From positions 1 to 64,000 of the forward strand of contig NZ_QDDR01000016.1 of assembly GCF_003075525.1 (NCBI RefSeq): a stretch of DNA of 64,000 nucleotides, given 5' to 3'. How positions within the stretch are numbered: the first letter of the stretch is position 1; each line of letters opens with the position of its first letter. A program made the translations under genes and the position numbers. The notes beneath the pieces were generated by a model. It did not search any database. It was given only the letters and a program-made list of their open reading frames with translations, and had not been told where the DNA came from. This document shows positions 1-64,000 of this stretch, piece after piece. The DNA is from Pararhodobacter aggregans. Its GTDB lineage: Bacteria; Pseudomonadota; Alphaproteobacteria; Rhodobacterales; Rhodobacteraceae.

Positions 1-3
1 TCC

Positions 4-21
4 CCCGGCGCAAGCGCCGGG
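4..21 (-). terminator. Hairpin downstream of the DUF6456 gene
   Basis: CCCGGCGC, an AA loop and GCGCCGGG form a perfect 8-bp stem just past the stop codon at 28 on the minus strand. There is no T-run, so it is either a weak intrinsic terminator or an mRNA 3'-end stabiliser. Confidence 0.5.
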
Positions 22-27
22 CGCCGC

Positions 28-1038
28 TCACCCCATCATCTTCCCGGTCTCGCCCTGGGAATCGTAGTGCCGCTTCAACCGCAACAAGGCGATCCGCAGC
101 ACGATCTTGCCCGAGCGCGCCGACCAGCCCAGACGCCGCTCGGCCGTCTCCAGCCCCTCCATGTGGCAGCAGCAGCGCAGCGCCATATCCGCCAGCCCCG
201 GTCCCAGATCGTCGAGCGCGGCGATCACCCGGTCGCGCGCGCCCAGCGCCCCCTTTCCGGGTAACGCCCCCCTTCCCGCCCCCGTACCCCGGATCGGTCC
301 GGTCAGAAACCGGTCCCAATCCTGCGTCATCGGGGCGCCGGTCTGCGCCGCCTCGAAATCCTCGCGCAGCCGCTCGGCCGCCGCCACCAGATCGGCCGCA
401 AGGAACGGCTTGCCCTCGCGGTCGCGGCGCCGGGCCAGGGCGGTGATCGGGCTTTCCACCGTCACCGGCCGGGTGCGCCGCGTGTCCTCCTCGTCGAAAC
501 TGCGGGGCGCGGGGGCGGCGCCCTCCTCGCCCATCAGCCGCCGCAACGCCAGACGCCCGGCCTGGGTGATCTCGTAGCGCAGCACCCGGCCCGATTGCAC
601 GCAGATGATCCAGTCCTGCAGCGCGAAGGCCTCGGCCACCAGCCGGTCCAGGACTGCCAGCCGTTCCGTGCCTCCGGCCCCCTCGCGCAGGATCACCGCG
701 CGGTCCATGTCGGGCGCCACCGCCATCAGCGCCCCCTCCTCGGCCAGCCGCGGCAGCACGCGCCGGGCCTCGGCATCCAGCGCGCTGTCGCCGGTCGTGG
801 GCCCCGCCCCCGGCCCGTCCTCGGCCGCCTTGAGCCGCCCCAGCGCCCCGTCGACCAGCGGGTCGTCGCGCCGGTTCTCGAACCGGCGCACCTGACGCAG
901 GACGGTCGAGGCATGTACCCCCTCGGCCCGGGCGATCTCGCGCAGCGAGAGGCCGCCTTCGGTATGGGTCAGATAGAGCCGGACGGCAGACGGCACCCAG
1001 TCGGGCAGCTGGTCGAGCGGCGAGAGATTGGCGGTCAT
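28..1038 (-). CDS. DUF6456 helix-turn-helix domain protein
   Basis: The protein has 336 residues and probably acts as a cytoplasmic DNA-binding regulator. An HTH stretch lies near residues 25-60 (LSLREIARAEGVHASTVLRQ). The C-terminal third carries the GPGLADMALRCCCHMEGLE...RRLGWSARSGKIVLRIAL block that I recognise as DUF6456 of Rhodobacterales. The start at 1038 was chosen because AAAGGGGG stands 6 bases upstream. A longer frame to 1155 has no such site and a poor-looking N-terminus. It diverges from the DUF6477 gene over a 280-base AT-rich gap. Its targets are unknown. Confidence 0.8.
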   Translation of the reverse strand: MTANLSPLDQLPDWVPSAVRLYLTHTEGGLSLREIARAEGVHASTVLRQVRRFENRRDDPLVDGALGRLKAAEDGPGAGPTTGDSALDAEARRVLPRLAEEGALMAVAPDMDRAVILREGAGGTERLAVLDRLVAEAFALQDWIICVQSGRVLRYEITQAGRLALRRLMGEEGAAPAPRSFDEEDTRRTRPVTVESPITALARRRDREGKPFLAADLVAAAERLREDFEAAQTGAPMTQDWDRFLTGPIRGTGAGRGALPGKGALGARDRVIAALDDLGPGLADMALRCCCHMEGLETAERRLGWSARSGKIVLRIALLRLKRHYDSQGETGKMMG

Positions 1039-1106
1039 CGAACCCCCTTTGGCCTTGCCACACCCTCGGCACGCGCCGGGTTCCGGTGTGGCAGACCCGA
1101 AATCCC

Positions 1107-1145
1107 AGAATATATAGGTTGCCAAATGGTAAATATTCTCAACCT
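1107..1145. promoter_or_regulatory. Inverted repeat in the divergent DUF6456/DUF6477 promoter region
   Basis: AGAATAT (1107-1113) is matched by ATATTCT (1133-1139), and AGGTTG (1116-1121) by CAACCT (1140-1145). The surrounding stretch 1100-1215 is much more AT-rich than the window, as expected of a promoter. TTAACC-like half sites nearby resemble CtrA boxes but are not paired at the canonical spacing, so no regulator is assigned. Confidence 0.4.
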
Positions 1146-1318
1146 GCGCGTGCATCTGTTACCGGATTCTTAACCGGCTCACCCAGACAACAATGGTTAT
1201 CAAAGCGTAAGGACGCTTGAAGCTTGCGAACGGTGGGAAAAGGGCCGCGCGCAACACCCGGATAGATTGTGTCATCATGATGGCAGCCTTGTGTTGTTAT
1301 CGTGAAAGGACCGTCCCG

Positions 1319-1654
1319 ATGAGCAGTACCCACGCCGATTCGCTGTTGAACGCCCTGGCCGAGCTGACGGCCCTGCGTCGCCCCCGGCTGATGCTGCGCA
1401 CCGCGCGCTTCGGCACGCTCGATTACCAGCGCGACACCGACCTCCGGCGCATCCTGCGGCTGCCCGCGACGCCTGCCCCGGGGGTCGCCACCCTGCGCCT
1501 GCTGATGGAGCTGGAAAGCCAGCACGAGGCGCTGCGCACCCGCCCGCCGCAGGAAATCGGCAATCCCTGGCGCGCGACCCGCCATATCGAGGTGCTGATC
1601 GCCCTGATCGCCGAGGCGCGGCTGCTGGCCGAGGCGGTGACGCCCGCCACTTGA
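1319..1654 (+). CDS. DUF6477 family protein
   Basis: This is a small 111-residue cytoplasmic protein, leucine/alanine/arginine-rich and largely helical (LMLRTARFGTLDYQRDTDLRRIL; LLMELESQHEALR). It resembles the Rhodobacterales DUF6477 family, which I recall beside DUF6456 genes. The start at 1319 follows GAAAGGA by 8 bases. The upstream extension to 1217 reads as non-coding. No catalytic motif is visible and the function is unknown. It lies 94 bases upstream of the ASKHA gene on the same strand. Confidence 0.7.
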   Translation: MSSTHADSLLNALAELTALRRPRLMLRTARFGTLDYQRDTDLRRILRLPATPAPGVATLRLLMELESQHEALRTRPPQEIGNPWRATRHIEVLIALIAEARLLAEAVTPAT

Positions 1655-1748
1655 GCCGTCGCTTTCCGTCCGGCGTCGGTCGCCCTGCCCTCTTCCCCCT
1701 GCCGCCCCACGGGCTATGGTGCGCGGGATTAGGGACAGGACGGCTACC

Positions 1749-3782
1749 ATGGCAGGCGACGCGCTGGTGATCTTTACGCCCTCGGGCAAGCGGGGGCGGT
1801 TCGCGACGGGAACCCCGGTGCTGACGGCGGCCCGGCAATTGGGGGTGGACCTCGATTCCGTCTGCGGCGGGCGGGGCATCTGCTCGAAATGCCAGGTCTC
1901 GCCCGGTGTGGGCGCCTTCCCCAAGCATGGCGTGACCGTCGCGCCCGACGCGCTGAGCGACTGGAACGCGGTCGAGCAGCGCTACAAAGACAAGCGCGGC
2001 ATGATCGACGGGCGGCGGCTGGGCTGTCAGGCGAAGATCATGGGCGATGTGGTGATCGACGTGCCGCCGGAAAGCCAGCTGCACCGGCAGGTGGTCCGCA
2101 AGGCCGCCAGCGCCCGGGCCGTCGCCATGGACCCGGCGACGCGGCTTTTCTACGTCGAAGTGGCCGAACCCGACATGCACGAGCCCTCGGGCGATCTGGA
2201 GCGGCTGGCGGCGGCCTTGGCCGAGCAATGGCAGATCGCCGGGATCGAGGCCGGGCCAGCGGTGCTGCGCAAGTTGCAAACCGTGCTGCGCAAGGGCAAT
2301 TGGGCAGTGACGGCCGCGGTCTACCGTGACCACCACGGCGGGGCGCCGCGGCTGCTGGATGTGTTCCCCGGCCTTTATGAGGGGGCGCTGGCGGGGCTGG
2401 CCATCGACCTCGGCTCGACCACCATCGCCGCCCATCTGTGCGACCTCAGGACCGGCGAGGTTCTGGCCTCGGGCGGGATCATGAACCCGCAGATCCGCTT
2501 CGGCGAGGATCTGATGAGCCGCGTCTCCTACGCCATGATGAACCCGGGCGGCGATGTCGAGATGACCAGCGCCGTGCGCGAGGCGCTGGATGCGCTGGCG
2601 AAATCGGTGGCGGGCGAGGCGGGGATCGACCCTGCGGCGATCATGGAGACGGTGGTCGTCTGCAACCCGGTCATGCATCACCTGTTCCTCGGCATCGACC
2701 CGGTGGAGCTGGGACAGGCGCCCTTCGCGCTGGCCACCTCGTCCTCGCTGTCGCTGCCCGCCCGCGATCTGGGGCTGAAGGCCCTGAACGCCGAGGCGCG
2801 GCTCTATACCCTGCCCTGCATCGCCGGGCATGTCGGCGCCGATGCGGCGGCCGTGGCCCTGTCCGAGGCGCCGCAGGACAAGGACGATCTGGTGCTGATC
2901 GTCGACGTGGGCACCAATGCCGAGATCCTGCTGGGCAACAAGACGCGGGTGCTGGCCTGTTCCTCGCCCACCGGCCCGGCCTTCGAGGGGGCGCAGATTT
3001 CCTCCGGTCAGCGGGCCGCGCCCGGGGCCATCGAGCGGATCGAGATCGACCCGATGACCAAGGAACCGCGCTTCCGGGTGATCGGCTCGGACCTGTGGTC
3101 GGACGATCCGGGCTTCGCCGAGGCGACGGCGCAGACCGGCGTCACCGGCATCTGCGGCTCGGGCATCATCGAGGCGGTGGCCGAGATGCGCATGGCCGGC
3201 ATCGTCGATGCGGCGGGGCTGATCGGCTCGCCCGAACAGACCGGCACAGCACGGTGCGAGGCCGAGGGGCGGACCCACAGCTATCTGATCCACGACGGCA
3301 GCGCCCAGAACGGGCCGCGCATCACCGTCACGCAGGGCGATATCCGCGCGATTCAGCTGGCGAAATCCGCGCTCTATGCGGGGGCGCGGCTGCTCATGGA
3401 CGAAATGGGCGTGGACCATGTGGACCATGTGACGCTGGCCGGGGCCTTTGGCGCGCATATCAGCGCCAAGCATGCGATGGTCCTCGGCATGATCCCCGAC
3501 TGCCCGCTGGAGAATGTGACCAGCGCCGGCAACGCGGCGGGCACCGGGGCGCGGATCGCGCTGTGCAACATCGCCGCCCGGGCGGCGATCGAGGCGCAGG
3601 TGAAGCGCATCCACAAGGTGGAAACGGCGATCGAGCCGCGCTTCCAGGAGCATTTCGTCAATGCCTCGGCCCTGCCGCATGCGGTCGATACCTTCCCGCA
3701 TCTGTCGCAGATCGTGACCCTGCCGCAGGTCGTCCACAACACCGGTGGCGGCGGTGAAGGCGGGCGGCGCCGGCGGCGCTGA
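1749..3782 (+). CDS. Ferredoxin/ASKHA-domain protein (RACo-like corrinoid activator, DUF4445)
   Basis: The protein has 677 residues. An N-terminal [2Fe-2S] ferredoxin domain is marked by Cys39, Cys45, Cys48 and Cys93 (CGGRGICSKC and LGC). An ASKHA ATPase fold follows, with AIDLGSTTIAAHL as phosphate loop 1, VDVGTNAEILL as loop 2 and CGSGIIEAV near the end. RACo proteins couple ATP hydrolysis to reductive reactivation of inactive Co(II) corrinoid in methyltransferase systems. No methyltransferase or corrinoid protein lies in the window, so the partner must be elsewhere. The start at 1749 follows AGGACAGGA. The tail is a Gly/Arg stretch. Confidence 0.82.
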   Translation: MAGDALVIFTPSGKRGRFATGTPVLTAARQLGVDLDSVCGGRGICSKCQVSPGVGAFPKHGVTVAPDALSDWNAVEQRYKDKRGMIDGRRLGCQAKIMGDVVIDVPPESQLHRQVVRKAASARAVAMDPATRLFYVEVAEPDMHEPSGDLERLAAALAEQWQIAGIEAGPAVLRKLQTVLRKGNWAVTAAVYRDHHGGAPRLLDVFPGLYEGALAGLAIDLGSTTIAAHLCDLRTGEVLASGGIMNPQIRFGEDLMSRVSYAMMNPGGDVEMTSAVREALDALAKSVAGEAGIDPAAIMETVVVCNPVMHHLFLGIDPVELGQAPFALATSSSLSLPARDLGLKALNAEARLYTLPCIAGHVGADAAAVALSEAPQDKDDLVLIVDVGTNAEILLGNKTRVLACSSPTGPAFEGAQISSGQRAAPGAIERIEIDPMTKEPRFRVIGSDLWSDDPGFAEATAQTGVTGICGSGIIEAVAEMRMAGIVDAAGLIGSPEQTGTARCEAEGRTHSYLIHDGSAQNGPRITVTQGDIRAIQLAKSALYAGARLLMDEMGVDHVDHVTLAGAFGAHISAKHAMVLGMIPDCPLENVTSAGNAAGTGARIALCNIAARAAIEAQVKRIHKVETAIEPRFQEHFVNASALPHAVDTFPHLSQIVTLPQVVHNTGGGGEGGRRRRR

Positions 3783-3785
3783 GGC

Positions 3786-4604
3786 TCACATCCCCTCGGG
3801 CGACCAGAGGCCGAAACGCCGCTGGTGATCCTCGATGCAGCCGAGGTCCAGCGCCTTGCGGTCGCGCCCCTCGAATTCGCTCATCGCCAGCGCGGCGCTG
3901 CCCCCGGCGCGGCGGCGGGTCGGCGGCAGGATCGAGGCCTCGACCCAGATGGGCGTGCCCGCCAGTTCCAGCATGGCCGAAAGCCAGACGTCATCGACCG
4001 GCCACCATTCGCCCGGACCGTCGCGCAAGGCGGAGGGGAAGAACCCGGCGCGGACCATGACCCCGCACCAGCCGCCCAGCAGATCGGCATAGCCGCTGGC
4101 CTCGACCAACGGCACCGGCTCGACCCAGCGGCGGGGGCTTTCCAGCACCGGTTTCGTCACCCAGCGCGGCAGACGGCGCATGCGCGGCATGCGCTCGGCC
4201 CGCCGTTCGGTCTGGCCGAAGCCCGGCAGGTGACGGCCCAGCGCCGCCAGCGCCTCGGTCGGTCGGGTCGCGCGGAGATCCTTGAAACGGCGGTGGAAAT
4301 CCGGGGCGTAGAGGCTGTCGTCATCGCAAAAGAGGATGTCGGTTTCCAGGTCCCCGGCCTCGAGGCATTCCAGCAGCGCCGGCACCACCTTGGTCGCCGG
4401 TCCCCAATCCAGCGCGCAGCGCCGGATGGTCACGCCCGGCGGCACCTCGGGCAGGGTGCCGTCCCAATCGGGAAAGCGGCGGTACGTTTCGGGGATCCAC
4501 AACTCGACCGGGGCGCGCAGATCCTGCCGGACCAGCGAGCGCAGCGTCTGCCCGAGAAAGGCGAACCGGGGCGGGATCGACGACAGGGAAATGCGCGTCG
4601 CCAT
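3786..4604 (-). CDS. Glycosyltransferase family 2-like protein
   Basis: The protein has 272 residues. It begins with the pattern MATRISLSSIPPRFAFLGQTLRSLVRQ, typical of small GT-A glycosyltransferases, and carries the acidic FCDDDSLYAP motif (about residues 91-100) expected to bind the metal and nucleotide-sugar. W-rich blocks (GGWCGVMVRAGFFP, GEWWPVDDVWLSAML) are typical of the acceptor side. No transmembrane segment is visible, so it is probably cytoplasmic or peripheral. The ATG at 4604 has AGAAGGGG 8 bases upstream; the GTG at 4613 overlaps that site. The gene ends 3 bases from the ASKHA stop (convergent). The substrate is unknown. Confidence 0.7.
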   Translation of the reverse strand: MATRISLSSIPPRFAFLGQTLRSLVRQDLRAPVELWIPETYRRFPDWDGTLPEVPPGVTIRRCALDWGPATKVVPALLECLEAGDLETDILFCDDDSLYAPDFHRRFKDLRATRPTEALAALGRHLPGFGQTERRAERMPRMRRLPRWVTKPVLESPRRWVEPVPLVEASGYADLLGGWCGVMVRAGFFPSALRDGPGEWWPVDDVWLSAMLELAGTPIWVEASILPPTRRRAGGSAALAMSEFEGRDRKALDLGCIEDHQRRFGLWSPEGM

Positions 4605-4640
4605 CGTGGCCACCCCTTCTGGTCTGGCAGCAGCGGCGCC

Positions 4641-5213
4641 TTAGCGGCCCATCTTGCTCAGCTTGGCTTCCAGGGCGGCAAGCTGGCGGCGGATCGCGGT
4701 CAGATCCTCGGCATCGTCGCCGCTTTCCTCGGCCGCAGCCTCGCCGGTCTGCAGGCCGGGCATGGTCTTCCATCCCGCCATCATGCTTTCCATGAAGGCC
4801 GCCTGCTGGCGCTGCATCTCGGCAAAGCCGGGCATCTTCGACATCTGCGCCATCATCGGGTTCATGGCGCTCATCTGTTCGGCCAGTTTCGGCCCTTCCT
4901 TCAGCATTTCGAAGGACATGGCCAGGAATTGCGGCACCACGCTCTGGGCCTGGGCGGTATAGCTGCGCACCAGATCGGTCAGCACATCGAGCGGCAGCAC
5001 ATTCTCGCCCCGGCTCTCGTGTTCGGCGACGATCTGCAGCAGGTACTGCCGCGTCAGGTCATCGCCGGTCTTCAGGTCAACGATCTGCACCTCGCGGCCC
5101 GCGCGGATGAATCCGGCGATATCCTCGAGCGTCACGTAATCGCTGCTTTCCGTATTATAGAGCCGTCGAGAGGCGTAGCGCTTGATCAAAAGCGGCTTGT
5201 CGGACTCGGCCAC
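4641..5213 (-). CDS. phaR: Polyhydroxyalkanoate synthesis repressor PhaR
   Basis: PhaR binds DNA at TGC-rich dyads and also binds PHB granules, so phasin expression follows polymer accumulation. The first 110 residues match the family closely (LLIKRYASRRLYNTESSDYV; LEDIAGFIRAGREVQIVDLK; LTRQYLLQIVAEHES). The C-terminus is Met/Ala/Glu-rich. The GTG at 5213 is preferred, giving 190 residues that begin like other PhaR proteins, because GGGGAG stands 8 bases upstream. The ATG at 5234 would put the ribosome site inside the candidate operator. It lies downstream of phaP on the same strand, with a hairpin between them. Confidence 0.93.
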   Translation of the reverse strand: MAESDKPLLIKRYASRRLYNTESSDYVTLEDIAGFIRAGREVQIVDLKTGDDLTRQYLLQIVAEHESRGENVLPLDVLTDLVRSYTAQAQSVVPQFLAMSFEMLKEGPKLAEQMSAMNPMMAQMSKMPGFAEMQRQQAAFMESMMAGWKTMPGLQTGEAAAEESGDDAEDLTAIRRQLAALEAKLSKMGR

Positions 5214-5236
5214 GTCGGTTGCTCCCCGTTTCATTT

Positions 5237-5247
5237 TTGCATTGCAG
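5237..5247. promoter_or_regulatory. Near-match PhaR operator upstream of phaR
   Basis: TTGC-ATT-GCAG matches the CTGC-N3-GCAG operator at 10 of 11 positions and lies 24 bases before the phaR GTG start. It suggests autoregulation. One outer base is off and the site may overlap the transcript leader. Confidence 0.55.
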
Positions 5248-5355
5248 CGAGACTAGACCGCGATTTCGCTGCGGGAAACAGGATTCTTTACGCCGCTTTG
5301 GCGAAGCGCCCAATTTCCGGGCAAAGGAGGCACCCCGCCCCGCCCGGAAATGGCA

Positions 5356-5379
5356 AGGGGCGGGCTTTCGCCCGCCCCT
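5356..5379 (-). terminator. Terminator hairpin after phaP
   Basis: AGGGGCGGGC, a TTTC loop and GCCCGCCCCT form a 10-bp perfect stem between phaP (ends 5448) and phaR. In the phaP direction only short T-runs follow, so it may act as a partial terminator separating phaP from phaR. Confidence 0.6.
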
Positions 5380-5447
5380 GACGCCCGAGTGGGAGGAACC
5401 CCGGCGTCCGCCTTCTGCAAGGCAGGGCCCATGGCCCCGCCGCGCGA

Positions 5448-5927
5448 TCACTTCGCCGCGGCGCTCGCCTTTTTGGCGGCCGAGGTCACTTCGTCGGTCG
5501 CTTTCTTGGCGGCGGCGGTCATGTCGGCGGTCGCCTTCTGCACCGCAGCGGTCGCCTCGGCCGACATGTCCTTGCCAGCGGCGAGCATCAGCTCGACGGT
5601 GTCCATCTGCACGCGCTTGGCGATCTCGGCGAAAGCGGCCATATGCTCGGCAGCCATCTCGGCCGAGGCCGAAGCGAAATCGGTGTAGGCCTTGGCGTAT
5701 TCGGCGGGCTCTTCCTTGACGGTCGAGACTTCGCCGATCTTGGCCAGCGTCGACTTGGTCCATTTGGACGAAACTTCGGCCGATTTCTCGGCGGCTTCGA
5801 GCACGACCTTGCTCATTTTCTCGCCCAGGGCAGCCTGGGTCTTGAACACGTCCTGCATCGCCTTGGTGTCGACCGGGAAGGCGCCCATCATGTCCTGCAT
5901 GACTTTGGTGAAATCGTTCTTCGCCAT
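5448..5927 (-). CDS. phaP: Phasin (PHB granule-associated protein)
   Basis: The protein has 159 residues and coats PHB granules, controlling their size and number. It is almost wholly amphipathic helix rich in Ala, Lys, Glu and Met, with a heptad-like C-terminus (AAKKATDEVTSAAKKASAAAK) and no Cys. It has the phasin-2 pattern seen in alphaproteobacteria (FAEIAKRVQMDTVELMLAAG). The start has AAGGAGAG upstream. It is transcribed alone from a promoter carrying two PhaR-type sites, between phaC and phaR. Confidence 0.92.
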   Translation of the reverse strand: MAKNDFTKVMQDMMGAFPVDTKAMQDVFKTQAALGEKMSKVVLEAAEKSAEVSSKWTKSTLAKIGEVSTVKEEPAEYAKAYTDFASASAEMAAEHMAAFAEIAKRVQMDTVELMLAAGKDMSAEATAAVQKATADMTAAAKKATDEVTSAAKKASAAAK

Positions 5928-5977
5928 TTTCTCTCTCCTTGCTTGGATCCCGCCATCCAGGATCCTGCGTCATGAGG

Positions 5978-6008
5978 AGAATATGGATGCTGCACCGCAG
6001 AAAATCAA
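5978..6008 (-). promoter_or_regulatory. Candidate phaP promoter
   Basis: On the minus strand a -35-like TTGATT (6008-6003) and a -10-like TATTCT (5983-5978) are separated by 19 bases. The PhaR site at 5990-6000 fills that spacer, which fits repression by blocking RNA polymerase. The hexamers are imperfect and spaced slightly wide. Confidence 0.45.
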
Positions 6009-6032
6009 GATAGTTTTTCTGCAGTGCAGCAT
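5987..6032. promoter_or_regulatory. Paired PhaR operators in a long inverted repeat
   Basis: Two perfect CTGC-N3-GCAG sites occur: CTGC-ACC-GCAG (5990-6000) and CTGC-AGT-GCAG (6019-6029). Each sits in an 18-base arm (5987-6004 and 6015-6032), and the arms are reverse complements at 17 of 18 positions around a 10-base loop. The right arm ends 5 bases from the phaC stop, so in RNA the same repeat could also terminate phaC. CTGC-N3-4-GCAG is the published type of PhaR target in Rhodobacter/Paracoccus. Confidence 0.8.
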
Positions 6033-6037
6033 TTTCT

Positions 6038-7837
6038 CTAACCCGTTGATGAACCGCCCGGATTGGCAAGAACATAGGTTCCGGGCGCGGGCGCCAGCAC
6101 CGAATCACCCACAGGGCGAGCGGAAATCAGCTTGCCCGAGCGGGCCCTGAGCCATTCCTCCCAGCGCGGCCACCACGAGCCCGGATCGTATTCGGCCTCG
6201 GCCTTCCAGCCCGCGGCGTCGCCGTCGAGCGGATGGTCCGAGGTGTAATGGCCATATTTCTTCTTCGAGGGCGGATTGACGATCCCGGCGATATGGCCGC
6301 TTTCCGACAGGATGAAGGTCTTGTTGGTGGACCCCATCTTCGACACGCCGCGGAAGCTCGACCGCCAGGCGGCGATATGATCCGTCTCGCAGGCGATGGC
6401 GCAGACCGGCACCTTCACGCCCGAGATATGCAGCGTCTCGCCCAGCATCTTGAACCCGGTCGAGCAAAGCTCGTCCCGCTGGCAGAGCCCGCGCAGGTAC
6501 TCCACGACCATCCGCCCCGGCAGGTTGGTGCCGTCGCCGTTCCAGTAGAGCAGGTCAAAGGCCGGCGGCGCCTCGCCCAGCATGTAGCTGCGGATCGCCG
6601 GGCCATAGATCAGGTCGTTCGAGCGCAGATAGCTGAAGGTCTTGGTCATGTAATAGGAATGCAGATAGCCCTGCGCATCGGCCTCGGCCTCGATCCCGTC
6701 GACGAAATCGTCCTCCAGGAACACGCCCACCTCGCCCTGATCCGAGAAATCGGTCAGCGTGGTGAAGAAGGTCGCCGATTTGACCGACTTGTCCTTGCGC
6801 TTGTCCAGCAGCGCCAGCGTCAGGCTCAGCGTGGTCCCGGCGATGCAATAGCCGATGACATTGACCTGCTTGACGGCGCAGAGTTCCTTCACCTTGGCGA
6901 TGGCCTCCAGATACCCTTCCTCGACATAGGTATCCATGCCGACATCGGCGTAGCTGGCATCGGGGTTCACCCAGGAGACGACATAGAGCGTATAGCCCTG
7001 ATCGACGATCCACTTGATGAGGCTGTTCTGGGGCTTCAGGTCAAGGATGTAGAACTTGTTGATCCAGGGCGGAAAGATCAGCAGCGGCGTCTCGTGCACC
7101 TGCTCGGTGGTCGGCTTGTACTGGATCAGCTCGAACATGCGGTTGCGGAACACGACCGAGCCTTCGGAGGTGCCGATATTGCCGCCGACCTTGAAGGCCT
7201 CGCGGTCCGACAGCGTGACCAGCAGCTCGCCGTTGTTGGCCTCGATGTCACGCACCAGGTTCTCCAGCCCCTTGACCAGGCTCTCGCCCTCAGTCTCGAC
7301 CGCGCGCATCAGCGCGTCGGGGTTGGTACCCAGAAAGTTGGTCGGCGCCATCATGTCGATGATCTGCCGGCCGAAGAATTCGAGGCGGCTGCGCTCCCTC
7401 GGATCGAGGGTATCGAGGTTCTCGATCGCCTTCTCGATAGCCTCGGAAGACAGCAGATATTGCTGCTTGATATAGTTGAAATAGGGATGCGTGCGCCAGA
7501 GCGGGTTGGAAAAACGCTTATCTTCCGGGGTGTTGTCCTCGGGCGCGACCAGGGGATGCTCGCGCAGGGCCTCCTGCGCCTCGACGAAATGCTTCAGCGT
7601 CTTGCCCCAATAGCCGACCTGCTGTTCCAGCACCTTCGAGGGGTTGTGCACCATCTCCTGCCAATAGGCGGAGGCGGCGCGCAGATAGAGCGAGGGATCG
7701 GGGGCCTGCAGTTCGCTGCGCTGCGGCTGCTTTTTCGCAAATGCAGCAATCAGACGTTGAGTGAGCGTCTCGATCCTCGCCAGATTGGCATTAAGGACCT
7801 CGAGATTGGCGGATTCTTCATACTCGGAAGTTGCCAT
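6038..7837 (-). CDS. phaC: Class I polyhydroxyalkanoate synthase
   Basis: The protein has 599 residues and polymerises (R)-3-hydroxybutyryl-CoA into PHB at the granule surface. The N-terminal PhaC domain (about 70-240) is followed by an alpha/beta-hydrolase core. The lipase-like box is GYCIAG with nucleophile Cys331. The Asp of CETDHIAAW and His of SESGHIAG complete the triad. The usual small residue after Ile in the box is Ala here rather than Gly, as in other Rhodobacterales enzymes. The start has AGGGGGGA 9 bases upstream. It diverges from phaZ over a 105-base region with a PhaR site. Confidence 0.96.
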   Translation of the reverse strand: MATSEYEESANLEVLNANLARIETLTQRLIAAFAKKQPQRSELQAPDPSLYLRAASAYWQEMVHNPSKVLEQQVGYWGKTLKHFVEAQEALREHPLVAPEDNTPEDKRFSNPLWRTHPYFNYIKQQYLLSSEAIEKAIENLDTLDPRERSRLEFFGRQIIDMMAPTNFLGTNPDALMRAVETEGESLVKGLENLVRDIEANNGELLVTLSDREAFKVGGNIGTSEGSVVFRNRMFELIQYKPTTEQVHETPLLIFPPWINKFYILDLKPQNSLIKWIVDQGYTLYVVSWVNPDASYADVGMDTYVEEGYLEAIAKVKELCAVKQVNVIGYCIAGTTLSLTLALLDKRKDKSVKSATFFTTLTDFSDQGEVGVFLEDDFVDGIEAEADAQGYLHSYYMTKTFSYLRSNDLIYGPAIRSYMLGEAPPAFDLLYWNGDGTNLPGRMVVEYLRGLCQRDELCSTGFKMLGETLHISGVKVPVCAIACETDHIAAWRSSFRGVSKMGSTNKTFILSESGHIAGIVNPPSKKKYGHYTSDHPLDGDAAGWKAEAEYDPGSWWPRWEEWLRARSGKLISARPVGDSVLAPAPGTYVLANPGGSSTG

Positions 7838-7860
7838 TTAAATATGTCCCCCCTAAACTC

Positions 7861-7871
7861 CTGCGGTGCAG
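7861..7871. promoter_or_regulatory. PhaR operator between phaC and phaZ
   Basis: CTGC-GGT-GCAG is a perfect CTGC-N3-GCAG dyad. It is extended on the right by CAT, giving the same 14-base string found on the minus strand at 5987-6000. It lies 24 bases before the phaC start and 72 bases before the phaZ start. Confidence 0.75.
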
Positions 7872-7942
7872 CATAGACCCGCGCCCCCCCACGTGGAAAG
7901 GCCGGATCCTTGTACCATAGCCGTGTCCTCTCGGAGACCCCC

Positions 7943-9229
7943 ATGAAGCAGATGGCCACCTACGACTTGATGGAAACGATGCGCAACACCAACGAATGGT
8001 TGGGCGCATCGGCCCGGGCGATGGCCTCGTACCCGGTCTGGGGCATGGTCCCGCATCCGATGTTCAAGATGATGTCGGCCTGGGGCCGCGTGACCGAACG
8101 CAGCTTCGCGCGCATGGTAATCAAACCCGCCTGGGGCATCCGCACCGTGGTGGGCGAGGACGGGCGCGACCATCTGGTCGATCCGCAGATCGAACTGGCC
8201 CGCCCCTTTGGCGATCTGGTCCGCTTCCGCGTCGCCTCGCGCCCGGAAAAGGCCCGCCGCATTCTGCTCTGCGCGCCGATGTCGGGGCATTACGCCACGC
8301 TCCTGCGCTCGACCGTGGCCTCGCTTTTGCCCGATGCCGAGGTCTGGATCACCGACTGGCACAATGCCCGTGACATTCCGGTCTCCGAAGGCAAGTTCGA
8401 TATCGAGGATTACACCCAGTACCTCGTCGATTTCATGAAGCATCTCGGCCCCGACACCCATGTCGTCGCCGTCTGCCAGCCCGCGCCCCTGGCCCTGGCC
8501 GCCACCGCCCTTCTGGCCGAGGAAGCGCCCGAGGCGCAGCCGCTGACCCTGACCCTGATCGGCGGGCCGATCGACCCCGACGCCGCCGCGACCGAGGTCA
8601 CGGACTTCGGCCGCCGGGTGACCATGGGACAGCTCGAACATCTGGCCATCCAGCGGGTCGGCTTCAAATACGCGGGTGTCGGCCGTCAGGTCTATCCGGG
8701 CCTGCTGCAACTCGCCGGTTTCATCTCGATGAACCTCGACCGTCACGCTCAGGCTTTCAGCGACAAGATCGTCGCCGCCGCCCAGGGCGAGGACAGCGAG
8801 CGCGATCAGCACAACCGTTTCTACGACGAATACCTCGCGGTCATGGACATGACGGCGGAATTCTACCTCTCGACCGTCGAGCGCATCTTCAAGGAACGCG
8901 AGATCGCCCGCAACGTCTTCGAGGTTAACGGCAAGCCGGTCGATATCAGCAAGGTGACCGATGTGGCGACGATGATCGTCGAGGGGGCGAATGACGACAT
9001 TTCCGCGCCCGGCCAATGCCTTGCCGCGCTCGACCTGCTGACCGGCCTGCCCGATGAGATGAAGGCGCAGCATCTGGAACCGGGTGCGGGCCATTACGGC
9101 ATCTTCGCGGGGTCGAGCTGGCGCAACAACATCCGCCCGCTGGTGTTCAGCTTCATGGACGACAACAGCAAGCGCGGCAACCGCAAGGCCAAGAAACCCG
9201 CGGTGACGCTGGCGGCCTCGAACAGCTGA
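7943..9229 (+). CDS. phaZ: Intracellular polyhydroxybutyrate depolymerase
   Basis: The protein has 428 residues and mobilises native cytoplasmic PHB granules. It begins MKQMATYDLMETMRNTNEWL, as intracellular PhaZ does. The nucleophile motif is VAVCQPA with Cys in place of the usual Ser, the PHB_depo_C region covers about 220-410, and GAGHYG carries the catalytic His. There is no signal peptide. GGAG stands 6 bases before the ATG. It is divergent from phaC and followed by a strong terminator, so it is monocistronic. Confidence 0.95.
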   Translation: MKQMATYDLMETMRNTNEWLGASARAMASYPVWGMVPHPMFKMMSAWGRVTERSFARMVIKPAWGIRTVVGEDGRDHLVDPQIELARPFGDLVRFRVASRPEKARRILLCAPMSGHYATLLRSTVASLLPDAEVWITDWHNARDIPVSEGKFDIEDYTQYLVDFMKHLGPDTHVVAVCQPAPLALAATALLAEEAPEAQPLTLTLIGGPIDPDAAATEVTDFGRRVTMGQLEHLAIQRVGFKYAGVGRQVYPGLLQLAGFISMNLDRHAQAFSDKIVAAAQGEDSERDQHNRFYDEYLAVMDMTAEFYLSTVERIFKEREIARNVFEVNGKPVDISKVTDVATMIVEGANDDISAPGQCLAALDLLTGLPDEMKAQHLEPGAGHYGIFAGSSWRNNIRPLVFSFMDDNSKRGNRKAKKPAVTLAASNS

Positions 9230-9252
9230 GCCGACGCGCCCTGCCCTTCCTG

Positions 9253-9283
9253 AAAGCCCCGCCCCTCACCGGGCGGGGCTTTT
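9253..9283 (+). terminator. Rho-independent terminator of phaZ
   Basis: AAAGCCCCGCCC (9253-9264) pairs with GGGCGGGGCTTT (9271-9282) around a 6-base loop and runs into TTTT. This is a classical terminator 24 bases after the phaZ stop. Confidence 0.85.
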
Positions 9284-9285
9284 GC

Positions 9286-9714
9286 TCAGGCGAAACCGGC
9301 CCCGGGCGTGCCCGGCGCCATGCGGATCAGCCGGGAATCGGCGACCGCCGCCGTGCGGTGCTGCGCGGCGCGCTGATACTCGGCGTCACGGATCATGTCG
9401 ATGAAGGCCTGCCCGCTGGGATAGGCGGCGACGAAGGCGATGTGCCAGCGCTCGGCCTCGGGGCCGATCAGCATCAGCTCCGGCCGGCCGCTCCACAGGA
9501 TCGAGCCGCCGAGGCGCCGGAAGATCGGCCCGCTGTCGCGGCCATAGGCGGCATAGGCCTCGGCCCCGGTGGCCGTGCGGCCGTCCTCGTATCGGGCCTG
9601 ATCGCGCAGGCGGACCAGATTGAGCATATGGACCGGCCGGTCGCGCGGCAGGTCCTTGAAGCGGGCAAAGCGCGCGCGGTCGGGGTTGATATGACCCTCG
9701 CCCGGCCCGCTCAC
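9286..9714 (-). CDS. DUF1330 domain protein
   Basis: The protein has 142 residues and a ferredoxin-like alpha+beta fold of the dimeric alpha/beta barrel type (VHMLNLVRLRDQARYEDG; HIAFVAAYPSGQAFIDMI; DAEYQRAAQHRTAAV). DUF1330 proteins are small cytoplasmic proteins of unknown activity. The start is a GTG at 9714 whose last two bases form part of the upstream aldolase's TGA (GTGA), so it is translationally coupled to that gene. A different DUF1330 member occurs at 35323. Confidence 0.8.
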   Translation of the reverse strand: MSGPGEGHINPDRARFARFKDLPRDRPVHMLNLVRLRDQARYEDGRTATGAEAYAAYGRDSGPIFRRLGGSILWSGRPELMLIGPEAERWHIAFVAAYPSGQAFIDMIRDAEYQRAAQHRTAAVADSRLIRMAPGTPGAGFA

Positions 9715-10457
9715 GGCTTCAATCCGTTGCGCAGGACCAGCAGGTCGATGGCCTTCGAGACGAAGATCGCCCCGGCCCCCAGCGCGGCATCGTAAAGGAC
9801 CGGATCCATGGTCAGGATCCCCGGCGGCTTGCCCGCGGCGCGGATCCGGCGGATGCCGTCGAGGATCGCCTCCTTCACCGCGGGATGGGCCGGATTGCCG
9901 GGATGGCCGAGGCTCGCGGCCAGATCGGCCGGGCCGATGAAGATGCCGTCGACCCCCTCGACCGCGGCGATGGCCTCGATCTGGGCAAGCGCGCTGGCGG
10001 TTTCGACCTGCACCAGCAGACAGGTTTCCTCATGCGCGCGCTGGTGATAGCCGGCGATCCGGCCGAAACCCGCGGCCCTGGTGGCCCCGGCGACGCCCCG
10101 GATACCGCGCGGCGGGTAGCGGGTGGCGGCGACGGCCAGCGCCGCCTCCTCGGCGTTCTGGATCATCGGCACGAGGATGGTCTGCGCCCCATGGTCGAGG
10201 ATCTTCTTCATCAGCGCCACATCCAGCACCCGGGGCCGGACGATGGCCGAGACCGGAAAAGGCGCGACGGCCTGCAGCAGCGGCAGCACCGAGGGCACTT
10301 CCAGCGGCGCGTGTTCGGTGTCGAAGAGCATCCAGTCGAAGCCCGCCCCGGCCGCCATCTCGGCCACCAGCGGGTCGGTGATCTGGCACCAGAGGCCGCG
10401 CTGGACCTGCATCGCGGCGAGCGCCGCCTTGAAATGGTTCCTGGGCAGGTCGGTCAT
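9711..10457 (-). CDS. HpcH/HpaI-family class II aldolase
   Basis: The protein has 248 residues. The family cleaves 2-keto-3-deoxy (and 4-hydroxy-2-oxo) acids to pyruvate plus an aldehyde, using a divalent metal. The markers are GLWCQITDP near residue 21, FDWMLFDTEHAPLE, a metal Glu in VQVETASAL and the Asp of DGIFIGPADLAASLG. GAGGAGGGAACCG precedes the ATG at 10457. It heads a two-gene operon with the DUF1330 gene and diverges from a SorC regulator. A 28-bp palindrome touches its ribosome site. The sugar-acid substrate is not evident. Confidence 0.85.
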   Translation of the reverse strand: MTDLPRNHFKAALAAMQVQRGLWCQITDPLVAEMAAGAGFDWMLFDTEHAPLEVPSVLPLLQAVAPFPVSAIVRPRVLDVALMKKILDHGAQTILVPMIQNAEEAALAVAATRYPPRGIRGVAGATRAAGFGRIAGYHQRAHEETCLLVQVETASALAQIEAIAAVEGVDGIFIGPADLAASLGHPGNPAHPAVKEAILDGIRRIRAAGKPPGILTMDPVLYDAALGAGAIFVSKAIDLLVLRNGLKP

Positions 10458-10470
10458 CGGTTCCCTCCTC

Positions 10471-10498
10471 GTAGGATGGGCAATATTGCCCATCCTAC
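10471..10498. repeat. 28-bp perfect palindrome in the hpaI/SorC intergenic region
   Basis: GTAGGATGGGCAAT is followed at once by its exact reverse complement, giving a 28-bp palindrome with no spacer. It is centred between the divergent genes and ends two bases before the hpaI Shine-Dalgarno (10462-10468). It could be an operator, a leader hairpin, or a REP-like element (GTAGG-TGGGC cores occur in bacterial REP families). No second copy was seen in the window. Confidence 0.8.
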
Positions 10499-10568
10499 CG
10501 GCCAAGCGCCAGCCCGTCGCCTTGCCAAACCCGCCCGGGGCGACCACCATGGCCGCGCAACGGGGGCA

Positions 10569-11513
10569 ATGATGACCACAGGCGAACGCAAGCACGACGA
10601 CGCGGCCCGGGCCGCCTGGCTCGCCTATATCGGCGGCTGCAAGCAGGACGAGATCGCCCAGATCATGGGCATATCCCGGCAATCGGCGCAGCGGCTGGTC
10701 TCGCAGGCGCTGGCTGCGGGGCTGGTCAAGGTGCGCATCGACCATCCCATCGCCCGCTGCATGGAACTGGCCCGCGACCTCAGGGCCCGCTATGGGCTCA
10801 CGCTGTGCGAGGTGGTGCCGTCGCTCGACACGCCCGCCTCCTCGGGCCTCGCGGTGTCGCAGGCGACCGGCGATCTGATCGAGCGCTACCTCGCCCAACC
10901 CGAGCCGCTGGTCATCGGCCTCGGCACCGGGCGGACGCTCAGGGCGGCGGTCGAGCATCTGCCGCATCTCGATTGCGCCCAGCACCGGATCGTGTCACTG
11001 ACCGGCACCATCTCGCCCGATGGCTCGACCGCCTATTACAACGTGCTATTCACCATCGCCGACAAGGTGACCGCCACCACCTTCCCGCTGCCGCTGCCGG
11101 TCATCACCGCCTCGGCCGAGGAACGCGAGGCGCTGCTGGGGCAGAAGACGCTGCAGACCGCGCGCGGTCTCTCGGCCCGGACCGATGTGCGCTTCGTCGG
11201 CGTCGGCACCATGGCGCCCGATGCGCCGCTGGTCATCGACGGGTTCCTCACGCCCGAGGACCAGCAGCGCCTGACCGCCAAGGGCGCGGTGGGCGAGATC
11301 ATCGGCTATGTCTTCGACCGCGACGGGCGGCTGCTGGAGGACGAGGTGAACCAGCGCGTCAGCTCCGCCCTGCTGAGCCCCGCGCCCGGGCGCCCCACCA
11401 TCGCCGCGGCCAATGGCCCCGCCAAGATCCCGGCGATTCGAGCCGCGCTGACCGGCAGGCTGGTCACCGGCCTGGTCACCGATGAGGATACGGCGTTGGC
11501 GCTAACGGCGTAA
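10569..11513 (+). CDS. SorC/DeoR-family sugar-binding transcriptional regulator
   Basis: The protein has 314 residues. An N-terminal HTH (residues 15-45: YIGGCKQDEIAQIMGISRQS) is followed by a sugar-phosphate-binding domain of the SorC type (VIGLGTGRTLRAAVEHL; IVSLTGTISPDGS; GVGTMAPDAPLV; GAVGEIIGYVFD). It lies just upstream of the polyol transporter operon on the same strand and probably controls it with a polyol or ketose phosphate as effector. The arrangement matches smoC of Rhodobacter sphaeroides. The ATG at 10569 is used; the next codon is also ATG. GGGGG precedes it closely. Confidence 0.88.
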   Translation: MMTTGERKHDDAARAAWLAYIGGCKQDEIAQIMGISRQSAQRLVSQALAAGLVKVRIDHPIARCMELARDLRARYGLTLCEVVPSLDTPASSGLAVSQATGDLIERYLAQPEPLVIGLGTGRTLRAAVEHLPHLDCAQHRIVSLTGTISPDGSTAYYNVLFTIADKVTATTFPLPLPVITASAEEREALLGQKTLQTARGLSARTDVRFVGVGTMAPDAPLVIDGFLTPEDQQRLTAKGAVGEIIGYVFDRDGRLLEDEVNQRVSSALLSPAPGRPTIAAANGPAKIPAIRAALTGRLVTGLVTDEDTALALTA

Positions 11514-11591
11514 GCCCACCCGCGCCCCCGGAATTTTCCCAGCGATGACAATGCCCTGCCCCCGCCCCTCGGCGCCGGGGCCAGAATCCAG

Positions 11592-11619
11592 TTGACGTTT
11601 CACGCGATCGTGTGAGAAT
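11592..11619 (+). promoter_or_regulatory. Candidate promoter and operator of the polyol operon
   Basis: TTGACG (11592-11597) and GAGAAT (11614-11619) are 16 bases apart and can serve as -35 and -10. The spacer is nearly filled by TCACGCGATCGTGTGA (11600-11615), a dyad matching its reverse complement at 14 of 16 positions. This is the expected position for repression or activation by the adjacent SorC-type regulator. Confidence 0.6.
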
Positions 11620-11660
11620 TTGCCCAAGAGCTTAGCATTTGCTCATCTTGGGAGGATACC

Positions 11661-12968
11661 ATGACCGATACCCTGCGCGCCCTGATGGGTGCGACGGCGC
11701 TGACGGCTGTCGCGCTCGCGGCCCAGGCCGAGACGATCACCATCGCCACCGTGAACAATGGCGACATGATCCGCATGCAAGGGCTGACCAGCCATTTCAC
11801 CGACATGCACCCCGACATCACCGTCGAATGGGTGACGCTGGAAGAGAACGTCCTGCGCCAGAACGTGACGACCGACATCGCCACCGGCGGCGGGCAGTAT
11901 GACGTCATCACCATCGGCACCTACGAGGTTCCGATCTGGGGGGCGAACGGCTGGCTGGTGGCGCTGGACGACATGGGCGCCGATTACAACGTCGACGACC
12001 TGCTGCCCGCGGTGCGCGGCGGTCTGACGGTGGACGGGCATCTCTATGCCTCGCCCTTCTACGGCGAAAGCTCGATGGTCATGTACCGCACCGATCTGAT
12101 GGAAGCGGCCGGGCTGGAGATGCCCGAGGCCCCGACCTGGGAGTTCATCCGCGAAGCCGCCGCCGCCATGACCGACCGCGACAACGAGGTCTATGGCATC
12201 TGCCTGCGCGGCAAGGCCGGCTGGGGCGAGAACATGGCCTTCCTCAGCGCCATGGCCAATTCCTTCGGCGCGCGCTGGTTCGACATGGACTGGCGGCCGC
12301 AATTCGACACCGAGGCCTGGTCGAACACGCTGACCTTCTATCTGGACCTGATGACCAATTACGGCCCGCCCGGCGCCTCGAACAACGGCTTCAACGAGAA
12401 TCTGGCGCTGTTCCAGACCGGCAAATGCGGCATGTGGATCGACGCCACGGTCGCGGCCTCGTTCGTGACCAACCCGACGGACAGCCAGGTCGCCGATCAC
12501 GTCGGCTTCGCGCTGGCGCCCGACAACGGGCTCGGCCGTCGCGGCAACTGGCTCTGGGCCTGGTCGCTGGGCATCCCGGCCTCGTCGGACGCGCAGGAGG
12601 CGGCCAAGACCTTCATCGCCTGGGCCACGTCGTCGGCCTATACCGAGCTCGTGGCCGCGGAAGAGGGCTGGGCCAACGTGCCGCCCGGCACCCGCACCTC
12701 GCTCTATGAGAACCAGGCCTATCTCGACGCCGCGCCCTTCGCGGAAATGACCCTGCGGTCGATGGAATCCGCCGATCCCACCAGCCCCTCGGTCGATCCG
12801 GTGCCCTATACCGGCGTGCAATTCGTCGCCATCCCGGAATTCGCGGGTCTCGCGACCGAGGTGGGCCAGCTCTTCTCGGCGGCGCTTGCCGGGCAGATGT
12901 CGGCCGAAGACGCGCTGTCGCAGGCCCAGGCGCTGGCGACCGAAGAAATGGAAGCCGCGGGCTACTGA
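11661..12968 (+). CDS. smoE: Polyol ABC transporter substrate-binding protein
   Basis: The protein has 435 residues and is periplasmic. It has a Sec signal peptide MTDTLRALMGATALTAVALAAQA followed by the mature start ETITIATVNNGDM. Family-1 (MalE-type) solute-binding features are present (TGGGQYDVITIGTYEVPIWG; ALFQTGKCGMWIDATVAASF; NWLWAWSLGIP). Its place ahead of two permeases, an ATPase and sorbitol/mannitol dehydrogenases supports sorbitol/mannitol binding, as for SmoE of R. sphaeroides. GGGAGG lies upstream. A stable hairpin follows the gene. Confidence 0.9.
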   Translation: MTDTLRALMGATALTAVALAAQAETITIATVNNGDMIRMQGLTSHFTDMHPDITVEWVTLEENVLRQNVTTDIATGGGQYDVITIGTYEVPIWGANGWLVALDDMGADYNVDDLLPAVRGGLTVDGHLYASPFYGESSMVMYRTDLMEAAGLEMPEAPTWEFIREAAAAMTDRDNEVYGICLRGKAGWGENMAFLSAMANSFGARWFDMDWRPQFDTEAWSNTLTFYLDLMTNYGPPGASNNGFNENLALFQTGKCGMWIDATVAASFVTNPTDSQVADHVGFALAPDNGLGRRGNWLWAWSLGIPASSDAQEAAKTFIAWATSSAYTELVAAEEGWANVPPGTRTSLYENQAYLDAAPFAEMTLRSMESADPTSPSVDPVPYTGVQFVAIPEFAGLATEVGQLFSAALAGQMSAEDALSQAQALATEEMEAAGY

Positions 12969-13039
12969 GCCGCGCCCCTTCCAGCCGACCCGGGCCGGCC
13001 CCCAACCGCCGGCCCGACCCCCTCCTCCTCTGTTGACCG

Positions 13040-13065
13040 GGCGCGCAGCCTACGGGCTGCGCGCC
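13040..13065 (+). promoter_or_regulatory. Hairpin between binding-protein and permease genes
   Basis: GGCGCGCAGCC (13040-13050), a TACG loop and GGCTGCGCGCC form a perfect 11-bp stem with no T-run. Such a structure after a binding-protein gene usually stabilises the upstream message and lowers downstream permease expression. Confidence 0.6.
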
Positions 13066-13094
13066 GCCCTCTCCCCATGATCCCGAGGGTTCCC

Positions 13095-13961
13095 ATGGCC
13101 ACCCAGCATTCCCGATCCGCGGCCCGCGCCATGATGGCCCCGGCGGTCTTCCTGCTTCTCGTCTGGATGCTGGTGCCGCTGATCCTAACGCTCTGGTTCT
13201 CGACCCTCGATTACCGGCCCCTGCGCGGGACCTTCGACTGCTGCGAGGGGCTGGGGAACTACGTCCGGTTCGTCAGTTCCTCGGCCTTCTGGGACAGCAT
13301 CCTCACCACGCTGCAACTCCTGGGCGGCGTGCTGCTTATCACCGTGGTGGGCGGCATCGGGCTTGCGATCCTGCTGGACCAGCCGATCTGGGGTCAGGGC
13401 GTGGTGCGCATCCTGGTCATCGCGCCGTTCTTCGTCATGCCCACCGTCTCGGCGCTGGTCTGGAAGAACATGTTCATGAACCCGGTCAACGGGCTTTTTG
13501 CCCATGCCTTCAAGGCTGTCGGGCTGGAACCCGTGGATTGGCTCAGCCAGTTCCCCCTGTTCTCGATCATCCTGATCGTCAGCTGGCAATGGCTGCCCTT
13601 CGCCACGCTGATCCTGCTGACCGCCATCCAGTCGCTGGACAGCGAGCAACTGGAAGCGGCCGAGATGGACGGCGCCGGGCCGCTCTCGCGCTTTGGCTAC
13701 ATCACCCTGCCGCATCTGGCGCGCTCGATCACCGTGGTGGTGCTGATCCAGACGATCTTCCTGCTGTCGATCTTCGCCGAGATCTTCGTGACCACCGGCG
13801 GCGCCTTCGGCACCCGAACGCTCACCTACCTCGTCTATCAGCGCGTGATCGAAAGCCAGAACGTGGGGCTTGGCTCCGCCGGTGGCATCATCGCCGTGAT
13901 CCTCGCCAATATCGTCGCCGCCATCCTGATGCGCGTCGTCGGCAAGAACCTCGACGCGTAA
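13095..13961 (+). CDS. smoF: Polyol ABC transporter permease (SmoF-type)
   Basis: The protein has 288 residues and is an inner-membrane subunit with about six hydrophobic segments (MMAPAVFLLLVWMLVPLIL; LLGGVLLITVVGGIGLAILL; LFSIILIVSWQWLPFATLIL). The EAA loop that docks the ATPase is QLEAAEMDGAGPLSRFGYITLP. The ATG at 13095 follows GAGGG by 5 bases; an in-frame ATG at 13077 lacks a ribosome site. It belongs to the MalF/UgpA-type permease family and its partner is the next gene, 10 bases downstream. Confidence 0.9.
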   Translation: MATQHSRSAARAMMAPAVFLLLVWMLVPLILTLWFSTLDYRPLRGTFDCCEGLGNYVRFVSSSAFWDSILTTLQLLGGVLLITVVGGIGLAILLDQPIWGQGVVRILVIAPFFVMPTVSALVWKNMFMNPVNGLFAHAFKAVGLEPVDWLSQFPLFSIILIVSWQWLPFATLILLTAIQSLDSEQLEAAEMDGAGPLSRFGYITLPHLARSITVVVLIQTIFLLSIFAEIFVTTGGAFGTRTLTYLVYQRVIESQNVGLGSAGGIIAVILANIVAAILMRVVGKNLDA

Positions 13962-13971
13962 GGAGCAGATC

Positions 13972-14802
13972 ATGGCCCGCGCCGTCACCACGCAACGCAA
14001 GATCGTCTTCACCGCCCTCGCCTGGGGCATCGGGCTGATGATCTTCTTCCCGATCCTGTGGACCATCCTGACCTCGTTCAAGACCGAGGCCACGGCCATC
14101 GCCGACCCGCCGGTGTTCTTCAACTTCGACTGGACGCTGGAGAATTACCGCGTGGTGCAGGAGCGCTCGGATTACATGCGCTATCTGTGGAATTCGGTGG
14201 CGCTGGCGCTGGGGTCCACCTTCCTCGGTATCCTGATCGCCGTCCCCGCCGCCTGGTCCATGGCCTTCGTGCCCGCCAGGCGCACCAAGGACGTGCTGCT
14301 GTGGATGCTCTCGACCAAGATGCTTCCCGCGGTCGGTGTGCTCTATCCGATCCGGCTGATCCTGATCCAGCTGGGCCTTCTAGACAGCAAGATCGCGCTG
14401 ATCTTCATCCTGATGCTCATCAACCTGCCGATCATCATCTGGATGCTCTACACCTATTTCCGCGAGATCCCGGGCGAGATCCTGGAAGCCGCGCGGATGG
14501 ACGGCGCGACGCTGAAGGACGAGATCCTCTATGTCCTGACGCCGATGGCCATTCCCGGTATCGCCTCGACCGTGCTGCTGAACATCATCCTGGCGTGGAA
14601 CGAGGCCTTCTGGACCCTCACCCTGACGACCGTCAACGCAGCGCCGCTGACCGCCTTCATCGCCAGCTATTCCAGCCCCGAGGGCCTGTTCTACGCCAAG
14701 CTCAGCGCCGCCTCGACCATGGCCATCGCGCCGATCCTCATCATGGGCTGGTTCAGCCAGAAGCAACTCGTGCGCGGCCTCACCTTCGGCGCCGTCAAGT
14801 AA
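13972..14802 (+). CDS. smoG: Polyol ABC transporter permease (SmoG-type)
   Basis: The protein has 276 residues and is a MalG-type inner-membrane permease. Hydrophobic segments start at LAWGIGLMIFFPILWTIL and continue through LGSTFLGILIAVPAAWSMAF and IALIFILMLINLPIIIWML. The EAA motif is EILEAARMDGATLKDEILYVLTP. AAGGAG stands 6 bases before the ATG. It forms the heterodimeric channel with SmoF and is 12 bases from the ATPase gene. Confidence 0.9.
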   Translation: MARAVTTQRKIVFTALAWGIGLMIFFPILWTILTSFKTEATAIADPPVFFNFDWTLENYRVVQERSDYMRYLWNSVALALGSTFLGILIAVPAAWSMAFVPARRTKDVLLWMLSTKMLPAVGVLYPIRLILIQLGLLDSKIALIFILMLINLPIIIWMLYTYFREIPGEILEAARMDGATLKDEILYVLTPMAIPGIASTVLLNIILAWNEAFWTLTLTTVNAAPLTAFIASYSSPEGLFYAKLSAASTMAIAPILIMGWFSQKQLVRGLTFGAVK

Positions 14803-14814
14803 GGGACTGAATTC

Positions 14815-15815
<1,001 letters not shown>

Positions 15816-15819
<4 letters not shown>

Positions 15820-16583
15820 CCCGGCTTTCCGGCAAACGCGCGCTGATAACCGGCGCCGCCCGCGGGATCGGGCTGGCCTTCGCGCGGGCCTACCTTGCCG
15901 AGGGCGCGGTGGTCACCATCGCCGACATCGACCTGCCCCGGGCCGAGGCCGCAGCCGCCGAAATCGGCGCGCTGGCGGTACGGATGGACGTGACGCGGCA
16001 GGACAGCATCGACGCCGCCGTGGCCGAAGCCGTGGCCAAGATGGGCGGCATCGACATTCTGGTGAACAACGCGGCCCTCTTCACCGCCGCGCCCCTGACC
16101 GAGATCACGCGCGCCGATTACGACCGGGTGTTTTCGGTCAACGTGGCCGGGGTCCTGTTCACCATGCAGGCCGTCGCCCGGCAGATGATCGCCCAAGGCA
16201 CCGGCGGCAAGATCATCAACCTTGCCAGTCAGGCGGGCCGGCGGGGCGAGGCGCTGGTCGCGGTCTATTGCGCCAGCAAGGCCGCGGTCATCAGCCTGAC
16301 GCAATCGGCCGGGCTGAACCTGATCGCCCATGGCATCAACGTCAACGCCATCGCGCCCGGCGTGGTGGACGGCGAGCATTGGGACGGGGTCGATGCCTTC
16401 TTCGCCAAATACGAGGGCAAGGCGCCCGGACAGAAGAAGGCCGAGGTCGGCGCCGCCGTCCCCTTCGGCCGCATGGGCCGCGCCGAGGACCTGACCGGCA
16501 TGGCCGTTTTCCTGGCCTCGTCCGAGGCCGATTACATCGTCGCCCAGACCTACAACGTCGACGGCGGGAACTGGATGAGCTGA
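15816..16583 (+). CDS. smoS: Sorbitol dehydrogenase, short-chain type
   Basis: The protein has 255 residues and would oxidise D-sorbitol to D-fructose with NAD. It has the classical SDR fold: TGAARGIG (12-19) for the cofactor, Asp37 after the second strand favouring NAD, NNAA at 84-87, and Ser138, Tyr151 and Lys155 as the catalytic residues. The C-terminal [18 protein letters not shown] is typical. The best supported substrate assignment comes from the operon, which matches smoEFGKS-mtlK. Other polyols such as galactitol remain possible. Confidence 0.87.
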
Positions 16584-16584
16584 C

Positions 16585-18057
16585 ATGGCCACCCCCCTCT
16601 CCCTTGCAACCCTCGCCTCCCTGCCCGCGACCGTGGCCAAACCCGGCTATGCGCGGGGTAGCCTCTCGGCCGGGATCCTGCATTTCGGCGTCGGCAATTT
16701 TCACCGGGCGCATCAGGCGATGTATCTGGACCGGCTGTTCAACCGGGGGCAATCGCTCGACTGGGCGCTGATCGGCGCGGGCGTGTTCGAGGGCGAGCGC
16801 AGGGGCCGCGATATCCTGCAGGCGCAGGACTGGCTGACGACGCTGGTCGAGCAGGAGGCCGATCATTCCGAGGCCCGCGTGCTGGGCTCGATGATCGACT
16901 ACCTGCCGCCCGCCGATGCCCCCGCCATCATCGCAAGGATGAGCCAGAGGGATATCCGCATCGTCTCGCTCACCATCACCGAGGGGGGCTATTTCCTCGA
17001 CGCGAAGGACCGTTTCGACCCGACCCATCCCGCCATCCGCGCCGATGCCGCCAGCCCCGAGGCACCGAAAACCGCCTTCGGCATGATGATCCGGGCGCTG
17101 AAGGCCCGGCGGAATGCCGGCATCCCGCCCTTCACCGTCATGTGCTGCGACAACATCCCCCATAACGGCGCGGTGACGCGCAACGCGCTCTGCGGTCTGG
17201 CGCGCCTCTCGGACCCCGATTTCGCCGAGTGGATCGCCGCCAACGTGGCCTTTCCCAACGCCATGGTCGACCGCATCACCCCCGCCACCACCGACCGCGA
17301 ACGCGCGATGCTGGCGGCTGATTTCGGTGTGGCCGACGGCTGGCCGGTGTTCTGCGAGGGCTATACGCAATGGGTGCTCGAGGATCATTTCCCCCTCGGC
17401 CGCCCGGCCTTCGACGCGGTCGGCGCGCAATTCGTGGCCGATGTCGCACCTTTCGAGCTGATGAAACTGCGCATCCTCAATGGCGGCCACGCGGTCATCG
17501 CCTATCCGGCCGGGCTGATGGACATCCATTTCGTGCATGAAGCGATGGCGCATCCCTTGGTGCGCGGCTTCCTCAGGAAGATCGAGGAGACCGAGATCCT
17601 GCCACAGGTCCCCCCGGTCCCCGACACCGACCTGCCCGCCTATCTGGACCTGATCGAGCGGCGGTTTTCCAACCCCAAGATCGGCGACACGATCCGGCGG
17701 CTCTGCCTCGACGGCTCGAACCGGCAGCCGAAGTTCATCATCCCGACCCTGCGCGACGCACTCGCCAGCGGCGGCGGCTTCAACGGGCTGGCGCTGGAAT
17801 GCGCACTCTGGGCGCGCTATTGTGCCGGGGTGACGGACAGCGGACAGATCATCGAGCCCAACGACCCGAACTGGGACCGGCTGGTCCCGGTGGCCGAACA
17901 GGCACGCCGCCGCCCGCAGGCATGGCTGGAGCAGGACGCGATCTATGGCGATCTGGCCGGACACGCCGGGTTCGCCGCCCGCTTCGCCCATTGGCTCAAC
18001 GCGCTCTGGCGCGACGGCACCGCCGCCACGCTCACCCGCTATCTGCAGCAGGGCTGA
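16585..18057 (+). CDS. mtlK: Mannitol 2-dehydrogenase
   Basis: The protein has 490 residues and is a cytoplasmic polyol-specific long-chain dehydrogenase converting D-mannitol to D-fructose with NAD. The N-terminal ILHFGVGNFHRAHQAMYLD (about 30-48) is the family's nucleotide site. The C-terminal half has KLRILNGGHAVIAYPAGLMD and the KFIIPTLRDAL block with the catalytic Lys region. Its length matches the family (about 490). It starts 2 bases after the smoS stop and ends 4 bases before the HAD gene. Confidence 0.92.
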   Translation: MATPLSLATLASLPATVAKPGYARGSLSAGILHFGVGNFHRAHQAMYLDRLFNRGQSLDWALIGAGVFEGERRGRDILQAQDWLTTLVEQEADHSEARVLGSMIDYLPPADAPAIIARMSQRDIRIVSLTITEGGYFLDAKDRFDPTHPAIRADAASPEAPKTAFGMMIRALKARRNAGIPPFTVMCCDNIPHNGAVTRNALCGLARLSDPDFAEWIAANVAFPNAMVDRITPATTDRERAMLAADFGVADGWPVFCEGYTQWVLEDHFPLGRPAFDAVGAQFVADVAPFELMKLRILNGGHAVIAYPAGLMDIHFVHEAMAHPLVRGFLRKIEETEILPQVPPVPDTDLPAYLDLIERRFSNPKIGDTIRRLCLDGSNRQPKFIIPTLRDALASGGGFNGLALECALWARYCAGVTDSGQIIEPNDPNWDRLVPVAEQARRRPQAWLEQDAIYGDLAGHAGFAARFAHWLNALWRDGTAATLTRYLQQG

Positions 18058-18060
18058 GGC

Positions 18061-18738
18061 ATGGATAGCAGGCCCCACCCCGCCCTCGTGATCTTTGATT
18101 GCGATGGCGTGTTGGTCGACAGCGAGACGATCTCGCTGGAGGTCATGCTGGGGCTGCTGACCGAGGCGGGCTGCCCGCTCACGCCCGAGGAAGGCTACGC
18201 GCATTTCCTCGGCAAGTCGCTGGGCAGCGTGCGCGACTGGCTGGCGCGCGAACGGGGCGTGACCCTGACCGATCCGCTGCTGGCCGAGATGCGCCGCCGC
18301 CTGCTGGCCAGGTTCGAAGTCGAATTGCAGCCAGTGCAGGGCGTGGCCGAGGCCGTGCAGGCGCTGGACCTGCCGGTCTGCGTCGCCTCCTCCAGCCAGC
18401 CCGACCGGATCCGGCTGTCGCTGGGGGTGACCGGACTGCTGCCGCTGTTCGAGCCGCATATCTTCAGCGCCACCATGGTCGCGAACGGCAAGCCCGCGCC
18501 GGATCTGTTCCTGCTGGCCGCCCGCCGCATGGGCGCCGATCCCGCCGCGTGCCTCGTGGTCGAGGACAGCCCGGCCGGGCTGCAGGCCGCCGACGCCGCG
18601 GGGATGCGGGCCATCGCCTTTACCGGCGGGTCGCATGCGGGACCGGCCTCGTTGCGCGCGGCGGTTGAAAATCTCGCGCCGATGGCCATCATCGCGGACA
18701 TGGCGGATTTGCCCGGGCTGATCCGGGGTGCCGCCTGA
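18061..18738 (+). CDS. HAD-superfamily phosphatase (beta-phosphoglucomutase-like)
   Basis: The protein has 225 residues. Motif I FDCDGVLVDSE carries nucleophile Asp13 and Asp15. Motif II is CVASSSQ, motif III has the Lys in NGKPAPDLFL, and motif IV is LVVEDSPAGLQAA. The helical cap follows motif I. These enzymes dephosphorylate sugar or polyol phosphates. In this operon it could act on a sugar phosphate formed during polyol catabolism. The exact substrate is not readable from sequence. Confidence 0.85.
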   Translation: MDSRPHPALVIFDCDGVLVDSETISLEVMLGLLTEAGCPLTPEEGYAHFLGKSLGSVRDWLARERGVTLTDPLLAEMRRRLLARFEVELQPVQGVAEAVQALDLPVCVASSSQPDRIRLSLGVTGLLPLFEPHIFSATMVANGKPAPDLFLLAARRMGADPAACLVVEDSPAGLQAADAAGMRAIAFTGGSHAGPASLRAAVENLAPMAIIADMADLPGLIRGAA

Positions 18739-18749
18739 AAGTGGAGGCT

Positions 18750-20318
18750 ATGCCGGCGTATCTGGTGGCGGTCGATGTCGGGACGCGGAGTGCGCGGGCG
18801 GGGGTTTTCGACGCCTCGGGCGCGATGCTGGCGCGTGCCGTGGTGCCGCTGGCGCTGGCGGACGGGCCGGGCACACGGGCCGAATACGCCTCGGACCAGA
18901 TCTGGGCGGCGGTCTGCAGCGCGGTGCAGGCGGCGGTGGCGGGGTCGGGCGTGGCGCCCGCCGAGATCGCCGGGCTGGGCTTCGACGCGACCTGCTCGCT
19001 GGTCCTGCGCGACCGGACCGGCGCGCCGCTGGACCTCGGCGGCGGGCGCGACACCATCGCCTGGTACGACCACCGGGCCGAGGCCGAGGCGAAGACCTGC
19101 ACCGAGACCCGCCACCGGCTGATCGACCATCTGGGCGGCACCATGTCGCCCGAGATGCAGACACCGAAGCTGATGTGGCTGAAGGCGCAGCGCCCGGATC
19201 TGTGGTCGCGGCTGGGCCATGCCCGGGATCTCGCCGACGACCTGACGGCGCGGGCGACGGGCGCAGCCGCCGCCTCGGCCTGCGCGCTGGCGGCGAAATG
19301 GCCCTATCTGCCCGATCACGGCGGCTGGCAGCGGGACTTCCTGGCGGCCGTCGGCCTGGAGGATCTGCTGGACCGCGCCGGATTGCCGGACAGCGCCGCC
19401 GCCGTCGACCGCCCGATCGGCACCCTCACGCCCCGCGCGGCCACCGAGCTGGGCCTGCCGCCCGGCCTGCCGGTCGCGGCGGGGTTGATCGACGCCTATG
19501 CAGGGGCGCTGGGCACGGTCGGCCTGCATCCCGCCGCCACGACCGGCGAATGCCTGACGCTGATCGCCGGGACCTCGAATTGCATCATGGCGATCACCCC
19601 GCGCCCGCTTTTTGCCCGGGGCCTCTGGGGACCGTCGCGCGACACGGTGCTGCCCGGGTTCTGGACCTCGGAGGGCGGGCAATCGGCGGCGGGGGCGGCG
19701 CTGGAATATGTGCTGGACCTCTGGCCCGCAACCGGGCTAGCCGCCCGCCCCGACCATGCCACGGTGCTGGCCCTGATCGCCGAGGCCCTGACCACCCAGG
19801 GCCCGGGCTTCGGCGCCGGGCTCGACGTGCTGCCGGATTTCAACGGCAACCGCTCGCCCCTGTCGGATGCCGCGGCGCGGGGCGTGGTCAGCGGCCTGTC
19901 GCTCGACCGCAGCACCGAGGGGCTGGCCGCGCTCTATTGGCGGACCGCCGTGGCGCTGGCGCTGGGGGTGCGGCAGATCGTCGAGCATCTGCAGGCGGCG
20001 GGCAGTCGCGCGGACAGCCTCGCCATCGCCGGGGGGCTGGCGCGCCCGCCGCTGCTGCAACAGCTTTTCGCCGATGTGACAGGGCTGAGGGTCCTGCGGT
20101 CCGAGGCCGAGGATGTGGTCCTGCTGGGCACCGCCATCGCCGCCGCCACCGCCGCCGCGGGCCTGCACAACGACCTGCCCGGCGCCGCCCGGGCGATGGC
20201 GCGGCTGGCCAAGGTCATCGAGCCCGATCCCGCCCGCCGCGCGACCTATGACCGCGATTACCGCGTCATGCTGCGGATGCAGGAGCACCGCGCCGAACTG
20301 GCCGCGCTCAGGGGCTGA
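18750..20318 (+). CDS. FGGY-family pentulose kinase (xylulokinase/ribulokinase type)
   Basis: The protein has 522 residues and is an ASKHA sugar kinase. The N-terminal loop is VAVDVGTRSARAGVFD. GLGFDATCSLVL near residue 80 is the form found in D-ribulokinase/FGGY carbohydrate kinases rather than in classic XylB. The C-terminal lobe has AGTSNCIMAI and AIAGGLARPPLLQQLFADVTG. In R. sphaeroides the equivalent slot is called xylB, serving D-arabitol to xylulose. The start is ambiguous: the ATG at 18750 sits only 2 bases after GGAGG, while the GTG at 18741 has no ribosome site. Its end overlaps the convergent LysR gene by 11 bases. Confidence 0.8.
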   Translation: MPAYLVAVDVGTRSARAGVFDASGAMLARAVVPLALADGPGTRAEYASDQIWAAVCSAVQAAVAGSGVAPAEIAGLGFDATCSLVLRDRTGAPLDLGGGRDTIAWYDHRAEAEAKTCTETRHRLIDHLGGTMSPEMQTPKLMWLKAQRPDLWSRLGHARDLADDLTARATGAAAASACALAAKWPYLPDHGGWQRDFLAAVGLEDLLDRAGLPDSAAAVDRPIGTLTPRAATELGLPPGLPVAAGLIDAYAGALGTVGLHPAATTGECLTLIAGTSNCIMAITPRPLFARGLWGPSRDTVLPGFWTSEGGQSAAGAALEYVLDLWPATGLAARPDHATVLALIAEALTTQGPGFGAGLDVLPDFNGNRSPLSDAAARGVVSGLSLDRSTEGLAALYWRTAVALALGVRQIVEHLQAAGSRADSLAIAGGLARPPLLQQLFADVTGLRVLRSEAEDVVLLGTAIAAATAAAGLHNDLPGAARAMARLAKVIEPDPARRATYDRDYRVMLRMQEHRAELAALRG

Positions 20319-21426
20319 GGCCGGGCCCCGCCAGCCAATCCGCCACCCGCGCCGCCGCCCCGCCGCGCGGCAGGGGCCTGAGCCGCGTCAGCCGCAGGCC
20401 CTTCGCGACCGGCACCGCAGGGCCCAGCGGCGCGACCAGCCGTCCCTCGGCCAGCGCCCCCGCCAGCAAGGCGGTATGGCCCATCAGCACGCCCGCGCCC
20501 GCCATCGCCTCGGCTACCGCCAGCGCATAGAGGGAATGCTCGACACCGCGCGGCACCGGACGGCCGGGCATGACAACGGCGGCCCAGACCCGCCAATCCC
20601 CCGCCCAGCTGGAATCGCTCAGGCACGGCAGGCGGATCAGGTCGGCGGCGCTGCGCAGGCCTGCGGCCAGCGCGGGGGCGCAGACCGGGATCAGCGCATC
20701 CTCGGCCAGCAGCCTGCCGCCGGTCTCGGCAAAGAACAGCGCCAGATCATAGGGCGCGCGCTTGGCCTCGGGCGGGCGTTCCAGCGCGGTGACCGAAACG
20801 GCAATGCCCGGCAGTGCCGCCCGCAGCGCGGGCAGGCGCGGCATGAGCCAGAGCTGCGCCACGGCGGGCAAGGCGGCGATGCGGACCGTCGCCGCGCCGA
20901 TGGCCAGCCCGTCGAAGCGCGCCAGCGCCCGCGACAGGCCCGGCAGCACCGCCAGAGCCTCGGCCGCCGGGGTCACGCCCCGGGCGTGGCGGGTGAAGAG
21001 CGCGCGGCCCGCCCAATCCTCGACCCGCCGCACCTGTGCCGCCACCGCCCCGGGGCTGAGGCCCAGCCCCTCGCCCGCCGTGGCGAAACCGCCCGATCTC
21101 AGCGCCGCCTCAAGGACGCGGAGCGTGCCCAGCGGCAGGGGCGGATCCCCCAGCGGCGCCAGCGCCCGCGCGAGCGCGGCAAGGCCCCGCGCCACGCCCT
21201 CGGCCAGATCGCGGGCCTCGGCCGTGGGTGTCACCCCCTGCGGCAGCGCCTGAAACAGCGTGACGCCCAGCGCCCCCTCCAGCGCCCGGACCTTGGCCCG
21301 CACCGCCCCCGCCGTGACGCCCATCGCGCCCGCCGCCGCGGCATAGCCGCCCAGCCGCACCGCAGCCTCGAAGGCGGCCAGATGCGGCAGGGGTGGCAGG
21401 CGCGGCGGGGGCGGGGCGACGGGCAT
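20308..21426 (-). CDS. LysR-family regulator with two tandem HTH domains
   Basis: The protein has 372 residues, longer than the usual 300. Two LysR-type winged helices are visible. One lies at about 14-75 (LAAFEAAVRLGGYAAAAGAM, LEGALGVTLFQALPQGVTPT). The second lies at about 98-157 (TLRVLEAALRSGGFATAGEG, VEDWAGRALFTRHARGVTPA). A single effector domain of about 210 residues follows. It diverges from the SHMT-like gene, 95 bases away, which it probably regulates. The ATG at 21426 is used; the longer frame reads as noise. Confidence 0.82.
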   Translation of the reverse strand: MPVAPPPPRLPPLPHLAAFEAAVRLGGYAAAAGAMGVTAGAVRAKVRALEGALGVTLFQALPQGVTPTAEARDLAEGVARGLAALARALAPLGDPPLPLGTLRVLEAALRSGGFATAGEGLGLSPGAVAAQVRRVEDWAGRALFTRHARGVTPAAEALAVLPGLSRALARFDGLAIGAATVRIAALPAVAQLWLMPRLPALRAALPGIAVSVTALERPPEAKRAPYDLALFFAETGGRLLAEDALIPVCAPALAAGLRSAADLIRLPCLSDSSWAGDWRVWAAVVMPGRPVPRGVEHSLYALAVAEAMAGAGVLMGHTALLAGALAEGRLVAPLGPAVPVAKGLRLTRLRPLPRGGAAARVADWLAGPGLSP

Positions 21427-21521
21427 CTGAGGCTCAAATTTTCTGCGCCTCAGGGGACAGGAAATTCGGTTTGCGCGCAAGGCCCCTGCCCCGCATCCTG
21501 TCCCCGGAACAGGAGATCCCG

Positions 21522-22841
21522 ATGACCCATCTCGCCCCCCGCCCCTGGGTGCCCGCCACCGCCGAGGCGCATGTCCAGAGCCTCGCCAAAGCCGCCGCCG
21601 CGCTGGACAGCGCCGCGCTGGACGCAAGGATCGAGGCGCTGATCCAGCAGAACCAGCGCATCCACGAGCAGGAATGCTTCAACCTCAACCCCGCGACCAA
21701 CGTCATGAACCCGCGGGCCGAGGCGGCACTGGCCCGGGGCCTCGGCAGCCGGCCCTCGCTGGGCTATCCCGGCGACAAATACGAGATGGGCTTGCAGGCC
21801 ATCGAGGAAATCGAGGTGATCGCGGCGGAACTGGCGGCCGAGGTCTTCGGCGCCACCCATGCCGAGATCCGAGTGGGCTCGGGCGCGCTGGCCAACCTCT
21901 ACGGTTTCATGGCGCTGGCCAGACCCGGCGATGCGATCATCGCGCCGCCCGCCAGCATCGGCGGGCATGTGACGCACCACGCCGACGGCTGCGCCGGGCT
22001 CTACGGGCTGGTCACGCATCCCGCGCCGGTCGATGCGGACGGCTATACCGTCGATCTGGCGGCGCTGCGGGATCTGGCGCTCAAGGTCCGGCCGAAGATC
22101 ATCACCGTGGGCGGCTCGCTGAACCTCTTCCCGCATCCGGTGCCGCAGATCCGGGCGATAGCCGATGAGGTGGGCGCCAAGGTCCTGTTCGACGCCGCGC
22201 ACCAATGCGGGATCATCGCCGGGGGTGTCTGGGCCAATCCGCTGGCGCAGGGCGCGCATCTGATGACGATGAGCACCTACAAATCGCTGGGCGGCCCGGC
22301 CGGTGGGCTGATCGTCACCAACGATTCGGCGATCGCGGAAACGCTGGACCGCATCGCCTTTCCGGGCCTCACCGCCAATTTCGATGCGGCGAAATCGGCG
22401 GCGCTGGCGATCAGCCTGCTGGACTGGCGCGAACACGGGCAAGCCTATGCCCAGGCGATGGCCGACACGGCGCGGGCCTTTGCCGAGGCTTTGGCGGCAG
22501 CCGGCCTGCCGGTCTTCGCGGCCGAGAAAGGCTTCACCACCTCGCACCAATTCGCGGTCGAGGCGGCCGGGTTCGGCGGTGGACAGGCGGCGTCCAAGAC
22601 CTTGGAAAAGGCCGGGTTTCTGGCCTGCGGCATCGGCCTGCCCATCGCCTCGGTCGAGGGCGATCTGAACGGGCTCAGGATCGGCACGCCGGAGCTGGTG
22701 CGCTGGGGCGTGACCCCCGCCGACATCCCCGAGATCGCCGCGCTGGTGGCCGAGGCGCTGCGCAGCAACGACCCCGCCGCCATCGCCCACCGGACCCGGG
22801 CGCTCAGGGCCCGGTTCGACCGGCTGCATTACATCCGGTGA
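21522..22841 (+). CDS. Serine hydroxymethyltransferase-like PLP enzyme
   Basis: The protein has 439 residues and is a fold-type I PLP enzyme of the SHMT group. The markers are Lys254 in STYKSLGGPAGGLI as the Schiff-base residue, Asp224 in LFDAAHQCGII for the pyridine nitrogen, and GYPGDKYEMG near residue 81. It differs from housekeeping GlyA, which has a T-rich run before HK-T-L-RGPRGG. It may therefore be a specialised SHMT or aldolase (for example on alpha-methylserine or a beta-hydroxyamino acid). AGGAG stands 6 bases upstream, and the gene faces a divergent LysR gene. Confidence 0.78.
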   Translation: MTHLAPRPWVPATAEAHVQSLAKAAAALDSAALDARIEALIQQNQRIHEQECFNLNPATNVMNPRAEAALARGLGSRPSLGYPGDKYEMGLQAIEEIEVIAAELAAEVFGATHAEIRVGSGALANLYGFMALARPGDAIIAPPASIGGHVTHHADGCAGLYGLVTHPAPVDADGYTVDLAALRDLALKVRPKIITVGGSLNLFPHPVPQIRAIADEVGAKVLFDAAHQCGIIAGGVWANPLAQGAHLMTMSTYKSLGGPAGGLIVTNDSAIAETLDRIAFPGLTANFDAAKSAALAISLLDWREHGQAYAQAMADTARAFAEALAAAGLPVFAAEKGFTTSHQFAVEAAGFGGGQAASKTLEKAGFLACGIGLPIASVEGDLNGLRIGTPELVRWGVTPADIPEIAALVAEALRSNDPAAIAHRTRALRARFDRLHYIR

Positions 22842-22845
22842 GGGC

Positions 22846-24870
22846 TCATTCGCTGGCGGCGGGCGCCGGGTCCGAGCCGCCGCCCAGCAGCCGCAACAGC
22901 CCCTGCCGCGCCTGATCCTCCAGCGACTGACCCAGCGCCTCGCCGGGGGTCTGGCCCTCGGTCGGGGTGACGCTGCCGCCCAGCCGCTCGGTGATCGCCT
23001 GTTCGGCGCGGGCCCGGGCCTCGTCCTGCAGGCGCTGGATTTCCTGCTGGGCGCGGGCTTCCAGACGCTCGCGCTCCTCTTGCAGGCGCTGTTCGGCCAT
23101 CCCCTCCAGATCCAGCCGGAAGCGCGGCTCGGACCAGGGGCCGGTGATGAGCAGCGGCACGCGCAGCGCATCGCCCGTCTCGGCGTTGCGCATCGCTTCT
23201 GGGGTGACGCGGTAGTTCAGCGTCATGCCGCCCAGATCGGCGGTGCCCCGGCCGCGCACGGCGAAAAGAGGCGCGTCGAGCAGCAGATCCTCGTTCGACA
23301 GCACCCCGCCCGCCATGGTGAAGCTGGCGCCGATGCTGGTGTAGACGGTCGAGGACCCGGCCCCCAGCGCCGAAGGATCGAGGTTGTTGAACATCGCCGC
23401 CAGATCGATGCCCTGGATCTCGCCCTGACCGAATTGCAGCGTGCCCTGCCCTTCGAGCGAGCGCATGATCGCGTCGACCGAGGCGCCCGAGCCGAGGAAG
23501 CGCAGATCGGCCGAGGCGGTGCCGGTCAGCCGTTCGAAGCCCAGCGCCTGCCGCAGCAGGGCCATCAGGCTGACGTTGCGCAAGGCCAGCGTGCCGCCGA
23601 CCGAGAGGCCGTTGCGGTTGTTGGCGACCAATTCGCCCGAGAGCGTGCCGTCGAAGGCGCGGACCTCGTTCAGGCCCAGCACGGCCCGGGCACGGTCGAT
23701 GGTCAGCGAGCCGCGGGTCGCGTCGATGATGCCGAAGCCGGTGTTGACCGGGCCCAGTGTCAGGCCGATCTGTGCATCTGCCAGACCCAGCGCCGAGGCG
23801 TCGATGCGGGTCGTCGGCCAGCCCGAGGCACCCGAGGAAGCGCCGCTGTTGCTGCCGCCGGAGAAGCCCGTCAGGTCCAACCCGTCGGCGCTGATCTGCC
23901 CGGCGATATTGGGCCGCGGCCCGTCGAAGGTGGTGTCCAGCGCCAGCCGCAGCCGGTTCGCGCCGATGCCGACCAGCCCCTCGCGCAGATGCAGGCTGCC
24001 GGTGGGCGCGAGCGTCAGTTGCCCGCCCAGCGTCAGCGGCCGCGCGGCCTCGGGGATCGGTTCGGCGCCGCCCGCGCCCGCCAGTTCCAGCGCCGGACCC
24101 AGTCGGCTGATGTCGATGCTGAGCCGCCCCTCGGCCGCCACGGGTTCCAGCCCCGCGCGGCCCTCGAACGAGCCCTGCGCCCCCTCGGCCCGGATCGAGG
24201 CGCTGACCGCCACGACCTCGCCCGCGATCAGGTCGCTGACCGAACCCAGGCGGGCGTTGACCTCGGCCTGCTGGCCGTTGCGGTCGATGGCGATGCGCAG
24301 GGTCGCCGCACCGCCCGATTCCGGCATCGTCAGGTCGATCGAGACGCCCTGCACCGTCACATCGGTCCCCGCCTGCCGGTCGATGTAGCGCAGGCTGGCG
24401 CCCTCGATCTGCGCGCGGTCAAGGACGATGGGCGGCAGGGCGGACCGGGTGCCCGCCTCGCCCGTGGGCGCGTTCTGGTCGCCGACCCCCGCGAAATTCC
24501 AGTTGCCGACGCCGTTGGCGTCGCGTTCGAGCACGATCTGCGGCTGCCGGGCCTCGAACCGGCGGACCACCAGATTGCCCTGGATCAGTTGCGACAGGTC
24601 CACGCCCAGATCGACCGAGTCCGCGACCAGCATCGGGCCTGCGTCCGAACCCGCGACATTGGCCAGCGTCACCCGCTCGACCCGCGCGCCCAGCACCGGC
24701 CAGAAGGTCGGCGTCACATCGCCGTCGATGGTCAGCGCCCGGCCGGTCGCCGCCTCGAACTGGCGGGCGGCGAGGTTGGCGATGCGGTCGGCGGGCAGCA
24801 GGAACAGCGCCCCCACCGCCAGGATGACCAGCACCAGGAGCGCCCCCAGCAGCCTGAAGATCCAACGCAT
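22846..24870 (-). CDS. AsmA-family protein
   Basis: The protein has 674 residues. A single N-terminal transmembrane anchor (LLGALLVLVILAVGALFLL, about 8-26) is followed by a long periplasmic region of beta-repeat type. It shows the AsmA hallmarks of a DGDVTPTFWPVLGARVERVTL start, VDLSQLIQGNLVVRRFEA, and a C-terminal FGQGEIQGIDLAAMF. AsmA-like proteins are linked to phospholipid and outer-membrane homeostasis. The C-terminus carries a Glu/Arg/Gln-rich probable coiled coil (590-650). The ATG at 24870 has GGAGG 7 bases upstream. It is convergent with the SHMT-like gene. Confidence 0.85.
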   Translation of the reverse strand: MRWIFRLLGALLVLVILAVGALFLLPADRIANLAARQFEAATGRALTIDGDVTPTFWPVLGARVERVTLANVAGSDAGPMLVADSVDLGVDLSQLIQGNLVVRRFEARQPQIVLERDANGVGNWNFAGVGDQNAPTGEAGTRSALPPIVLDRAQIEGASLRYIDRQAGTDVTVQGVSIDLTMPESGGAATLRIAIDRNGQQAEVNARLGSVSDLIAGEVVAVSASIRAEGAQGSFEGRAGLEPVAAEGRLSIDISRLGPALELAGAGGAEPIPEAARPLTLGGQLTLAPTGSLHLREGLVGIGANRLRLALDTTFDGPRPNIAGQISADGLDLTGFSGGSNSGASSGASGWPTTRIDASALGLADAQIGLTLGPVNTGFGIIDATRGSLTIDRARAVLGLNEVRAFDGTLSGELVANNRNGLSVGGTLALRNVSLMALLRQALGFERLTGTASADLRFLGSGASVDAIMRSLEGQGTLQFGQGEIQGIDLAAMFNNLDPSALGAGSSTVYTSIGASFTMAGGVLSNEDLLLDAPLFAVRGRGTADLGGMTLNYRVTPEAMRNAETGDALRVPLLITGPWSEPRFRLDLEGMAEQRLQEERERLEARAQQEIQRLQDEARARAEQAITERLGGSVTPTEGQTPGEALGQSLEDQARQGLLRLLGGGSDPAPAASE

Positions 24871-25002
24871 TTTCCAACCTCCGGGCAGACCTGTACCCCG
24901 CCATGTTATCAAAGGGCGGCCCCGGCACAAGGCGGGGCGGTTCACGCGGCCGCGACGGGCGCGGGGTTTCGCCACCCCTTCCCAGCGGCGCGCTTGCGTC
25001 GC

Positions 25003-25692
25003 ATGATGCGGCCCATGACCAGCGTTCCCGCCCCCGAGCCCGCGCGCCTGCCCGCCTGGCGCCGTTTTGCCGCCCGCGTCGCGGGTCAGGCCATCGTGCT
25101 CTTCGCCCGCGCCATCACCGCCGTGCATGCCGATTGGCGGGGTGTCGGCCCCTCTCCCCGCCAGCGGGTCTATTACGCCAACCATGTCTCGAACGGGGAC
25201 ATGCCGATGATCTGGTCGGTGCTGCCGCAGCATCTGCGGCTGAAGACCCGGCCGGTCGCCGCCGCCGATTACTGGCTGAAAAGCCCGCTGCGCGCCTTTG
25301 CCGGGGCCGAGGTGTTCCGCGCCGTGCTCATCGACCGCCGGGCGGGCGAGCGCACCGACGATCCGATGGCCGCGATCCTTGAAGCGCTGGACGAGGGCGC
25401 CTCGCTCATCATCTTCCCGGAAGGGCAGCGCAATCAGGGGCCGGACCCCCTGCTGCCCTTCAAGTCCGGCCTCTACAACATCGCCAGCGCAAGGCCCGAG
25501 GTCGAGCTGGTGCCGACCTGGATCGCCAACCTCAATTCGGTGATGCCGAAGGGCGAGATCATCCCCCTGCCGCTGATGTGTTCGGTGATCTTCGGCGAGC
25601 CGGTGGCGCTGCGCGAGGGCGAGGACCGTCGCGACTTCCTGACCCGCGCTGCGGCGGCGCTGGCCGCCCTCAGACCGGAGCCGCGGCCATGA
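25003..25692 (+). CDS. 1-acyl-sn-glycerol-3-phosphate acyltransferase-like protein
   Basis: The protein has about 229 residues and is membrane-associated. Acyltransferase motif I is NHVSNGD (H-x4-D) and motif III is IIFPEGQRN. A hydrophobic stretch near the N-terminus (GQAIVLFARAITAV) suggests membrane binding. It acylates lysophosphatidate or a related lysolipid. It overlaps the CdsA-like gene by 4 bases (ATGA), so the two steps of phospholipid-precursor synthesis are translationally coupled. Starts at 25003, 25006 and 25015 are all in frame with no clear ribosome site; the first is taken. Confidence 0.85.
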   Translation: MMRPMTSVPAPEPARLPAWRRFAARVAGQAIVLFARAITAVHADWRGVGPSPRQRVYYANHVSNGDMPMIWSVLPQHLRLKTRPVAAADYWLKSPLRAFAGAEVFRAVLIDRRAGERTDDPMAAILEALDEGASLIIFPEGQRNQGPDPLLPFKSGLYNIASARPEVELVPTWIANLNSVMPKGEIIPLPLMCSVIFGEPVALREGEDRRDFLTRAAAALAALRPEPRP

Positions 25693-26633
25693 GCCCCCTG
25701 ATGCGCGACATCGCCCTGCTGGCGCTGGCCGTGGCGCTGGTGCTGCTGGCGCTGACCCTGTTCGGCGAGCGGATGCGGGCGCGCCGTCCCCAGCCCGACA
25801 CGGCGGTCGAGGTCTTCATGACCCGGGTGGACAGCTGGTGGGCGATGTTCATCCTGTTCACGCTGGCGATGCTGGCGGGAAGCTGGGCGATCATCCTGTT
25901 GTTCGCCGTGGCCTCCTTCGCGGCGCTGCGCGAGTTCTACACCTATTCGGCGCGGAGCAAGGCCGACCACCTGTCGCTGGCGCTGGCCTTCTACATCATC
26001 CTGCCGGCGCAGTTTCTCCTCGTGTTCTTCGACCTGCAACGCGCCTTCGCGGTGTTCATCCCGGTCGGTGTCTTCCTGCTTCTGCCCTTCGTCTCGGTGC
26101 TGCGCGGCTCGACCGAGCGGTTCCTGAGCCGGGTGTCGGAAACCCAATGGGGCCTGATGATCGCCGTCTTCTGCCTCAGCCACATCCCGGCGCTGATGTG
26201 GTTGCAGCGCCCGGATCAGGAGCCCGGGCGCGGGATGCTGCTGATCGCCTTTCTGGTGCTGGTGGTGCAGACCGGGGATCTGGCGGCCTTCTACACCGGG
26301 CGCGGACGGGGCTGGAGGCGGATCGTGCCGGGGCTCTCCAGCAAGACCTGGGGCAGCGCCGCCAGCGGTCTGGCGGCGGCGGCGGGTCTGGGGCTGGTGC
26401 TGTTCTGGATCACGCCCTTCGGCCCCTTGGGCGCGGCAGCGATGGCGGCGGTTGCCTCGCTGGCGGGTCAAGTCGGGCATCTGGTGCTGCGCGCGATCAA
26501 GCGCGACCGGGGCCTGCGCGACTGGTCGCATCTGATCCCGGGACAGGGCGGGTTTCTGGACCAGCTCGACAGCGTGATCTTCGCCGCGCCCGCCTTCTTC
26601 CACCTGACCCGGCTCTGGTGGCAGGCGGGCTGA
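25689..26633 (+). CDS. CdsA-like phosphatidate cytidylyltransferase
   Basis: The protein has 314 residues and about eight hydrophobic segments in the inner membrane. It would convert phosphatidate and CTP to CDP-diacylglycerol. The C-terminal region IKRDRGLRDWSHLIPGQGGFLDQ aligns with the CdsA signature, but PGHGG reads PGQGG and the D-R-x-D ending reads D-Q-L-D. This places it with the CdsA paralogues (YnbB-like) rather than housekeeping CdsA. Coupled to the upstream acyltransferase, it may make a specialised phospholipid precursor. Confidence 0.78.
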   Translation: MSPLMRDIALLALAVALVLLALTLFGERMRARRPQPDTAVEVFMTRVDSWWAMFILFTLAMLAGSWAIILLFAVASFAALREFYTYSARSKADHLSLALAFYIILPAQFLLVFFDLQRAFAVFIPVGVFLLLPFVSVLRGSTERFLSRVSETQWGLMIAVFCLSHIPALMWLQRPDQEPGRGMLLIAFLVLVVQTGDLAAFYTGRGRGWRRIVPGLSSKTWGSAASGLAAAAGLGLVLFWITPFGPLGAAAMAAVASLAGQVGHLVLRAIKRDRGLRDWSHLIPGQGGFLDQLDSVIFAAPAFFHLTRLWWQAG

Positions 26634-26704
26634 GCCCTGCCGTCACGTCGCCCTTGCCCGGGCGGCCCCGCCCTGCCAGCCTGCGCCAAACGACGGAGGA
26701 ACCC

Positions 26705-27502
26705 ATGGCCGACGACCGCGTGCGCGTGACCCTCGACGACGGCATCGCCGAAGTCACCCTGACCCGCCCCGACAAGCTGAACGCCTTCGACATGGCGATG
26801 TTCGACGCGCTGGGCGCGGCGGGCGACCGGCTGGCCGGGGAACAGGGCCTGCGCGCCGTGGTGCTGAGCGGCGAGGGCCGGGCCTTCTGCGCCGGGATCG
26901 ACATCGCCACGCTGGGCAGTTTCGCGGCCAATCTCGACCGCCTGCGGCAGGAGATCGTCTCGCCCCCCGGCGGGCGGGCCGCGAACCGTTTCCAGCATCC
27001 CTGCACACTCTGGGCCGACCTGCCGGTCCCGGTCATCGCCGCCGTGCAGGGGGTCTGTTTCGGGGCCGGGATGCAGCTGGCGCTGGGGGCGGATATCCGC
27101 ATCGCCGCGCCCGACGCGCAGTTTTCCATCATGGAAAGCCGCTGGGGTCTGATCCCCGACATGGGGCTGACCAAGCTGCTGCCGCCCCTGATGCGCGCCG
27201 ATCAGGCGCTGGAGCTGATTCTCACCGCCCGGCAGGTCGACGCGGCCGAGGCGCAGGCGCTGGGGCTGGTCACGCGGCTGGCCGAGGATCCGCTCAAGGC
27301 CGCGCGCGACACCGCCCGCGCCATCGCCGCCCGCAGCCCCGAGGCCGCGCAGGGCGCCAAGGCGCTGGTGCGCGCCGCCTGGCCCGGCGGCGACGCACAT
27401 CTGGCGCTCGAGGCCCGGTTGCAGGCGGCGATCATCGGCTCGGAAAACCAGATGGAGGCGGTGATGGCCGGCATGCAGAAACGCGCGCCGACCTTCCGCT
27501 GA
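26705..27502 (+). CDS. Enoyl-CoA hydratase/isomerase family protein
   Basis: The protein has 265 residues and is a crotonase-fold enzyme acting on acyl-CoA. Oxyanion-hole segments are GEGRAFCAGIDI (about 57-68) and GVCFGAGMQLALGADIRIA (about 117-135). The Glu region is SIMESRWGLIPDMG. The second catalytic Glu of hydratases appears replaced by Asp, which is seen in isomerases of this family, so delta-isomerase activity is possible. CGGAGGAACCC precedes the ATG. No beta-oxidation neighbours are present. Confidence 0.85.
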   Translation: MADDRVRVTLDDGIAEVTLTRPDKLNAFDMAMFDALGAAGDRLAGEQGLRAVVLSGEGRAFCAGIDIATLGSFAANLDRLRQEIVSPPGGRAANRFQHPCTLWADLPVPVIAAVQGVCFGAGMQLALGADIRIAAPDAQFSIMESRWGLIPDMGLTKLLPPLMRADQALELILTARQVDAAEAQALGLVTRLAEDPLKAARDTARAIAARSPEAAQGAKALVRAAWPGGDAHLALEARLQAAIIGSENQMEAVMAGMQKRAPTFR

Positions 27503-27508
27503 CCCGGC

Positions 27509-28192
27509 TCAGCGCACCTTGAGGCCAAGCTGCCCCAACAGGTCGCCCGCCTGCGCCTTGGAGATCACCGCCCCCTTGAACCGGCTGGCGTCCGTGAGCC
27601 GGATGCCACCCAGATCCGCACCGCGAAGGTCCGCGCCCTCGAACCGGCAATCGGCGATATGGGCGTCCCTGAGCGAGGCGCCTGAGAACACCGCATCGCG
27701 GAAATCCGAGCCGCGCAGATCCGCCTCGGCGAAGGTCACGCCCTGAAGCTGGGCCTTGCGGAACGAGAAGTTCGGCATCAGCGCCAGCGTCAGGATCACC
27801 TCCTCGAAACTCACGTCCAGAGTCCGGGCGCCGGTGAAATCCGCCCCGGTCAGCTTGCAGCCGGTGAAGGCGACCGAGGACAGCGTGGCGGCCGAAAAGC
27901 TCGCGTTGCCCCAATCCCCGCCCTCGATCCGGCACTCGGTCAGGATCGCCCCGGCGAAACTGGCCGTCGCGCCCCGGCAGGCGACAAGGGCGACCCCGTC
28001 GAGCCGGGCGCCGGTGAACCGCGCGCCGGACAGCGTGCAGCGCTCGAACCGCCAGTCGGTGAGGTCGAGGTCGCTCAGATCCGCCCGCTCCAGCGCGCAG
28101 CCCCGCAGGACCACCGGCCCGCCCCCGCGCGCCAGGTGATCGAGGTCGTCCCGCGAGGGGGTGCTGTCTTCGAGTATCGTGTCAGCCGTCAT
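27509..28192 (-). CDS. Pentapeptide-repeat protein
   Basis: The protein has 227 residues with about 30 degenerate A(D/N)LXX repeats from residue 20 to 210 (VVLRGCALERADLSDLDLTD; GADFTGARTLDVSFEE; RFEGADLRGADLGGIRLTD). It should fold as a right-handed quadrilateral beta helix. Such proteins may mimic DNA (Qnr/MfpA) or serve other binding roles, and nothing here decides. The start at 28192 has GGAG 9 bases upstream; an ATG at 28207 is the alternative. Its end is 6 bases from the convergent crotonase stop. Confidence 0.85.
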   Translation of the reverse strand: MTADTILEDSTPSRDDLDHLARGGGPVVLRGCALERADLSDLDLTDWRFERCTLSGARFTGARLDGVALVACRGATASFAGAILTECRIEGGDWGNASFSAATLSSVAFTGCKLTGADFTGARTLDVSFEEVILTLALMPNFSFRKAQLQGVTFAEADLRGSDFRDAVFSGASLRDAHIADCRFEGADLRGADLGGIRLTDASRFKGAVISKAQAGDLLGQLGLKVR

Positions 28193-28487
28193 TGAGGCAC
28201 GCTCCATGCTGTCCCGGCCCACCGCAACACCCCGTGCCCATGGGCGGCGGGGCGGCAACGGGGCCTGAGGGGGTTCCAGGGGTCTCAGGCGACGCGCGCC
28301 CTCGTTCGGCCAGCGCAGGGCGGAGGCGGCGAACGGAGGGCCGGGCTAGCAGGCGGGCGGGTCCGTGGCAACCTCTGCCGACCGGGAATGCCCCCTTCGG
28401 CGTCATGCCTCTGTCACCAAGCCGGGGGTGTTCCGTTAGGGATCATCTGCTAGGGTGAAGGCCCCGATCCCAAGCCGGAGGAGCGTC
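28193..28487. other. 295-base divergent intergenic region
   Basis: It lies between the pentapeptide and GltB-like genes. It holds GC-rich sequence with no convincing ORF, repeat or operator. The AT-richer stretch 28430-28455 (GATCATCTGCTAGGGTG) may hold the plus-strand promoter. Confidence 0.4.
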
Positions 28488-30101
28488 ATGCTCTCGCAGA
28501 CCCTGCGCTATTCGACTTTTGCGCTGGTAATCGTCCTCACCGTCCTTTCGGCCGTCCTGCTGATCTGGTCCGCCTGGTTCGTGATCCCGCTGGTGATCTT
28601 CGCCCTGCTGACGGCGGTCGGGATCTATGACCAGATGCAGACGCAGCACGCGATCCTGCGCAATTATCCGGTGCTGGGCCATCTGCGCTATTTCTTCGAG
28701 ATGATTCGCCCCGAGATCCGGCAATACCTGCTGGAAGATGACGAGGCCGAGGTCCCCTTCTCGCGCGAGGATCGCAACATCGTCTATCAGCGCGCCAAGA
28801 ACGTCGAGGACAAGCGCCCCTTCGGCACCAAGCTGCAGGTCTATGGCGGGGGCTACATGTGGCTCACGCATTCGATCCGGCCGAAGAAGATCACCAACCA
28901 CGATTTCCGGGTCCGGGTCGGCGGGCCCGATTGCAGGCAGCCCTATGACCTGTCGATCTACAACATCTCGGCCATGTCCTTCGGTGCGCTGTCCGCCAAT
29001 GCGATCCTGGCGCTGAACAAGGGCGCGAAGTTGCAGGGCTTCGCCCATGACACCGGCGAGGGCGGGATCAGCCGTTATCACCGCGAGGGCGGCGGCGATC
29101 TGATCTACGAGATCGGCACCGGCTATTTCGGCTGCCGCGCCCCGGACGGCAGCTTCGACGCCGAGAAGTTCCGCGAGGTCGCTGCCGATCCCCAGATCAA
29201 GATGATCGAGATCAAGATGAGCCAGGGCGCCAAGCCCGGCCAGGGCGGTATCCTGCCCGCCGCCAAGATCACCGCCGAGATCGCCGAGGCCCGCGGCGTG
29301 CCGATGGGCGTCGATTGCCACTCGCCCGACGCGCATTCGGCCTTCTCGACCCCCATCGAGATGATGGACTTCATCGCCCGGCTGCGGGAACTGTCCGGCG
29401 GCAAGCCGGTGGGCTTCAAGCTCTGTGTCGGGCATCGGCGGGAATTCATGTGCATCGTCAAGGCGATGCTGAAGACCGGCGTGACGCCAGATTTCATCGT
29501 CGTCGACGGCAAGGAGGGCGGCACCGGCGCCGCGCCCCTGGAATTCGCCAACCATATGGGCATGCCGCTGGTCGAGGGGCTGACCTTCGTGCACAACGCG
29601 CTGCGGGGCGCGGGGCTCAGGGACCGGATCAAGATCGGCGCCTCGGGCAAGCTGATCCACGCCTTCGACATCGCCCGCGCGCTGGCCATGGGCGCCGACT
29701 GGGCCAATTCGGCCCGCGGCTTCATGTTCGCCATCGGCTGCATCCAGGCGCAGGCCTGCCACACCAATCATTGCCCCTCGGGCGTGGCGACGCAGGACAA
29801 GGCGCGGCAGCGGGCGCTGGTGGTCGATGACAAATCACAGCGGGTGGCCAATTTCCACCGCAACACGATGAAGGCGCTGGGCGACATGGCGGGGGCGGCG
29901 GGCCTGTCGCATCCGTCGGATTTCCTGCCCTGGCACCTGATGATGCGCAAAAACGAGCGCGACATGGTCACCGGGCAGGAGGTCTTTCCCTACATGCCCG
30001 AAGGCTTCCTGCTGCGCGAGGATGACGAGCGTTTCGGCTACATGGCCCGCTGGCGCCGGGCCAGCCCGGACAGTTTCGAGCCCTTCGACGAAGGAGTCTA
30101 G
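28488..30101 (+). CDS. FMN-binding glutamate synthase-like protein
   Basis: The protein has 537 residues. Two N-terminal hydrophobic segments (FALVIVLTVLSAVLLIWSAWF; VIPLVIFALLTAVGI) anchor it in the membrane. The rest is the central/FMN barrel of glutamate synthase (GEGGISRYHREGGGDLIYEI; MSQGAKPGQGGILPAAKI; DFIVVDGKEGGTGAAP). Cysteines of CIQAQACHTNHCPSG match the 3Fe-4S cluster of GltB. No glutaminase domain is present, so it is an oxidoreductase of unknown donor and acceptor. GGAGGAG precedes the ATG. Its stop shares CTAG with the convergent MarR gene. Confidence 0.85.
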   Translation: MLSQTLRYSTFALVIVLTVLSAVLLIWSAWFVIPLVIFALLTAVGIYDQMQTQHAILRNYPVLGHLRYFFEMIRPEIRQYLLEDDEAEVPFSREDRNIVYQRAKNVEDKRPFGTKLQVYGGGYMWLTHSIRPKKITNHDFRVRVGGPDCRQPYDLSIYNISAMSFGALSANAILALNKGAKLQGFAHDTGEGGISRYHREGGGDLIYEIGTGYFGCRAPDGSFDAEKFREVAADPQIKMIEIKMSQGAKPGQGGILPAAKITAEIAEARGVPMGVDCHSPDAHSAFSTPIEMMDFIARLRELSGGKPVGFKLCVGHRREFMCIVKAMLKTGVTPDFIVVDGKEGGTGAAPLEFANHMGMPLVEGLTFVHNALRGAGLRDRIKIGASGKLIHAFDIARALAMGADWANSARGFMFAIGCIQAQACHTNHCPSGVATQDKARQRALVVDDKSQRVANFHRNTMKALGDMAGAAGLSHPSDFLPWHLMMRKNERDMVTGQEVFPYMPEGFLLREDDERFGYMARWRRASPDSFEPFDEGV

Positions 30102-30547
30102 AAGGACTCGCCCGGCACCACGACCGCCTGCAACAAGGTTACCAGCCGCGCCCGGTCCTCGGGCGCGAGCGGCGCCAACAGCGCCTCGTTCACCCCCCTG
30201 GCCGAAGCCCGCCAAGCGGGCGCCGCCTGCCGGGCGGCCTCGGTGGCAAAGATCCGGTGACTGCGGCGCGAGGCAGGGTCAGCCTCGCGGGTGACGAGCC
30301 CCGACTCGGCCAGCGCGTCCAGGTGACGGCTGATCTTCCAGGCCGGCATGGCGAAGATCGCCCCCAGTTCGGCCTGGGTCATGCCCTCGGTTTCCAGCAC
30401 CGCCATCATCAGCGCGAATTGCCCCAGCGCCAGCCCATGCGGGGCGAGCGCCTGCTCCATCGAAGCCTCGAACCGTTGCGAGAGGCGCTGGACCAGCCAG
30501 CCGGCGCTGGCGTGACGGGTGGCTTTCGAGGCGGGCAGATCGTCCAT
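30098..30547 (-). CDS. MarR-family transcriptional regulator
   Basis: The protein has 149 residues. The winged helix spans about 35-100 (LGQFALMMAVLETEGMTQAELGAIFAMPAWKISRHLDALAESGLV then the READPASRRSHRI wing). It diverges from the cytochrome b561 gene and probably binds the AT-rich dyad between them. No Cys lies in the DNA-binding domain, so thiol sensing is not indicated. The start at 30547 is chosen over 30562; neither has a strong ribosome site. Confidence 0.82.
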   Translation of the reverse strand: MDDLPASKATRHASAGWLVQRLSQRFEASMEQALAPHGLALGQFALMMAVLETEGMTQAELGAIFAMPAWKISRHLDALAESGLVTREADPASRRSHRIFATEAARQAAPAWRASARGVNEALLAPLAPEDRARLVTLLQAVVVPGESF

Positions 30548-30576
30548 GCCCCCGGGTAGCATCGGTTCATCGCTTG

Positions 30577-30605
30577 AGCAATATTTGCAATTGCTACTGT
30601 TGCAA
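30577..30605. promoter_or_regulatory. Candidate MarR operator
   Basis: AGCAAT (30577-30582) and ATTGCT (30590-30595) form an inverted repeat with 7 bases between. TTGCAA recurs at 30585-30590 and 30600-30605, 15 bases apart. It is the only AT-rich stretch between the divergent MarR and cytochrome b561 genes. Confidence 0.55.
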
Positions 30606-30644
30606 AAGTTTGCGACACTGGGCCATCCCAACCCGGAGCCTGCC

Positions 30645-31178
30645 ATGTCCCCCCGTCCCGCCCGTTACCACCCCGCCCTCGTCACGCTGCACTGGCTGAT
30701 CGCCCTTCTGGTGATGCTGGCGCTGATCGCCGGCAGCCTCGTCATCTCGGACATGCCGAATACCGAGCCCGACAAGATCGATGCCCTGCGCATCCACGCG
30801 ATCATGGGGGTGAGCATCGGCGCCCTGATGCTGATCCGTCTGCTGGTCCGCTGGCGCACCGCCCATCCCGCCCCGGCCAGCACCGGCATCGCCCTGGCCG
30901 ACCGTCTGGCGCCGCTGGCGCATGGGGCGCTCTATGTGCTGGTGTTGCTGATGGCGGCCTCGGGCATCGCGCTGTCGGTGCAATCGGGGCTGGGCGAGGC
31001 GCTGTTCGGCACCGGCGCCCTGCCCGCCGATTTCCACGCCTTCACCCCGCGGCTGGTGCATGGGCTGATCGCCGATCTGCTGATCGCCCTGATCGTGCTG
31101 CATGTGGCGGCGGCGCTCTATCACGCGCTGGTCAGGCGCGACGGATTGCTCAGGCGCATGGGCTTCGGCGCAAGATGA
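30645..31178 (+). CDS. Cytochrome b561-type membrane haem protein
   Basis: The protein has 177 residues with four transmembrane segments (LHWLIALLVMLALIAGSLVI; HAIMGVSIGALMLIRLLV; GALYVLVLLMAASGIAL; HGLIADLLIALIVLHVAAALYHAL). Conserved His residues start with YHPALVTLHW and end with HVAAALYH for two b-haems. Bacterial CybB proteins pass electrons from quinol, for example to superoxide or periplasmic acceptors. GGAG lies upstream of 30645. The expression link to the divergent MarR gene is inferred. Confidence 0.88.
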   Translation: MSPRPARYHPALVTLHWLIALLVMLALIAGSLVISDMPNTEPDKIDALRIHAIMGVSIGALMLIRLLVRWRTAHPAPASTGIALADRLAPLAHGALYVLVLLMAASGIALSVQSGLGEALFGTGALPADFHAFTPRLVHGLIADLLIALIVLHVAAALYHALVRRDGLLRRMGFGAR

Positions 31179-31185
31179 GTGGGGG

Positions 31186-31245
31186 GCGAGGGGGCTGCCG
31201 CCCCCTCGCGCTCCCCTGCCCGGGAGGGGGCTTGCCCCCTCCCGG
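31186..31245. repeat. Two tandem GC hairpins after cytochrome b561
   Basis: GCGAGGGGGC (31186-31195) pairs with 31200-31209. CCGGGAGGGGG (31220-31230) pairs with 31235-31245. These closely spaced perfect stems resemble the intergenic hairpin elements common in Rhodobacterales genomes, and they lead into the GCGTATTTG motif at 31269. They could terminate the upstream gene. Confidence 0.65.
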
Positions 31246-31268
31246 ACCCTCCCCTGTCCCGGAAGATT

Positions 31269-31290
31269 GCGTATTTGGCGCAGAATGAAA
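31269..31290 (+). repeat. Intergenic GCGTATTTG...GCAGAATGAAA motif, copy 1
   Basis: A 22-base string matches a second copy at 36333-36354 at 20 positions, with only the central two bases swapped. It lies 41 bases before rimO in the same orientation. It may be a promoter (GTATTT/GAATGA) or a dispersed element. Confidence 0.65.
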
Positions 31291-31330
31291 GGGCTTTGCG
31301 GCGGACCCCGGCGGGCGTATATCGCCGCGC

Positions 31331-32707
31331 ATGAGCCAGAACCCTCCCAGCCTCCGCCCAGACCTCGCGCCCCGTGCGCTGATCCAGGACGCGCCCCGTG
31401 CGGGCCAGCCGACCATCGGCATGGTCAGCCTCGGCTGCCCCAAGGCGCTGGTCGACAGCGAACGGATCCTGACCCGCCTGCGCGCCGAGGGTTACGCCAT
31501 CAGCCCCGATTACGCCGGCGCCGATGCGGTGATCGTCAACACCTGCGGGTTCCTCGACAGCGCCAAGGCCGAGAGCCTGGAGGCGATCGGCGAGGCACTG
31601 CGCGAGAACGGGCGGGTCATCGTCACCGGCTGTCTGGGGGCCGAGCCCGAGTATATCACCGGCGCCCATCCCAAGGTCATGGCCGTGACCGGGCCGCATC
31701 AATACGAGCAGGTGCTGGACGCGGTGCATGGCGCGGTGCCGCCTTCGCCCGATCCCTTCATCGACCTCCTGCCCGCGACCGGGGTCAGGCTGACTCCGCG
31801 GCATTTCAGCTATCTGAAGATTTCCGAGGGCTGCAACCACAAGTGCAAGTTCTGCATCATCCCTGACATGCGCGGCCGTCTGGTCAGCCGCCCGGCGCAT
31901 GCGGTGATCCGCGAGGCCGAGAAGCTGGTCGAGGCGGGGGTGCGCGAGCTGCTGGTGATTTCGCAGGACACCTCGGCCTACGGCGTCGATCTGAAACATG
32001 CCGAGGCCAAGGGGCACCGGGCGCATATCACCGATCTGGCCCGCGATCTGGGCTCGCTCGGCGCCTGGGTGCGGCTGCATTACGTCTATCCCTATCCGCA
32101 TGTGCGCGACCTGATCCCGCTGATGGCCGAGGGGCTGGTGCTGCCTTATCTCGATATCCCCTTCCAGCACGCCCATCCCGAGGTGCTGAAGCGCATGGCC
32201 CGTCCGGCGGCGGCGGCGAAGACGCTGGACGAAATCGCCCGCTGGCGCGCCGATTGCCCGGAGATCGTGCTGCGCTCGACCTTCATCGTCGGCTATCCCG
32301 GCGAGACGGAAGAGGAATTCCAGACCCTGCTCGACTGGATGGACGAGGCGCAGCTCGACCGCGTCGGCTGCTTCCAATACGAGGATGTGGCGGGCGCCCG
32401 GTCGAACGCGCTGCCGGACCATGTGGCGCCCGAGCTGAAACAGGAGCGCTGGGAGCGCTTCATGGAAAAGGCGCAGGCGATTTCCGAGGCGAAGCTGGCG
32501 GCGAAAGTCGGCTCGGTGCAGGAGGTGATCGTCGACAGCGTCGATGACGAGGGCGCCACCTGCCGCACCAAGGCCGACGCGCCGGAGATCGACGGCAACC
32601 TGTTCATCGACGAGGATTTCGAGGGGCTGCAGCCGGGCGATATCGTAAAAGTGGAAGTCGAAGAGGCTTCCGACTACGATCTCTGGGGCAGATTGTTGGA
32701 AAAGTGA
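31331..32707 (+). CDS. rimO: Ribosomal protein S12 methylthiotransferase
   Basis: The protein has 458 residues and is a radical-SAM enzyme that methylthiolates an Asp of ribosomal protein S12. An N-terminal UPF0004 domain has Cys36, Cys72 and Cys101 for one 4Fe-4S cluster. The radical-SAM Cys triad is CNHKCKFC (Cys168, Cys172, Cys175). A C-terminal TRAM domain ends the protein ([36 protein letters not shown] split at its usual positions). The [12 protein letters not shown] motif separates RimO from MiaB. No strong ribosome site precedes the ATG. Confidence 0.95.
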
Positions 32708-32713
32708 TAGCGG

Positions 32714-33565
32714 TCAGAGCCCGCGAAATGTCAGCCATTCGGCGATGAGCCGCGCCAGCTCGGCCGGTTTCTGGTGGCAGATCCAGTGATCGGCGCCGGG
32801 GAGGCGGCGGATAGTCAGGTCGGGGCAATAGGCGTCGAGCCCCTCCAAACAGACCGGCAGCAACGCGGTGTCGTCCTCGCCCCAGATCACCAGATGCGGG
32901 ACGGCGACGCGCCCGGCTTCGACCGGCATCGCCGGCAGGTCCAGCGGCTCGCCCGGGCGCGCCACCCGCAGGGGCGAGGCGCGATACCAGTTCAGCATGC
33001 CGGTCAGCACCCCGGGGCGGGACCATTCCGTGAGATAGGCGTCAAGAACCGGCCCGGTCAGCCAGGACATGTCCATCTTGGCCGCGAAAAGCCGCCTGAG
33101 CCCGGCGAAATCTTCGGCCGAGAGCCGCGCCTCGGCGCCCGGGTCGCGCAGATACTCGATATAGGCCGAGGCCTCGGCCTGCACCCCGCCCCGCGCCAGT
33201 TCGCGCTGGAAGGGGCCGGGATGCACCCCGTTCACCACGATCAGGGTCGAGACCAGCTCGGGCCGCCGCATCGCCAGCGCATAGCCGACCGCCGCGCCCC
33301 AGTCGTGGGCGACGACCGGGACGGGGGCGCCCAGATCCTCGATCAGCGCGGCGATATCGGCGACGAGGGGCTTGATGCGGTAGGACTCGACGCCCCCCGG
33401 CACCGGGCTTTGGCCATAGCCGCGCTGGTCGGGGGCGATGCAGTGGCGGTCCGGCAGATGCGCGGCGACGCCCGCCCAGGCGCCGCCGTATTCGGGGAAG
33501 CCGTGCAGCATCAGGACGGGCGGGGCCGAGGGATCGCCCCAGCGGTGCAGGTACAGGTCGGTCAT
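32714..33565 (-). CDS. Alpha/beta hydrolase, epoxide hydrolase-like
   Basis: The protein has 283 residues. The oxyanion motif is HGFPEYGGAW (21-30). The nucleophile elbow AHDWGA has Asp88, as in epoxide hydrolases and haloacid/haloalkane dehalogenases, rather than Ser. The acid lies in WGEDDTALL and the base in GADHWIC. A helical cap separates the two halves. Substrate is unknown; the Asp nucleophile argues against a plain esterase. It lies 31 bases downstream of the HEAT-like gene on the same strand and is convergent with rimO. Confidence 0.8.
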   Translation of the reverse strand: MTDLYLHRWGDPSAPPVLMLHGFPEYGGAWAGVAAHLPDRHCIAPDQRGYGQSPVPGGVESYRIKPLVADIAALIEDLGAPVPVVAHDWGAAVGYALAMRRPELVSTLIVVNGVHPGPFQRELARGGVQAEASAYIEYLRDPGAEARLSAEDFAGLRRLFAAKMDMSWLTGPVLDAYLTEWSRPGVLTGMLNWYRASPLRVARPGEPLDLPAMPVEAGRVAVPHLVIWGEDDTALLPVCLEGLDAYCPDLTIRRLPGADHWICHQKPAELARLIAEWLTFRGL

Positions 33566-33596
33566 GCGGGCAGCCTCGGGCCGCGGGCCGCGCCTG

Positions 33597-34538
33597 TCAA
33601 CGGGGGGTGAGGAACCAACCGGCGCGGGCGCGGACCCCGGCATTGCGGTCCTCTGCCAGCCGCAAGGCCACGGCCCGGGCCGCCTGTGGGTCGAGCACGC
33701 CATAGGCTTTCAGCATCTCGGCCGCGACCTTGCGCACCTGGCTGCTGCGGTCGGCGGCGCCCAGCGCCATGACCTCGGCCACATCCGGGGTGACGCTGAG
33801 CGGACGCCGCCCCGCCGCCGGGTGATCGCCCCGCCAGCGGGGCCCTTGCGGCGCGGTGTAGCTGACCTGCCCCCCGACCAGCCACCACAGCGCCGAGGCC
33901 CGGAGCGAGGGATGCGCGGCCTCGCGCAGCAGCATCGGCAGGGCGGTGTCGAAGGCGGGATCCCGCATCAGCCGCAGGAAAAGCTGGCGCACCGCCCGGC
34001 CCTGACCGGTCCGCAGCAGCTGGATCAGCGCCACGGGCGCCCGGTCCAGAAGCGCCCGCCAGAGCCGCCGCCCGGCGGGCGAGATCCGCCAGGCACGCTC
34101 CAGGCTCTCGGCCCTTGCCAGCGCCACCTCGGCCGCGACCACGGGCGGGATCGCGGGCAGATGCCGGGCAAGCTGCGTCTCGGCGAGGTGGCGGACCTCG
34201 GGCACCCAATCATCGAGCCGGGCGAGCAGCGCGGCAAGGTCGAGGGGATGCGCTGGCAGCGGCAGGCGCAGCAGGGCCGCGTCGCGGTGAAAGCCGTTCG
34301 GGGAATGGATCAGCAGCCAGGCGAGCGCCGGGTTGCGGGCCAGCAGCGCGCCCATCGGCACCGAGGGGTAGAGCGCCCCGGCCACGGCCCTGAGGCCTCG
34401 GGCCGTGGCGGGATAATCGGCCAGCGGCGCGGCGCGGGCCGCGGCCAGCAGCGCCGCCAGCGCGCCCTCGTCCACCGTTCCGGCGGCGAGCGAGGCGGCG
34501 AGGCGCGGGCTTTGGGCGGTGGGATCGGGCGGGATCAT
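33597..34538 (-). CDS. HEAT-repeat-like hypothetical protein
   Basis: The protein has 313 residues and is very rich in Ala, Leu and Arg, with repeating antiparallel helix pairs suggestive of HEAT/ARM folds (LAALLARLDDWVPEVRHLAE; LPMLLREAAHPSLRASALWW; AADRSSQVRKVAAEMLKAYG; LAEDRNAGVRARAGWFL). No catalytic residue pattern or signal peptide is visible. It may be a scaffold or protein-binding protein. No ribosome site is evident before the ATG, and no confident family name is given. Confidence 0.65.
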   Translation of the reverse strand: MIPPDPTAQSPRLAASLAAGTVDEGALAALLAAARAAPLADYPATARGLRAVAGALYPSVPMGALLARNPALAWLLIHSPNGFHRDAALLRLPLPAHPLDLAALLARLDDWVPEVRHLAETQLARHLPAIPPVVAAEVALARAESLERAWRISPAGRRLWRALLDRAPVALIQLLRTGQGRAVRQLFLRLMRDPAFDTALPMLLREAAHPSLRASALWWLVGGQVSYTAPQGPRWRGDHPAAGRRPLSVTPDVAEVMALGAADRSSQVRKVAAEMLKAYGVLDPQAARAVALRLAEDRNAGVRARAGWFLTPR

Positions 34539-34564
34539 GCGGCCACGTTAGCTGATCCGCCCGC

Positions 34565-34741
34565 TCAGCGCCGCACATTCGTTGCGGGCAGGCGGACGCA
34601 GAGGATGCGCGCGTCGATCCCGACCGTGGCGCCCGGCTGCGGGAAGACCGGGGCCAGGTAGCAGATCGGCGCGACGGCCGCTGCGGGCAGCGGCGAGAGG
34701 ATCGGCAGCAGCAGGGCGGACAGGAGGGACAGGCGGGTCAT
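34565..34741 (-). CDS. Small secreted hypothetical protein
   Basis: The protein has 58 residues. A signal peptide MTRLSLLSALLLPILSPLPAAA is followed by a 36-residue mature part with two Cys (VAPICYLAPVFPQPGATVGI; DARILCVRLPATNVRR) that could form one disulfide. GGAG stands 7 bases before the ATG at 34741, supporting a real gene. It diverges from the acetyltransferase gene. No family is recognised. Confidence 0.6.
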   Translation of the reverse strand: MTRLSLLSALLLPILSPLPAAAVAPICYLAPVFPQPGATVGIDARILCVRLPATNVRR

Positions 34742-34847
34742 GGCGAGGCTCCGGCAAGGGGTTGCGATCAGGGCGGCGATGGGATGAACCTGACAGGCCC
34801 TCGCCGCCCGCGCGGTTCCCGCGGGCACAACCCGACCGGAGCCCGCC

Positions 34848-35270
34848 ATGATCCGCCCCGCCACGCCCGACGATCTGGACCGCCTGCTGGCCATGGTCCA
34901 TGCGCTGGCCGCCCATCACGGTGACCCGGCCGCCTGCACCCGCGAAGCGCTGGAGCGGGACGTTTTCGGGCCCGGGGCCTTTCTGAGCGTGCTGATCGCC
35001 GAGGGCGGCTATACCGCGCTCTACCCCGTCGCGCAGCTGCATTGGGGCGTGAGGGGGATGGAGATGCATCACCTCTTCGTCGATCCCACCCGACGCAGCA
35101 GCGGGCTGGGCAAGGCGCTGGTCGAGGCGGCGATCGCGCAGACCCGGGCGCAGGGCGGGCGGTTCCTCGCGCTCGGCACCCATCCCGGCAACGACAAGGC
35201 GCGCGCCTTCTACACCGCGCTGGGGTTCGAGCCCTTCCACCCCGGCGCCCGGATGCGGGTCAAGTTCTGA
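34848..35270 (+). CDS. GNAT-family N-acetyltransferase
   Basis: The protein has 140 residues. It begins IRPATPDDLDRLLAMVHALA. The acetyl-CoA-binding motif A is HHLFVDPTRRSSGLGKALVEAA (R/QxxGxG/A form RSSGLG), and NDKARAFYTALGFEPF is motif B. It acetylates an unknown small molecule or protein amine. GGAG precedes the ATG. Confidence 0.88.
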   Translation: MIRPATPDDLDRLLAMVHALAAHHGDPAACTREALERDVFGPGAFLSVLIAEGGYTALYPVAQLHWGVRGMEMHHLFVDPTRRSSGLGKALVEAAIAQTRAQGGRFLALGTHPGNDKARAFYTALGFEPFHPGARMRVKF

Positions 35271-35322
35271 CTTGCACCCGGCGCCCGGAACGCCAAGATC
35301 GCCCCACCTGAAGGAGAACCCC

Positions 35323-35616
35323 ATGCCCAAAGCCTTTTGGGTCGCGCATGTCGATGTGGACGACCCCGAGATCTATGCCAAATACCGCGAGGCCAATGCC
35401 GAGCCCTTCGCCAGATATGGCGCGCGCTTCATCGTCCGGGGCGGGCCGCAGGTCCAGCGCGAGGGCCAGACCCGGGCGCGGACCGTGGTGATCGAATTCC
35501 CCGACCTCGCCGCCGCCACCGCCTGTTTCGACAGCCCCGAATATCAGGCGGCCAAGGCGATCCGCGATCCGATCTCTTCGGCCGATCTGGTCATCGTCGA
35601 GGGTTACGAGGGCTAG
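35323..35616 (+). CDS. DUF1330 family protein
   Basis: The protein has 97 residues and is the canonical short DUF1330 ([54 protein letters not shown]). It has a dimeric ferredoxin-like fold of unknown activity. AAGGAGAACCCC precedes the ATG. It is 53 bases upstream of hisB on the same strand and may be co-transcribed with it. Confidence 0.88.
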
Positions 35617-35669
35617 TCAAGCGCCCCGCCCCGCCCTATACCCGCGGCGTTCCCGCGACGGATAAGCAG

Positions 35670-36257
35670 ATGCGCAGCGCCACGATCACCCGCAAGACCT
35701 CGGAAACCGAAATCAGCGTCACGCTGGATGTCGACGGCTCGGGCCGCTACGACAACCAGACCGGCGTCGGTTTCTTCGACCACATGCTGGACCAGCTGGC
35801 CCGGCACGCGCTCTTTGACCTGACGGTCCGGGCGGATGGCGACCTGCATATCGACGACCACCACACGGTCGAGGATACCGGCATCGCCATCGGTCAGGCG
35901 CTGGCCAAGGCGCTGGGCGACAAGCGCGGGATCCGCCGCTATGGCGAATGCGCGCTGCCGATGGACGACGCGCAGGTGCGTTGCGCGCTGGATCTGTCGG
36001 GGCGGCCGTTTCTGGTCTGGAACGTGGCGCTGCCGACGCAGAAGATCGGCACCTTCGATACCGAACTGGTGCGCGAATTCTTCCAGGCGCTGAGCACCCA
36101 TGGCGGGATCACCCTGCACCTTGACCAGGTGCATGGGGTCAACAGCCACCACATCGCCGAAGCCGCCTTCAAGGCCGTGGCCCGCGCCCTGCGCGACGCC
36201 TGCGAGGTCGATCCGCGCAAGGCGGATGCGGTGCCCTCGACCAAGGGCACGCTGTAA
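35670..36257 (+). CDS. hisB: Imidazoleglycerol-phosphate dehydratase
   Basis: The protein has 195 residues and catalyses the sixth step of histidine synthesis. Metal-binding His clusters are [33 protein letters not shown] and [15 protein letters not shown]. It is monofunctional, as in most non-enteric bacteria, with no phosphatase domain. The ATG at 35670 has only a weak ribosome site. hisH follows after 167 bases. Confidence 0.95.
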
Positions 36258-36332
36258 CAGGCGCGCCAACCGCCGGTTCCCGTGGCGCGCGGCGCCCTGC
36301 CCCGGCGGTGGTGCGGTTTCTGGGGGTTGCAG

Positions 36333-36354
36333 GCGTATTTGCGGCAGAATGAAA
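36333..36354 (+). repeat. Intergenic GCGTATTTG...GCAGAATGAAA motif, copy 2
   Basis: This second copy of the 22-base motif lies 70 bases before hisH in the same orientation. The flanking 36355-36363 (AGCGGGCGC) differs from copy 1. Confidence 0.65.
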
Positions 36355-36424
36355 AGCGGGCGCCGGGTTCTGGACGCGGTGCGGCGCCTGCGCTAGGGGG
36401 AAGGTCGCACAAGGGGTTTCAGCC

Positions 36425-37063
36425 ATGCTCACCGTCCTCGTCGATTATGAATCCGGCAACCTGCATTCGGCGCAGAAGGCTTTCGAGCGGATGGCGGCCG
36501 AGAGTGGCGGCGGCGAGGTGCGGGTGACCAACCGCCCCGAGGAGGTGCTGGCCGCCGACCGTATCGTCCTGCCCGGCGACGGCGCCTTTCCCGCCTGCAA
36601 GCGCGAGCTTCTGGCCGCCACCGGCATGGTCGATGCGCTGGAAGAGGCGGTGATCCGGCAGGGCAAGCCCTTCCTCGGGATCTGCGTCGGCATGCAGCTC
36701 TTGGCCACCGCGGGGCATGAATACCAGACCACCCCGGGCCTTGGCTGGATCGGCGGCGACGTGGTGCGGATCACGCCCGGGGACCCGGCGATGAAGGTGC
36801 CGCATATGGGCTGGAACGACATGACCCTTGATCGGCCGCATCCGGTGCTGGCGGGGCTGGCGACGGGCGATCACGCCTATTTCGTCCATTCCTACCGCTT
36901 TGAGGTCGCCGATCCGGCGCATCTGCTGGCCCATGTCGATTACGGCGGGCCGGTCACCGCCATCGTCGGGCGCGACAATATCCTCGGCACCCAGTTCCAC
37001 CCGGAAAAGAGCCAGTCGGCGGGCCTTCGCCTGATCGCCAATTTCCTGCGCTGGAAACCCTGA
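36425..37063 (+). CDS. hisH: Imidazole glycerol phosphate synthase glutaminase subunit
   Basis: The protein has 212 residues. It is a class I glutamine amidotransferase supplying ammonia to HisF. The nucleophile Cys87 is in [10 protein letters not shown], and the His/Glu pair is in [25 protein letters not shown] at the N-terminus is typical. The usual partners hisA and hisF are not next to it; murA follows instead. Confidence 0.94.
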
Positions 37064-37116
37064 GACGGGCGCCAAACCCGGTTCCCGTACCGCCCTTCCT
37101 TTGCTAGATGTGGCAA

Positions 37117-37146
37117 AAAAGCAGGCGGCAGAAAAGCGGGCGGCAG
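37117..37146. repeat. 15-bp tandem duplication just before murA
   Basis: AAAAGCAGGCGGCAG (37117-37131) is followed directly by AAAAGCGGGCGGCAG (37132-37146), differing at one base. The second unit ends at the murA ATG. It creates a spurious in-frame N-terminal extension to 37108 and occupies the ribosome-binding region. Confidence 0.8.
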
Positions 37147-38457
37147 ATGGCACAGGCACAACCACACGAGCGGATCCAGTATATCGTCGAGGGCGGGCAC
37201 CGCCTCTCGGGCGAGATCGAGCCTTCGGGCAACAAGAACGCGGCGCTGCCCATCGTGGCGGCGGCGCTGCTGACGGACGAGCGGGTGGAGCTCACCAACG
37301 TTCCCCGCATCCGCGACATCGAGGTGCTGGTCGAGCTGATTCAATCGGTCGGCGCCGAGGCCCGGTGGCTGGGCCGCAACCATCTGGAGATCCGCGCGGC
37401 GACCCTGCGCCCGGCCGATCTGGACCCCGAGCTTTGCGCCCGGGTCCGGGCCTCGATCCTGCTGGCGGGGCCGATGCTGGCCCGCTGCGGCGAGGTCACG
37501 CTGCCGCCGCCGGGGGGCGATGTCATCGGCCGCCGCCGGGTCGACACCCATTTCCTGGCGCTGCAGGAGCTGGGCGCCGAGATCAAGACCAACGGCCATT
37601 ACGCCTTCCGGGCCGGGAAACTGGTCGGCAAGGACGTGTTCCTGGACGAGCCTTCGGTCACCGCGACCGAGAACGCGCTCTGCGCCGCGGTTTACGCCGA
37701 GGGCACGACGATCCTGCGGAACTGCGCCTCGGAGCCGCATGTGCAGGACCTCGCGCGGTTCCTGATCGCCATGGGGGCCGAGATCGAGGGCATCGGCACC
37801 AACACGATGACCATCCACGGCGGCCGCAAGCTGCGCGGCTGTTCGCACCGGATCGGCCCCGATCATATCGAGGTCGGCTCGCTGATCGGTCTGGCGGCCG
37901 TCACCAAATCCGAGATCACCATCAAGAATGCCGGCACCGAGCATCTGCGCTCGACCCTGATGGGGTTCGAGCGGCTGGGCATCCGCTGCCAGATCAAGGG
38001 CGATGACCTGCATATCCCCGCGGATCAGGAGATGAAGGTGCAGGCCGATTTCGGCGGCCATATCCCGACGATTTCCGACCAGCCCTGGCCCGCCTTCCCG
38101 GCCGATACCATGTCGATCGCCATCGTCACCGCCTCTCAATGCGAAGGGGTGGTGATGCTGTTCGAGAAGATGTTCGAAAGCCGGATGTTCTTTGTCGACA
38201 AGCTGATCGCCATGGGCGCGCGGATCGTGCTCTGCGACCCGCACCGGGCCATCGTCGCCGGACCCTCGCAGATGCGCGGCTCGCGGCTGGAGAGCCCGGA
38301 CATCCGCGCCGGCATGGCCATGCTGATCGCGGCGATGTGCGCCGAGGGGACCTCGACCATCAACAACGCCCAGCAGATCGAGCGCGGTTACGAGCGCATC
38401 GACGAGCGGCTGAACGCGATGGGGGCGAAGATCACCCGGGTTCCGCCCCGGGCCTGA
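37147..38457 (+). CDS. murA: UDP-N-acetylglucosamine 1-carboxyvinyltransferase with Asp at the fosfomycin site
   Basis: The protein has 436 residues and catalyses the first committed step of peptidoglycan synthesis, using PEP. The N-terminal PSGNKNAALP supplies Lys30. The loop that in E. coli reads GGC-x-IGxRPVD reads GGDVIGRRRVDTH here, putting Asp125 where the catalytic/fosfomycin-reactive Cys115 sits. DEPSVTATENAL and the C-terminal GSRLESPDIRAGMAML are conserved. Asp enzymes are active but fosfomycin-insensitive in mycobacteria and chlamydiae. A strong terminator follows. Confidence 0.93.
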   Translation: MAQAQPHERIQYIVEGGHRLSGEIEPSGNKNAALPIVAAALLTDERVELTNVPRIRDIEVLVELIQSVGAEARWLGRNHLEIRAATLRPADLDPELCARVRASILLAGPMLARCGEVTLPPPGGDVIGRRRVDTHFLALQELGAEIKTNGHYAFRAGKLVGKDVFLDEPSVTATENALCAAVYAEGTTILRNCASEPHVQDLARFLIAMGAEIEGIGTNTMTIHGGRKLRGCSHRIGPDHIEVGSLIGLAAVTKSEITIKNAGTEHLRSTLMGFERLGIRCQIKGDDLHIPADQEMKVQADFGGHIPTISDQPWPAFPADTMSIAIVTASQCEGVVMLFEKMFESRMFFVDKLIAMGARIVLCDPHRAIVAGPSQMRGSRLESPDIRAGMAMLIAAMCAEGTSTINNAQQIERGYERIDERLNAMGAKITRVPPRA

Positions 38458-38475
38458 GCCCCTTGCGATGACCCG

Positions 38476-38502
38476 AAGGCCCGCCCGACCGGCGGGCCTT
38501 TT
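38476..38502 (+). terminator. Rho-independent terminator of murA
   Basis: AAGGCCCGCC, a CGACC loop and GGCGGGCCTT form a 10-bp stem running into TT, 18 bases after the murA stop. The downstream gene is convergent. Confidence 0.8.
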
Positions 38503-38512
38503 GCGGTGCGGC

Positions 38513-39601
38513 TCAGGCGGCGGGGTCGCTCGCGTCCCGCACCCAGCCCGCGATCAGCGCCGCCACCGCGTCGCTGTTCTTTTCCAGCATCATCGCATGG
38601 CCGTTGCCGCGAAGCCCGTGTTCTTCCAGCCGGACATGATCGCAGCCGACGCCCGCCTGTCGCAGGAAATCGACGGTGCCGTGGTTGTCATGCGCCATCC
38701 ACGAAGCCTCGGCGGTGAAGATCGTCACTGGCACCTGTGCGAGGCGCGGCAATTGGCGGGCGGGTTCGGCCTGCACCAGACATTCCAGATCGCCGGCCCG
38801 GGCCGGGGCGCGGTTCTCGCGGGCGATGTCCTCGGGGCTGGCGGCGGGCGGCTCGAAGCTCAGCGGCGCGGCGGTCAGGCCCCAACTGAGCGTCCCCGTC
38901 GGGCGCGAGGCGAAGGGCGGGCCGACCGGCTCGACCGCCAGCAGCGCCCGCACCAGATCGGGGCGCGCATCCGCCGCCAGCCAGCCGGTCGGCGCCCCGG
39001 CGCTGTGGGTCAGCACCACGGCAGGGCCGATCCGTTCCAGGAGTTCCACCAGCCCCCGCTGGCAATCGAGGTGATGGCGGCCAAGGTCGGTCATCATCGG
39101 GCCGGAGCCCGCCAGAAAGGCGTCGAAACCCGGATCGCCCGGCCGCCCGCCGTCCGGCCATTGGTCATGGCGCGCGGCGCTCGGGTATTGCTCGGGCCAG
39201 CCCTCGGGCCGGGTAAAGGCGCGTTCGATGAAAGCGGGCGGCGGCAGCGGGCCCATGGCGCCCATCGCGTCCGGGTGATGCGGCGAGCGACCGTGGCCGG
39301 GGCGGTCCACCACATAGACCGGATGGCCGGCCCGGACGAAATGCTGCACCCAGCCCGGGCGGCCATCGGCGGTGCCCAGCATGTCGAGCCCCTGCCCGCC
39401 CCCGCCATGCACCAAGACCAGCGGCGTGCGGTAGCCCAGCGCGGCCGGGATCCAGTATTCCACATACATCTGCCCGCGGATCGCCGGGCCGCCCGCCGTC
39501 TCGACCCATTCGATCCCGGTCCAGAAGAAGCCCTGCGCGGCAAGCGTCAGGGGCGCGGGGCTGGCGGCGTGGAGGTCCTCGGGACGGAAGGAACGGGTCA
39601 T
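38513..39601 (-). CDS. Alpha/beta hydrolase
   Basis: The protein has 362 residues. The oxyanion region is VLVHGGGGQGLDMLG, the nucleophile motif is LTHSAGAPTGWL with Ser, and GNGHAMMLEKNSD carries the His near the end. The fold matches the large esterase/hydrolase group with an inserted lid (DRPGHGRSPHHPDAMGAMGP). No signal peptide is visible. It is the last gene of the minus-strand aromatic block (66 bases after the ring-cleaving dioxygenase) and may hydrolyse an ester substrate or a ring-fission product. Confidence 0.75.
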   Translation of the reverse strand: MTRSFRPEDLHAASPAPLTLAAQGFFWTGIEWVETAGGPAIRGQMYVEYWIPAALGYRTPLVLVHGGGGQGLDMLGTADGRPGWVQHFVRAGHPVYVVDRPGHGRSPHHPDAMGAMGPLPPPAFIERAFTRPEGWPEQYPSAARHDQWPDGGRPGDPGFDAFLAGSGPMMTDLGRHHLDCQRGLVELLERIGPAVVLTHSAGAPTGWLAADARPDLVRALLAVEPVGPPFASRPTGTLSWGLTAAPLSFEPPAASPEDIARENRAPARAGDLECLVQAEPARQLPRLAQVPVTIFTAEASWMAHDNHGTVDFLRQAGVGCDHVRLEEHGLRGNGHAMMLEKNSDAVAALIAGWVRDASDPAA

Positions 39602-39630
39602 CGGCAACCTGCGGCGCAAGAAAGGGGGAG

Positions 39631-39660
39631 GCCCGCCGCCCCCAGGGAGAGGCGGCGGGC
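39631..39660 (-). promoter_or_regulatory. Hairpin between dioxygenase and hydrolase genes
   Basis: GCCCGCCGCC (39631-39640) and GGCGGCGGGC (39651-39660) form a perfect 10-bp stem with a 10-base loop and no T-run. It may attenuate expression of the terminal hydrolase. Confidence 0.5.
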
Positions 39661-39667
39661 GGACACG

Positions 39668-40675
39668 TCAGGCCCGGGCGGGCTTTGACGCGGGCTCGGA
39701 GATCAGCGTGCCATCGGCGCGCCGCGGGTTGGTGATCGGCGTCAACTCGCGTTCCAGCTTGGCGCGGAGCGGCTCGACGCGTTTGGACAAGGCCAGCCGC
39801 TCGCCCAGTTCTTCCTTGGTCTGATCGACCAGAAAGCCCGGACCGGCGCTGGTCAGCTCGATGATCGCCGGGGTGTTGGTATAGCAGGAATCAAAGACGT
39901 GATGGTCATAGACCGGCGTGGTCCTCAGCGGCCCTTCGTTCGAGAAATCGCGCCAACCCTGCAGGTTCTCCTCGGCATCGAGCGCCAGGTGATGCCAGAC
40001 GCCGACCGCGATCTCCTGAAACGGCAGCGGGTTCGGCGCGGGGTTGGAATACCAGCGCGACGAGCGCGTGGTGCCCTGCAACTCGTACCGGCCGAGGCCG
40101 TCGTTGCGGGTGAAGCCCATGTGCTCGGCATAGGGCGCGATCTCGTCCAGCGAGGCGTTGGTGCGGATCCCCTCGATCCCGGTGACGCGGAAATCGGCCG
40201 GGATATCCGAGGCCGGGAAAGCCTGCGGCGGATCGCTCGCATCGGTGGCGATCAGCTCGACATTGTGGCCCTCGGGGTCCTGGAACACCAGCCGGCGGGG
40301 CTGGGTCGGGTCCAGACGGATCAGCTCGCTATAGACTTGCTCCTGCGTCAGGCGGTCCATCCAGTAATCAAGCGCGGCATGGCTTTTCACCCGCAGGATA
40401 GCCGCGTGATGGTTGCCCTTGCCGGGCAGTCCGCGGGGGAATTCCTTGAATTCCAGAAAGGTGACGACGCTGCCGACATCGCCGTCGGTATTGCCGAAAT
40501 AGGTGTGGTAGCGGAAGGTCGTCTCGAAGTTCAGCGTCTTCTTGACGAAGCGCAACCCCATGATCCGGCTCCAGAAATCCACATTCGCAGTAACGTCGGC
40601 GGTGATGCCGGTGATGTGGTGATTGCCGTTGAGAGGCCGGTTCGGCCGCGTCGGCCTTGCGTCAGTCTTGGGCAT
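39668..40675 (-). CDS. PcpA/LinE-like ring-cleaving dioxygenase (VOC superfamily)
   Basis: The protein has 335 residues with paired glyoxalase/VOC modules. Likely Fe(II) ligands are His20 (GNHHITGITAD), His229 (VWHHLALDAEE) and Glu273 (PAIIELTSAGPGF), the His/His/Glu pattern of (chloro)hydroquinone 1,2-dioxygenases. The product of hydroquinone cleavage, 4-hydroxymuconic semialdehyde, is a fit for the aldehyde dehydrogenase encoded upstream in the same block. A second member is at 51995. The ring substrate is inferred, not shown. Confidence 0.8.
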   Translation of the reverse strand: MPKTDARPTRPNRPLNGNHHITGITADVTANVDFWSRIMGLRFVKKTLNFETTFRYHTYFGNTDGDVGSVVTFLEFKEFPRGLPGKGNHHAAILRVKSHAALDYWMDRLTQEQVYSELIRLDPTQPRRLVFQDPEGHNVELIATDASDPPQAFPASDIPADFRVTGIEGIRTNASLDEIAPYAEHMGFTRNDGLGRYELQGTTRSSRWYSNPAPNPLPFQEIAVGVWHHLALDAEENLQGWRDFSNEGPLRTTPVYDHHVFDSCYTNTPAIIELTSAGPGFLVDQTKEELGERLALSKRVEPLRAKLERELTPITNPRRADGTLISEPASKPARA

Positions 40676-40744
40676 CAGGGTTCCTCCCGCTGTGCTGTGT
40701 TGATCGACTCGGGCGCCGCGGCCGCTGGTGGCCGCGGCCGAAGC

Positions 40745-41125
40745 TCAGGCCTTGGGTTGGGCGTCCAGCACCCGCCGGGCGATGCGGAAGCATTCGACCC
40801 CGCAGGGCACGCCGCCGTAGATCGCCACGACATGGATCGCGGCGCGCACCTGCTCGCGGCTGACGCCGTTGTTGAGCGCACCCTTGAGATGGGTTTCCCA
40901 TTCCGACCAGCGGCCCAGAACCCCCAGCAGCGCCAGGTTCATCAGGCTGCGGGTCTTGGGGTCGATGGCCTCGTCCCCCCAGCCGAAGCCCCAGCACCAG
41001 GCTGTCATCGCCTCCTGGAACGGGCGCGAGAAATCGTCGGCCGCGTCGAGATTGCGCTGGACATACTCGGCCCCCAGCGTGGCCTTGCGGGCGGCGAGAC
41101 CGTCGGCGAAGTGATCGGATGACAT
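40745..41125 (-). CDS. Carboxymuconolactone decarboxylase-family protein
   Basis: The protein has 126 residues, of the all-helical CMD/AhpD-like fold (KTRSLMNLALLGVLGRWSEWE; LKGALNNGVSREQVRAAIHVVAIYGGVPCGVECFRIA). The family includes PcaC but also alkylhydroperoxidase-like and unknown members. The single Cys residues (Trp-Cys-Trp near 43 and CGVEC near 110) do not form a clear AhpD CxxC. It sits between the dehydrogenase and dioxygenase genes, so a role on a muconolactone or other ring-fission product is plausible. Confidence 0.8.
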   Translation of the reverse strand: MSSDHFADGLAARKATLGAEYVQRNLDAADDFSRPFQEAMTAWCWGFGWGDEAIDPKTRSLMNLALLGVLGRWSEWETHLKGALNNGVSREQVRAAIHVVAIYGGVPCGVECFRIARRVLDAQPKA

Positions 41126-41183
41126 GGCCTGTGTTCCTTCCTGGCTGTCTGTCTGTAGGGTCGCGGCCCCGCTTGGGGCGGGA

Positions 41184-42650
41184 TCAGCGAATGATGAACG
41201 GGTTGGCGACGGAGGTTTCGGTGGCGATCCAGACGGATTTCACCTGCAGGTATTCCTTGATCGACTCCATCCCGCTCTCGCGGCCGATGCCGCTGCGTTT
41301 GTAGCCGCCAAACGGCGAGGTGTAGCTGACCGCGCGGTAGGTATTGACCCAGACGGTGCCCGCCTTCAGCCGTTCGGACAGCCTGAGCGCCCGGCCCATG
41401 TCGCGGGTCCAGACCCCGGCGGCCAGGCCGAAGGGGATGTCATTGGCGATGGCGATGGCCTCGGCCTCGTCCTCGAAGGGAATGACGGCCAGCACCGGGC
41501 CGAAGACCTCTTCCTGGGCGATGCGCATGGCGTTGTGGACGCCGGTGAAGATGGTCGGCTGCACGAATTGCCCGCCCGGCGCCCCCTCGACCGGCCCGCC
41601 ACCCAGCACGCAACGCGCGCCTTCGTTGCGGGCAATCTCGATATATTCCAGCACCTTGCGGTATTGCGGCGGGGTGGTGACGGGGCCGACATGGGTCTCC
41701 GCCGCCATCGGATCGCCGATCCTGGCCGCGCCCGCCACCTCGACCAGCCGTTCGACGAAACGGTCGTGGATCGAGCGTTGCAACAGCAGGCGCGAGCCGG
41801 CGATGCAGGTCTGCCCGGTGGCGGCGAAGATGCCCGAGATCGCGCCCATCACCGCCGCTTCCAGATCGGCATCCTCGAAGACGATGTTGGGCGACTTGCC
41901 CCCCAGTTCCAGCGAGACCGGCTTGATCTGCCGCGCCGCCGCCTCATAGACCCGGGCGCCGCCGATGTCGGAGCCGGTGAAGGCGATTTTCGCCACCTCC
42001 GGGTGATTGACCAGCGGCGCGCCCGCTTCCGCGCCGAAGCCGGTCACGGTATTGACCACGCCTGCCGGGAACCCGGCCTTGGCAAAGAGCGGCATGAATT
42101 CCAGCGTCGAGGCCGAGGTGAATTCCGAGGGCTTTATAACCGCCGCATTCCCCGCCGCCAGCGCCGCGCCAAGCTTCCACGCGAGCAGCAAGAGCGGCGA
42201 GTTCCAGGGGGTTATCATCCCCACCACGCCCAACGGCTCGTAGCGGGTGAAATTGAAGACACCGGCCTTGTCCGAGGGGATCACATGCCCCTCGATCTTG
42301 TCGGCCAGCCCGCCGAAATAGCGATACCATTCCGCGATATAGCCGGTCTGAGCGCGCATCTCGGCATAGAGCTTGCCGTTGTCGCGGACCTCGATCTCGG
42401 CCAGATGGTCGGCGTGGCCCTCGATCAGATCGGCCAGCCGCACCAGCGCCTTGCCGCGCGCCGTCGCGGTCAGCGCCGCCCAGTCGGCCTGCCCCGCAAC
42501 CGCCGCCTCGACCGCGCGCGCCACATCGGCGGCATCGCCCCGGGCGATCTCGGCCCAGGGTTTGCCGGTATAGGGGTTCGCGGTTTCGAACCAGCGGCCG
42601 GCGATGGGGTCGACATACTCGCCGGCGATGAAATGTCCGTAGCGCTGCAT
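41184..42650 (-). CDS. Aldehyde dehydrogenase (probable hydroxymuconic semialdehyde dehydrogenase)
   Basis: The protein has 488 residues and is NAD(P)-dependent. Catalytic Cys282 (GQTCIAGSR) and Glu248 (LELGGKSPN) are present, with Asn150 in ITPWNSPL and FTGSDIGG as the nucleotide loop. In the same block as a PcpA/LinE-like dioxygenase it could oxidise 4-hydroxymuconic semialdehyde to maleylacetate. AAGGAG precedes the ATG at 42650, overlapping the end of the MBL gene, which suggests translational coupling. Confidence 0.88.
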   Translation of the reverse strand: MQRYGHFIAGEYVDPIAGRWFETANPYTGKPWAEIARGDAADVARAVEAAVAGQADWAALTATARGKALVRLADLIEGHADHLAEIEVRDNGKLYAEMRAQTGYIAEWYRYFGGLADKIEGHVIPSDKAGVFNFTRYEPLGVVGMITPWNSPLLLLAWKLGAALAAGNAAVIKPSEFTSASTLEFMPLFAKAGFPAGVVNTVTGFGAEAGAPLVNHPEVAKIAFTGSDIGGARVYEAAARQIKPVSLELGGKSPNIVFEDADLEAAVMGAISGIFAATGQTCIAGSRLLLQRSIHDRFVERLVEVAGAARIGDPMAAETHVGPVTTPPQYRKVLEYIEIARNEGARCVLGGGPVEGAPGGQFVQPTIFTGVHNAMRIAQEEVFGPVLAVIPFEDEAEAIAIANDIPFGLAAGVWTRDMGRALRLSERLKAGTVWVNTYRAVSYTSPFGGYKRSGIGRESGMESIKEYLQVKSVWIATETSVANPFIIR

Positions 42651-42654
42651 CGGC

Positions 42655-43455
42655 TCACTCCTTCGGATCGGCGTCGAGCCGGGCGGCAATGCCCTCGAGC
42701 CCGGGCGCGGCGGCGGGATAGCGGCCGAGGACCAGCGGATCATGGCCCGGGATCACCCCCCGGCGGTCGCTGGCCAGCGCATAGAGCCGGTCATAGCCTT
42801 CCAGCGTATCCGCGAGGCTGTGCAGGATCGGGAAGGCGCGCCCGGTCTCCATGTTGGAATAGAAATGGCTCGCGTCCGAGGCCAACACCATCCAGCCGCG
42901 CCGGGTCATCACCCGCACCACCTGCAAGCCCTTGGAATGCCCGCCGATCTTGTGAAGCGTCAGGCCCGGGGCCAGCTGGCTGTCGCCGTCATGAAAGGTC
43001 ACGCGGCCGTCGAAGACCTTGCCCACCATGTCGGTGACATCCTCCTTCTCGAAGGGATGGCGCAGCGCGCCGTGGCACATGCAGCGCCCGGTGCAATATT
43101 CCATCTCGGCGTCTTGCAGGTGGTAGCGCGCGCGCGGGAACAGCGCGTGATTACCGCAATGGTCGAAATGCATATGCGAGAGGATCACATCCTCGACCGT
43201 GTCGGGGTTGATGCCCAGCGCGCTCAGACCCTCGCCCGGGCAGCGCAGATGCGCGCGGCCGCGCTTCTCGCCCGTGGCCTTGTCGTAACCCGTGTCCAGG
43301 ACGAAGGTCCGCCCGTTACCCCGGATCGCCCAGACGAAGTAGTCGAGCGGCATCGGCCCGTCGTGCGGATCCCCGCCCAGATGGTTCCCGGCCGCCGTCG
43401 CCGCGGCGTTATGGCCGTATTTGACGGCGAAGACCTCGTAGGGTTCGATCGACAT
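42655..43455 (-). CDS. Metallo-beta-lactamase-fold hydrolase
   Basis: The protein has 266 residues. The di-metal motif SHMHFDHCGN gives His94, His96, Asp98 and His99. Further ligands lie in IGGHSKGLQVV, LASDASHFY and VIPGHDP. It belongs to the N-acyl-homoserine lactonase-like branch, but its place in an aromatic operon suggests hydrolysis of a lactone or ester intermediate rather than quorum quenching. It is 9 bases from the cupin gene and 4 bases from the dehydrogenase gene. Confidence 0.85.
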   Translation of the reverse strand: MSIEPYEVFAVKYGHNAAATAAGNHLGGDPHDGPMPLDYFVWAIRGNGRTFVLDTGYDKATGEKRGRAHLRCPGEGLSALGINPDTVEDVILSHMHFDHCGNHALFPRARYHLQDAEMEYCTGRCMCHGALRHPFEKEDVTDMVGKVFDGRVTFHDGDSQLAPGLTLHKIGGHSKGLQVVRVMTRRGWMVLASDASHFYSNMETGRAFPILHSLADTLEGYDRLYALASDRRGVIPGHDPLVLGRYPAAAPGLEGIAARLDADPKE

Positions 43456-43464
43456 GGCCCGCCC

Positions 43465-43881
43465 TCAGCCCTGCGGCGCCTGGGCGGCGGCGTAATCGGC
43501 GTCGCTGACCAGTTCCAGCCAATCGGCGACCTGGCCGTCCTCGCTTTCCTGCATCGAGATATGGGTCATGGCGACGGTCGAGGTGGCGCCGTGCCAATGC
43601 TTGACGCCGGGCGGGATCCAGATGCTGTCACCGGGGTTGATGACCTCGGCCGCCGCACCCCAGCGCTGGATCAGCCCCTGCCCCGCGGTGACGAACAGCG
43701 CCTGCCCCATCGGATGCGTGTGCCAAGCGGTGCGGGCGCCGGGCTCGAAGGTCACGACATTCGAGGACAAAAGCCCCGGCTTCGGCATCTTGACGATCTG
43801 GTCCTGCCAGACGGCGCCGCTGAAGCGGCTGGCCGGCGCCCGGAACGAGGCCCGGGTCCCGCTGCGCGAGATCTCGATCAT
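43465..43881 (-). CDS. Small cupin-domain protein
   Basis: The protein has 138 residues and one beta-barrel cupin. Metal-binding motif 1 is RTAWHTHPMGQALFV (His, His, then Gln) and motif 2 is GDSIWIPPGVKHWHG. Similar cupins occur beside gamma-carboxymuconolactone decarboxylases and CMD proteins. The enzymatic role is unknown. GGGAGGG precedes the ATG. It lies between the dehydrogenase and MBL genes in one transcription unit. Confidence 0.82.
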   Translation of the reverse strand: MIEISRSGTRASFRAPASRFSGAVWQDQIVKMPKPGLLSSNVVTFEPGARTAWHTHPMGQALFVTAGQGLIQRWGAAAEVINPGDSIWIPPGVKHWHGATSTVAMTHISMQESEDGQVADWLELVSDADYAAAQAPQG

Positions 43882-43959
43882 GGTATCCCTCCCTGTCGCC
43901 CCGCCGGAGCGGGGTCCTCCCGGGCGGAAGGCGCCGCGCGCCGCCCGCCGGGGCAATGC

Positions 43960-44838
43960 TCAACCGCGCGCCTGAACCCCGGCGCGCTCTTCCGTCAGGG
44001 TGACGATGCGGGTGAAATCCGACCCCGCCCCCAGTTTCTCCAGCGCCTCGTCCCAGGCGGCCAGCACCGAGCGGCAGCCCGGCAGGTCGAGGCCCAGCTC
44101 CTCGGCCGTGCGCACGAAAAGCGCCACGTCCTTCTGCATCAGCCCGGTGTGGAAGCCGTAGTCGAAGGCCCCGTTGAGGATGGATTGCGGGAATTTCTGC
44201 ATCGTCGCGGTGTTGCGGCCGCTGCCGGCGTTAATCACCTCGACCACGGTGCGGGCGTCGATCCCGGCCTTCACGCCCATGACCACCGCCTCGGACGAGA
44301 GCGTCATCGCCGCCGCCGACAGGCAATTGTTCACCAGCTTCATGGTTTGGGCGAGCCCGGGCTCGGCACCGATATAGAAGGGCTTGCCCAGCGCCTTCAG
44401 CATGTCCTGCAGATCGTCGAAATCCTCGCGCGGGCCCGAGAACATCACCGCCAGCGTCCCGGCCACGGCACCGCCGACCCCGCCGCTGACCGGGCTGTCC
44501 AGCCAGCGCACACCCCGCGCGCCCAGCGCAGCCGAGAGTTCGCGCGACTTCTGCGGCCCGGTGGTCGACAGGTCGATCACCCGGCGCAACGCCTTGCCCT
44601 GCAACTGGCGGCCGACCGCCTCGACAATCGGCGGCGTCGGCAGCGACAGGAACACCGTATCGACCGCATCGCTCAGAGCCTCGGCACTGGCGACCGACCG
44701 CGCGCCGGCTTCGACCAGGGATGCCACCGCCGCCGCATTGGCGTCGTGGATCACCAGATCGAAGCCCGCCGCCATCAGCCGCTCCGCCATCGGACGGCCC
44801 ATGTTCCCAACCCCGATGAAGCCGATCGTTCTGCCCAT
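43960..44838 (-). CDS. 3-hydroxyisobutyrate dehydrogenase-family oxidoreductase
   Basis: The protein has 292 residues. The Rossmann motif is IGFIGVGNMGRPMAERL (5-21). The substrate-binding signature is DSPVSGGVGGA (about 115-125), the catalytic Lys is in GLAQTMKLVNN, and NxxxD-type residues follow. It reduces or oxidises a beta-hydroxyacid, possibly a ring-fission product. It is the promoter-proximal gene of the seven-gene minus-strand block, with an operator-like motif 21 bases upstream. TGGAGG lies before the ATG. Confidence 0.88.
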   Translation of the reverse strand: MGRTIGFIGVGNMGRPMAERLMAAGFDLVIHDANAAAVASLVEAGARSVASAEALSDAVDTVFLSLPTPPIVEAVGRQLQGKALRRVIDLSTTGPQKSRELSAALGARGVRWLDSPVSGGVGGAVAGTLAVMFSGPREDFDDLQDMLKALGKPFYIGAEPGLAQTMKLVNNCLSAAAMTLSSEAVVMGVKAGIDARTVVEVINAGSGRNTATMQKFPQSILNGAFDYGFHTGLMQKDVALFVRTAEELGLDLPGCRSVLAAWDEALEKLGAGSDFTRIVTLTEERAGVQARG

Positions 44839-44858
44839 TCCCGTTCCTCCAGAATCTC

Positions 44859-44877
44859 TATCATCATACTATAATAC
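44859..44877. promoter_or_regulatory. Shared catabolic operator, copy A
   Basis: On the minus strand it reads GTATTATAGTATGATGATA. That matches copy C (50718-50736) at 17 of 19 positions, and copy B (47333-47351) over the first 12 bases with one difference. It stands 21 bases before the dehydrogenase start in an AT-rich island. Confidence 0.7.
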
Positions 44878-44972
44878 AATATTCCCATCCGCAACGCCTG
44901 ACCGCCAAGTTCTTTTCAAAGCGGTGTTTTTTTGCTGATCGGCAACGGGGATTGCGGCCTCCGGCATGGGAA

Positions 44973-45003
44973 AGGGGGCGACCGACATGGTCGATCGCCC
45001 CCT
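44973..45003 (-). terminator. Terminator of the TRAP binding-protein gene
   Basis: AGGGGGCGA (44973-44981) pairs with TCGCCCCCT (44995-45003). Additional GACC/GGTC pairing occurs in the loop. In the minus direction the stem is followed by TTTC, 31 bases past the binding-protein stop. Confidence 0.75.
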
Positions 45004-45033
45004 GCCATTGGCCCAGGATGCGGGCGGCGGCGG

Positions 45034-46080
45034 TCAGTTCGCCGCGGCCTCGATCTCGGCCAGGACGGCGTTGTATTCGGCAACGAAGGCGTCATAGACC
45101 GCCTGCCCGTTGTCGGTCTCGGCCAGCCAGGTCTCGGTGATCGGCGCCAGACGCTCCAGCCAGAGCGCGCGTTCTTCATCGGGCAGCGAGTATTGGTGCA
45201 GCGTACCCGCTTCGATCAGCTGGTCGTTGAACTGCGCGCGCAGCACGTCCTGTTCACGGCCCAGGTGCCGCGAGAGCCGCTCGCCGCTCCAGGCGTCGAT
45301 CGAGGCGCGGGCCTCGGGTTCGAGATTGGCGTAGCTGTCGCGGTTCATGATGAAGGCGATGACCGACAGGCCGAAGGACACGTTGTCGACCTCGTATTCC
45401 AGCATCTCGTTGAAGCGGAAGACCACGAGCGAGTTGCCGTTGCCCACCGCCCCGTCGACGACGCCGCGGCTGATCGCCTGATAGGCCTCGCTGAACGAGA
45501 TCGAGACGGGCGAGGCGCCCAGAGCGGTCAGTGCCGCCGAGGTCTCGCGCCCGGTCGAGCGGACCCGCATCCCGGCCAGATCGTCGAGCGATTGCACGGG
45601 CGTGCGCGAATAGAGCGACAGCGCCATCGGCGTATAGAGGCCCAGCACATGCACCTGCTCGAAGGTGTCGTCCAGCATCCCCTGTTCATAGAGCCGCCAG
45701 AGCGCGGCCGAGGCGGCCTCGGCGTTCGACGCCAGACCCGGCAGCGAGGCGACGGCGGTGCGCTGGAACGGCAGGCCGGTGGCATAGGTAATCATGTTGC
45801 CGATATCGGCCACACCCGCCGTCACCCGGTCCCACATGTTGTCGGCCGCGGCGAAGGGCGGCGGATAGGGCGCGACCTCCAGCGTGCCGTTCGAGCCCTC
45901 GTTCAGGGCGTCGATCCAGGGCTGATAGCAGCAGCGCATGATGATGCTGTCGGGCGCCTGCGCCGTGGCGAAGCGCAGGTGCTGCTGCGCGGGCGCCGCC
46001 ATCGGCAGCAGCGACAGGGCCAGCGCCGCGGTCAGGCTGCGGGCGAACCGGCGGCTCGCGGTCTTTGTCTTGGTCGTCAT
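45034..46080 (-). CDS. TRAP transporter substrate-binding protein (DctP family)
   Basis: The protein has 348 residues and is periplasmic. The signal peptide ends at LPMAAPA before QQHLRFATAQAP. The family features are GVADIGNMITYATGLPF, a conserved Arg in LAGMRVRSTGRE that binds the substrate carboxylate, and SEAYQAISRGVVDGAVGNG. The ligand is presumably an organic or aromatic acid. Its membrane partner is the fused QM permease at 47483, with a monooxygenase gene lying between them. GGGAGGAG precedes the ATG. Confidence 0.88.
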   Translation of the reverse strand: MTTKTKTASRRFARSLTAALALSLLPMAAPAQQHLRFATAQAPDSIIMRCCYQPWIDALNEGSNGTLEVAPYPPPFAAADNMWDRVTAGVADIGNMITYATGLPFQRTAVASLPGLASNAEAASAALWRLYEQGMLDDTFEQVHVLGLYTPMALSLYSRTPVQSLDDLAGMRVRSTGRETSAALTALGASPVSISFSEAYQAISRGVVDGAVGNGNSLVVFRFNEMLEYEVDNVSFGLSVIAFIMNRDSYANLEPEARASIDAWSGERLSRHLGREQDVLRAQFNDQLIEAGTLHQYSLPDEERALWLERLAPITETWLAETDNGQAVYDAFVAEYNAVLAEIEAAAN

Positions 46081-46147
46081 GGTCTCTCCTCCCAGAGTGA
46101 ATTGGCCGACCGGCGCGCGCCGGATCGGATCTTGGCCCCGCCCGCCC

Positions 46148-47320
46148 CTAAAGGCTGGACTGCATCGAGCGGGCAAACGGGACCTGCGCCCGAACGGCGT
46201 CGGGATCGGTCGCGAGGCGGCGCACGGCCTGCAACTGGCTGTCCAGCAGGCTCCCTTCATGCGCGTGAAAGATCATCTGCTTGTTCTGGACCGCGCGGGG
46301 CGAGGCGATCTCCAGGAAGATCCGGCGCCTGTCGTCGGAATAGCGGTCCAGAAGGTCGGGCGAGGCGCCCTCGTTGACGATGGCGTTGAGGATGTCGAGC
46401 AGGAAATAGAGGTCCAGCAGCCCCGAGGTCAGGCCCAGCCCCCCGGTCGGGTTGGTGATATGCGCCGCGTCGCCCGCCAGAATCACCCGCCCCACCCGCA
46501 TGGTGTCGGCGCAGCGCTGGTGCATCCGGTAGGGGGAATATTGCACCAGCTCGTAATCCTCGACCCCCGGGGCATAGGCCCGGTAGAAGGCGTCGATCCG
46601 CTCGGTCACCGTCTCCAATGGTTGGGTCGCATCCTCCATGAAGGTGACGCGCCACAGGTCGGACGTGTCGAGCTTGGCGATGATCGCGCCATGCACGTCG
46701 TCCATCACCATATTGGCCCGCGCATAGCCGAAGGATTCGAACGGCAGCCGGACATTGGTGGCGATGAACCGCTCGGGATGGGTGATGCCGAAGAAATTGA
46801 GCTTCAGCGCCGTCTCGCGCACCGTGCTGCCGCCGCCGTCGGCGCCGATCAGCCAGTCGAACCGCTCGACCGTCTCGCCCGCCGGCCCCGACAGTCGCGC
46901 GGTGACGCCGCTGGTATCCTGCGTCAGATCGGTGAGACGGGTCGCGAAACGGACCTCGGCGCTGGCGAAGCGCTCAAGGTGACGGCAGGCGATGCGGGCC
47001 AGATCGTTCTGGCCCAGATGCAGGTTGAAGGCATAGGGCGCGACCTCGGCCAGAGGCGCCAGCGACCAATGGATGCGTTCGTTGGTGCGAAACACGAAAT
47101 GGCAGTAATCCTGCTTGGCGAAGCCCGTCTCCAGCGCCTCGTCCAGGATGCCCAGCCGCTTCAGCCCCTCCAGCACGTACCAGTGATAGACCGCGGCGCG
47201 GGGGGAATCGACGATATCGGGCTCGGCCTCGACCAGCGTGACCCTGAGGCCGCGCTGCGCAAGGCCCAGCGCGGTCAGGAACCCGACGGGCCCGCCTCCG
47301 ACGACCAGGACGTGCTGCAT
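46148..47320 (-). CDS. FAD-dependent aromatic monooxygenase 1
   Basis: The protein has 390 residues and is a class A flavoprotein hydroxylase. The dinucleotide motif is VVGGGPVGFLTALGL, the DG motif is IGADGGGSTVRE, and the GD motif is LAGDAAHITNPTGGLGL. NAD(P)H is the expected donor. Its paralogue at 49510 shares about two thirds of residues by eye. It has its own operator-like motif and lies upstream of the TRAP binding protein. It would ring-hydroxylate a phenolic compound; the substrate is unknown. Confidence 0.87.
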   Translation of the reverse strand: MQHVLVVGGGPVGFLTALGLAQRGLRVTLVEAEPDIVDSPRAAVYHWYVLEGLKRLGILDEALETGFAKQDYCHFVFRTNERIHWSLAPLAEVAPYAFNLHLGQNDLARIACRHLERFASAEVRFATRLTDLTQDTSGVTARLSGPAGETVERFDWLIGADGGGSTVRETALKLNFFGITHPERFIATNVRLPFESFGYARANMVMDDVHGAIIAKLDTSDLWRVTFMEDATQPLETVTERIDAFYRAYAPGVEDYELVQYSPYRMHQRCADTMRVGRVILAGDAAHITNPTGGLGLTSGLLDLYFLLDILNAIVNEGASPDLLDRYSDDRRRIFLEIASPRAVQNKQMIFHAHEGSLLDSQLQAVRRLATDPDAVRAQVPFARSMQSSL

Positions 47321-47332
47321 CTCGACCCTCCG

Positions 47333-47351
47333 GTTAGTGATACAATAATAC
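47333..47351. promoter_or_regulatory. Shared catabolic operator, copy B
   Basis: On the minus strand it reads GTATTATTGTATCACTAAC. The first 12 bases fit GTAT-N-AT-N-GTAT exactly, and the remainder diverges from copies A and C. It is 13 bases before the monooxygenase 1 start, close to the ribosome site. Confidence 0.6.
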
Positions 47352-47458
47352 GATATGCTAGATAGCGGGATGCCGTGCTGTCAATCGCGCATCGCGCCCG
47401 AAAGCCACAATAAAACGGCCTGATTTCAGCGCCTTGCGCAGGGCGAACACCGCCCTGC

Positions 47459-47482
47459 CCCGGGCCCGGCGAATCGCCCGGG
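47459..47482 (-). terminator. Hairpin after the TRAP permease gene
   Basis: CCCGGGC (47459-47465) and GCCCGGG (47476-47482) flank a 10-base loop directly after the permease stop. It probably ends that transcript, consistent with a new promoter for monooxygenase 1. Confidence 0.5.
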
Positions 47483-49462
47483 TCAGAGGAACCCGGGCAG
47501 CCAGAGGATCAGCATCGGGAAGCCGATCAGCAGCGCCAGCTTGATAAGGTCGGCCACCAGAAAGGGCATGACCCCGGCATAGAGCTGGCTGAGCGGCAGT
47601 TTCGGCGCCACCGATTTCAGCATGAACAGGTTCAGGCCGAAGGGCGGGGTCATCACGCCGATCTCGACCACCACGACCATGATCACCGCCCACCAGATCG
47701 GATCGTAGCCATAGGCGCCGACGATCCCGGCGGTCAGGCTGGCGGTAATCATCATGATCGCCATGCTGTCGAGGATGAAACCCAGCAGGATGTAGCCCGC
47801 GCACAACATGACCACGATCACCCAGCCCGGCGCGTTCAGCCCGGCGATGGCGTCGGTCATCGCCGTCGACAGCCCGGTTGCCGAGAAGAGGAAGGTGGTA
47901 ATCAGCGCGCCGATGATCAGGAAATAGATCATCGAGGTCGAGCGCGTGGTCTCGGCCATGACCTTCCAGAACCCGCCGCCCTTCAGACCGCCCCTGAGCA
48001 CCAGGATGGCGAAGGCGATGACCGCGCCCAGCCCGGCGGCCTCGGTCGCGGTGCAGATGCCGAAGAAGATCCCGCCAAAGACCAGCAGGAACATCACCAC
48101 GACCGGCAGCGAGCGCAGGCCGCTGGTCACGATCTCGCGCCCGTTCCAGGCCTCGCCCCTGGGCGCGGCCGAGGGGACCAGCGTCACGGTCAGGCCGATG
48201 GCGATCATGTAGAAAATGACCGTCATCAGGGCCGGGATCAGCATGGCGATATAGATCGCGCCGATGGATTGCTCGACCAGCAGCGCATAGACCACGGCCA
48301 CGGTCGAGGGCGGCAGCAACTGGCCCAGCGTCCCGCCCGAGGTGATGGCGCCCGCCGCCAGTTTCGGCGAATAGCCGCGGCGCTCCATCTCGGGATAGGC
48401 GACCGAACCGATGGTGGCGACGGTGGCGACAGAGGAGCCGGTCAGCGCCCCGAAGCCCGCCGAGCCGCCGATCGTGGCCAGCGCCAGCCCGCCACGGAAC
48501 GGCGCGAAGATGGCCTGGGCGAAGGCGTAGATGTCGCGCGACATGCCGCTCTGCACGGCGAAACCGCCCATCATCAGGAAGAACGGCACCACCGCCAGAT
48601 CGAGGCTGATGAGCAGGCCCTTGGTCTCGGCCCCGGCGATGTTGATGGCCTGCATCGGGCCGAAGATGCCGAGGATCCCCAGCGTGGCGCAGGCGGTGAG
48701 CGCCGCGGCCAGCGGCACATAGAGCAGCATCAGCACCCAGAGGAGCCCGACCAGCGCCGCCGCCGCCGTCAGCATGTTCATCAGGAAGAAGGTCTGCAGC
48801 GACAGGAACAGCCAGACCGCCCCCGCCGACAGCCCCAGCCCCAGCGCGAAGATGACGATCACGCCGACATACCAGCGGCGGGTCAGATCGGCCGACGCCC
48901 GCAGCGCCACCATCAGCTGCGCCGGGATGCAGAGGACGAAGAAAGCGGTGATGACCGAATACCACGGCCAGAGCCGCCATTGCATGATCGTGGTGACCTT
49001 GCCCTGATTGAAGGCCGAAAGCGTCTGCCGCCAGATGGCATAGGCGATCAGGGCCACGGTCACGGTGAACAGCACCGCCCCGAAGGCGCGAAGCCAGGCG
49101 ATGGTCCTTGCCTTCAGCATCAGGCCCAGCAGGTCGATCTCCAGCGTCGCCCGGGCGGAAAGGCCCGCCGCCAGCACCGCGGCGATGGCGGTCGGAAAGA
49201 CGGTGTGGAAGATCTCGTTTGAGCCGGGGATCGGCGCGTTGAAGATCCAGCGCAGGATCACCACGTCGAAAGTGGTGACCAGCGCCACCCCCAGCATGGT
49301 CAGGGCACCGGCGGTGGCGACGACCCGCGCCAGCCGCCCGACGCCGTCATCCATCGCCGCCAGCGCGTCGCGGACCCGGGACGGGGGCAGCGGCTCCGGA
49401 GCCGGTGCCTGCAGCGCCGGGTCGGCGGCGATCTCTCCCGTATCGGTCTCGGTCCGGGTCAT
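47483..49462 (-). CDS. Fused TRAP transporter permease (DctQ-DctM)
   Basis: The protein has 659 residues with about 16 hydrophobic segments. Residues 1-190 form a DctQ-like small subunit (VATAGALTMLGVALVTTFDV; GSNEIFHTVFPTAIAAVLAAG). From about 230 on is a DctM-like large subunit (LLISLDLAVVPFFLMMGGF; GSSVATVATIGSVAYPEM; GTLGQLLPPSTVAVVYALL; VIEIGVMTPPFGLNLF-type end). Most TRAP systems encode these as separate genes; natural fusions are known. It starts 47 bases after monooxygenase 2 and works with the binding protein at 45034. Confidence 0.9.
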   Translation of the reverse strand: MTRTETDTGEIAADPALQAPAPEPLPPSRVRDALAAMDDGVGRLARVVATAGALTMLGVALVTTFDVVILRWIFNAPIPGSNEIFHTVFPTAIAAVLAAGLSARATLEIDLLGLMLKARTIAWLRAFGAVLFTVTVALIAYAIWRQTLSAFNQGKVTTIMQWRLWPWYSVITAFFVLCIPAQLMVALRASADLTRRWYVGVIVIFALGLGLSAGAVWLFLSLQTFFLMNMLTAAAALVGLLWVLMLLYVPLAAALTACATLGILGIFGPMQAINIAGAETKGLLISLDLAVVPFFLMMGGFAVQSGMSRDIYAFAQAIFAPFRGGLALATIGGSAGFGALTGSSVATVATIGSVAYPEMERRGYSPKLAAGAITSGGTLGQLLPPSTVAVVYALLVEQSIGAIYIAMLIPALMTVIFYMIAIGLTVTLVPSAAPRGEAWNGREIVTSGLRSLPVVVMFLLVFGGIFFGICTATEAAGLGAVIAFAILVLRGGLKGGGFWKVMAETTRSTSMIYFLIIGALITTFLFSATGLSTAMTDAIAGLNAPGWVIVVMLCAGYILLGFILDSMAIMMITASLTAGIVGAYGYDPIWWAVIMVVVVEIGVMTPPFGLNLFMLKSVAPKLPLSQLYAGVMPFLVADLIKLALLIGFPMLILWLPGFL

Positions 49463-49509
49463 CGGGGGCCTCGCTGAAAGGAAGGAGGGAACACGGAGCC
49501 CGGGCGGGC

Positions 49510-50697
49510 TCAGAGCGTGGATTGCAGCTGCCGCGTGAAGGTCGCCTGCGCCAGAACCGCGTCGCGATCCGTCGCCAGCCGCCGGACCTGGGTCAGTTCG
49601 CGGTCGAACCACGCGCCCTGATAGGCGTGGAACACCCGCTGCTTGTTGCGGCTGGCCTGGGGCGAGGCGATCTCCAGGAAGATGCGCCGCCGCTCGTCCG
49701 AATAGCGGTCCAGCAGATCATGCGAGGCGCCCTCGTTGACGATGGCGTTCATGATCTGGGTCAGGAAATACGAATCGAAGAGACCCGAGGTGAGGCCCAG
49801 TCCGCCGGTGGGGTTGGTGATATGCGCGGCGTCGCCCGCCAGAATTACCCGCCCGACCCGCATGGTGTCGGCACAGCGCTGGTGCATCCGGTAGGGCGAG
49901 AATTGCACGAGCTCGTAATCCTCGCGCCCCAGCCCCGGCACATAGGCCTGATAGAAATGATGAATCCGGTCGCGGATCCCCTCGAGCGGCAGGCTCGCGT
50001 CCTCCATGAAGGTGACGCGCCACAGGTCATCGCGGTCGATCTTGGCGATGATCGCGCCATAGACATCGTCCATGATCATGTTGGCCCGGGCGTAGCCGTA
50101 GGATTCGAAGGGCAGTTTCACGTTGGTGGCGACGAATCGCTCGGGCCAGGTGATGCCGAAGAAATTCATCTTCAGGATCTTCTCGCGCACCGTGCTGCCG
50201 CCGCCATCGGCCGCGATCACCCAGTCGAAGCGTTCCTCGGTCGTGCCCTCGGGGCCGTGCAGCGTGGCGGTGACCCCATGGTCGTCCTGCGCCAGGCCGG
50301 TGATCTTCGTGCCGAAGCGAATCGACGCCAGCGGGTTGGTTTGCAGCCGGCGGCAGGCGATCTCGGCCAGGTCGTTCTGGCCCAGATGCAGGTTGTAGGG
50401 ATGCTTGGTGACGGAGTCGAGCGCGTCGAGCGACCAGTGGATCCGCTCGTCGGTGCGGTGGACGACGAAGCTGTAATCCTGCTTGGTGAAGCCGCGGTCC
50501 ATGGCCTCTTGCAGGATGCCCAGATCCTCCAGCCCCTGCAGGACCGACCAGTGATAGACCATCGCGCGGGGCGAATTGACGATCTGCGGCTCGGCCTCGA
50601 CCAGAGTCACCTTGATCCCGTAGCGGCCGGCGAGCCCCAGGGCAGTGATGAATCCCGCCGGGCCGCCGCCGGCGACCAGCACATGTTGAGTTCCCAC
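49510..50697 (-). CDS. FAD-dependent aromatic monooxygenase 2
   Basis: The protein has 395 residues and is the paralogue of the 46148 enzyme with the same layout: GGGPAGFITALGL near residue 9, IAADGGGSTVRE, and LAGDAAHITNPTGGLGLTS. Differences cluster at 30-100 (the substrate side) and at the C-terminus. The shared DNA around the GD motif is near-identical, suggesting tandem duplication with the TRAP permease between the copies. It is promoter-proximal to the permease gene, with an operator-like motif 21 bases upstream. Confidence 0.87.
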   Translation of the reverse strand: MGTQHVLVAGGGPAGFITALGLAGRYGIKVTLVEAEPQIVNSPRAMVYHWSVLQGLEDLGILQEAMDRGFTKQDYSFVVHRTDERIHWSLDALDSVTKHPYNLHLGQNDLAEIACRRLQTNPLASIRFGTKITGLAQDDHGVTATLHGPEGTTEERFDWVIAADGGGSTVREKILKMNFFGITWPERFVATNVKLPFESYGYARANMIMDDVYGAIIAKIDRDDLWRVTFMEDASLPLEGIRDRIHHFYQAYVPGLGREDYELVQFSPYRMHQRCADTMRVGRVILAGDAAHITNPTGGLGLTSGLFDSYFLTQIMNAIVNEGASHDLLDRYSDERRRIFLEIASPQASRNKQRVFHAYQGAWFDRELTQVRRLATDRDAVLAQATFTRQLQSTL

Positions 50698-50717
50698 GGG
50701 CCCCTCCCCAGGCGTGA

Positions 50718-50736
50718 GTATGATTGTATGATGATA
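50718..50736. promoter_or_regulatory. Shared catabolic operator, copy C
   Basis: It reads GTATGATTGTATGATGATA on the plus strand and continues into C to make an imperfect 20-bp dyad (GTAT at one end, ATAC at the other). It lies 21 bases before the monooxygenase 2 start, the same distance as copy A from its gene but in opposite orientation. Confidence 0.7.
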
Positions 50737-50878
50737 CTACTAAGCGCTTCGGCGCGATGTCAACCGACCTGATGCGCCCGCCCCGCCTATCCGGGGTCCA
50801 CCCTGAGGTCGGGGCGAGATCGGCGGCAGTATCGAAACAGCCCGGGCGGGAAGTCAAATCAGCAGTCTCGGGGTTAAC

Positions 50879-50893
50879 ATAGCCCGACGCTAT
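50879..50893 (+). promoter_or_regulatory. LysR-type box 1 upstream of intradiol dioxygenase
   Basis: ATAGC-CCGAC-GCTAT is a 15-bp dyad with T-N11-A geometry, preceded by AAC as in box 2. It is 182 bases before the dioxygenase start. Confidence 0.6.
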
Positions 50894-50981
50894 ACAGTTC
50901 ATCGCCGGACCGGCCACGGGCCGTGGTCAGCCCGCCCCCGCCCGCCCGCGCTGCCGCTTCGGCTATCCCACCGGCGGCAAC

Positions 50982-50996
50982 ATAGCAAACCGCTAT
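50982..50996 (+). promoter_or_regulatory. LysR-type box 2 upstream of intradiol dioxygenase
   Basis: ATAGC-AAACC-GCTAT shares AACATAGC and GCTATA with box 1, 103 bases downstream of it. It continues as ATTGCACGG, a string also found beside the dyad at 63880-63904. Confidence 0.65.
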
Positions 50997-51074
50997 ATTG
51001 CACGGCGTTCATTTCATCACCCGGGGCGCATTCTTCGGCCATCGTTAGGGCGGGAGCTGGGAGGTCCCCCGATC

Positions 51075-51998
51075 ATGCGTCACGCCGCGCCGAGCCCGTC
51101 CGAGGCCGAGGAATGCCTGTCGCCGCTTGGCGCCTTCCGGGCCCGCATTGCCCGGGGCCCGGCCGCGGCCGATCCGTCGCAGGCCCGGCTGGTGGCGGCG
51201 ATGATGGCGGTGGCGGACCATCTGCAAGCCCTGATGGACGAGCTGCGCCCGGATGCCGAGGATCTGCGGGCGCTGGTCGGCTTCCTCACGGATGTGGGCT
51301 ATCACACCGACCCGCGGCGCCAGGAATGGGTGCTGCTGGCCGATGCGCTGGGGCTTTCGGCCGCGGTCGAGGATCTGAACGCCCCCCGTCCGCCGGGTGC
51401 CACGCCGAACACTCCCGCCGGGCCGTTTTACCGCGCCGACGCGCCCGAGGTGCCGCTGGGCGGCAACCTCTCGCTCGACGGGCGGGGCGAGGCGATGGCA
51501 GTCACGGGCCGGGTCACCGGGCTGGACCATTCCCCCGTCGCGGGCGCGCTGGTCGAGGTCTGGCACGCCAATGCCCAGGGTCTTTACGAGAATCAGGAAC
51601 CCGACCTGCAGCCCGAATTCAACCTGCGCGGCCGCCTGACCGCCGACGAGCGCGGGACCTTCGCCTTCACCACGATCCGGCCCGCGGGCTACGCCCTGCC
51701 CGGCGACGGGCCGGTGGCGGCGCTGCTGACCCGGCTGGGCCTGTCGCTCGACCGGCCCGCGCATCTGCATTTCCGCGTCTCGGCCCCCGGGTTCCAGACG
51801 CTCACCACCCAGATTTTCGACCGGGCGGATCCCGCTATCGGTCGGGATGCCGTCTTCGGGGTCAAACCCGAACTTCTGGCCGAGTTCCGCATGCTGGCGT
51901 CCCCCGATGGATTCCGCCGCCATGCGCTCGACCTCAACCTCGTGCTCTGTCCTGAGGGGCAGCGCGCATCCGGCCCAGTGGGAGGAGCCCGACTATGA
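51075..51998 (+). CDS. Intradiol ring-cleavage dioxygenase 1
   Basis: The protein has 307 residues. Fe(III) ligands are Tyr171 (GLYENQ), Tyr206 (AGYALPG), His230 and His232 (RPAHLHF). The N-terminal helical domain (1-105) with LVGFLTDVGYHTDPRRQEWVLLAD is that of catechol/hydroxyquinol 1,2-dioxygenases, which dimerise and bind phospholipid there. Extradiol neighbours and maleylacetate reductase favour hydroxyquinol or a substituted catechol. Its stop overlaps the next gene (ATGA). GGGAGG precedes the start region. Confidence 0.88.
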   Translation: MRHAAPSPSEAEECLSPLGAFRARIARGPAAADPSQARLVAAMMAVADHLQALMDELRPDAEDLRALVGFLTDVGYHTDPRRQEWVLLADALGLSAAVEDLNAPRPPGATPNTPAGPFYRADAPEVPLGGNLSLDGRGEAMAVTGRVTGLDHSPVAGALVEVWHANAQGLYENQEPDLQPEFNLRGRLTADERGTFAFTTIRPAGYALPGDGPVAALLTRLGLSLDRPAHLHFRVSAPGFQTLTTQIFDRADPAIGRDAVFGVKPELLAEFRMLASPDGFRRHALDLNLVLCPEGQRASGPVGGARL

Positions 51999-52954
51999 GC
52001 CAAATCAGCGGTTATCATCACCTGACCATGTCAACCGACGGTGCCCAGGAAGACTTTGACTTCTACACCAAGGACCTCGGCCTGCATTCGGTCAAGCGCA
52101 CCGTGCTGTTCGACGGCGTGATCCCCGTCTATCACCTGTACTACGGCTCGCCCAATGGCGATGCCTCGACCATCATCACCACCTTCCCGTTCCGCAAACC
52201 CGGCGTCTATGGCCGCCGCGGCACCAACCAGGCCCGCACCATCATGCAGGCCATCCCGATGGGCGCGGCCGATTTCTGGGTCGACCGGCTGAACGGCCGC
52301 GGCATCGAGGCCAAGAAGATCACCCGCTTCGGCGCTGACCGCGTGGCCTTTGCCCATCCCTGCGGCATCCCGCACGAGCTGGTCGAAAGCGACAGCGACC
52401 CGCGCGAGCCGATCACCAATGACGTGCAGGGCATCGGCAAGGCGCATGGCATCAAGGGGATCTACGGCGGTCTGGTCGCCTGTTTCGACCGCACGGCGAT
52501 GGATGACTTCCTGACCATCGCGCTCCCCCTGACCAAGGAGGCCGACAACCACGAAGGCACCGTCTACCGCGTGCCGGATGCCAATGGCGTCATCCAGCGG
52601 GTCGAGGTGATCGACGACCGCAGCTCGCCGCAGGGGACCTGGACGCTCTCGGGCGGGACCATCCACCACATCGCGCTGAACACCGGCGACGAGGAAAGCC
52701 AGCTGAAACTGCGCGCCCATATCGAGGGGCTGGGCTTCACCGACATCTCGGAACAGAAGGACCGGATGTACTTCAAGTCCTGCTACGTCCGCTCGCCGGG
52801 CGGGGCGCTGTTCGAACTCGCCTGGACCACGCCCGAGGGCTGGGCCAAGGACGAGGCCCCCGGCGAGATCGGCAAGACGCTCGTGTTCCCGCCGTGGTTC
52901 AAGAATCGCGAGGACGAGCTGCGCTCGGGTCTGGAAGAGGCCGCGTTCGTCTGA
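51995..52954 (+). CDS. PcpA/LinE-like ring-cleaving dioxygenase 2 (VOC superfamily)
   Basis: The protein has 319 residues with double VOC modules. His9, His225 and Glu274 keep the spacing of the PcpA iron ligands I recall (His11, His227, Glu276), offset by two. It is only distantly similar to the 39668 protein. Hydroquinone-type extradiol cleavage is the likely chemistry. The gene overlaps its neighbours on both sides (ATGA upstream, TGATG downstream), so the three proteins are translationally coupled. Confidence 0.82.
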   Translation: MSQISGYHHLTMSTDGAQEDFDFYTKDLGLHSVKRTVLFDGVIPVYHLYYGSPNGDASTIITTFPFRKPGVYGRRGTNQARTIMQAIPMGAADFWVDRLNGRGIEAKKITRFGADRVAFAHPCGIPHELVESDSDPREPITNDVQGIGKAHGIKGIYGGLVACFDRTAMDDFLTIALPLTKEADNHEGTVYRVPDANGVIQRVEVIDDRSSPQGTWTLSGGTIHHIALNTGDEESQLKLRAHIEGLGFTDISEQKDRMYFKSCYVRSPGGALFELAWTTPEGWAKDEAPGEIGKTLVFPPWFKNREDELRSGLEEAAFV

Positions 52955-53610
52955 TGGCCCAGACCGGCCCCCTGCGGCGCGGCGCGCTGGGCCCCGGGGC
53001 GAAGGCGCTTTGCGTCTTCGTCCACGGCCGCAGCCAGTCGCCCGAAGAAATGGAAAGCCATGTGCTGGCGCGGCTCGACGCGCCGGGGGTGGCTTTCCAT
53101 CTGCCCCGCGCCGAGCGCGGCGCCTGGTATGACGCGAAGGCGGTGGACCCGCTGGTGCCCGAATGCCGGGTGCAGCTTTCCGCCTCGCTCACCCAGCTGG
53201 GCGCCGAGATCGCCGCCTTCCGCGCCGAGTATCCCGGTCTGCCGCTGTTGCTGGCCGGGTTCTCGCAGGGGGCGTGCCTGTCGCTGGAATACGCCTTTTC
53301 GGGCGCCCCCGCGCCCGAGGCGCTGGCGGCGCTGACCGGCTGCCGGGTCGGCACGCCGGGTTGCACCCGCGACGACGCCCTGCCCCGGGGCCTGCCGGTC
53401 TATCTGACCGGTGGCGACGCCGATCCCTGGATCCCGGTCCATGCCTTCGCCGAGGCCGCGCAGGCCCTGGGGATGCGCGGCACGCGGCTCAGGGCGGACC
53501 TCTTCCCCGGCCGCGGCCACGAGGTCGCCGGGGCGGAAATCGCCATGCTCGGGTCGCTGCTGGCCGATCTGGTCGCGGGCCGTGCGCCCGCCCTGGCGGC
53601 CCCGCGCTGA
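52954..53610 (+). CDS. Phospholipase/carboxylesterase-family hydrolase
   Basis: The protein has 218 residues and a compact alpha/beta hydrolase. VFVHGRSQSPEEM is the oxyanion side, the GFSQGA motif has nucleophile Ser, the acid is in GGDADPWIP, and the base is in GRGHEV. The family includes YpfH/carboxylesterases. Coupled to two ring-cleavage dioxygenases, it may open a lactone or ester of the pathway. It starts within the upstream TGATG. Confidence 0.83.
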   Translation: MAQTGPLRRGALGPGAKALCVFVHGRSQSPEEMESHVLARLDAPGVAFHLPRAERGAWYDAKAVDPLVPECRVQLSASLTQLGAEIAAFRAEYPGLPLLLAGFSQGACLSLEYAFSGAPAPEALAALTGCRVGTPGCTRDDALPRGLPVYLTGGDADPWIPVHAFAEAAQALGMRGTRLRADLFPGRGHEVAGAEIAMLGSLLADLVAGRAPALAAPR

Positions 53611-53619
53611 GAACGACGC

Positions 53620-53652
53620 CGGGATGCGGCGCCGGGAGGGCGCCGCATCCCG
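53620..53652 (+). terminator. 14-bp stem after the hydrolase gene
   Basis: CGGGATGCGGCGCC (53620-53633), a GGGAG loop and its exact complement (53639-53652) form a very stable hairpin without a T-run. It may end or process the dioxygenase transcript ahead of the transporter operon. Confidence 0.65.
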
Positions 53653-53693
53653 CCAAGACGACGAGACGGCACTGCAACCAAGGGAGGATTACC

Positions 53694-54968
53694 ATGTTCA
53701 CGAGACGCAGATTCCTGACCACCACCTCGGCGACCGGGCTCACGCTCGCCGCCTCGGGCCTTGCCGCGCCTGCCATCGCCCAGGGCCGCAAGATCAAGCT
53801 CGGCTATGTCTCGCCGCAGACCGGGCCGCTGGCCGGTTTCGCCGAAAGCGACGCCTATAACATCGCCCGGTTCCTCGCGACCGAGGCGGGCCAGAATTTC
53901 GAGGTCATCGTCAAGGACAGCCAGTCGAACCCGACCCGCGCCGCGGATGTGGCCAAGGATCTCATCATCTCGGACGAGATCGACCTGATGCTGGTCGCCT
54001 CGACGCCCGAGAACACCAACCCCGTCGCCACCACCTGCGAGGCCGAGGGGATCCCGGTCATCTCGACCAAGGCGCCCTGGCAGCCGTGGTTCATCGGCCA
54101 GCAGGGCAATCCCGGCGATCCCTCGACCTGGCGGCCCTTCGACTTCGCCTTCCATTATTTCTGGGGGATGGAGGACATGGGCGCGGTCTTCACCGCAATG
54201 TGGAACCAGCTGGAGACCAACCGCCAGATCGGCGGGCTTTTCCCCAACGACGCCGATGGCAACGCTCTGGGCGACCCGAACCTCGGCCTGCCCGCGATCT
54301 ATGCCGCGGCGGGCTACACCACCCATGACCCGGGCCGCTATCAGAACCTCAGCGACGATTTCACCGCGCAGATCAACGCCTTCAAGGCCGCGAATGCCGA
54401 GATCGTCACCGGCGTGGTGATCCCGCCCGACTTCACCACCTTCTGGAACCAGGCCCGCCAGCAGGGCTTCAGCCCCAAGGCGATCTCGGTGGCGAAGGCG
54501 CTGCTTTTCCCGCAATCGGTCGAGACGCTGGGCGCGGCCGGGCACAACCTCTCGTGCGAGATCTGGTGGTCGCCGTCGCATCCCTTCCGCTCGTCGCTGA
54601 CCGGGCAATCGGCGCGCGACCTGGCCGAGGATTACGAGGCCGACAGCGGCCGCCCCTGGACCCAGCCCATCGGCTTCATCCATTCGCTGTTCGAGGTCGC
54701 CTCGGACGTGATGGGCCGCGTGACCAGCCCCGAGGATCCCGAGGAAGTCGCCGCCGCCATCGCCGCCACGGATCTTGAGACCATGGTCGGCCGGGTCGCC
54801 TGGAACGGCGAGGGCGTGCCCGATTTCGCCGCCGCCAACGTCTGCAAGACGCCGCTGGTCGGCGGTCAGTGGCGCCGGCGCGAGGATGGCGGCTTCGATC
54901 TGGTCTGTGTCGAGAACGGCATCGCCCCGCAGATCCCGACCGCCGACACGATGCAGCCCCTGGGCTGA
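53694..54968 (+). CDS. Branched-chain/aromatic ABC transporter substrate-binding protein
   Basis: The protein has 424 residues and is periplasmic. The N-terminus MFTRRRFLTTTSATGLTLAA followed by APAIAQ is a twin-arginine-like signal peptide. The mature part has the type I periplasmic-binding fold of LivJ/LivK (KLGYVSPQTGPLAGFAESDA; DEIDLMLVASTPENTNPVA). In catabolic clusters such proteins bind aromatic acids more often than amino acids. GGGAGG stands before the ATG. A hairpin separates it from the ATPase genes. Confidence 0.88.
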   Translation: MFTRRRFLTTTSATGLTLAASGLAAPAIAQGRKIKLGYVSPQTGPLAGFAESDAYNIARFLATEAGQNFEVIVKDSQSNPTRAADVAKDLIISDEIDLMLVASTPENTNPVATTCEAEGIPVISTKAPWQPWFIGQQGNPGDPSTWRPFDFAFHYFWGMEDMGAVFTAMWNQLETNRQIGGLFPNDADGNALGDPNLGLPAIYAAAGYTTHDPGRYQNLSDDFTAQINAFKAANAEIVTGVVIPPDFTTFWNQARQQGFSPKAISVAKALLFPQSVETLGAAGHNLSCEIWWSPSHPFRSSLTGQSARDLAEDYEADSGRPWTQPIGFIHSLFEVASDVMGRVTSPEDPEEVAAAIAATDLETMVGRVAWNGEGVPDFAAANVCKTPLVGGQWRRREDGGFDLVCVENGIAPQIPTADTMQPLG

Positions 54969-54975
54969 TCCCTGC

Positions 54976-55000
54976 CGGGGCGGCGACCACCGCCGCCCCG
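54976..55000 (+). promoter_or_regulatory. Hairpin after the Liv-type binding-protein gene
   Basis: CGGGGCGGCG, an ACCAC loop and CGCCGCCCCG form a 10-bp stem with no T-run. It is placed as in the polyol operon and likely tunes the binding-protein to permease ratio. Confidence 0.6.
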
Positions 55001-55025
55001 CCTCTGCCCCAAGGGGACGACGAAG

Positions 55026-55739
55026 ATGCTGACCCTCGACACTGTGTCGAAATCCTTTGGCGCGCTGACCGTCACCGATGGCGTCAGCCTGAGCGTGCCC
55101 AAGGGGCAGGCTCTGGGGATCATCGGTCCCAATGGCGCCGGGAAATCGACGCTCTTCAACCTGATTACCGGCAACCTCATGGTCAGTTCCGGCCGGATCG
55201 AGCTGATGGGCCGCGACGTGACCCGCCTGCCCGCGATGACGCGGGTCCGCATGGGGGTCGGGCGCAGCTTCCAGATCCCCCAGCCCTTCGAGGGGCTGAC
55301 CGTCTTCGAAAACCTGCTGACCGCGGCCCGGTTCGGCGGTGCCGCCGCCCATGACCGCGCGGTCCACGATTGCGCCGAGATCCTGCGCGAGACCGGGATG
55401 CTGCCCCGCGCCAACCAGCTGGCCGGGGAACTGAGCCTTCTCGACCGCAAGCGGCTGGAACTGGCCCGGGCGCTGGCCACCGGGCCGGAACTGCTGCTCT
55501 TGGACGAGATCGCGGGCGGCCTGACCGAGGGCGAATGCCGCGCGCTGGTCGACACGATCCGCACCATCCATGCGGGCGGGACCACGATCATCTGGATCGA
55601 GCATGTGCTGCACGCGCTGACCTCGGTCGTCGAACGCCTCGCCGTCCTCGATTTCGGGCGGCTGATCGGCGTGGGCGAGCCCGAGGACATCATGGCGTCC
55701 CGCGAGGTGCGCGAAATCTATCTGGGGATCGAGGTCTGA
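55026..55739 (+). CDS. Liv-type ABC transporter ATP-binding protein (LivG)
   Basis: The protein has 237 residues. Walker A is GPNGAGKST (about 36-44) and Walker B is LLLLDEIAGGL. The signature region reads LSLLDRKRLELARAL rather than canonical LSGGQ, as in many LivG relatives. The LivG-specific IWIEHVLHAL follows. It pairs with the LivF ATPase, whose start overlaps its stop (TGATG). Confidence 0.9.
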   Translation: MLTLDTVSKSFGALTVTDGVSLSVPKGQALGIIGPNGAGKSTLFNLITGNLMVSSGRIELMGRDVTRLPAMTRVRMGVGRSFQIPQPFEGLTVFENLLTAARFGGAAAHDRAVHDCAEILRETGMLPRANQLAGELSLLDRKRLELARALATGPELLLLDEIAGGLTEGECRALVDTIRTIHAGGTTIIWIEHVLHALTSVVERLAVLDFGRLIGVGEPEDIMASREVREIYLGIEV

Positions 55740-56443
55740 TGCTGCTGGAAACCCGTTCCCTCGACGCGGGCTATGGCCGGTTCCGGGCGCTGTTCGGCGT
55801 CGATATCCGGGTCGATGCCGGCGAATGCGTCGCCATCATCGGCGCGAATGGCGCCGGGAAATCCACGCTCATGCGTTCCATCGCCGGGGTCCTGCCCAAC
55901 GCGCCCGAGATGATCCTGCATCAGGGCGAGCCCATCGGCGCGCTGAGTGCCGCCGCCATCCTGCAGCGCGGCATCGCCATGGTGCCCGAGGGGCGCAGGC
56001 TCTTCCCCTCGCTTTCGGTCGAGGAGAACCTGCTGATCGGCGGGCAGAAGCGGCGCGGCAACGGGCAATGGACGCTGGACAGTATCTATGCCCTGTTCCC
56101 GATCCTGCGCGAGAAACGCTCCATGCCGGGTACGGCGCTGTCGGGCGGGCAACAGCAGATGGTGGCCATCGGCCGGGCGCTGATGTCGAACCCCGAACTG
56201 CTGCTGTGCGACGAGATCAGCCTCGGCCTCGCCCCCGTTGTCATCCGCGACATCTACGCCGCCCTGCCCCGCATCCGCGAGACGGGCGCGGCGGTCATCG
56301 TCGTCGAACAGGACATCACCCAGGCGCTGCGCGTGGCCGACCGGGTCTATTGCCTGATGGAGGGGCGCGTCACCCTCAGCGGCACCCCGGCGGAGCTGAC
56401 GCGCGAGGCGATCCACAGCGCCTATTTCGGAGGCCACGCATGA
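55739..56443 (+). CDS. Liv-type ABC transporter ATP-binding protein (LivF)
   Basis: The protein has 234 residues. Walker A is GANGAGKST, the Q-loop region is AMVPEGRRLFPSLSV, the signature is LSGGQQQMVAIGRAL, Walker B is LLLCDEISLGLAP, and VVEQDITQAL is the family's switch. It overlaps the permease gene by 4 bases (ATGA). Confidence 0.92.
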   Translation: MLLETRSLDAGYGRFRALFGVDIRVDAGECVAIIGANGAGKSTLMRSIAGVLPNAPEMILHQGEPIGALSAAAILQRGIAMVPEGRRLFPSLSVEENLLIGGQKRRGNGQWTLDSIYALFPILREKRSMPGTALSGGQQQMVAIGRALMSNPELLLCDEISLGLAPVVIRDIYAALPRIRETGAAVIVVEQDITQALRVADRVYCLMEGRVTLSGTPAELTREAIHSAYFGGHA

Positions 56444-57303
56444 TCTGGCTGGATACCATCGTGCAGGGGATCCTGCTGGGCGGGCTCTATGCCCTCTTCG
56501 CCACCGGGCTCAGCCTGGTCTTCGGCATCATGCGGCTGGTCAACCTCGCGCATGGCGACATGATCGTGCTGGCCGCCTACCTTATCCTCGTGCTGGTCAC
56601 CGGGCTGGGTCTGTCGCCCTGGCTGGCGGTGCTGATCGCGGCGCCCCTGATGTTCGCCCTCGGCTGGCTGTTGCAACGCGTTGTGCTGAACCGGGTGCTG
56701 GGCCCCGATATCCTGCCGCCGCTGCTGGTCACCTTCGGGCTGTCGATCGCCATCCAGAACGCGCTCCTCGAGGGTTTCTCGGCCGACAGCCGCCGCATCC
56801 CGAACCCGGATCTCGAGGGCGCCTCGGTCGCGCTGGGGCCGGTCACCGTGGGGGTGATGCCGGTCCTCACCTTCGCCTCGGCGGTGCTGGTGATCGTGAT
56901 CCTGAACCGGGTGATCTATGGCACGCCCTTGGGCCGGTCGTTCCGCGCCACCTCGGACGATCCGGTGACGGCGGGGCTGATGGGGATCGAGCCGATGAAG
57001 GTCTTCGCCGTCGCCACCGGCATCGCCATGATGGTCGTGACCGTCGCCGCGCTCTACCTCGGCACGCGGGCCAATTTCGACCCGGCCATCGGCCCCGCCC
57101 GGCTGATCTATGCCTTTCAGGCGGTAATCATCGGCGGGCTCGGCAGCCTCTGGGGGACGCTGGCGGGCGGCGTCATCATCGGCGTGGCGCAGACGCTGGG
57201 CGCCGCGGTCAATCCCGAATGGCAGATCCTCGCCGGGCATCTCGCCTTCCTTCTGGTGCTGCTGATCCGGCCGCGCGGGCTCTTCCCCCGCGCCCGAGAC
57301 TGA
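56440..57303 (+). CDS. Liv-type ABC transporter permease (LivH)
   Basis: The protein has 287 residues with about eight membrane segments. FGIMRLVNLAHGDMIVLAAY is the LivH hallmark, and GGLGSLWGTLAGGVIIGVAQTLG closes the protein. Binding of the ATPases is through the loop near TSDDPVTAGLMGIEPMKVF. Confidence 0.92.
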   Translation: MIWLDTIVQGILLGGLYALFATGLSLVFGIMRLVNLAHGDMIVLAAYLILVLVTGLGLSPWLAVLIAAPLMFALGWLLQRVVLNRVLGPDILPPLLVTFGLSIAIQNALLEGFSADSRRIPNPDLEGASVALGPVTVGVMPVLTFASAVLVIVILNRVIYGTPLGRSFRATSDDPVTAGLMGIEPMKVFAVATGIAMMVVTVAALYLGTRANFDPAIGPARLIYAFQAVIIGGLGSLWGTLAGGVIIGVAQTLGAAVNPEWQILAGHLAFLLVLLIRPRGLFPRARD

Positions 57304-57317
57304 AACGGAGCTTGCCG

Positions 57318-58385
57318 ATGTCCTCCCCCTCCGCCCCCTGGCGCGCGACGACGCGGACCCGCACCGGAACTCTGGTGGCGCTGCTGGCCCTGGCGCTGAT
57401 CGTCGCCGGGCTGGTGCTGCCCGCCTTCGCCTCGCGCCGGCTGATCCAGGACCTGTTCTATATCCTGACCATGCTGTCGCTGGCCCAGATCTGGAACCTG
57501 CTCGCGGGCTATGGCGGTCTGGTGTCGGTCGGACAACAGGCCTTTGTCGGGATCGGCGCCTATGCCCTCTTCGGCGGTGTGATCCTCGGCGGCATGGACC
57601 CGCTTCTGGCGATCCTGTTGGGCGGTGCCGCGGGCCTCGTGCTGGCGATCCCGATGGCTTTCTTCGCCTTCCGCCTGCACGGCGCCTATTTCGCCATCGG
57701 CACCTGGGTGATTGCCGAGACGACGCGGCTCCTGGTCGCGCAATGGAAGGCTTTGGGCGGCGGCACCGGCACCTCGCTGCCCCGCGCGGCGACCAGCGAC
57801 ATGATGGGCGTGGCGCAGGTGGCCGAGCTTTTCGGCGTCCGCGACGCGGCGGCGCGGGACATTCTGGCCTATTGGATCGCGCTGCTGCTGGCGGTGGCGC
57901 TGATCGCCGGGATCTACGCCCTGCTGCGCAGCCGTCTGGGTCTGGCCCTGATCGCGGTCCGCGACAATGCCGAGGCCGCGGGTTCGGTCGGCGTCGATGT
58001 GCGCTGGCTGAAATGGGCGGTGTTCCTGATCGCCTCGGTCGCGACCGGGCTCACCGGCGCGCTGATCTTCCTGCAGACCGCCCGCATCTCGCCCGACGCG
58101 GCCTTCGCCATCACCGACTGGACGGCCTATGTCATCTTCATCGTGGTGATCGGCGGGATCGGCACCATCGAGGGGCCGATCCTGGGGGTGCTGGTGTTCT
58201 TCGCCCTGCGCAGCACGCTGGCCGATTACGGATCGTGGTATCTGCTGACGCTGGGCCTGACCGCCATCGTGGCGATGATCTTCGCGCCGAAGGGCCTCTG
58301 GGGGCTGCTGTCGGCGCGGACCGGCTGGCACCTGTTCCCGATCCGCCACCGGCTGATCGGCCCGACCGAGGGGGGCGAGCGCTGA
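57318..58385 (+). CDS. Liv-type ABC transporter permease (LivM)
   Basis: The protein has 355 residues and is an inner-membrane subunit. AGYGGLVSVGQQAFVGIGAY, AVRDNAEAAGSVGVDVRWLK and IGGIGTIEGPILGVLVFF are LivM blocks. ACGGAG precedes the ATG, 14 bases after livH. It ends the transporter operon, 16 bases from the convergent maleylacetate reductase stop, with no clear terminator between. Confidence 0.92.
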   Translation: MSSPSAPWRATTRTRTGTLVALLALALIVAGLVLPAFASRRLIQDLFYILTMLSLAQIWNLLAGYGGLVSVGQQAFVGIGAYALFGGVILGGMDPLLAILLGGAAGLVLAIPMAFFAFRLHGAYFAIGTWVIAETTRLLVAQWKALGGGTGTSLPRAATSDMMGVAQVAELFGVRDAAARDILAYWIALLLAVALIAGIYALLRSRLGLALIAVRDNAEAAGSVGVDVRWLKWAVFLIASVATGLTGALIFLQTARISPDAAFAITDWTAYVIFIVVIGGIGTIEGPILGVLVFFALRSTLADYGSWYLLTLGLTAIVAMIFAPKGLWGLLSARTGWHLFPIRHRLIGPTEGGER

Positions 58386-58401
58386 GCGCCCGCCCGCCCT
58401 G

Positions 58402-59466
58402 TCACGCGCCGGGGCGGGTGCCGTCCCAGGCCTGCTGCAACAGCGCGCGGATATCGGCGCGCTCGAAGGGGCGCGGGTTGGAATAGCGGTTTTCGACCGC
58501 CAGATCCGCCGCGCGGTCCAGATCCGCCTCCGTTATCCCCACCTCCTTCAGGCTGAGGGGCGAGCCCACCTCGCGCGCGAAATCCCACAGGCCGCCACCG
58601 GCCGAGCCACCGCCGAAAGCCTCGGCAATCGGCGCCAGCGCATCCGGCACCGCGACCTCGTTGAAGGCGGTGGTATAGGGCAGCAGGATCGCGTGCGTCT
58701 CGGCATGCGGCGTGTCGAAGGAACCGCCGAAGACATGCGCCAGCTTGTGGTGCAAGGCCATCGAGACATAGCCCAGCGCCGTCGAACAGCACCAGGCGGC
58801 GTAAAGCGCCCGGGCCCGCGCCGGTTGCGAGCGGGGATCTTCGATCAGCGCCGGGATGCCCGCCTTGAACGCCTGCATGGCATCGCGGCACATCAGCTCG
58901 ATCACCGGCGAGCGGTCGGGGGCATAGAACGCCTCCATCGCGTGGGCAATCGCGTTCATCGCCGAGGTGACGGTCAGCCCGACCGGCAGGGTCAGGGTCA
59001 GGTCCACGTCATAGATCACGGTTTCCGGCCGGATCGCGGCGTCGCGGCGGGTGGTCTTCCGCCCGTCTGCCGTCTCGCCCAGAATATCGGTCATCTCGGA
59101 GCCCGCATAGGTCGTGGGGATCACCACCTGATCGGCCCCGGTGCGCAGCGCGATGGCCTTGCCGAGGCCGGTGGTCGACCCGCCGCCAAGGCTGACCACC
59201 GCCCCCGCGCCGCTTTTCTCGAAGGCGGCGATGGCCTTTTCGGTCACCTCGACCGGCGTGTGCATGGCGGCCCCGGCAAAGACCCCGACCGCGCGTCCGC
59301 CCAGCGCCTCGGCCAGTTTCTGCGCGTCGGCTTCCTGATGCGGGGTCGAGAGGACCAGCGCCTTGCCCTGCCCCAGCCGGTCGAGTTCATCCCCGGCCTG
59401 CGCCAGCGTGCCCGAGCCGAAGACGACCCGCGTCGTCATGCCGGGAAATACGAAGGAATCCATCAT
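58402..59466 (-). CDS. Maleylacetate reductase
   Basis: The protein has 354 residues and is an iron-containing-alcohol-dehydrogenase family member. It reduces maleylacetate to 3-oxoadipate with NAD(P)H. The N-terminal RVVFGSGTLAQAGDEL, SLGGGSTTGLGKAIAL as nucleotide loop and IPTTYAGSEMTDILGE match known maleylacetate reductases. MNAIAHAMEAFYAPD and HHKLAHVFGGSFDTPHAETHA cover the active-site region. It is the common exit for the hydroxyquinol and hydroquinone routes. It lies 136 bases after the hydroxylase gene on the same strand. Confidence 0.92.
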   Translation of the reverse strand: MMDSFVFPGMTTRVVFGSGTLAQAGDELDRLGQGKALVLSTPHQEADAQKLAEALGGRAVGVFAGAAMHTPVEVTEKAIAAFEKSGAGAVVSLGGGSTTGLGKAIALRTGADQVVIPTTYAGSEMTDILGETADGRKTTRRDAAIRPETVIYDVDLTLTLPVGLTVTSAMNAIAHAMEAFYAPDRSPVIELMCRDAMQAFKAGIPALIEDPRSQPARARALYAAWCCSTALGYVSMALHHKLAHVFGGSFDTPHAETHAILLPYTTAFNEVAVPDALAPIAEAFGGGSAGGGLWDFAREVGSPLSLKEVGITEADLDRAADLAVENRYSNPRPFERADIRALLQQAWDGTRPGA

Positions 59467-59546
59467 GATCTGTCCTTTCAGCCCCGAGGGGCGTGGGTTG
59501 CTGCCCGCCCGGCCTGCCCCACCAGAGGGCGCCAGACAGGCCAGCG

Positions 59547-59579
59547 CCCGCCCGCTGCGGTGAGGCGCGGACGGGCGGG
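59547..59579 (-). promoter_or_regulatory. Hairpin between hydroxylase and maleylacetate reductase genes
   Basis: CCCGCCCG (59547-59554) and CGGGCGGG (59572-59579) are exact complements across a 17-base loop. It sits after the hydroxylase stop on the minus strand and may attenuate read-through. Confidence 0.45.
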
Positions 59580-59602
59580 ATATGCGGTGCGCGCGGCGCC
59601 TG

Positions 59603-61360
59603 TCAGCGGGCCAGAACCTGCCGCAGCACGCGGAACAGGTCGCCCTCGGGATCCTCGGTCATCGCCGTCGCGCGCCAGGCGACATGCTGGTCGGGGCGCA
59701 CCAGCAGACAGCCGCTGTCGCGGATCTCGCAGATCCGCGCCCAGTCGCCGCCATGGTCCACATAGGGCTGACGCGGGCCGATGACATGGGTCACGAGGTC
59801 GATCCCCAGCCGATCCGCGACCCTGGCCGCCGCGTCGGCCCAGGCCTCGCCGCCCAGACCGGTGAGGAGGGTGAACCGCCCCTTGCCGCAGAGGTCCAGC
59901 GTCGAGGTCTCGGCGCCGGTATCGCGCCGGTAGAGCCAGGCATGCGGCAGTCGCGCGCCGGGCCAGGTGGTCGGCTGGTAATAGAGGTCGGCGTCCAGCT
60001 CCAGCGCCGGCTCCATCTGCCCGTCGGTCACCACCGCCGAGGAGCGGTAGCGCTGGTTCATCTCCACCCCATGGGCGTCGAATTCGTATTTCTTGAAGGC
60101 GATGGCCTTGCGGATCGCCTCGCGCTGGGCCTCGGCCGCGGGCGTACCGTCGCAGCGCGCCTCGAGGTTGGCCTGCATCTGCGCCGGGTCCACCCCCTCG
60201 GCCATGCCGAGCGCGGCGAAGATCGGCCCGGTCTCGGCGATCGACTGGTTGGCGCGGGTGACGATCTGCTTGGCGATCGGCGCGCGCTCGGCGTCGTAGC
60301 TGTCCAAGAGCCGCTCACCCGCCTGCCCCTTCAGCACCATGGCCAGCTTCCACGCCAGGTTGAACGCATCCTGGATCGAGGTGTTCGACCCCAGCCCGTT
60401 CGACGGCGGATGCCGGTGGATCGCGTCGCCCATGCAGAAGACCCGGCCGTTCGAGACCCGGGTCGCGTAGTAATTGTTCACGGTCCAGGTGCTGACCGAC
60501 AACAGCTCGATATCCAGGTCGGGATCGCCGATCAGCTGCCGCGCCACGCCGGTGGCGAATTCGGGCGTCACCTCGGGCTCGGGCCCGTTGATGTCATAGC
60601 CCCAGACGATCAGCCATTCGTTCCAGGGCCGCACCATCCGCACCAGCCCCATGCCGATGCCGCCGACATCCGCGCCGGGCTGCATCACCCAGTAGAGGAC
60701 CGAGGGCCGGTGCGCGACATAGCGCGACAGATCCGCCCGGAACAGGATGTTCATCGAGCCGCCGACGCCCATCTTGCCCTCGAAGGGCAGCCCCGTCTGT
60801 TCGGCGACCAGCGATTTGCCGCCATCGGCGCCGATCAGGTACTTCGAACGGACGGTCAGTTCCTTGCCGGTCAGCCGGTCGCGCAACACGCTGGTCACGC
60901 CCTCGGCATCCTGCGTGTGGGACAGGTATTCGGTCGACATCCGCGCCTGCGTGCCGCGCGAACAGGCGGTCTTGAAGAGCAACGGCTCCATGAAGGTCTG
61001 CGGCAGGTCGTTCATCCTTGTGGGCGAGGCCATCTGATGCGCGGCGCGCGACAAGGGATGGTTGCCCCAGGCCTTCATCCGGCCGATTTCCTCGCCCGCG
61101 AGGCTTTCGCAGAAGATATTCTCGCCCATCAGCTCCTGATGCGTGGCGAAGAGATAGGCCTCGTCCTCGACCTCGCGCCCGAGGTCGCGCAGGACCTCCA
61201 TGGTGCGCTGGTTGGTGATATGGGCGCGCGGCGTGTTGGCCAGCCAGCGGTAGCGGTTCACGGCCATCGTCTCGATGCCATAGCTCGACAAGAGCGCGGC
61301 CGAGGCCGCCCCCGCCGGGCCCGTCCCGATAATCAGCACATCCGTCGAAATATCGGCCAT
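59603..61360 (-). CDS. Phenol hydroxylase of the TfdB/resorcinol-hydroxylase type
   Basis: The protein has 585 residues and is a FAD monooxygenase of the large class. The FAD motif is IGTGPAGAASAALLSSYG, the DG motif IGADGGKSLVAEQ, and the GD motif MGDAIHRHPPSNGLGSNTSIQDAFNLAW. A thioredoxin-like C-terminal domain spans about 470-585. It resembles 2,4-dichlorophenol 6-monooxygenase. With hydroxyquinol dioxygenase and maleylacetate reductase it could make hydroxyquinol from resorcinol or hydroquinone. It diverges from the LysR gene. Confidence 0.87.
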   Translation of the reverse strand: MADISTDVLIIGTGPAGAASAALLSSYGIETMAVNRYRWLANTPRAHITNQRTMEVLRDLGREVEDEAYLFATHQELMGENIFCESLAGEEIGRMKAWGNHPLSRAAHQMASPTRMNDLPQTFMEPLLFKTACSRGTQARMSTEYLSHTQDAEGVTSVLRDRLTGKELTVRSKYLIGADGGKSLVAEQTGLPFEGKMGVGGSMNILFRADLSRYVAHRPSVLYWVMQPGADVGGIGMGLVRMVRPWNEWLIVWGYDINGPEPEVTPEFATGVARQLIGDPDLDIELLSVSTWTVNNYYATRVSNGRVFCMGDAIHRHPPSNGLGSNTSIQDAFNLAWKLAMVLKGQAGERLLDSYDAERAPIAKQIVTRANQSIAETGPIFAALGMAEGVDPAQMQANLEARCDGTPAAEAQREAIRKAIAFKKYEFDAHGVEMNQRYRSSAVVTDGQMEPALELDADLYYQPTTWPGARLPHAWLYRRDTGAETSTLDLCGKGRFTLLTGLGGEAWADAAARVADRLGIDLVTHVIGPRQPYVDHGGDWARICEIRDSGCLLVRPDQHVAWRATAMTEDPEGDLFRVLRQVLAR

Positions 61361-61530
61361 GAGCCCCTGTCCTTTCGCTTCTTCCTCTGCGCGGACGGCC
61401 CGCCCTGCCCCGGTTCAGGGGCGAAGAAAGGCCGCATCGGAGGCGGAGGCAGGCCACGCGGCCCGGCGCCCCCGGGGGCTCGGGCCTTTGCGCGGTCGGA
61501 CTCCTCCCGTTCCGACAGACCAAAGGTAGA

Positions 61531-61583
61531 CCGACAAGCAGACAATATTGATCGCATCCTGCCCAGCTTATATAGCTTGTCGG
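61531..61583. promoter_or_regulatory. Inverted repeat in the hydroxylase/LysR promoter region
   Basis: CCGACAAGC (61531-61539) and GCTTGTCGG (61575-61583) are exact complements 35 bases apart, flanking AT-rich sequence with TATATAGC. The right arm ends one base before the LysR ATG at 61585. It may be the autoregulatory and activation site. Confidence 0.5.
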
Positions 61584-61584
61584 C

Positions 61585-62532
61585 ATGAAACTCAGCGCCG
61601 AACACCTCGAAATCCTGGCCGTCATCGTCGATAAGGGGGGCCTGACCGAAGGCTCCGAGGCTTTGGGCAAGTCGCAGCCCTCGGTCTCGCGCAGCATGGC
61701 CCTGCTGGAACAGCGGGTCGGCATGCCCTTGTTCGAGCCGGGACGCCGCCCGCTCAGGCCCACGGAACTGGGTCTGAGCCTGGCCAAGGCGGGGGCACGG
61801 ATCCGGGCCGCCGGGATCGAGGCCGGGCAGATGGTCCGCCGCTTCCAGCAGGGGCAGGCCGGGCGGCTCAGGGTCGGCGGCACGCCCGTGTTCATGGATG
61901 GCGTCGTCTCGGGCATCATCGCCGATTTCCAGTCGCGCAACGCCGATGTGCAGATCGAACAGGTCTATGGCTATCTCGACGCGCTGGCGACCAGCCTGCG
62001 CAACGGCACGCTGGATCTGGCGATCCTGCCGCTGCACCCGACGCAGGTCCCGCGCGAAATGACCTTCACGCCGCTGCTGGCCGGGCACAACGTCATCGCC
62101 TGCCGGGCCGGGCATCCGCTGACCCGGCGCAAGGGCCTGACCATGGCCGATATCGAGGATTTCAGCTGGATCGCGCCGCCCAGCGACAGCCCCCTTTACC
62201 GCGACCTGCAACGCGCGCTGCGCTCCATCGGGCGCGATGATTTTCAGGTCAGCTTCTCGGGCGGGACGCTGTCGTCGATCCTGGCCGTGCTTTCGGCCTC
62301 GGACGCGCTGACGGTCCTGCCCTATTCGGTGGCCTTCCTCGCCGGGCGGACGACGCCGCTGGAGATCCTGCCGGTGCGGATCGAACACCCCGACCGGCAG
62401 CTTGGCATCCTCACCGCCGCCGAGGGGCGCGAGGCGCGGACGCTGAAGGCCTTCGCGGGCTTTGTCGGGGACGAGCTGCACCGGCTGCAGAACCGCATGG
62501 ATCACGAGCGGCAGGTCCGCCGCCGGGGCTGA
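61585..62532 (+). CDS. LysR-family transcriptional regulator
   Basis: The protein has 315 residues. The N-terminal HTH is GGLTEGSEALGKSQPSVSRS followed by LLEQRVGMPLFEPGRRPLRPTELG. The effector domain begins RLRVGGTPVFMDGVVSG. It diverges from the hydroxylase gene and is the only regulator wholly inside the catabolic island, so it is the best candidate for controlling the aromatic genes. Its inducer would be a pathway intermediate. Confidence 0.9.
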   Translation: MKLSAEHLEILAVIVDKGGLTEGSEALGKSQPSVSRSMALLEQRVGMPLFEPGRRPLRPTELGLSLAKAGARIRAAGIEAGQMVRRFQQGQAGRLRVGGTPVFMDGVVSGIIADFQSRNADVQIEQVYGYLDALATSLRNGTLDLAILPLHPTQVPREMTFTPLLAGHNVIACRAGHPLTRRKGLTMADIEDFSWIAPPSDSPLYRDLQRALRSIGRDDFQVSFSGGTLSSILAVLSASDALTVLPYSVAFLAGRTTPLEILPVRIEHPDRQLGILTAAEGREARTLKAFAGFVGDELHRLQNRMDHERQVRRRG

Positions 62533-62535
62533 GGC

Positions 62536-62868
62536 CTATTTCGTCGCCAGATAGGTGCCGCCGTCGAGCGCGGTGAAGCGCACCGCCGAATGCAGCCCGG
62601 TGGCCTGCCGCACCGCGTCGCGCAGCAGCCCCGCCACCTGCTCCATCCGGTCGCGGGTCCGGGCCGGGGCGGGCAGATAGCTCATCTCCAGATTGACGGG
62701 CGGCTGGTCGGCCAGGCCCGCCACCTCGATGGCGGCGAGCTGGCAGGCGGCTTTCTGCACGCCCAGGGTTTGCACCACGATGTCGCGCAGTTCCGCCATC
62801 AGCGCCGGCATCTGGCCGCGGGCCTCGGGATGGCGCTGCATGTCGACATAGAGCTTGATGTTCGGCAT
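62536..62868 (-). CDS. Tautomerase/isomerase-family protein
   Basis: The protein has 110 residues and starts MPNIKLYVDMQRHPE, so Pro1 after Met removal can be the catalytic base of the 4-oxalocrotonate tautomerase superfamily. It is longer than 4-OT (about 62), closer to the CHMI-like group. It lies 7 bases downstream of the intradiol dioxygenase and could ketonise the enol product (3-hydroxymuconate to maleylacetate). The start at 62868 has a weak ribosome site; a longer frame to 62943 overlaps the dioxygenase. Confidence 0.72.
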   Translation of the reverse strand: MPNIKLYVDMQRHPEARGQMPALMAELRDIVVQTLGVQKAACQLAAIEVAGLADQPPVNLEMSYLPAPARTRDRMEQVAGLLRDAVRQATGLHSAVRFTALDGGTYLATK

Positions 62869-62875
62869 GGCGGGA

Positions 62876-63712
62876 TCAGGCCGGGACCAGCACGAAATCG
62901 TAATCCGACCGCCAGAGCGTTTCGGCCCCCTCGAGCCGCTCATAGGGCGCGACGAGCGAGCTTTTCACGCCGAAAACCGCGTCCGAGGTGAGGTAGGTGT
63001 CGTCGCCGACAAAGGTATGCGTGACCAGCTTCTGAAAGCCCGGCGCGGTGACGAGGTAATGCATATGCGCGGGGCGGTAGGGGTGGCGGCCCAGCTGCCC
63101 CAGCATCTGGCCGACCGGGCCGTCATCGGGGATCGGATAGGCCACCGGCTTGATGCCGACGAAGGCATAGCGCCCGTCCGGGCCGGTATAGAAACGGCCG
63201 CGGTTGTTCCATTTCGGCTGGATGCCGGGCTGCTGCACGTCATAAAAGCCGTCCGCATTGTCGGACCAGACATCGACGCAGGCGCCCTCGACCGGGTTGC
63301 CGTCCAGATCGCGGACCTCGCCCTGAAACAGGCAGCTCTCGCCCTTGCCGTCGAGCGAGATGGTCTCGCCCATCTGCCGGACCGGCGCGTCGGCGACGTG
63401 GAACGGGCCGAACACCGTGTTCTCGGTCGCGCCCTTGGGGCGGCGGTTGTTGATCGCATCGACCAGCATCGAGAAGCCCAGCACGTCCGACAGCAGGATG
63501 AATTCCTGCCGCTCGTCCGAACACATCTGCCCGGTCCGGGTCAGGAAGCCGATGCCGTATTCCCATTCCTCCTGCGTCAGCGAGACATCGACGGCGAAGG
63601 CGTGCAGATGGCGCACCAGGCTTTCCATGACCTGCCGCAGGCGGGCGTCGGTCCCGGGCCCCATCCGGCTGTTGACGGTCTCGGCCGAACGGGATTCATC
63701 GAAATAGCTCAT
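62876..63712 (-). CDS. Intradiol dioxygenase 2, hydroxyquinol 1,2-dioxygenase-like
   Basis: The protein has 278 residues. Fe(III) ligands are Tyr157 (DGFYDVQ), Tyr192 (VAYPIPD), His216 and His218 (RPAHMHY). NRRPKGATENTVFGPFHVADAP is the family's entry to the catalytic core. The lack of chlorocatechol-specific features and the nearby maleylacetate reductase favour hydroxyquinol. It shares the fold but only moderate similarity with the enzyme at 51075. It is transcribed from the region holding a perfect ATAC-N7-GTAT box, and the tautomerase gene follows. Confidence 0.9.
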   Translation of the reverse strand: MSYFDESRSAETVNSRMGPGTDARLRQVMESLVRHLHAFAVDVSLTQEEWEYGIGFLTRTGQMCSDERQEFILLSDVLGFSMLVDAINNRRPKGATENTVFGPFHVADAPVRQMGETISLDGKGESCLFQGEVRDLDGNPVEGACVDVWSDNADGFYDVQQPGIQPKWNNRGRFYTGPDGRYAFVGIKPVAYPIPDDGPVGQMLGQLGRHPYRPAHMHYLVTAPGFQKLVTHTFVGDDTYLTSDAVFGVKSSLVAPYERLEGAETLWRSDYDFVLVPA

Positions 63713-63879
63713 GGTCTCAGGGCCCCTGGACTGCGGCCCGGGCGTGGCGCCGGGCGTGGACGGATCCGACCCCGGCAGACCCGCGGGACAGGGCCCCTGC
63801 CCCGCCCCGGCACGCCACCGTGTCGTCCCGGCCCTTATCCGGGATCGCCCCCGTTCAGGTCAAATGCGCATCCCGTGCA

Positions 63880-63904
63880 GCAATATACCCTTGGGGTATA
63901 TTGC
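63880..63904. promoter_or_regulatory. Perfect LysR/CatM-type operator upstream of dioxygenase 2
   Basis: GCAATATACCC, a TTG spacer and GGGTATATTGC form an 11-bp perfect inverted repeat. Inside it ATAC-N7-GTAT (63885-63899) is the BenM/CatM-class LysR consensus. It lies 168 bases before the dioxygenase 2 start. The flank TATATTGCAC matches that at box 2 of the other dioxygenase. Confidence 0.75.
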
Positions 63905-63938
63905 ACCGGGACGCGGCCCGACGGGCATGAGCGCAGGG

Positions 63939-64000
63939 TCAGGACGCGTCGGGCGCGGGCTCTTCCAGACGGCCCAGAGCGGCGATGGCGGCGTTGCGGA
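63939..64000 (-). CDS. Partial gene at the window edge (C-terminus only)
   Basis: A minus-strand frame enters from beyond 64000 and ends at TGA (63939-63941). The visible 19 residues are RNAAIAALGRLEEPAPDAS. Composition and position upstream of the operator suggest a real gene, perhaps a regulator, but nothing identifies it. Confidence 0.4.
   Translation of the reverse strand, partial: RNAAIAALGRLEEPAPDAS

Follow-up and report, generated by a model that had tools for sequence, protein, structure and literature searches.

Near-identical AT-rich repeats stand in front of several catabolic transcription units in the 64,000-base window (the whole stretch of DNA that was analysed), which raises the question of what protein would read them, with what effect and over which genes. 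The preliminary description had placed three copies of GTAT-N-AT-N-GTAT upstream of the dehydrogenase operon, monooxygenase 1 (MO1) and monooxygenase 2 (MO2), and all three were confirmed there as matches to the 12-mer GTATNATNGTAT at 44866-44877 (minus strand), 47340-47351 (minus) and 50718-50729 (plus). Computation located the sites, showed them to be rare in the genome, linked them to relatives of one regulator elsewhere and placed them over promoter-like sequence. Read together, these results suggest that the repeats are operators of a single FCD-type GntR repressor, GntR64, encoded across the right window edge; we put the probability of this reading at about 0.85. Coordinates marked C16 refer to the same contig and continue the window numbering past 64,000; RHODO2 (G016) is a MAG, a near relative of the present genome.

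44856..44879, minus strand: site A, octamers TTGTATTA (44872-44879) and TAGTATGA (44864-44871), then TGATAGAG; upstream of the HIBDH operon; conserved in RHODO2.
47338..47353, minus strand: site B, octamers TCGTATTA (47346-47353) and TTGTATCA (47338-47345); upstream of MO1; the RHODO2 octamers differ by one base.
50716..50739, plus strand: site C, octamers GAGTATGA (50716-50723), TTGTATGA (50724-50731) and inverted TAGTATCA (50732-50739); upstream of MO2; in RHODO2 the first two octamers are identical and the third is different.
C16:72059-72066, right of the window: site D2, octamers AGTTATGA-TTGTATGA.
C16:72200-72207, right of the window: site D1, octamers TGGTAGTA-TTGTATGA.
C16:76347-76354, right of the window: site E, octamers TGATATGA-TTGTATGA.

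With up to one mismatch allowed, the window still held just the three GTATNATNGTAT matches (0.21 expected), a number reached in 0 of 100 window shuffles. The whole genome (5,079,942 bases) contains exactly three copies, all in the cluster, and none of the reversed-pattern control, in keeping with the earlier judgement that chance is unlikely. The 19-mer GTATKATWGTATGATNATA with up to three mismatches recovered A and C alone in the window (0.00 expected). These two agree at 17 of 19 bases, as had been described, and 20 bases separate the 19-mer from the start codon, which puts the start base 21 positions away, the distance originally given. Site B agrees with A and C over the 12-mer only and has 19 bases between its 12-mer and the start; the orientation of C relative to its gene is opposite to that of A and B. 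Across the genome, the same 19-mer search gave four matches: A, C, D1 (C16:72194-72212) and E (C16:76341-76359). RHODO2 gave four in the same arrangement, and the reversed-pattern controls gave none. The 9-mer TTGTATGAT occurs four times in each of the two genomes, always within the cluster, against 2 and 0 for the reversed control, and its search adds D2 (C16:72058-72066). Sites A, C, D1 and E were thus retrieved by patterns that include the upstream box, and C, D1, D2 and E also by the 9-mer without it. All 19-mer and 9-mer matches in the present genome are confined to 31.5 kb of C16 (44.8-76.4 kb). The single regulon proposed for 39-51 kb is upheld computationally as one regulon, and extends beyond 51 kb through D1, D2 and E. 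The expected conservation upstream of orthologues was found in RHODO2, which is too close (most cluster proteins 92-99% identical) for it to be counted as proof.

A check for many unrelated matches, proposed at the outset, came out clean in the present genome and poorly elsewhere, the bare 12-mer being present in 28 of 60 genomes searched (this one included), of which the others are often less GC-rich. Among 29 loci fetched around 12-mer copies of other genomes, L024 is the same cluster in RHODO2, and 27 gave no GntR64 relative, three of these matching ALDH or Liv ATPase genes weakly, at about 26-31% identity. The 12-mer was therefore rejected as a stand-alone probe in other genomes. In the remaining locus (L016, genome G027), the 12-mer search by itself led to the match GTATGATGGTAT at 1501-1512, with the start of a GntR gene 363 bases away; the product of that gene is 40% identical to GntR64. 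The same string occurs near the GntR64 relative of L119 in G334.

As to the regulator, the preliminary description had seen none that was obvious inside the window and had suggested a FadR-type GntR or a distant LysR. GntR domains numbered 39 in the present genome and 32 in RHODO2. One, at C16:64401-64580 (minus strand), lies 400 bases past the window edge and belongs to a gene that is partly inside the window.

C16:63942-64673 plus stop (predicted start), minus strand: GntR64 gene, straddling the right window edge.
63939..64000, minus strand: 3' end of GntR64 in the window, with the codons of the last 19 residues and the stop at 63939-63998.

Of this gene, 612 bases lie beyond 64061 and the remainder at the window edge. 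Its neighbours on the same strand are LysR65 on one side and the intradiol-dioxygenase gene HQD2 on the other, and its product is 97% identical in RHODO2. Both the GntR winged helix (PF00392, 67.6 bits; cut-off 27) and the FCD domain (PF07729, 80.1 bits; cut-off 24.3) pass the Pfam cut-offs, which makes GntR64 an FCD-type GntR by domain test. None of the NCBIfam equivalogs reaches its cut-off for GntR64 (best TIGR03338, 112.8 versus 271.5 bits). The promoter region of GntR64 itself contains no such site, the best having two mismatches. The regulator is very probably this protein; the GntR half of the earlier suggestion was borne out computationally, and the LysR half found no support.

Relatives of GntR64, defined by sequence similarity only, were found in the family (6 of 295 genomes, E up to 1e-45) and in the class (11 of 385, E up to 1e-40), the present genome being included in both; a search with MO2 added those of Pseudooceanicola pacificus (L035) and R. 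fascians (L042). Near the gene's own start, taken as -260 to +10 of about codon 21, 9 of 18 relatives (two of the 18 share one genome) had TTGTATGAT at one mismatch or fewer, versus 1 of 26 other GntR genes; the other nine relatives had no site with at most one mismatch near the gene. The controls were 30 loci of 71 matches, minus two that were GntR64 itself and two without alignment, and the Fisher p value of 5e-4 is too small because they come from two close genomes, include orthologous pairs and are not independent. Across whole genomes, 15 of 48 ATTGTATGAY sites lay within 10 kb of a GntR64 relative's gene, versus 0.22 expected, in 16 other genomes (15 plus P. pacificus). The present genome and RHODO2, in each of which 4 of 4 sites lie within 14 kb, were left out of this count. 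Six of 19 genomes gave no support: G116, G121, G096 and G334 have sites, none of them near, and G587 and R. fascians are without the 10-mer, the latter having TTGTATGAC at 0.9 kb or more from its relative's gene.

In P. pacificus, GntR64 is preceded by a site at about 35 bases, DctP by one at 93 and HIBDH by a weak one, and two more are found at the gap between the P450 and MmgE/PrpD genes, one of which falls inside the P450 frame if the first start codon is used. The P450 there is 62% identical to the one here, and the MmgE/PrpD protein shares 37% identity with the first MmgE/PrpD here and 44% with the second; because of these last values the divergent pair is a match in kind rather than gene for gene. 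With gene starts estimated, exact half-sites precede the GntR64 relatives of L094, L096, L110, L111, L113 and L116, HIBDH in L093 and L118, DctP in L109, ALDH in L095, and CMD or MBL in L109, L111, L113 and L118. Thirteen MO2-bearing loci have no full-length GntR64 relative (L034, L036-L041, L043-L045 and L047-L049). Twelve of them also lack TTGTATGA, several of the stretches being short; L036 has one TTGTATGA and no GntR64 relative. A CMD, HIBDH or MBL gene is also contained in 16 of 18 neighbourhoods of relatives, a figure with no background control. Since GntR64 relatives and TTGTATGA also go together in genomes of other families, their association can help to annotate similar clusters.

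GntR64 would read the half-site TTGTATGA. Each of the six own sites is made of two abutting octamers, head-to-tail, with an 8-bp period. The upstream box matches TTGTATGA at a mean of 5.83 of 8 positions in these six, versus 3.7 in 20 sites picked by hand from relatives; an upstream octamer match of at least 5/8 occurred in 5 of 97 contexts, the own sites being included, and the strong box at -8 is limited to the six. The own sites are not GT-N3-AC palindromes, their right arm being degraded to TTGTATGAT. Among the 20 chosen sites of relatives, nine continue as TTGTATGACA and six as TTGTATGACAA, the usual GT-N3-AC palindrome, and L096 has perfect TTGTATGA arms flanking 3 bases. A single strict geometry for all relatives was not found in 20 neighbourhood stretches. 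Of 31 pairs there in total (control 16.4), the geometries that stood out were inverted 11, counted 7 times in 5 distinct pairs (control 0.6), direct at +8 or -8, counted 7 times, and inverted 8, counted 3 times.

The effect that binding would have was judged from predicted promoters. A scan of the region gave four promoter-like sites versus 0.8 expected.

50734..50763, minus strand: predicted MO2 promoter, TTGACA-N18-TAGTAT, 10/12 consensus; the -10 overlaps site C.
47355..47384, minus strand: predicted MO1 promoter, TTGACA-N18-TAGCAT, 10/12 consensus; the -10 ends just before site B.

Site E sits between TTGACA and TATCAC in an 18-base spacer, with identical hexamers in RHODO2; the promoter at A is weak by consensus (8/12), and those at D1 and D2 are poorly defined. 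With A, B and C at or next to predicted -10/+1 regions and E within the spacer of a predicted promoter, GntR64 bound at these four would block RNA polymerase, from which we infer repression. An alternative, in which GntR64 reads the same sites and activates, is improbable. It could draw on D2 and D1, which stand 112 bases before the P450 start codon and 162 before the divergent MmgE/PrpD start codon, where promoters are ill-defined; against it, A, B, C and E fall on or next to the predicted contacts of polymerase, positions at which activators are not usually bound. Moreover, Atu1419, an FCD member with sites on the -10 or between -10 and -35, represses (PMC7797058).

Less probable again is a different local regulator as the reader. 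LysR61 (61585-62532), LysR65 (C16:64744-65694) and a TetR gene beside E (C16:76384-77061) all lie inside the cluster, but the link between sites and GntR64 relatives holds in genomes of other families. In addition, a LysR61 relative (64%) occurs in L038 of Falsigemmobacter (12 kb of a 21.5-kb contig) alongside relatives of several targets, namely PheA (85%), HQD2 (76%) and DctQM (69%), and within the 12-kb stretch neither a GntR64 relative nor TTGTATGA was found. The box consensus of LysR-type regulators is a T-N11-A dyad, and the octamers are direct repeats instead. A LysR or TetR reader was rejected on these grounds. That the repeats are mere AT-rich -10 elements or chance, as the -10 hexamers adjoining B and C and the commonness of the 12-mer in AT-richer genomes might suggest, is very improbable and was dismissed, given three or four places in 5.08 Mb, all in one cluster of a genome with very many promoters, the reversal of C relative to its gene, the spacer position of E and the recurrence with GntR64 relatives in distant genomes.

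The genes that a GntR64 repressor would control in the window form three putative operons, drawn from ORFs and Pfam matches.

38513..44838, minus strand: putative operon behind A (extent predicted), HIBDH-like dehydrogenase, cupin, metallo-beta-lactamase fold, aldehyde dehydrogenase, CMD, VOC and alpha/beta hydrolase.
45034..47320, minus strand: putative operon behind B, flavin monooxygenase 1 (MO1) and TRAP DctP.
47483..50697, minus strand: putative operon behind C, flavin monooxygenase 2 (MO2) and fused TRAP DctQM.

To the right, a second DctP and DctQM follow the P450 behind D2 on its strand, and 76 bases separate E from a third monooxygenase downstream of it, which shares 64.5% identity with MO2. 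The predicted regulon would thus encode TRAP uptake and oxidation, by three flavin monooxygenases, a CYP199-like P450 and dehydrogenases. The best solved relatives of MO2 are HspB, a 6-hydroxy-3-succinoylpyridine 3-monooxygenase (7da9, E 1.6e-111), and PnpA (6ain), and those of the P450 are 2fr7 and the CYP199 group; these matches point to a para-substituted aromatic acid as the probable substrate. The effector releasing the GntR64 repressor would be an acid from this pathway. One predicted regulon with a named regulator ties together uncharacterised flavin monooxygenases, a CYP199-like P450, MmgE/PrpD proteins and two TRAP systems, and a common substrate therefore becomes testable.

The three related single-domain monooxygenases of the HspB/PnpA kind (window 46148-47320 and 49510-50697; C16:75086-76270) include two that adjoin TRAP genes. 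The second TRAP set, behind the P450 in the C16:69646-71946 region (L053:3580-7946), is 45% (DctP) and 53% (DctQM) identical to the first. Separately, palindromes ATAGC-N5-GCTAT occur at window 50879-50893 and 50982-50996, in the gap before a divergent intradiol dioxygenase gene (51075, plus strand). The genome has just three such places, two of them in this gap, and RHODO2 one (the second box; the first is altered). These boxes fit the LysR-type dyad, and a second regulator probably controls the dioxygenase side.

The FCD domain of GntR64 was aligned, together with 13 relatives (14 sequences), against 14 FCD paralogues, with columns numbered by GntR64. Lys154 and Tyr158 were present in 14/14 of the group, the third ligand position was without His in 14/14, and the last His was retained in 13/14. 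The paralogues had Asp or Asn at 154 in 10/14, His at 158 in 12/14 and the last His in 14/14; the paralogue pair L054/L055 has Glu and Tyr at columns 154/158. By alignment, GntR64 thus lacks the Asp/Asn and three-His metal-ligand set of metal-binding FCD proteins (VanR-like, LldR, TM0439), and three of the four ligands are apparently replaced in its group, the column correspondence being read from the alignment. This apparent loss gives a direct test of acid sensing without metal. We tentatively raise a further reading, which we consider doubtful: that the GntR64 clade consists of metal-free FCD repressors (Lys-x3-Tyr replacing Asp/Asn-x3-His) that bind an acid ligand without a metal ion, and that in this lineage the group's GT-N3-AC palindrome has given way to an 8-bp head-to-tail operator of the NanR-like form, on which stacked dimers would sit, a switch of symmetry within one group of related regulators.

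On sequence grounds, the predicted regulon is well supported as a conventional one, of a known kind, with two unusual details, the 8-bp direct-repeat operator and the missing metal ligands. In one open-licence literature collection, no published description of TTGTATGA as a GntR site was found, TTGTATGACAA appeared only in papers that seem unrelated, and nothing that seemed to fit was found for GntR with hydroxyquinol or with pathway terms. Structure 6z74, which we take to be Atu1419, is a weak match to GntR64 (E 3.8e-07). Atu1419 of Agrobacterium fabrum is an FCD-GntR of the VanR group that represses three genes of the hydroxycinnamic-acid pathway, and the parallel lies in this FCD-GntR type and in the placement of its sites at the -10 or in the spacer (PMC7797058), as predicted here. 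The difference is that Atu1419 has a palindrome, ATGTATACAT, and zinc ligands, Asn137, His141, His192 and His214 (PMC7797058), whereas GntR64 has octamer direct repeats and three of four ligands missing by alignment. GntR proteins are described as using palindromes, direct repeats and extra boxes, those of FadR-subfamily operators being weaker and 7-12 nt from the centre (PMC4494728, in part). Sites of the relatives such as TTGTATGACAA fit the GT-N3-AC of that subfamily (PMC4494728), whereas the own sites have the degraded right arm and a strong box 8 bp upstream. NanR of E. coli, a GntR regulator, has three dimers stacked on GGTATA repeats (PMC8012715, in part), the repeat unit being printed as TGGTATAW (PMC4494728, in part). 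Its three GGTATA units (PMC8012715) differ from TNGTATKA-TTGTATGA here, and the NanR NCBIfam model scores GntR64 at 56.3 of 260 bits, far under the cut-off; what the two share is direct repeats with a GTAT core in close succession (PMC8012715 and PMC4494728, in part).
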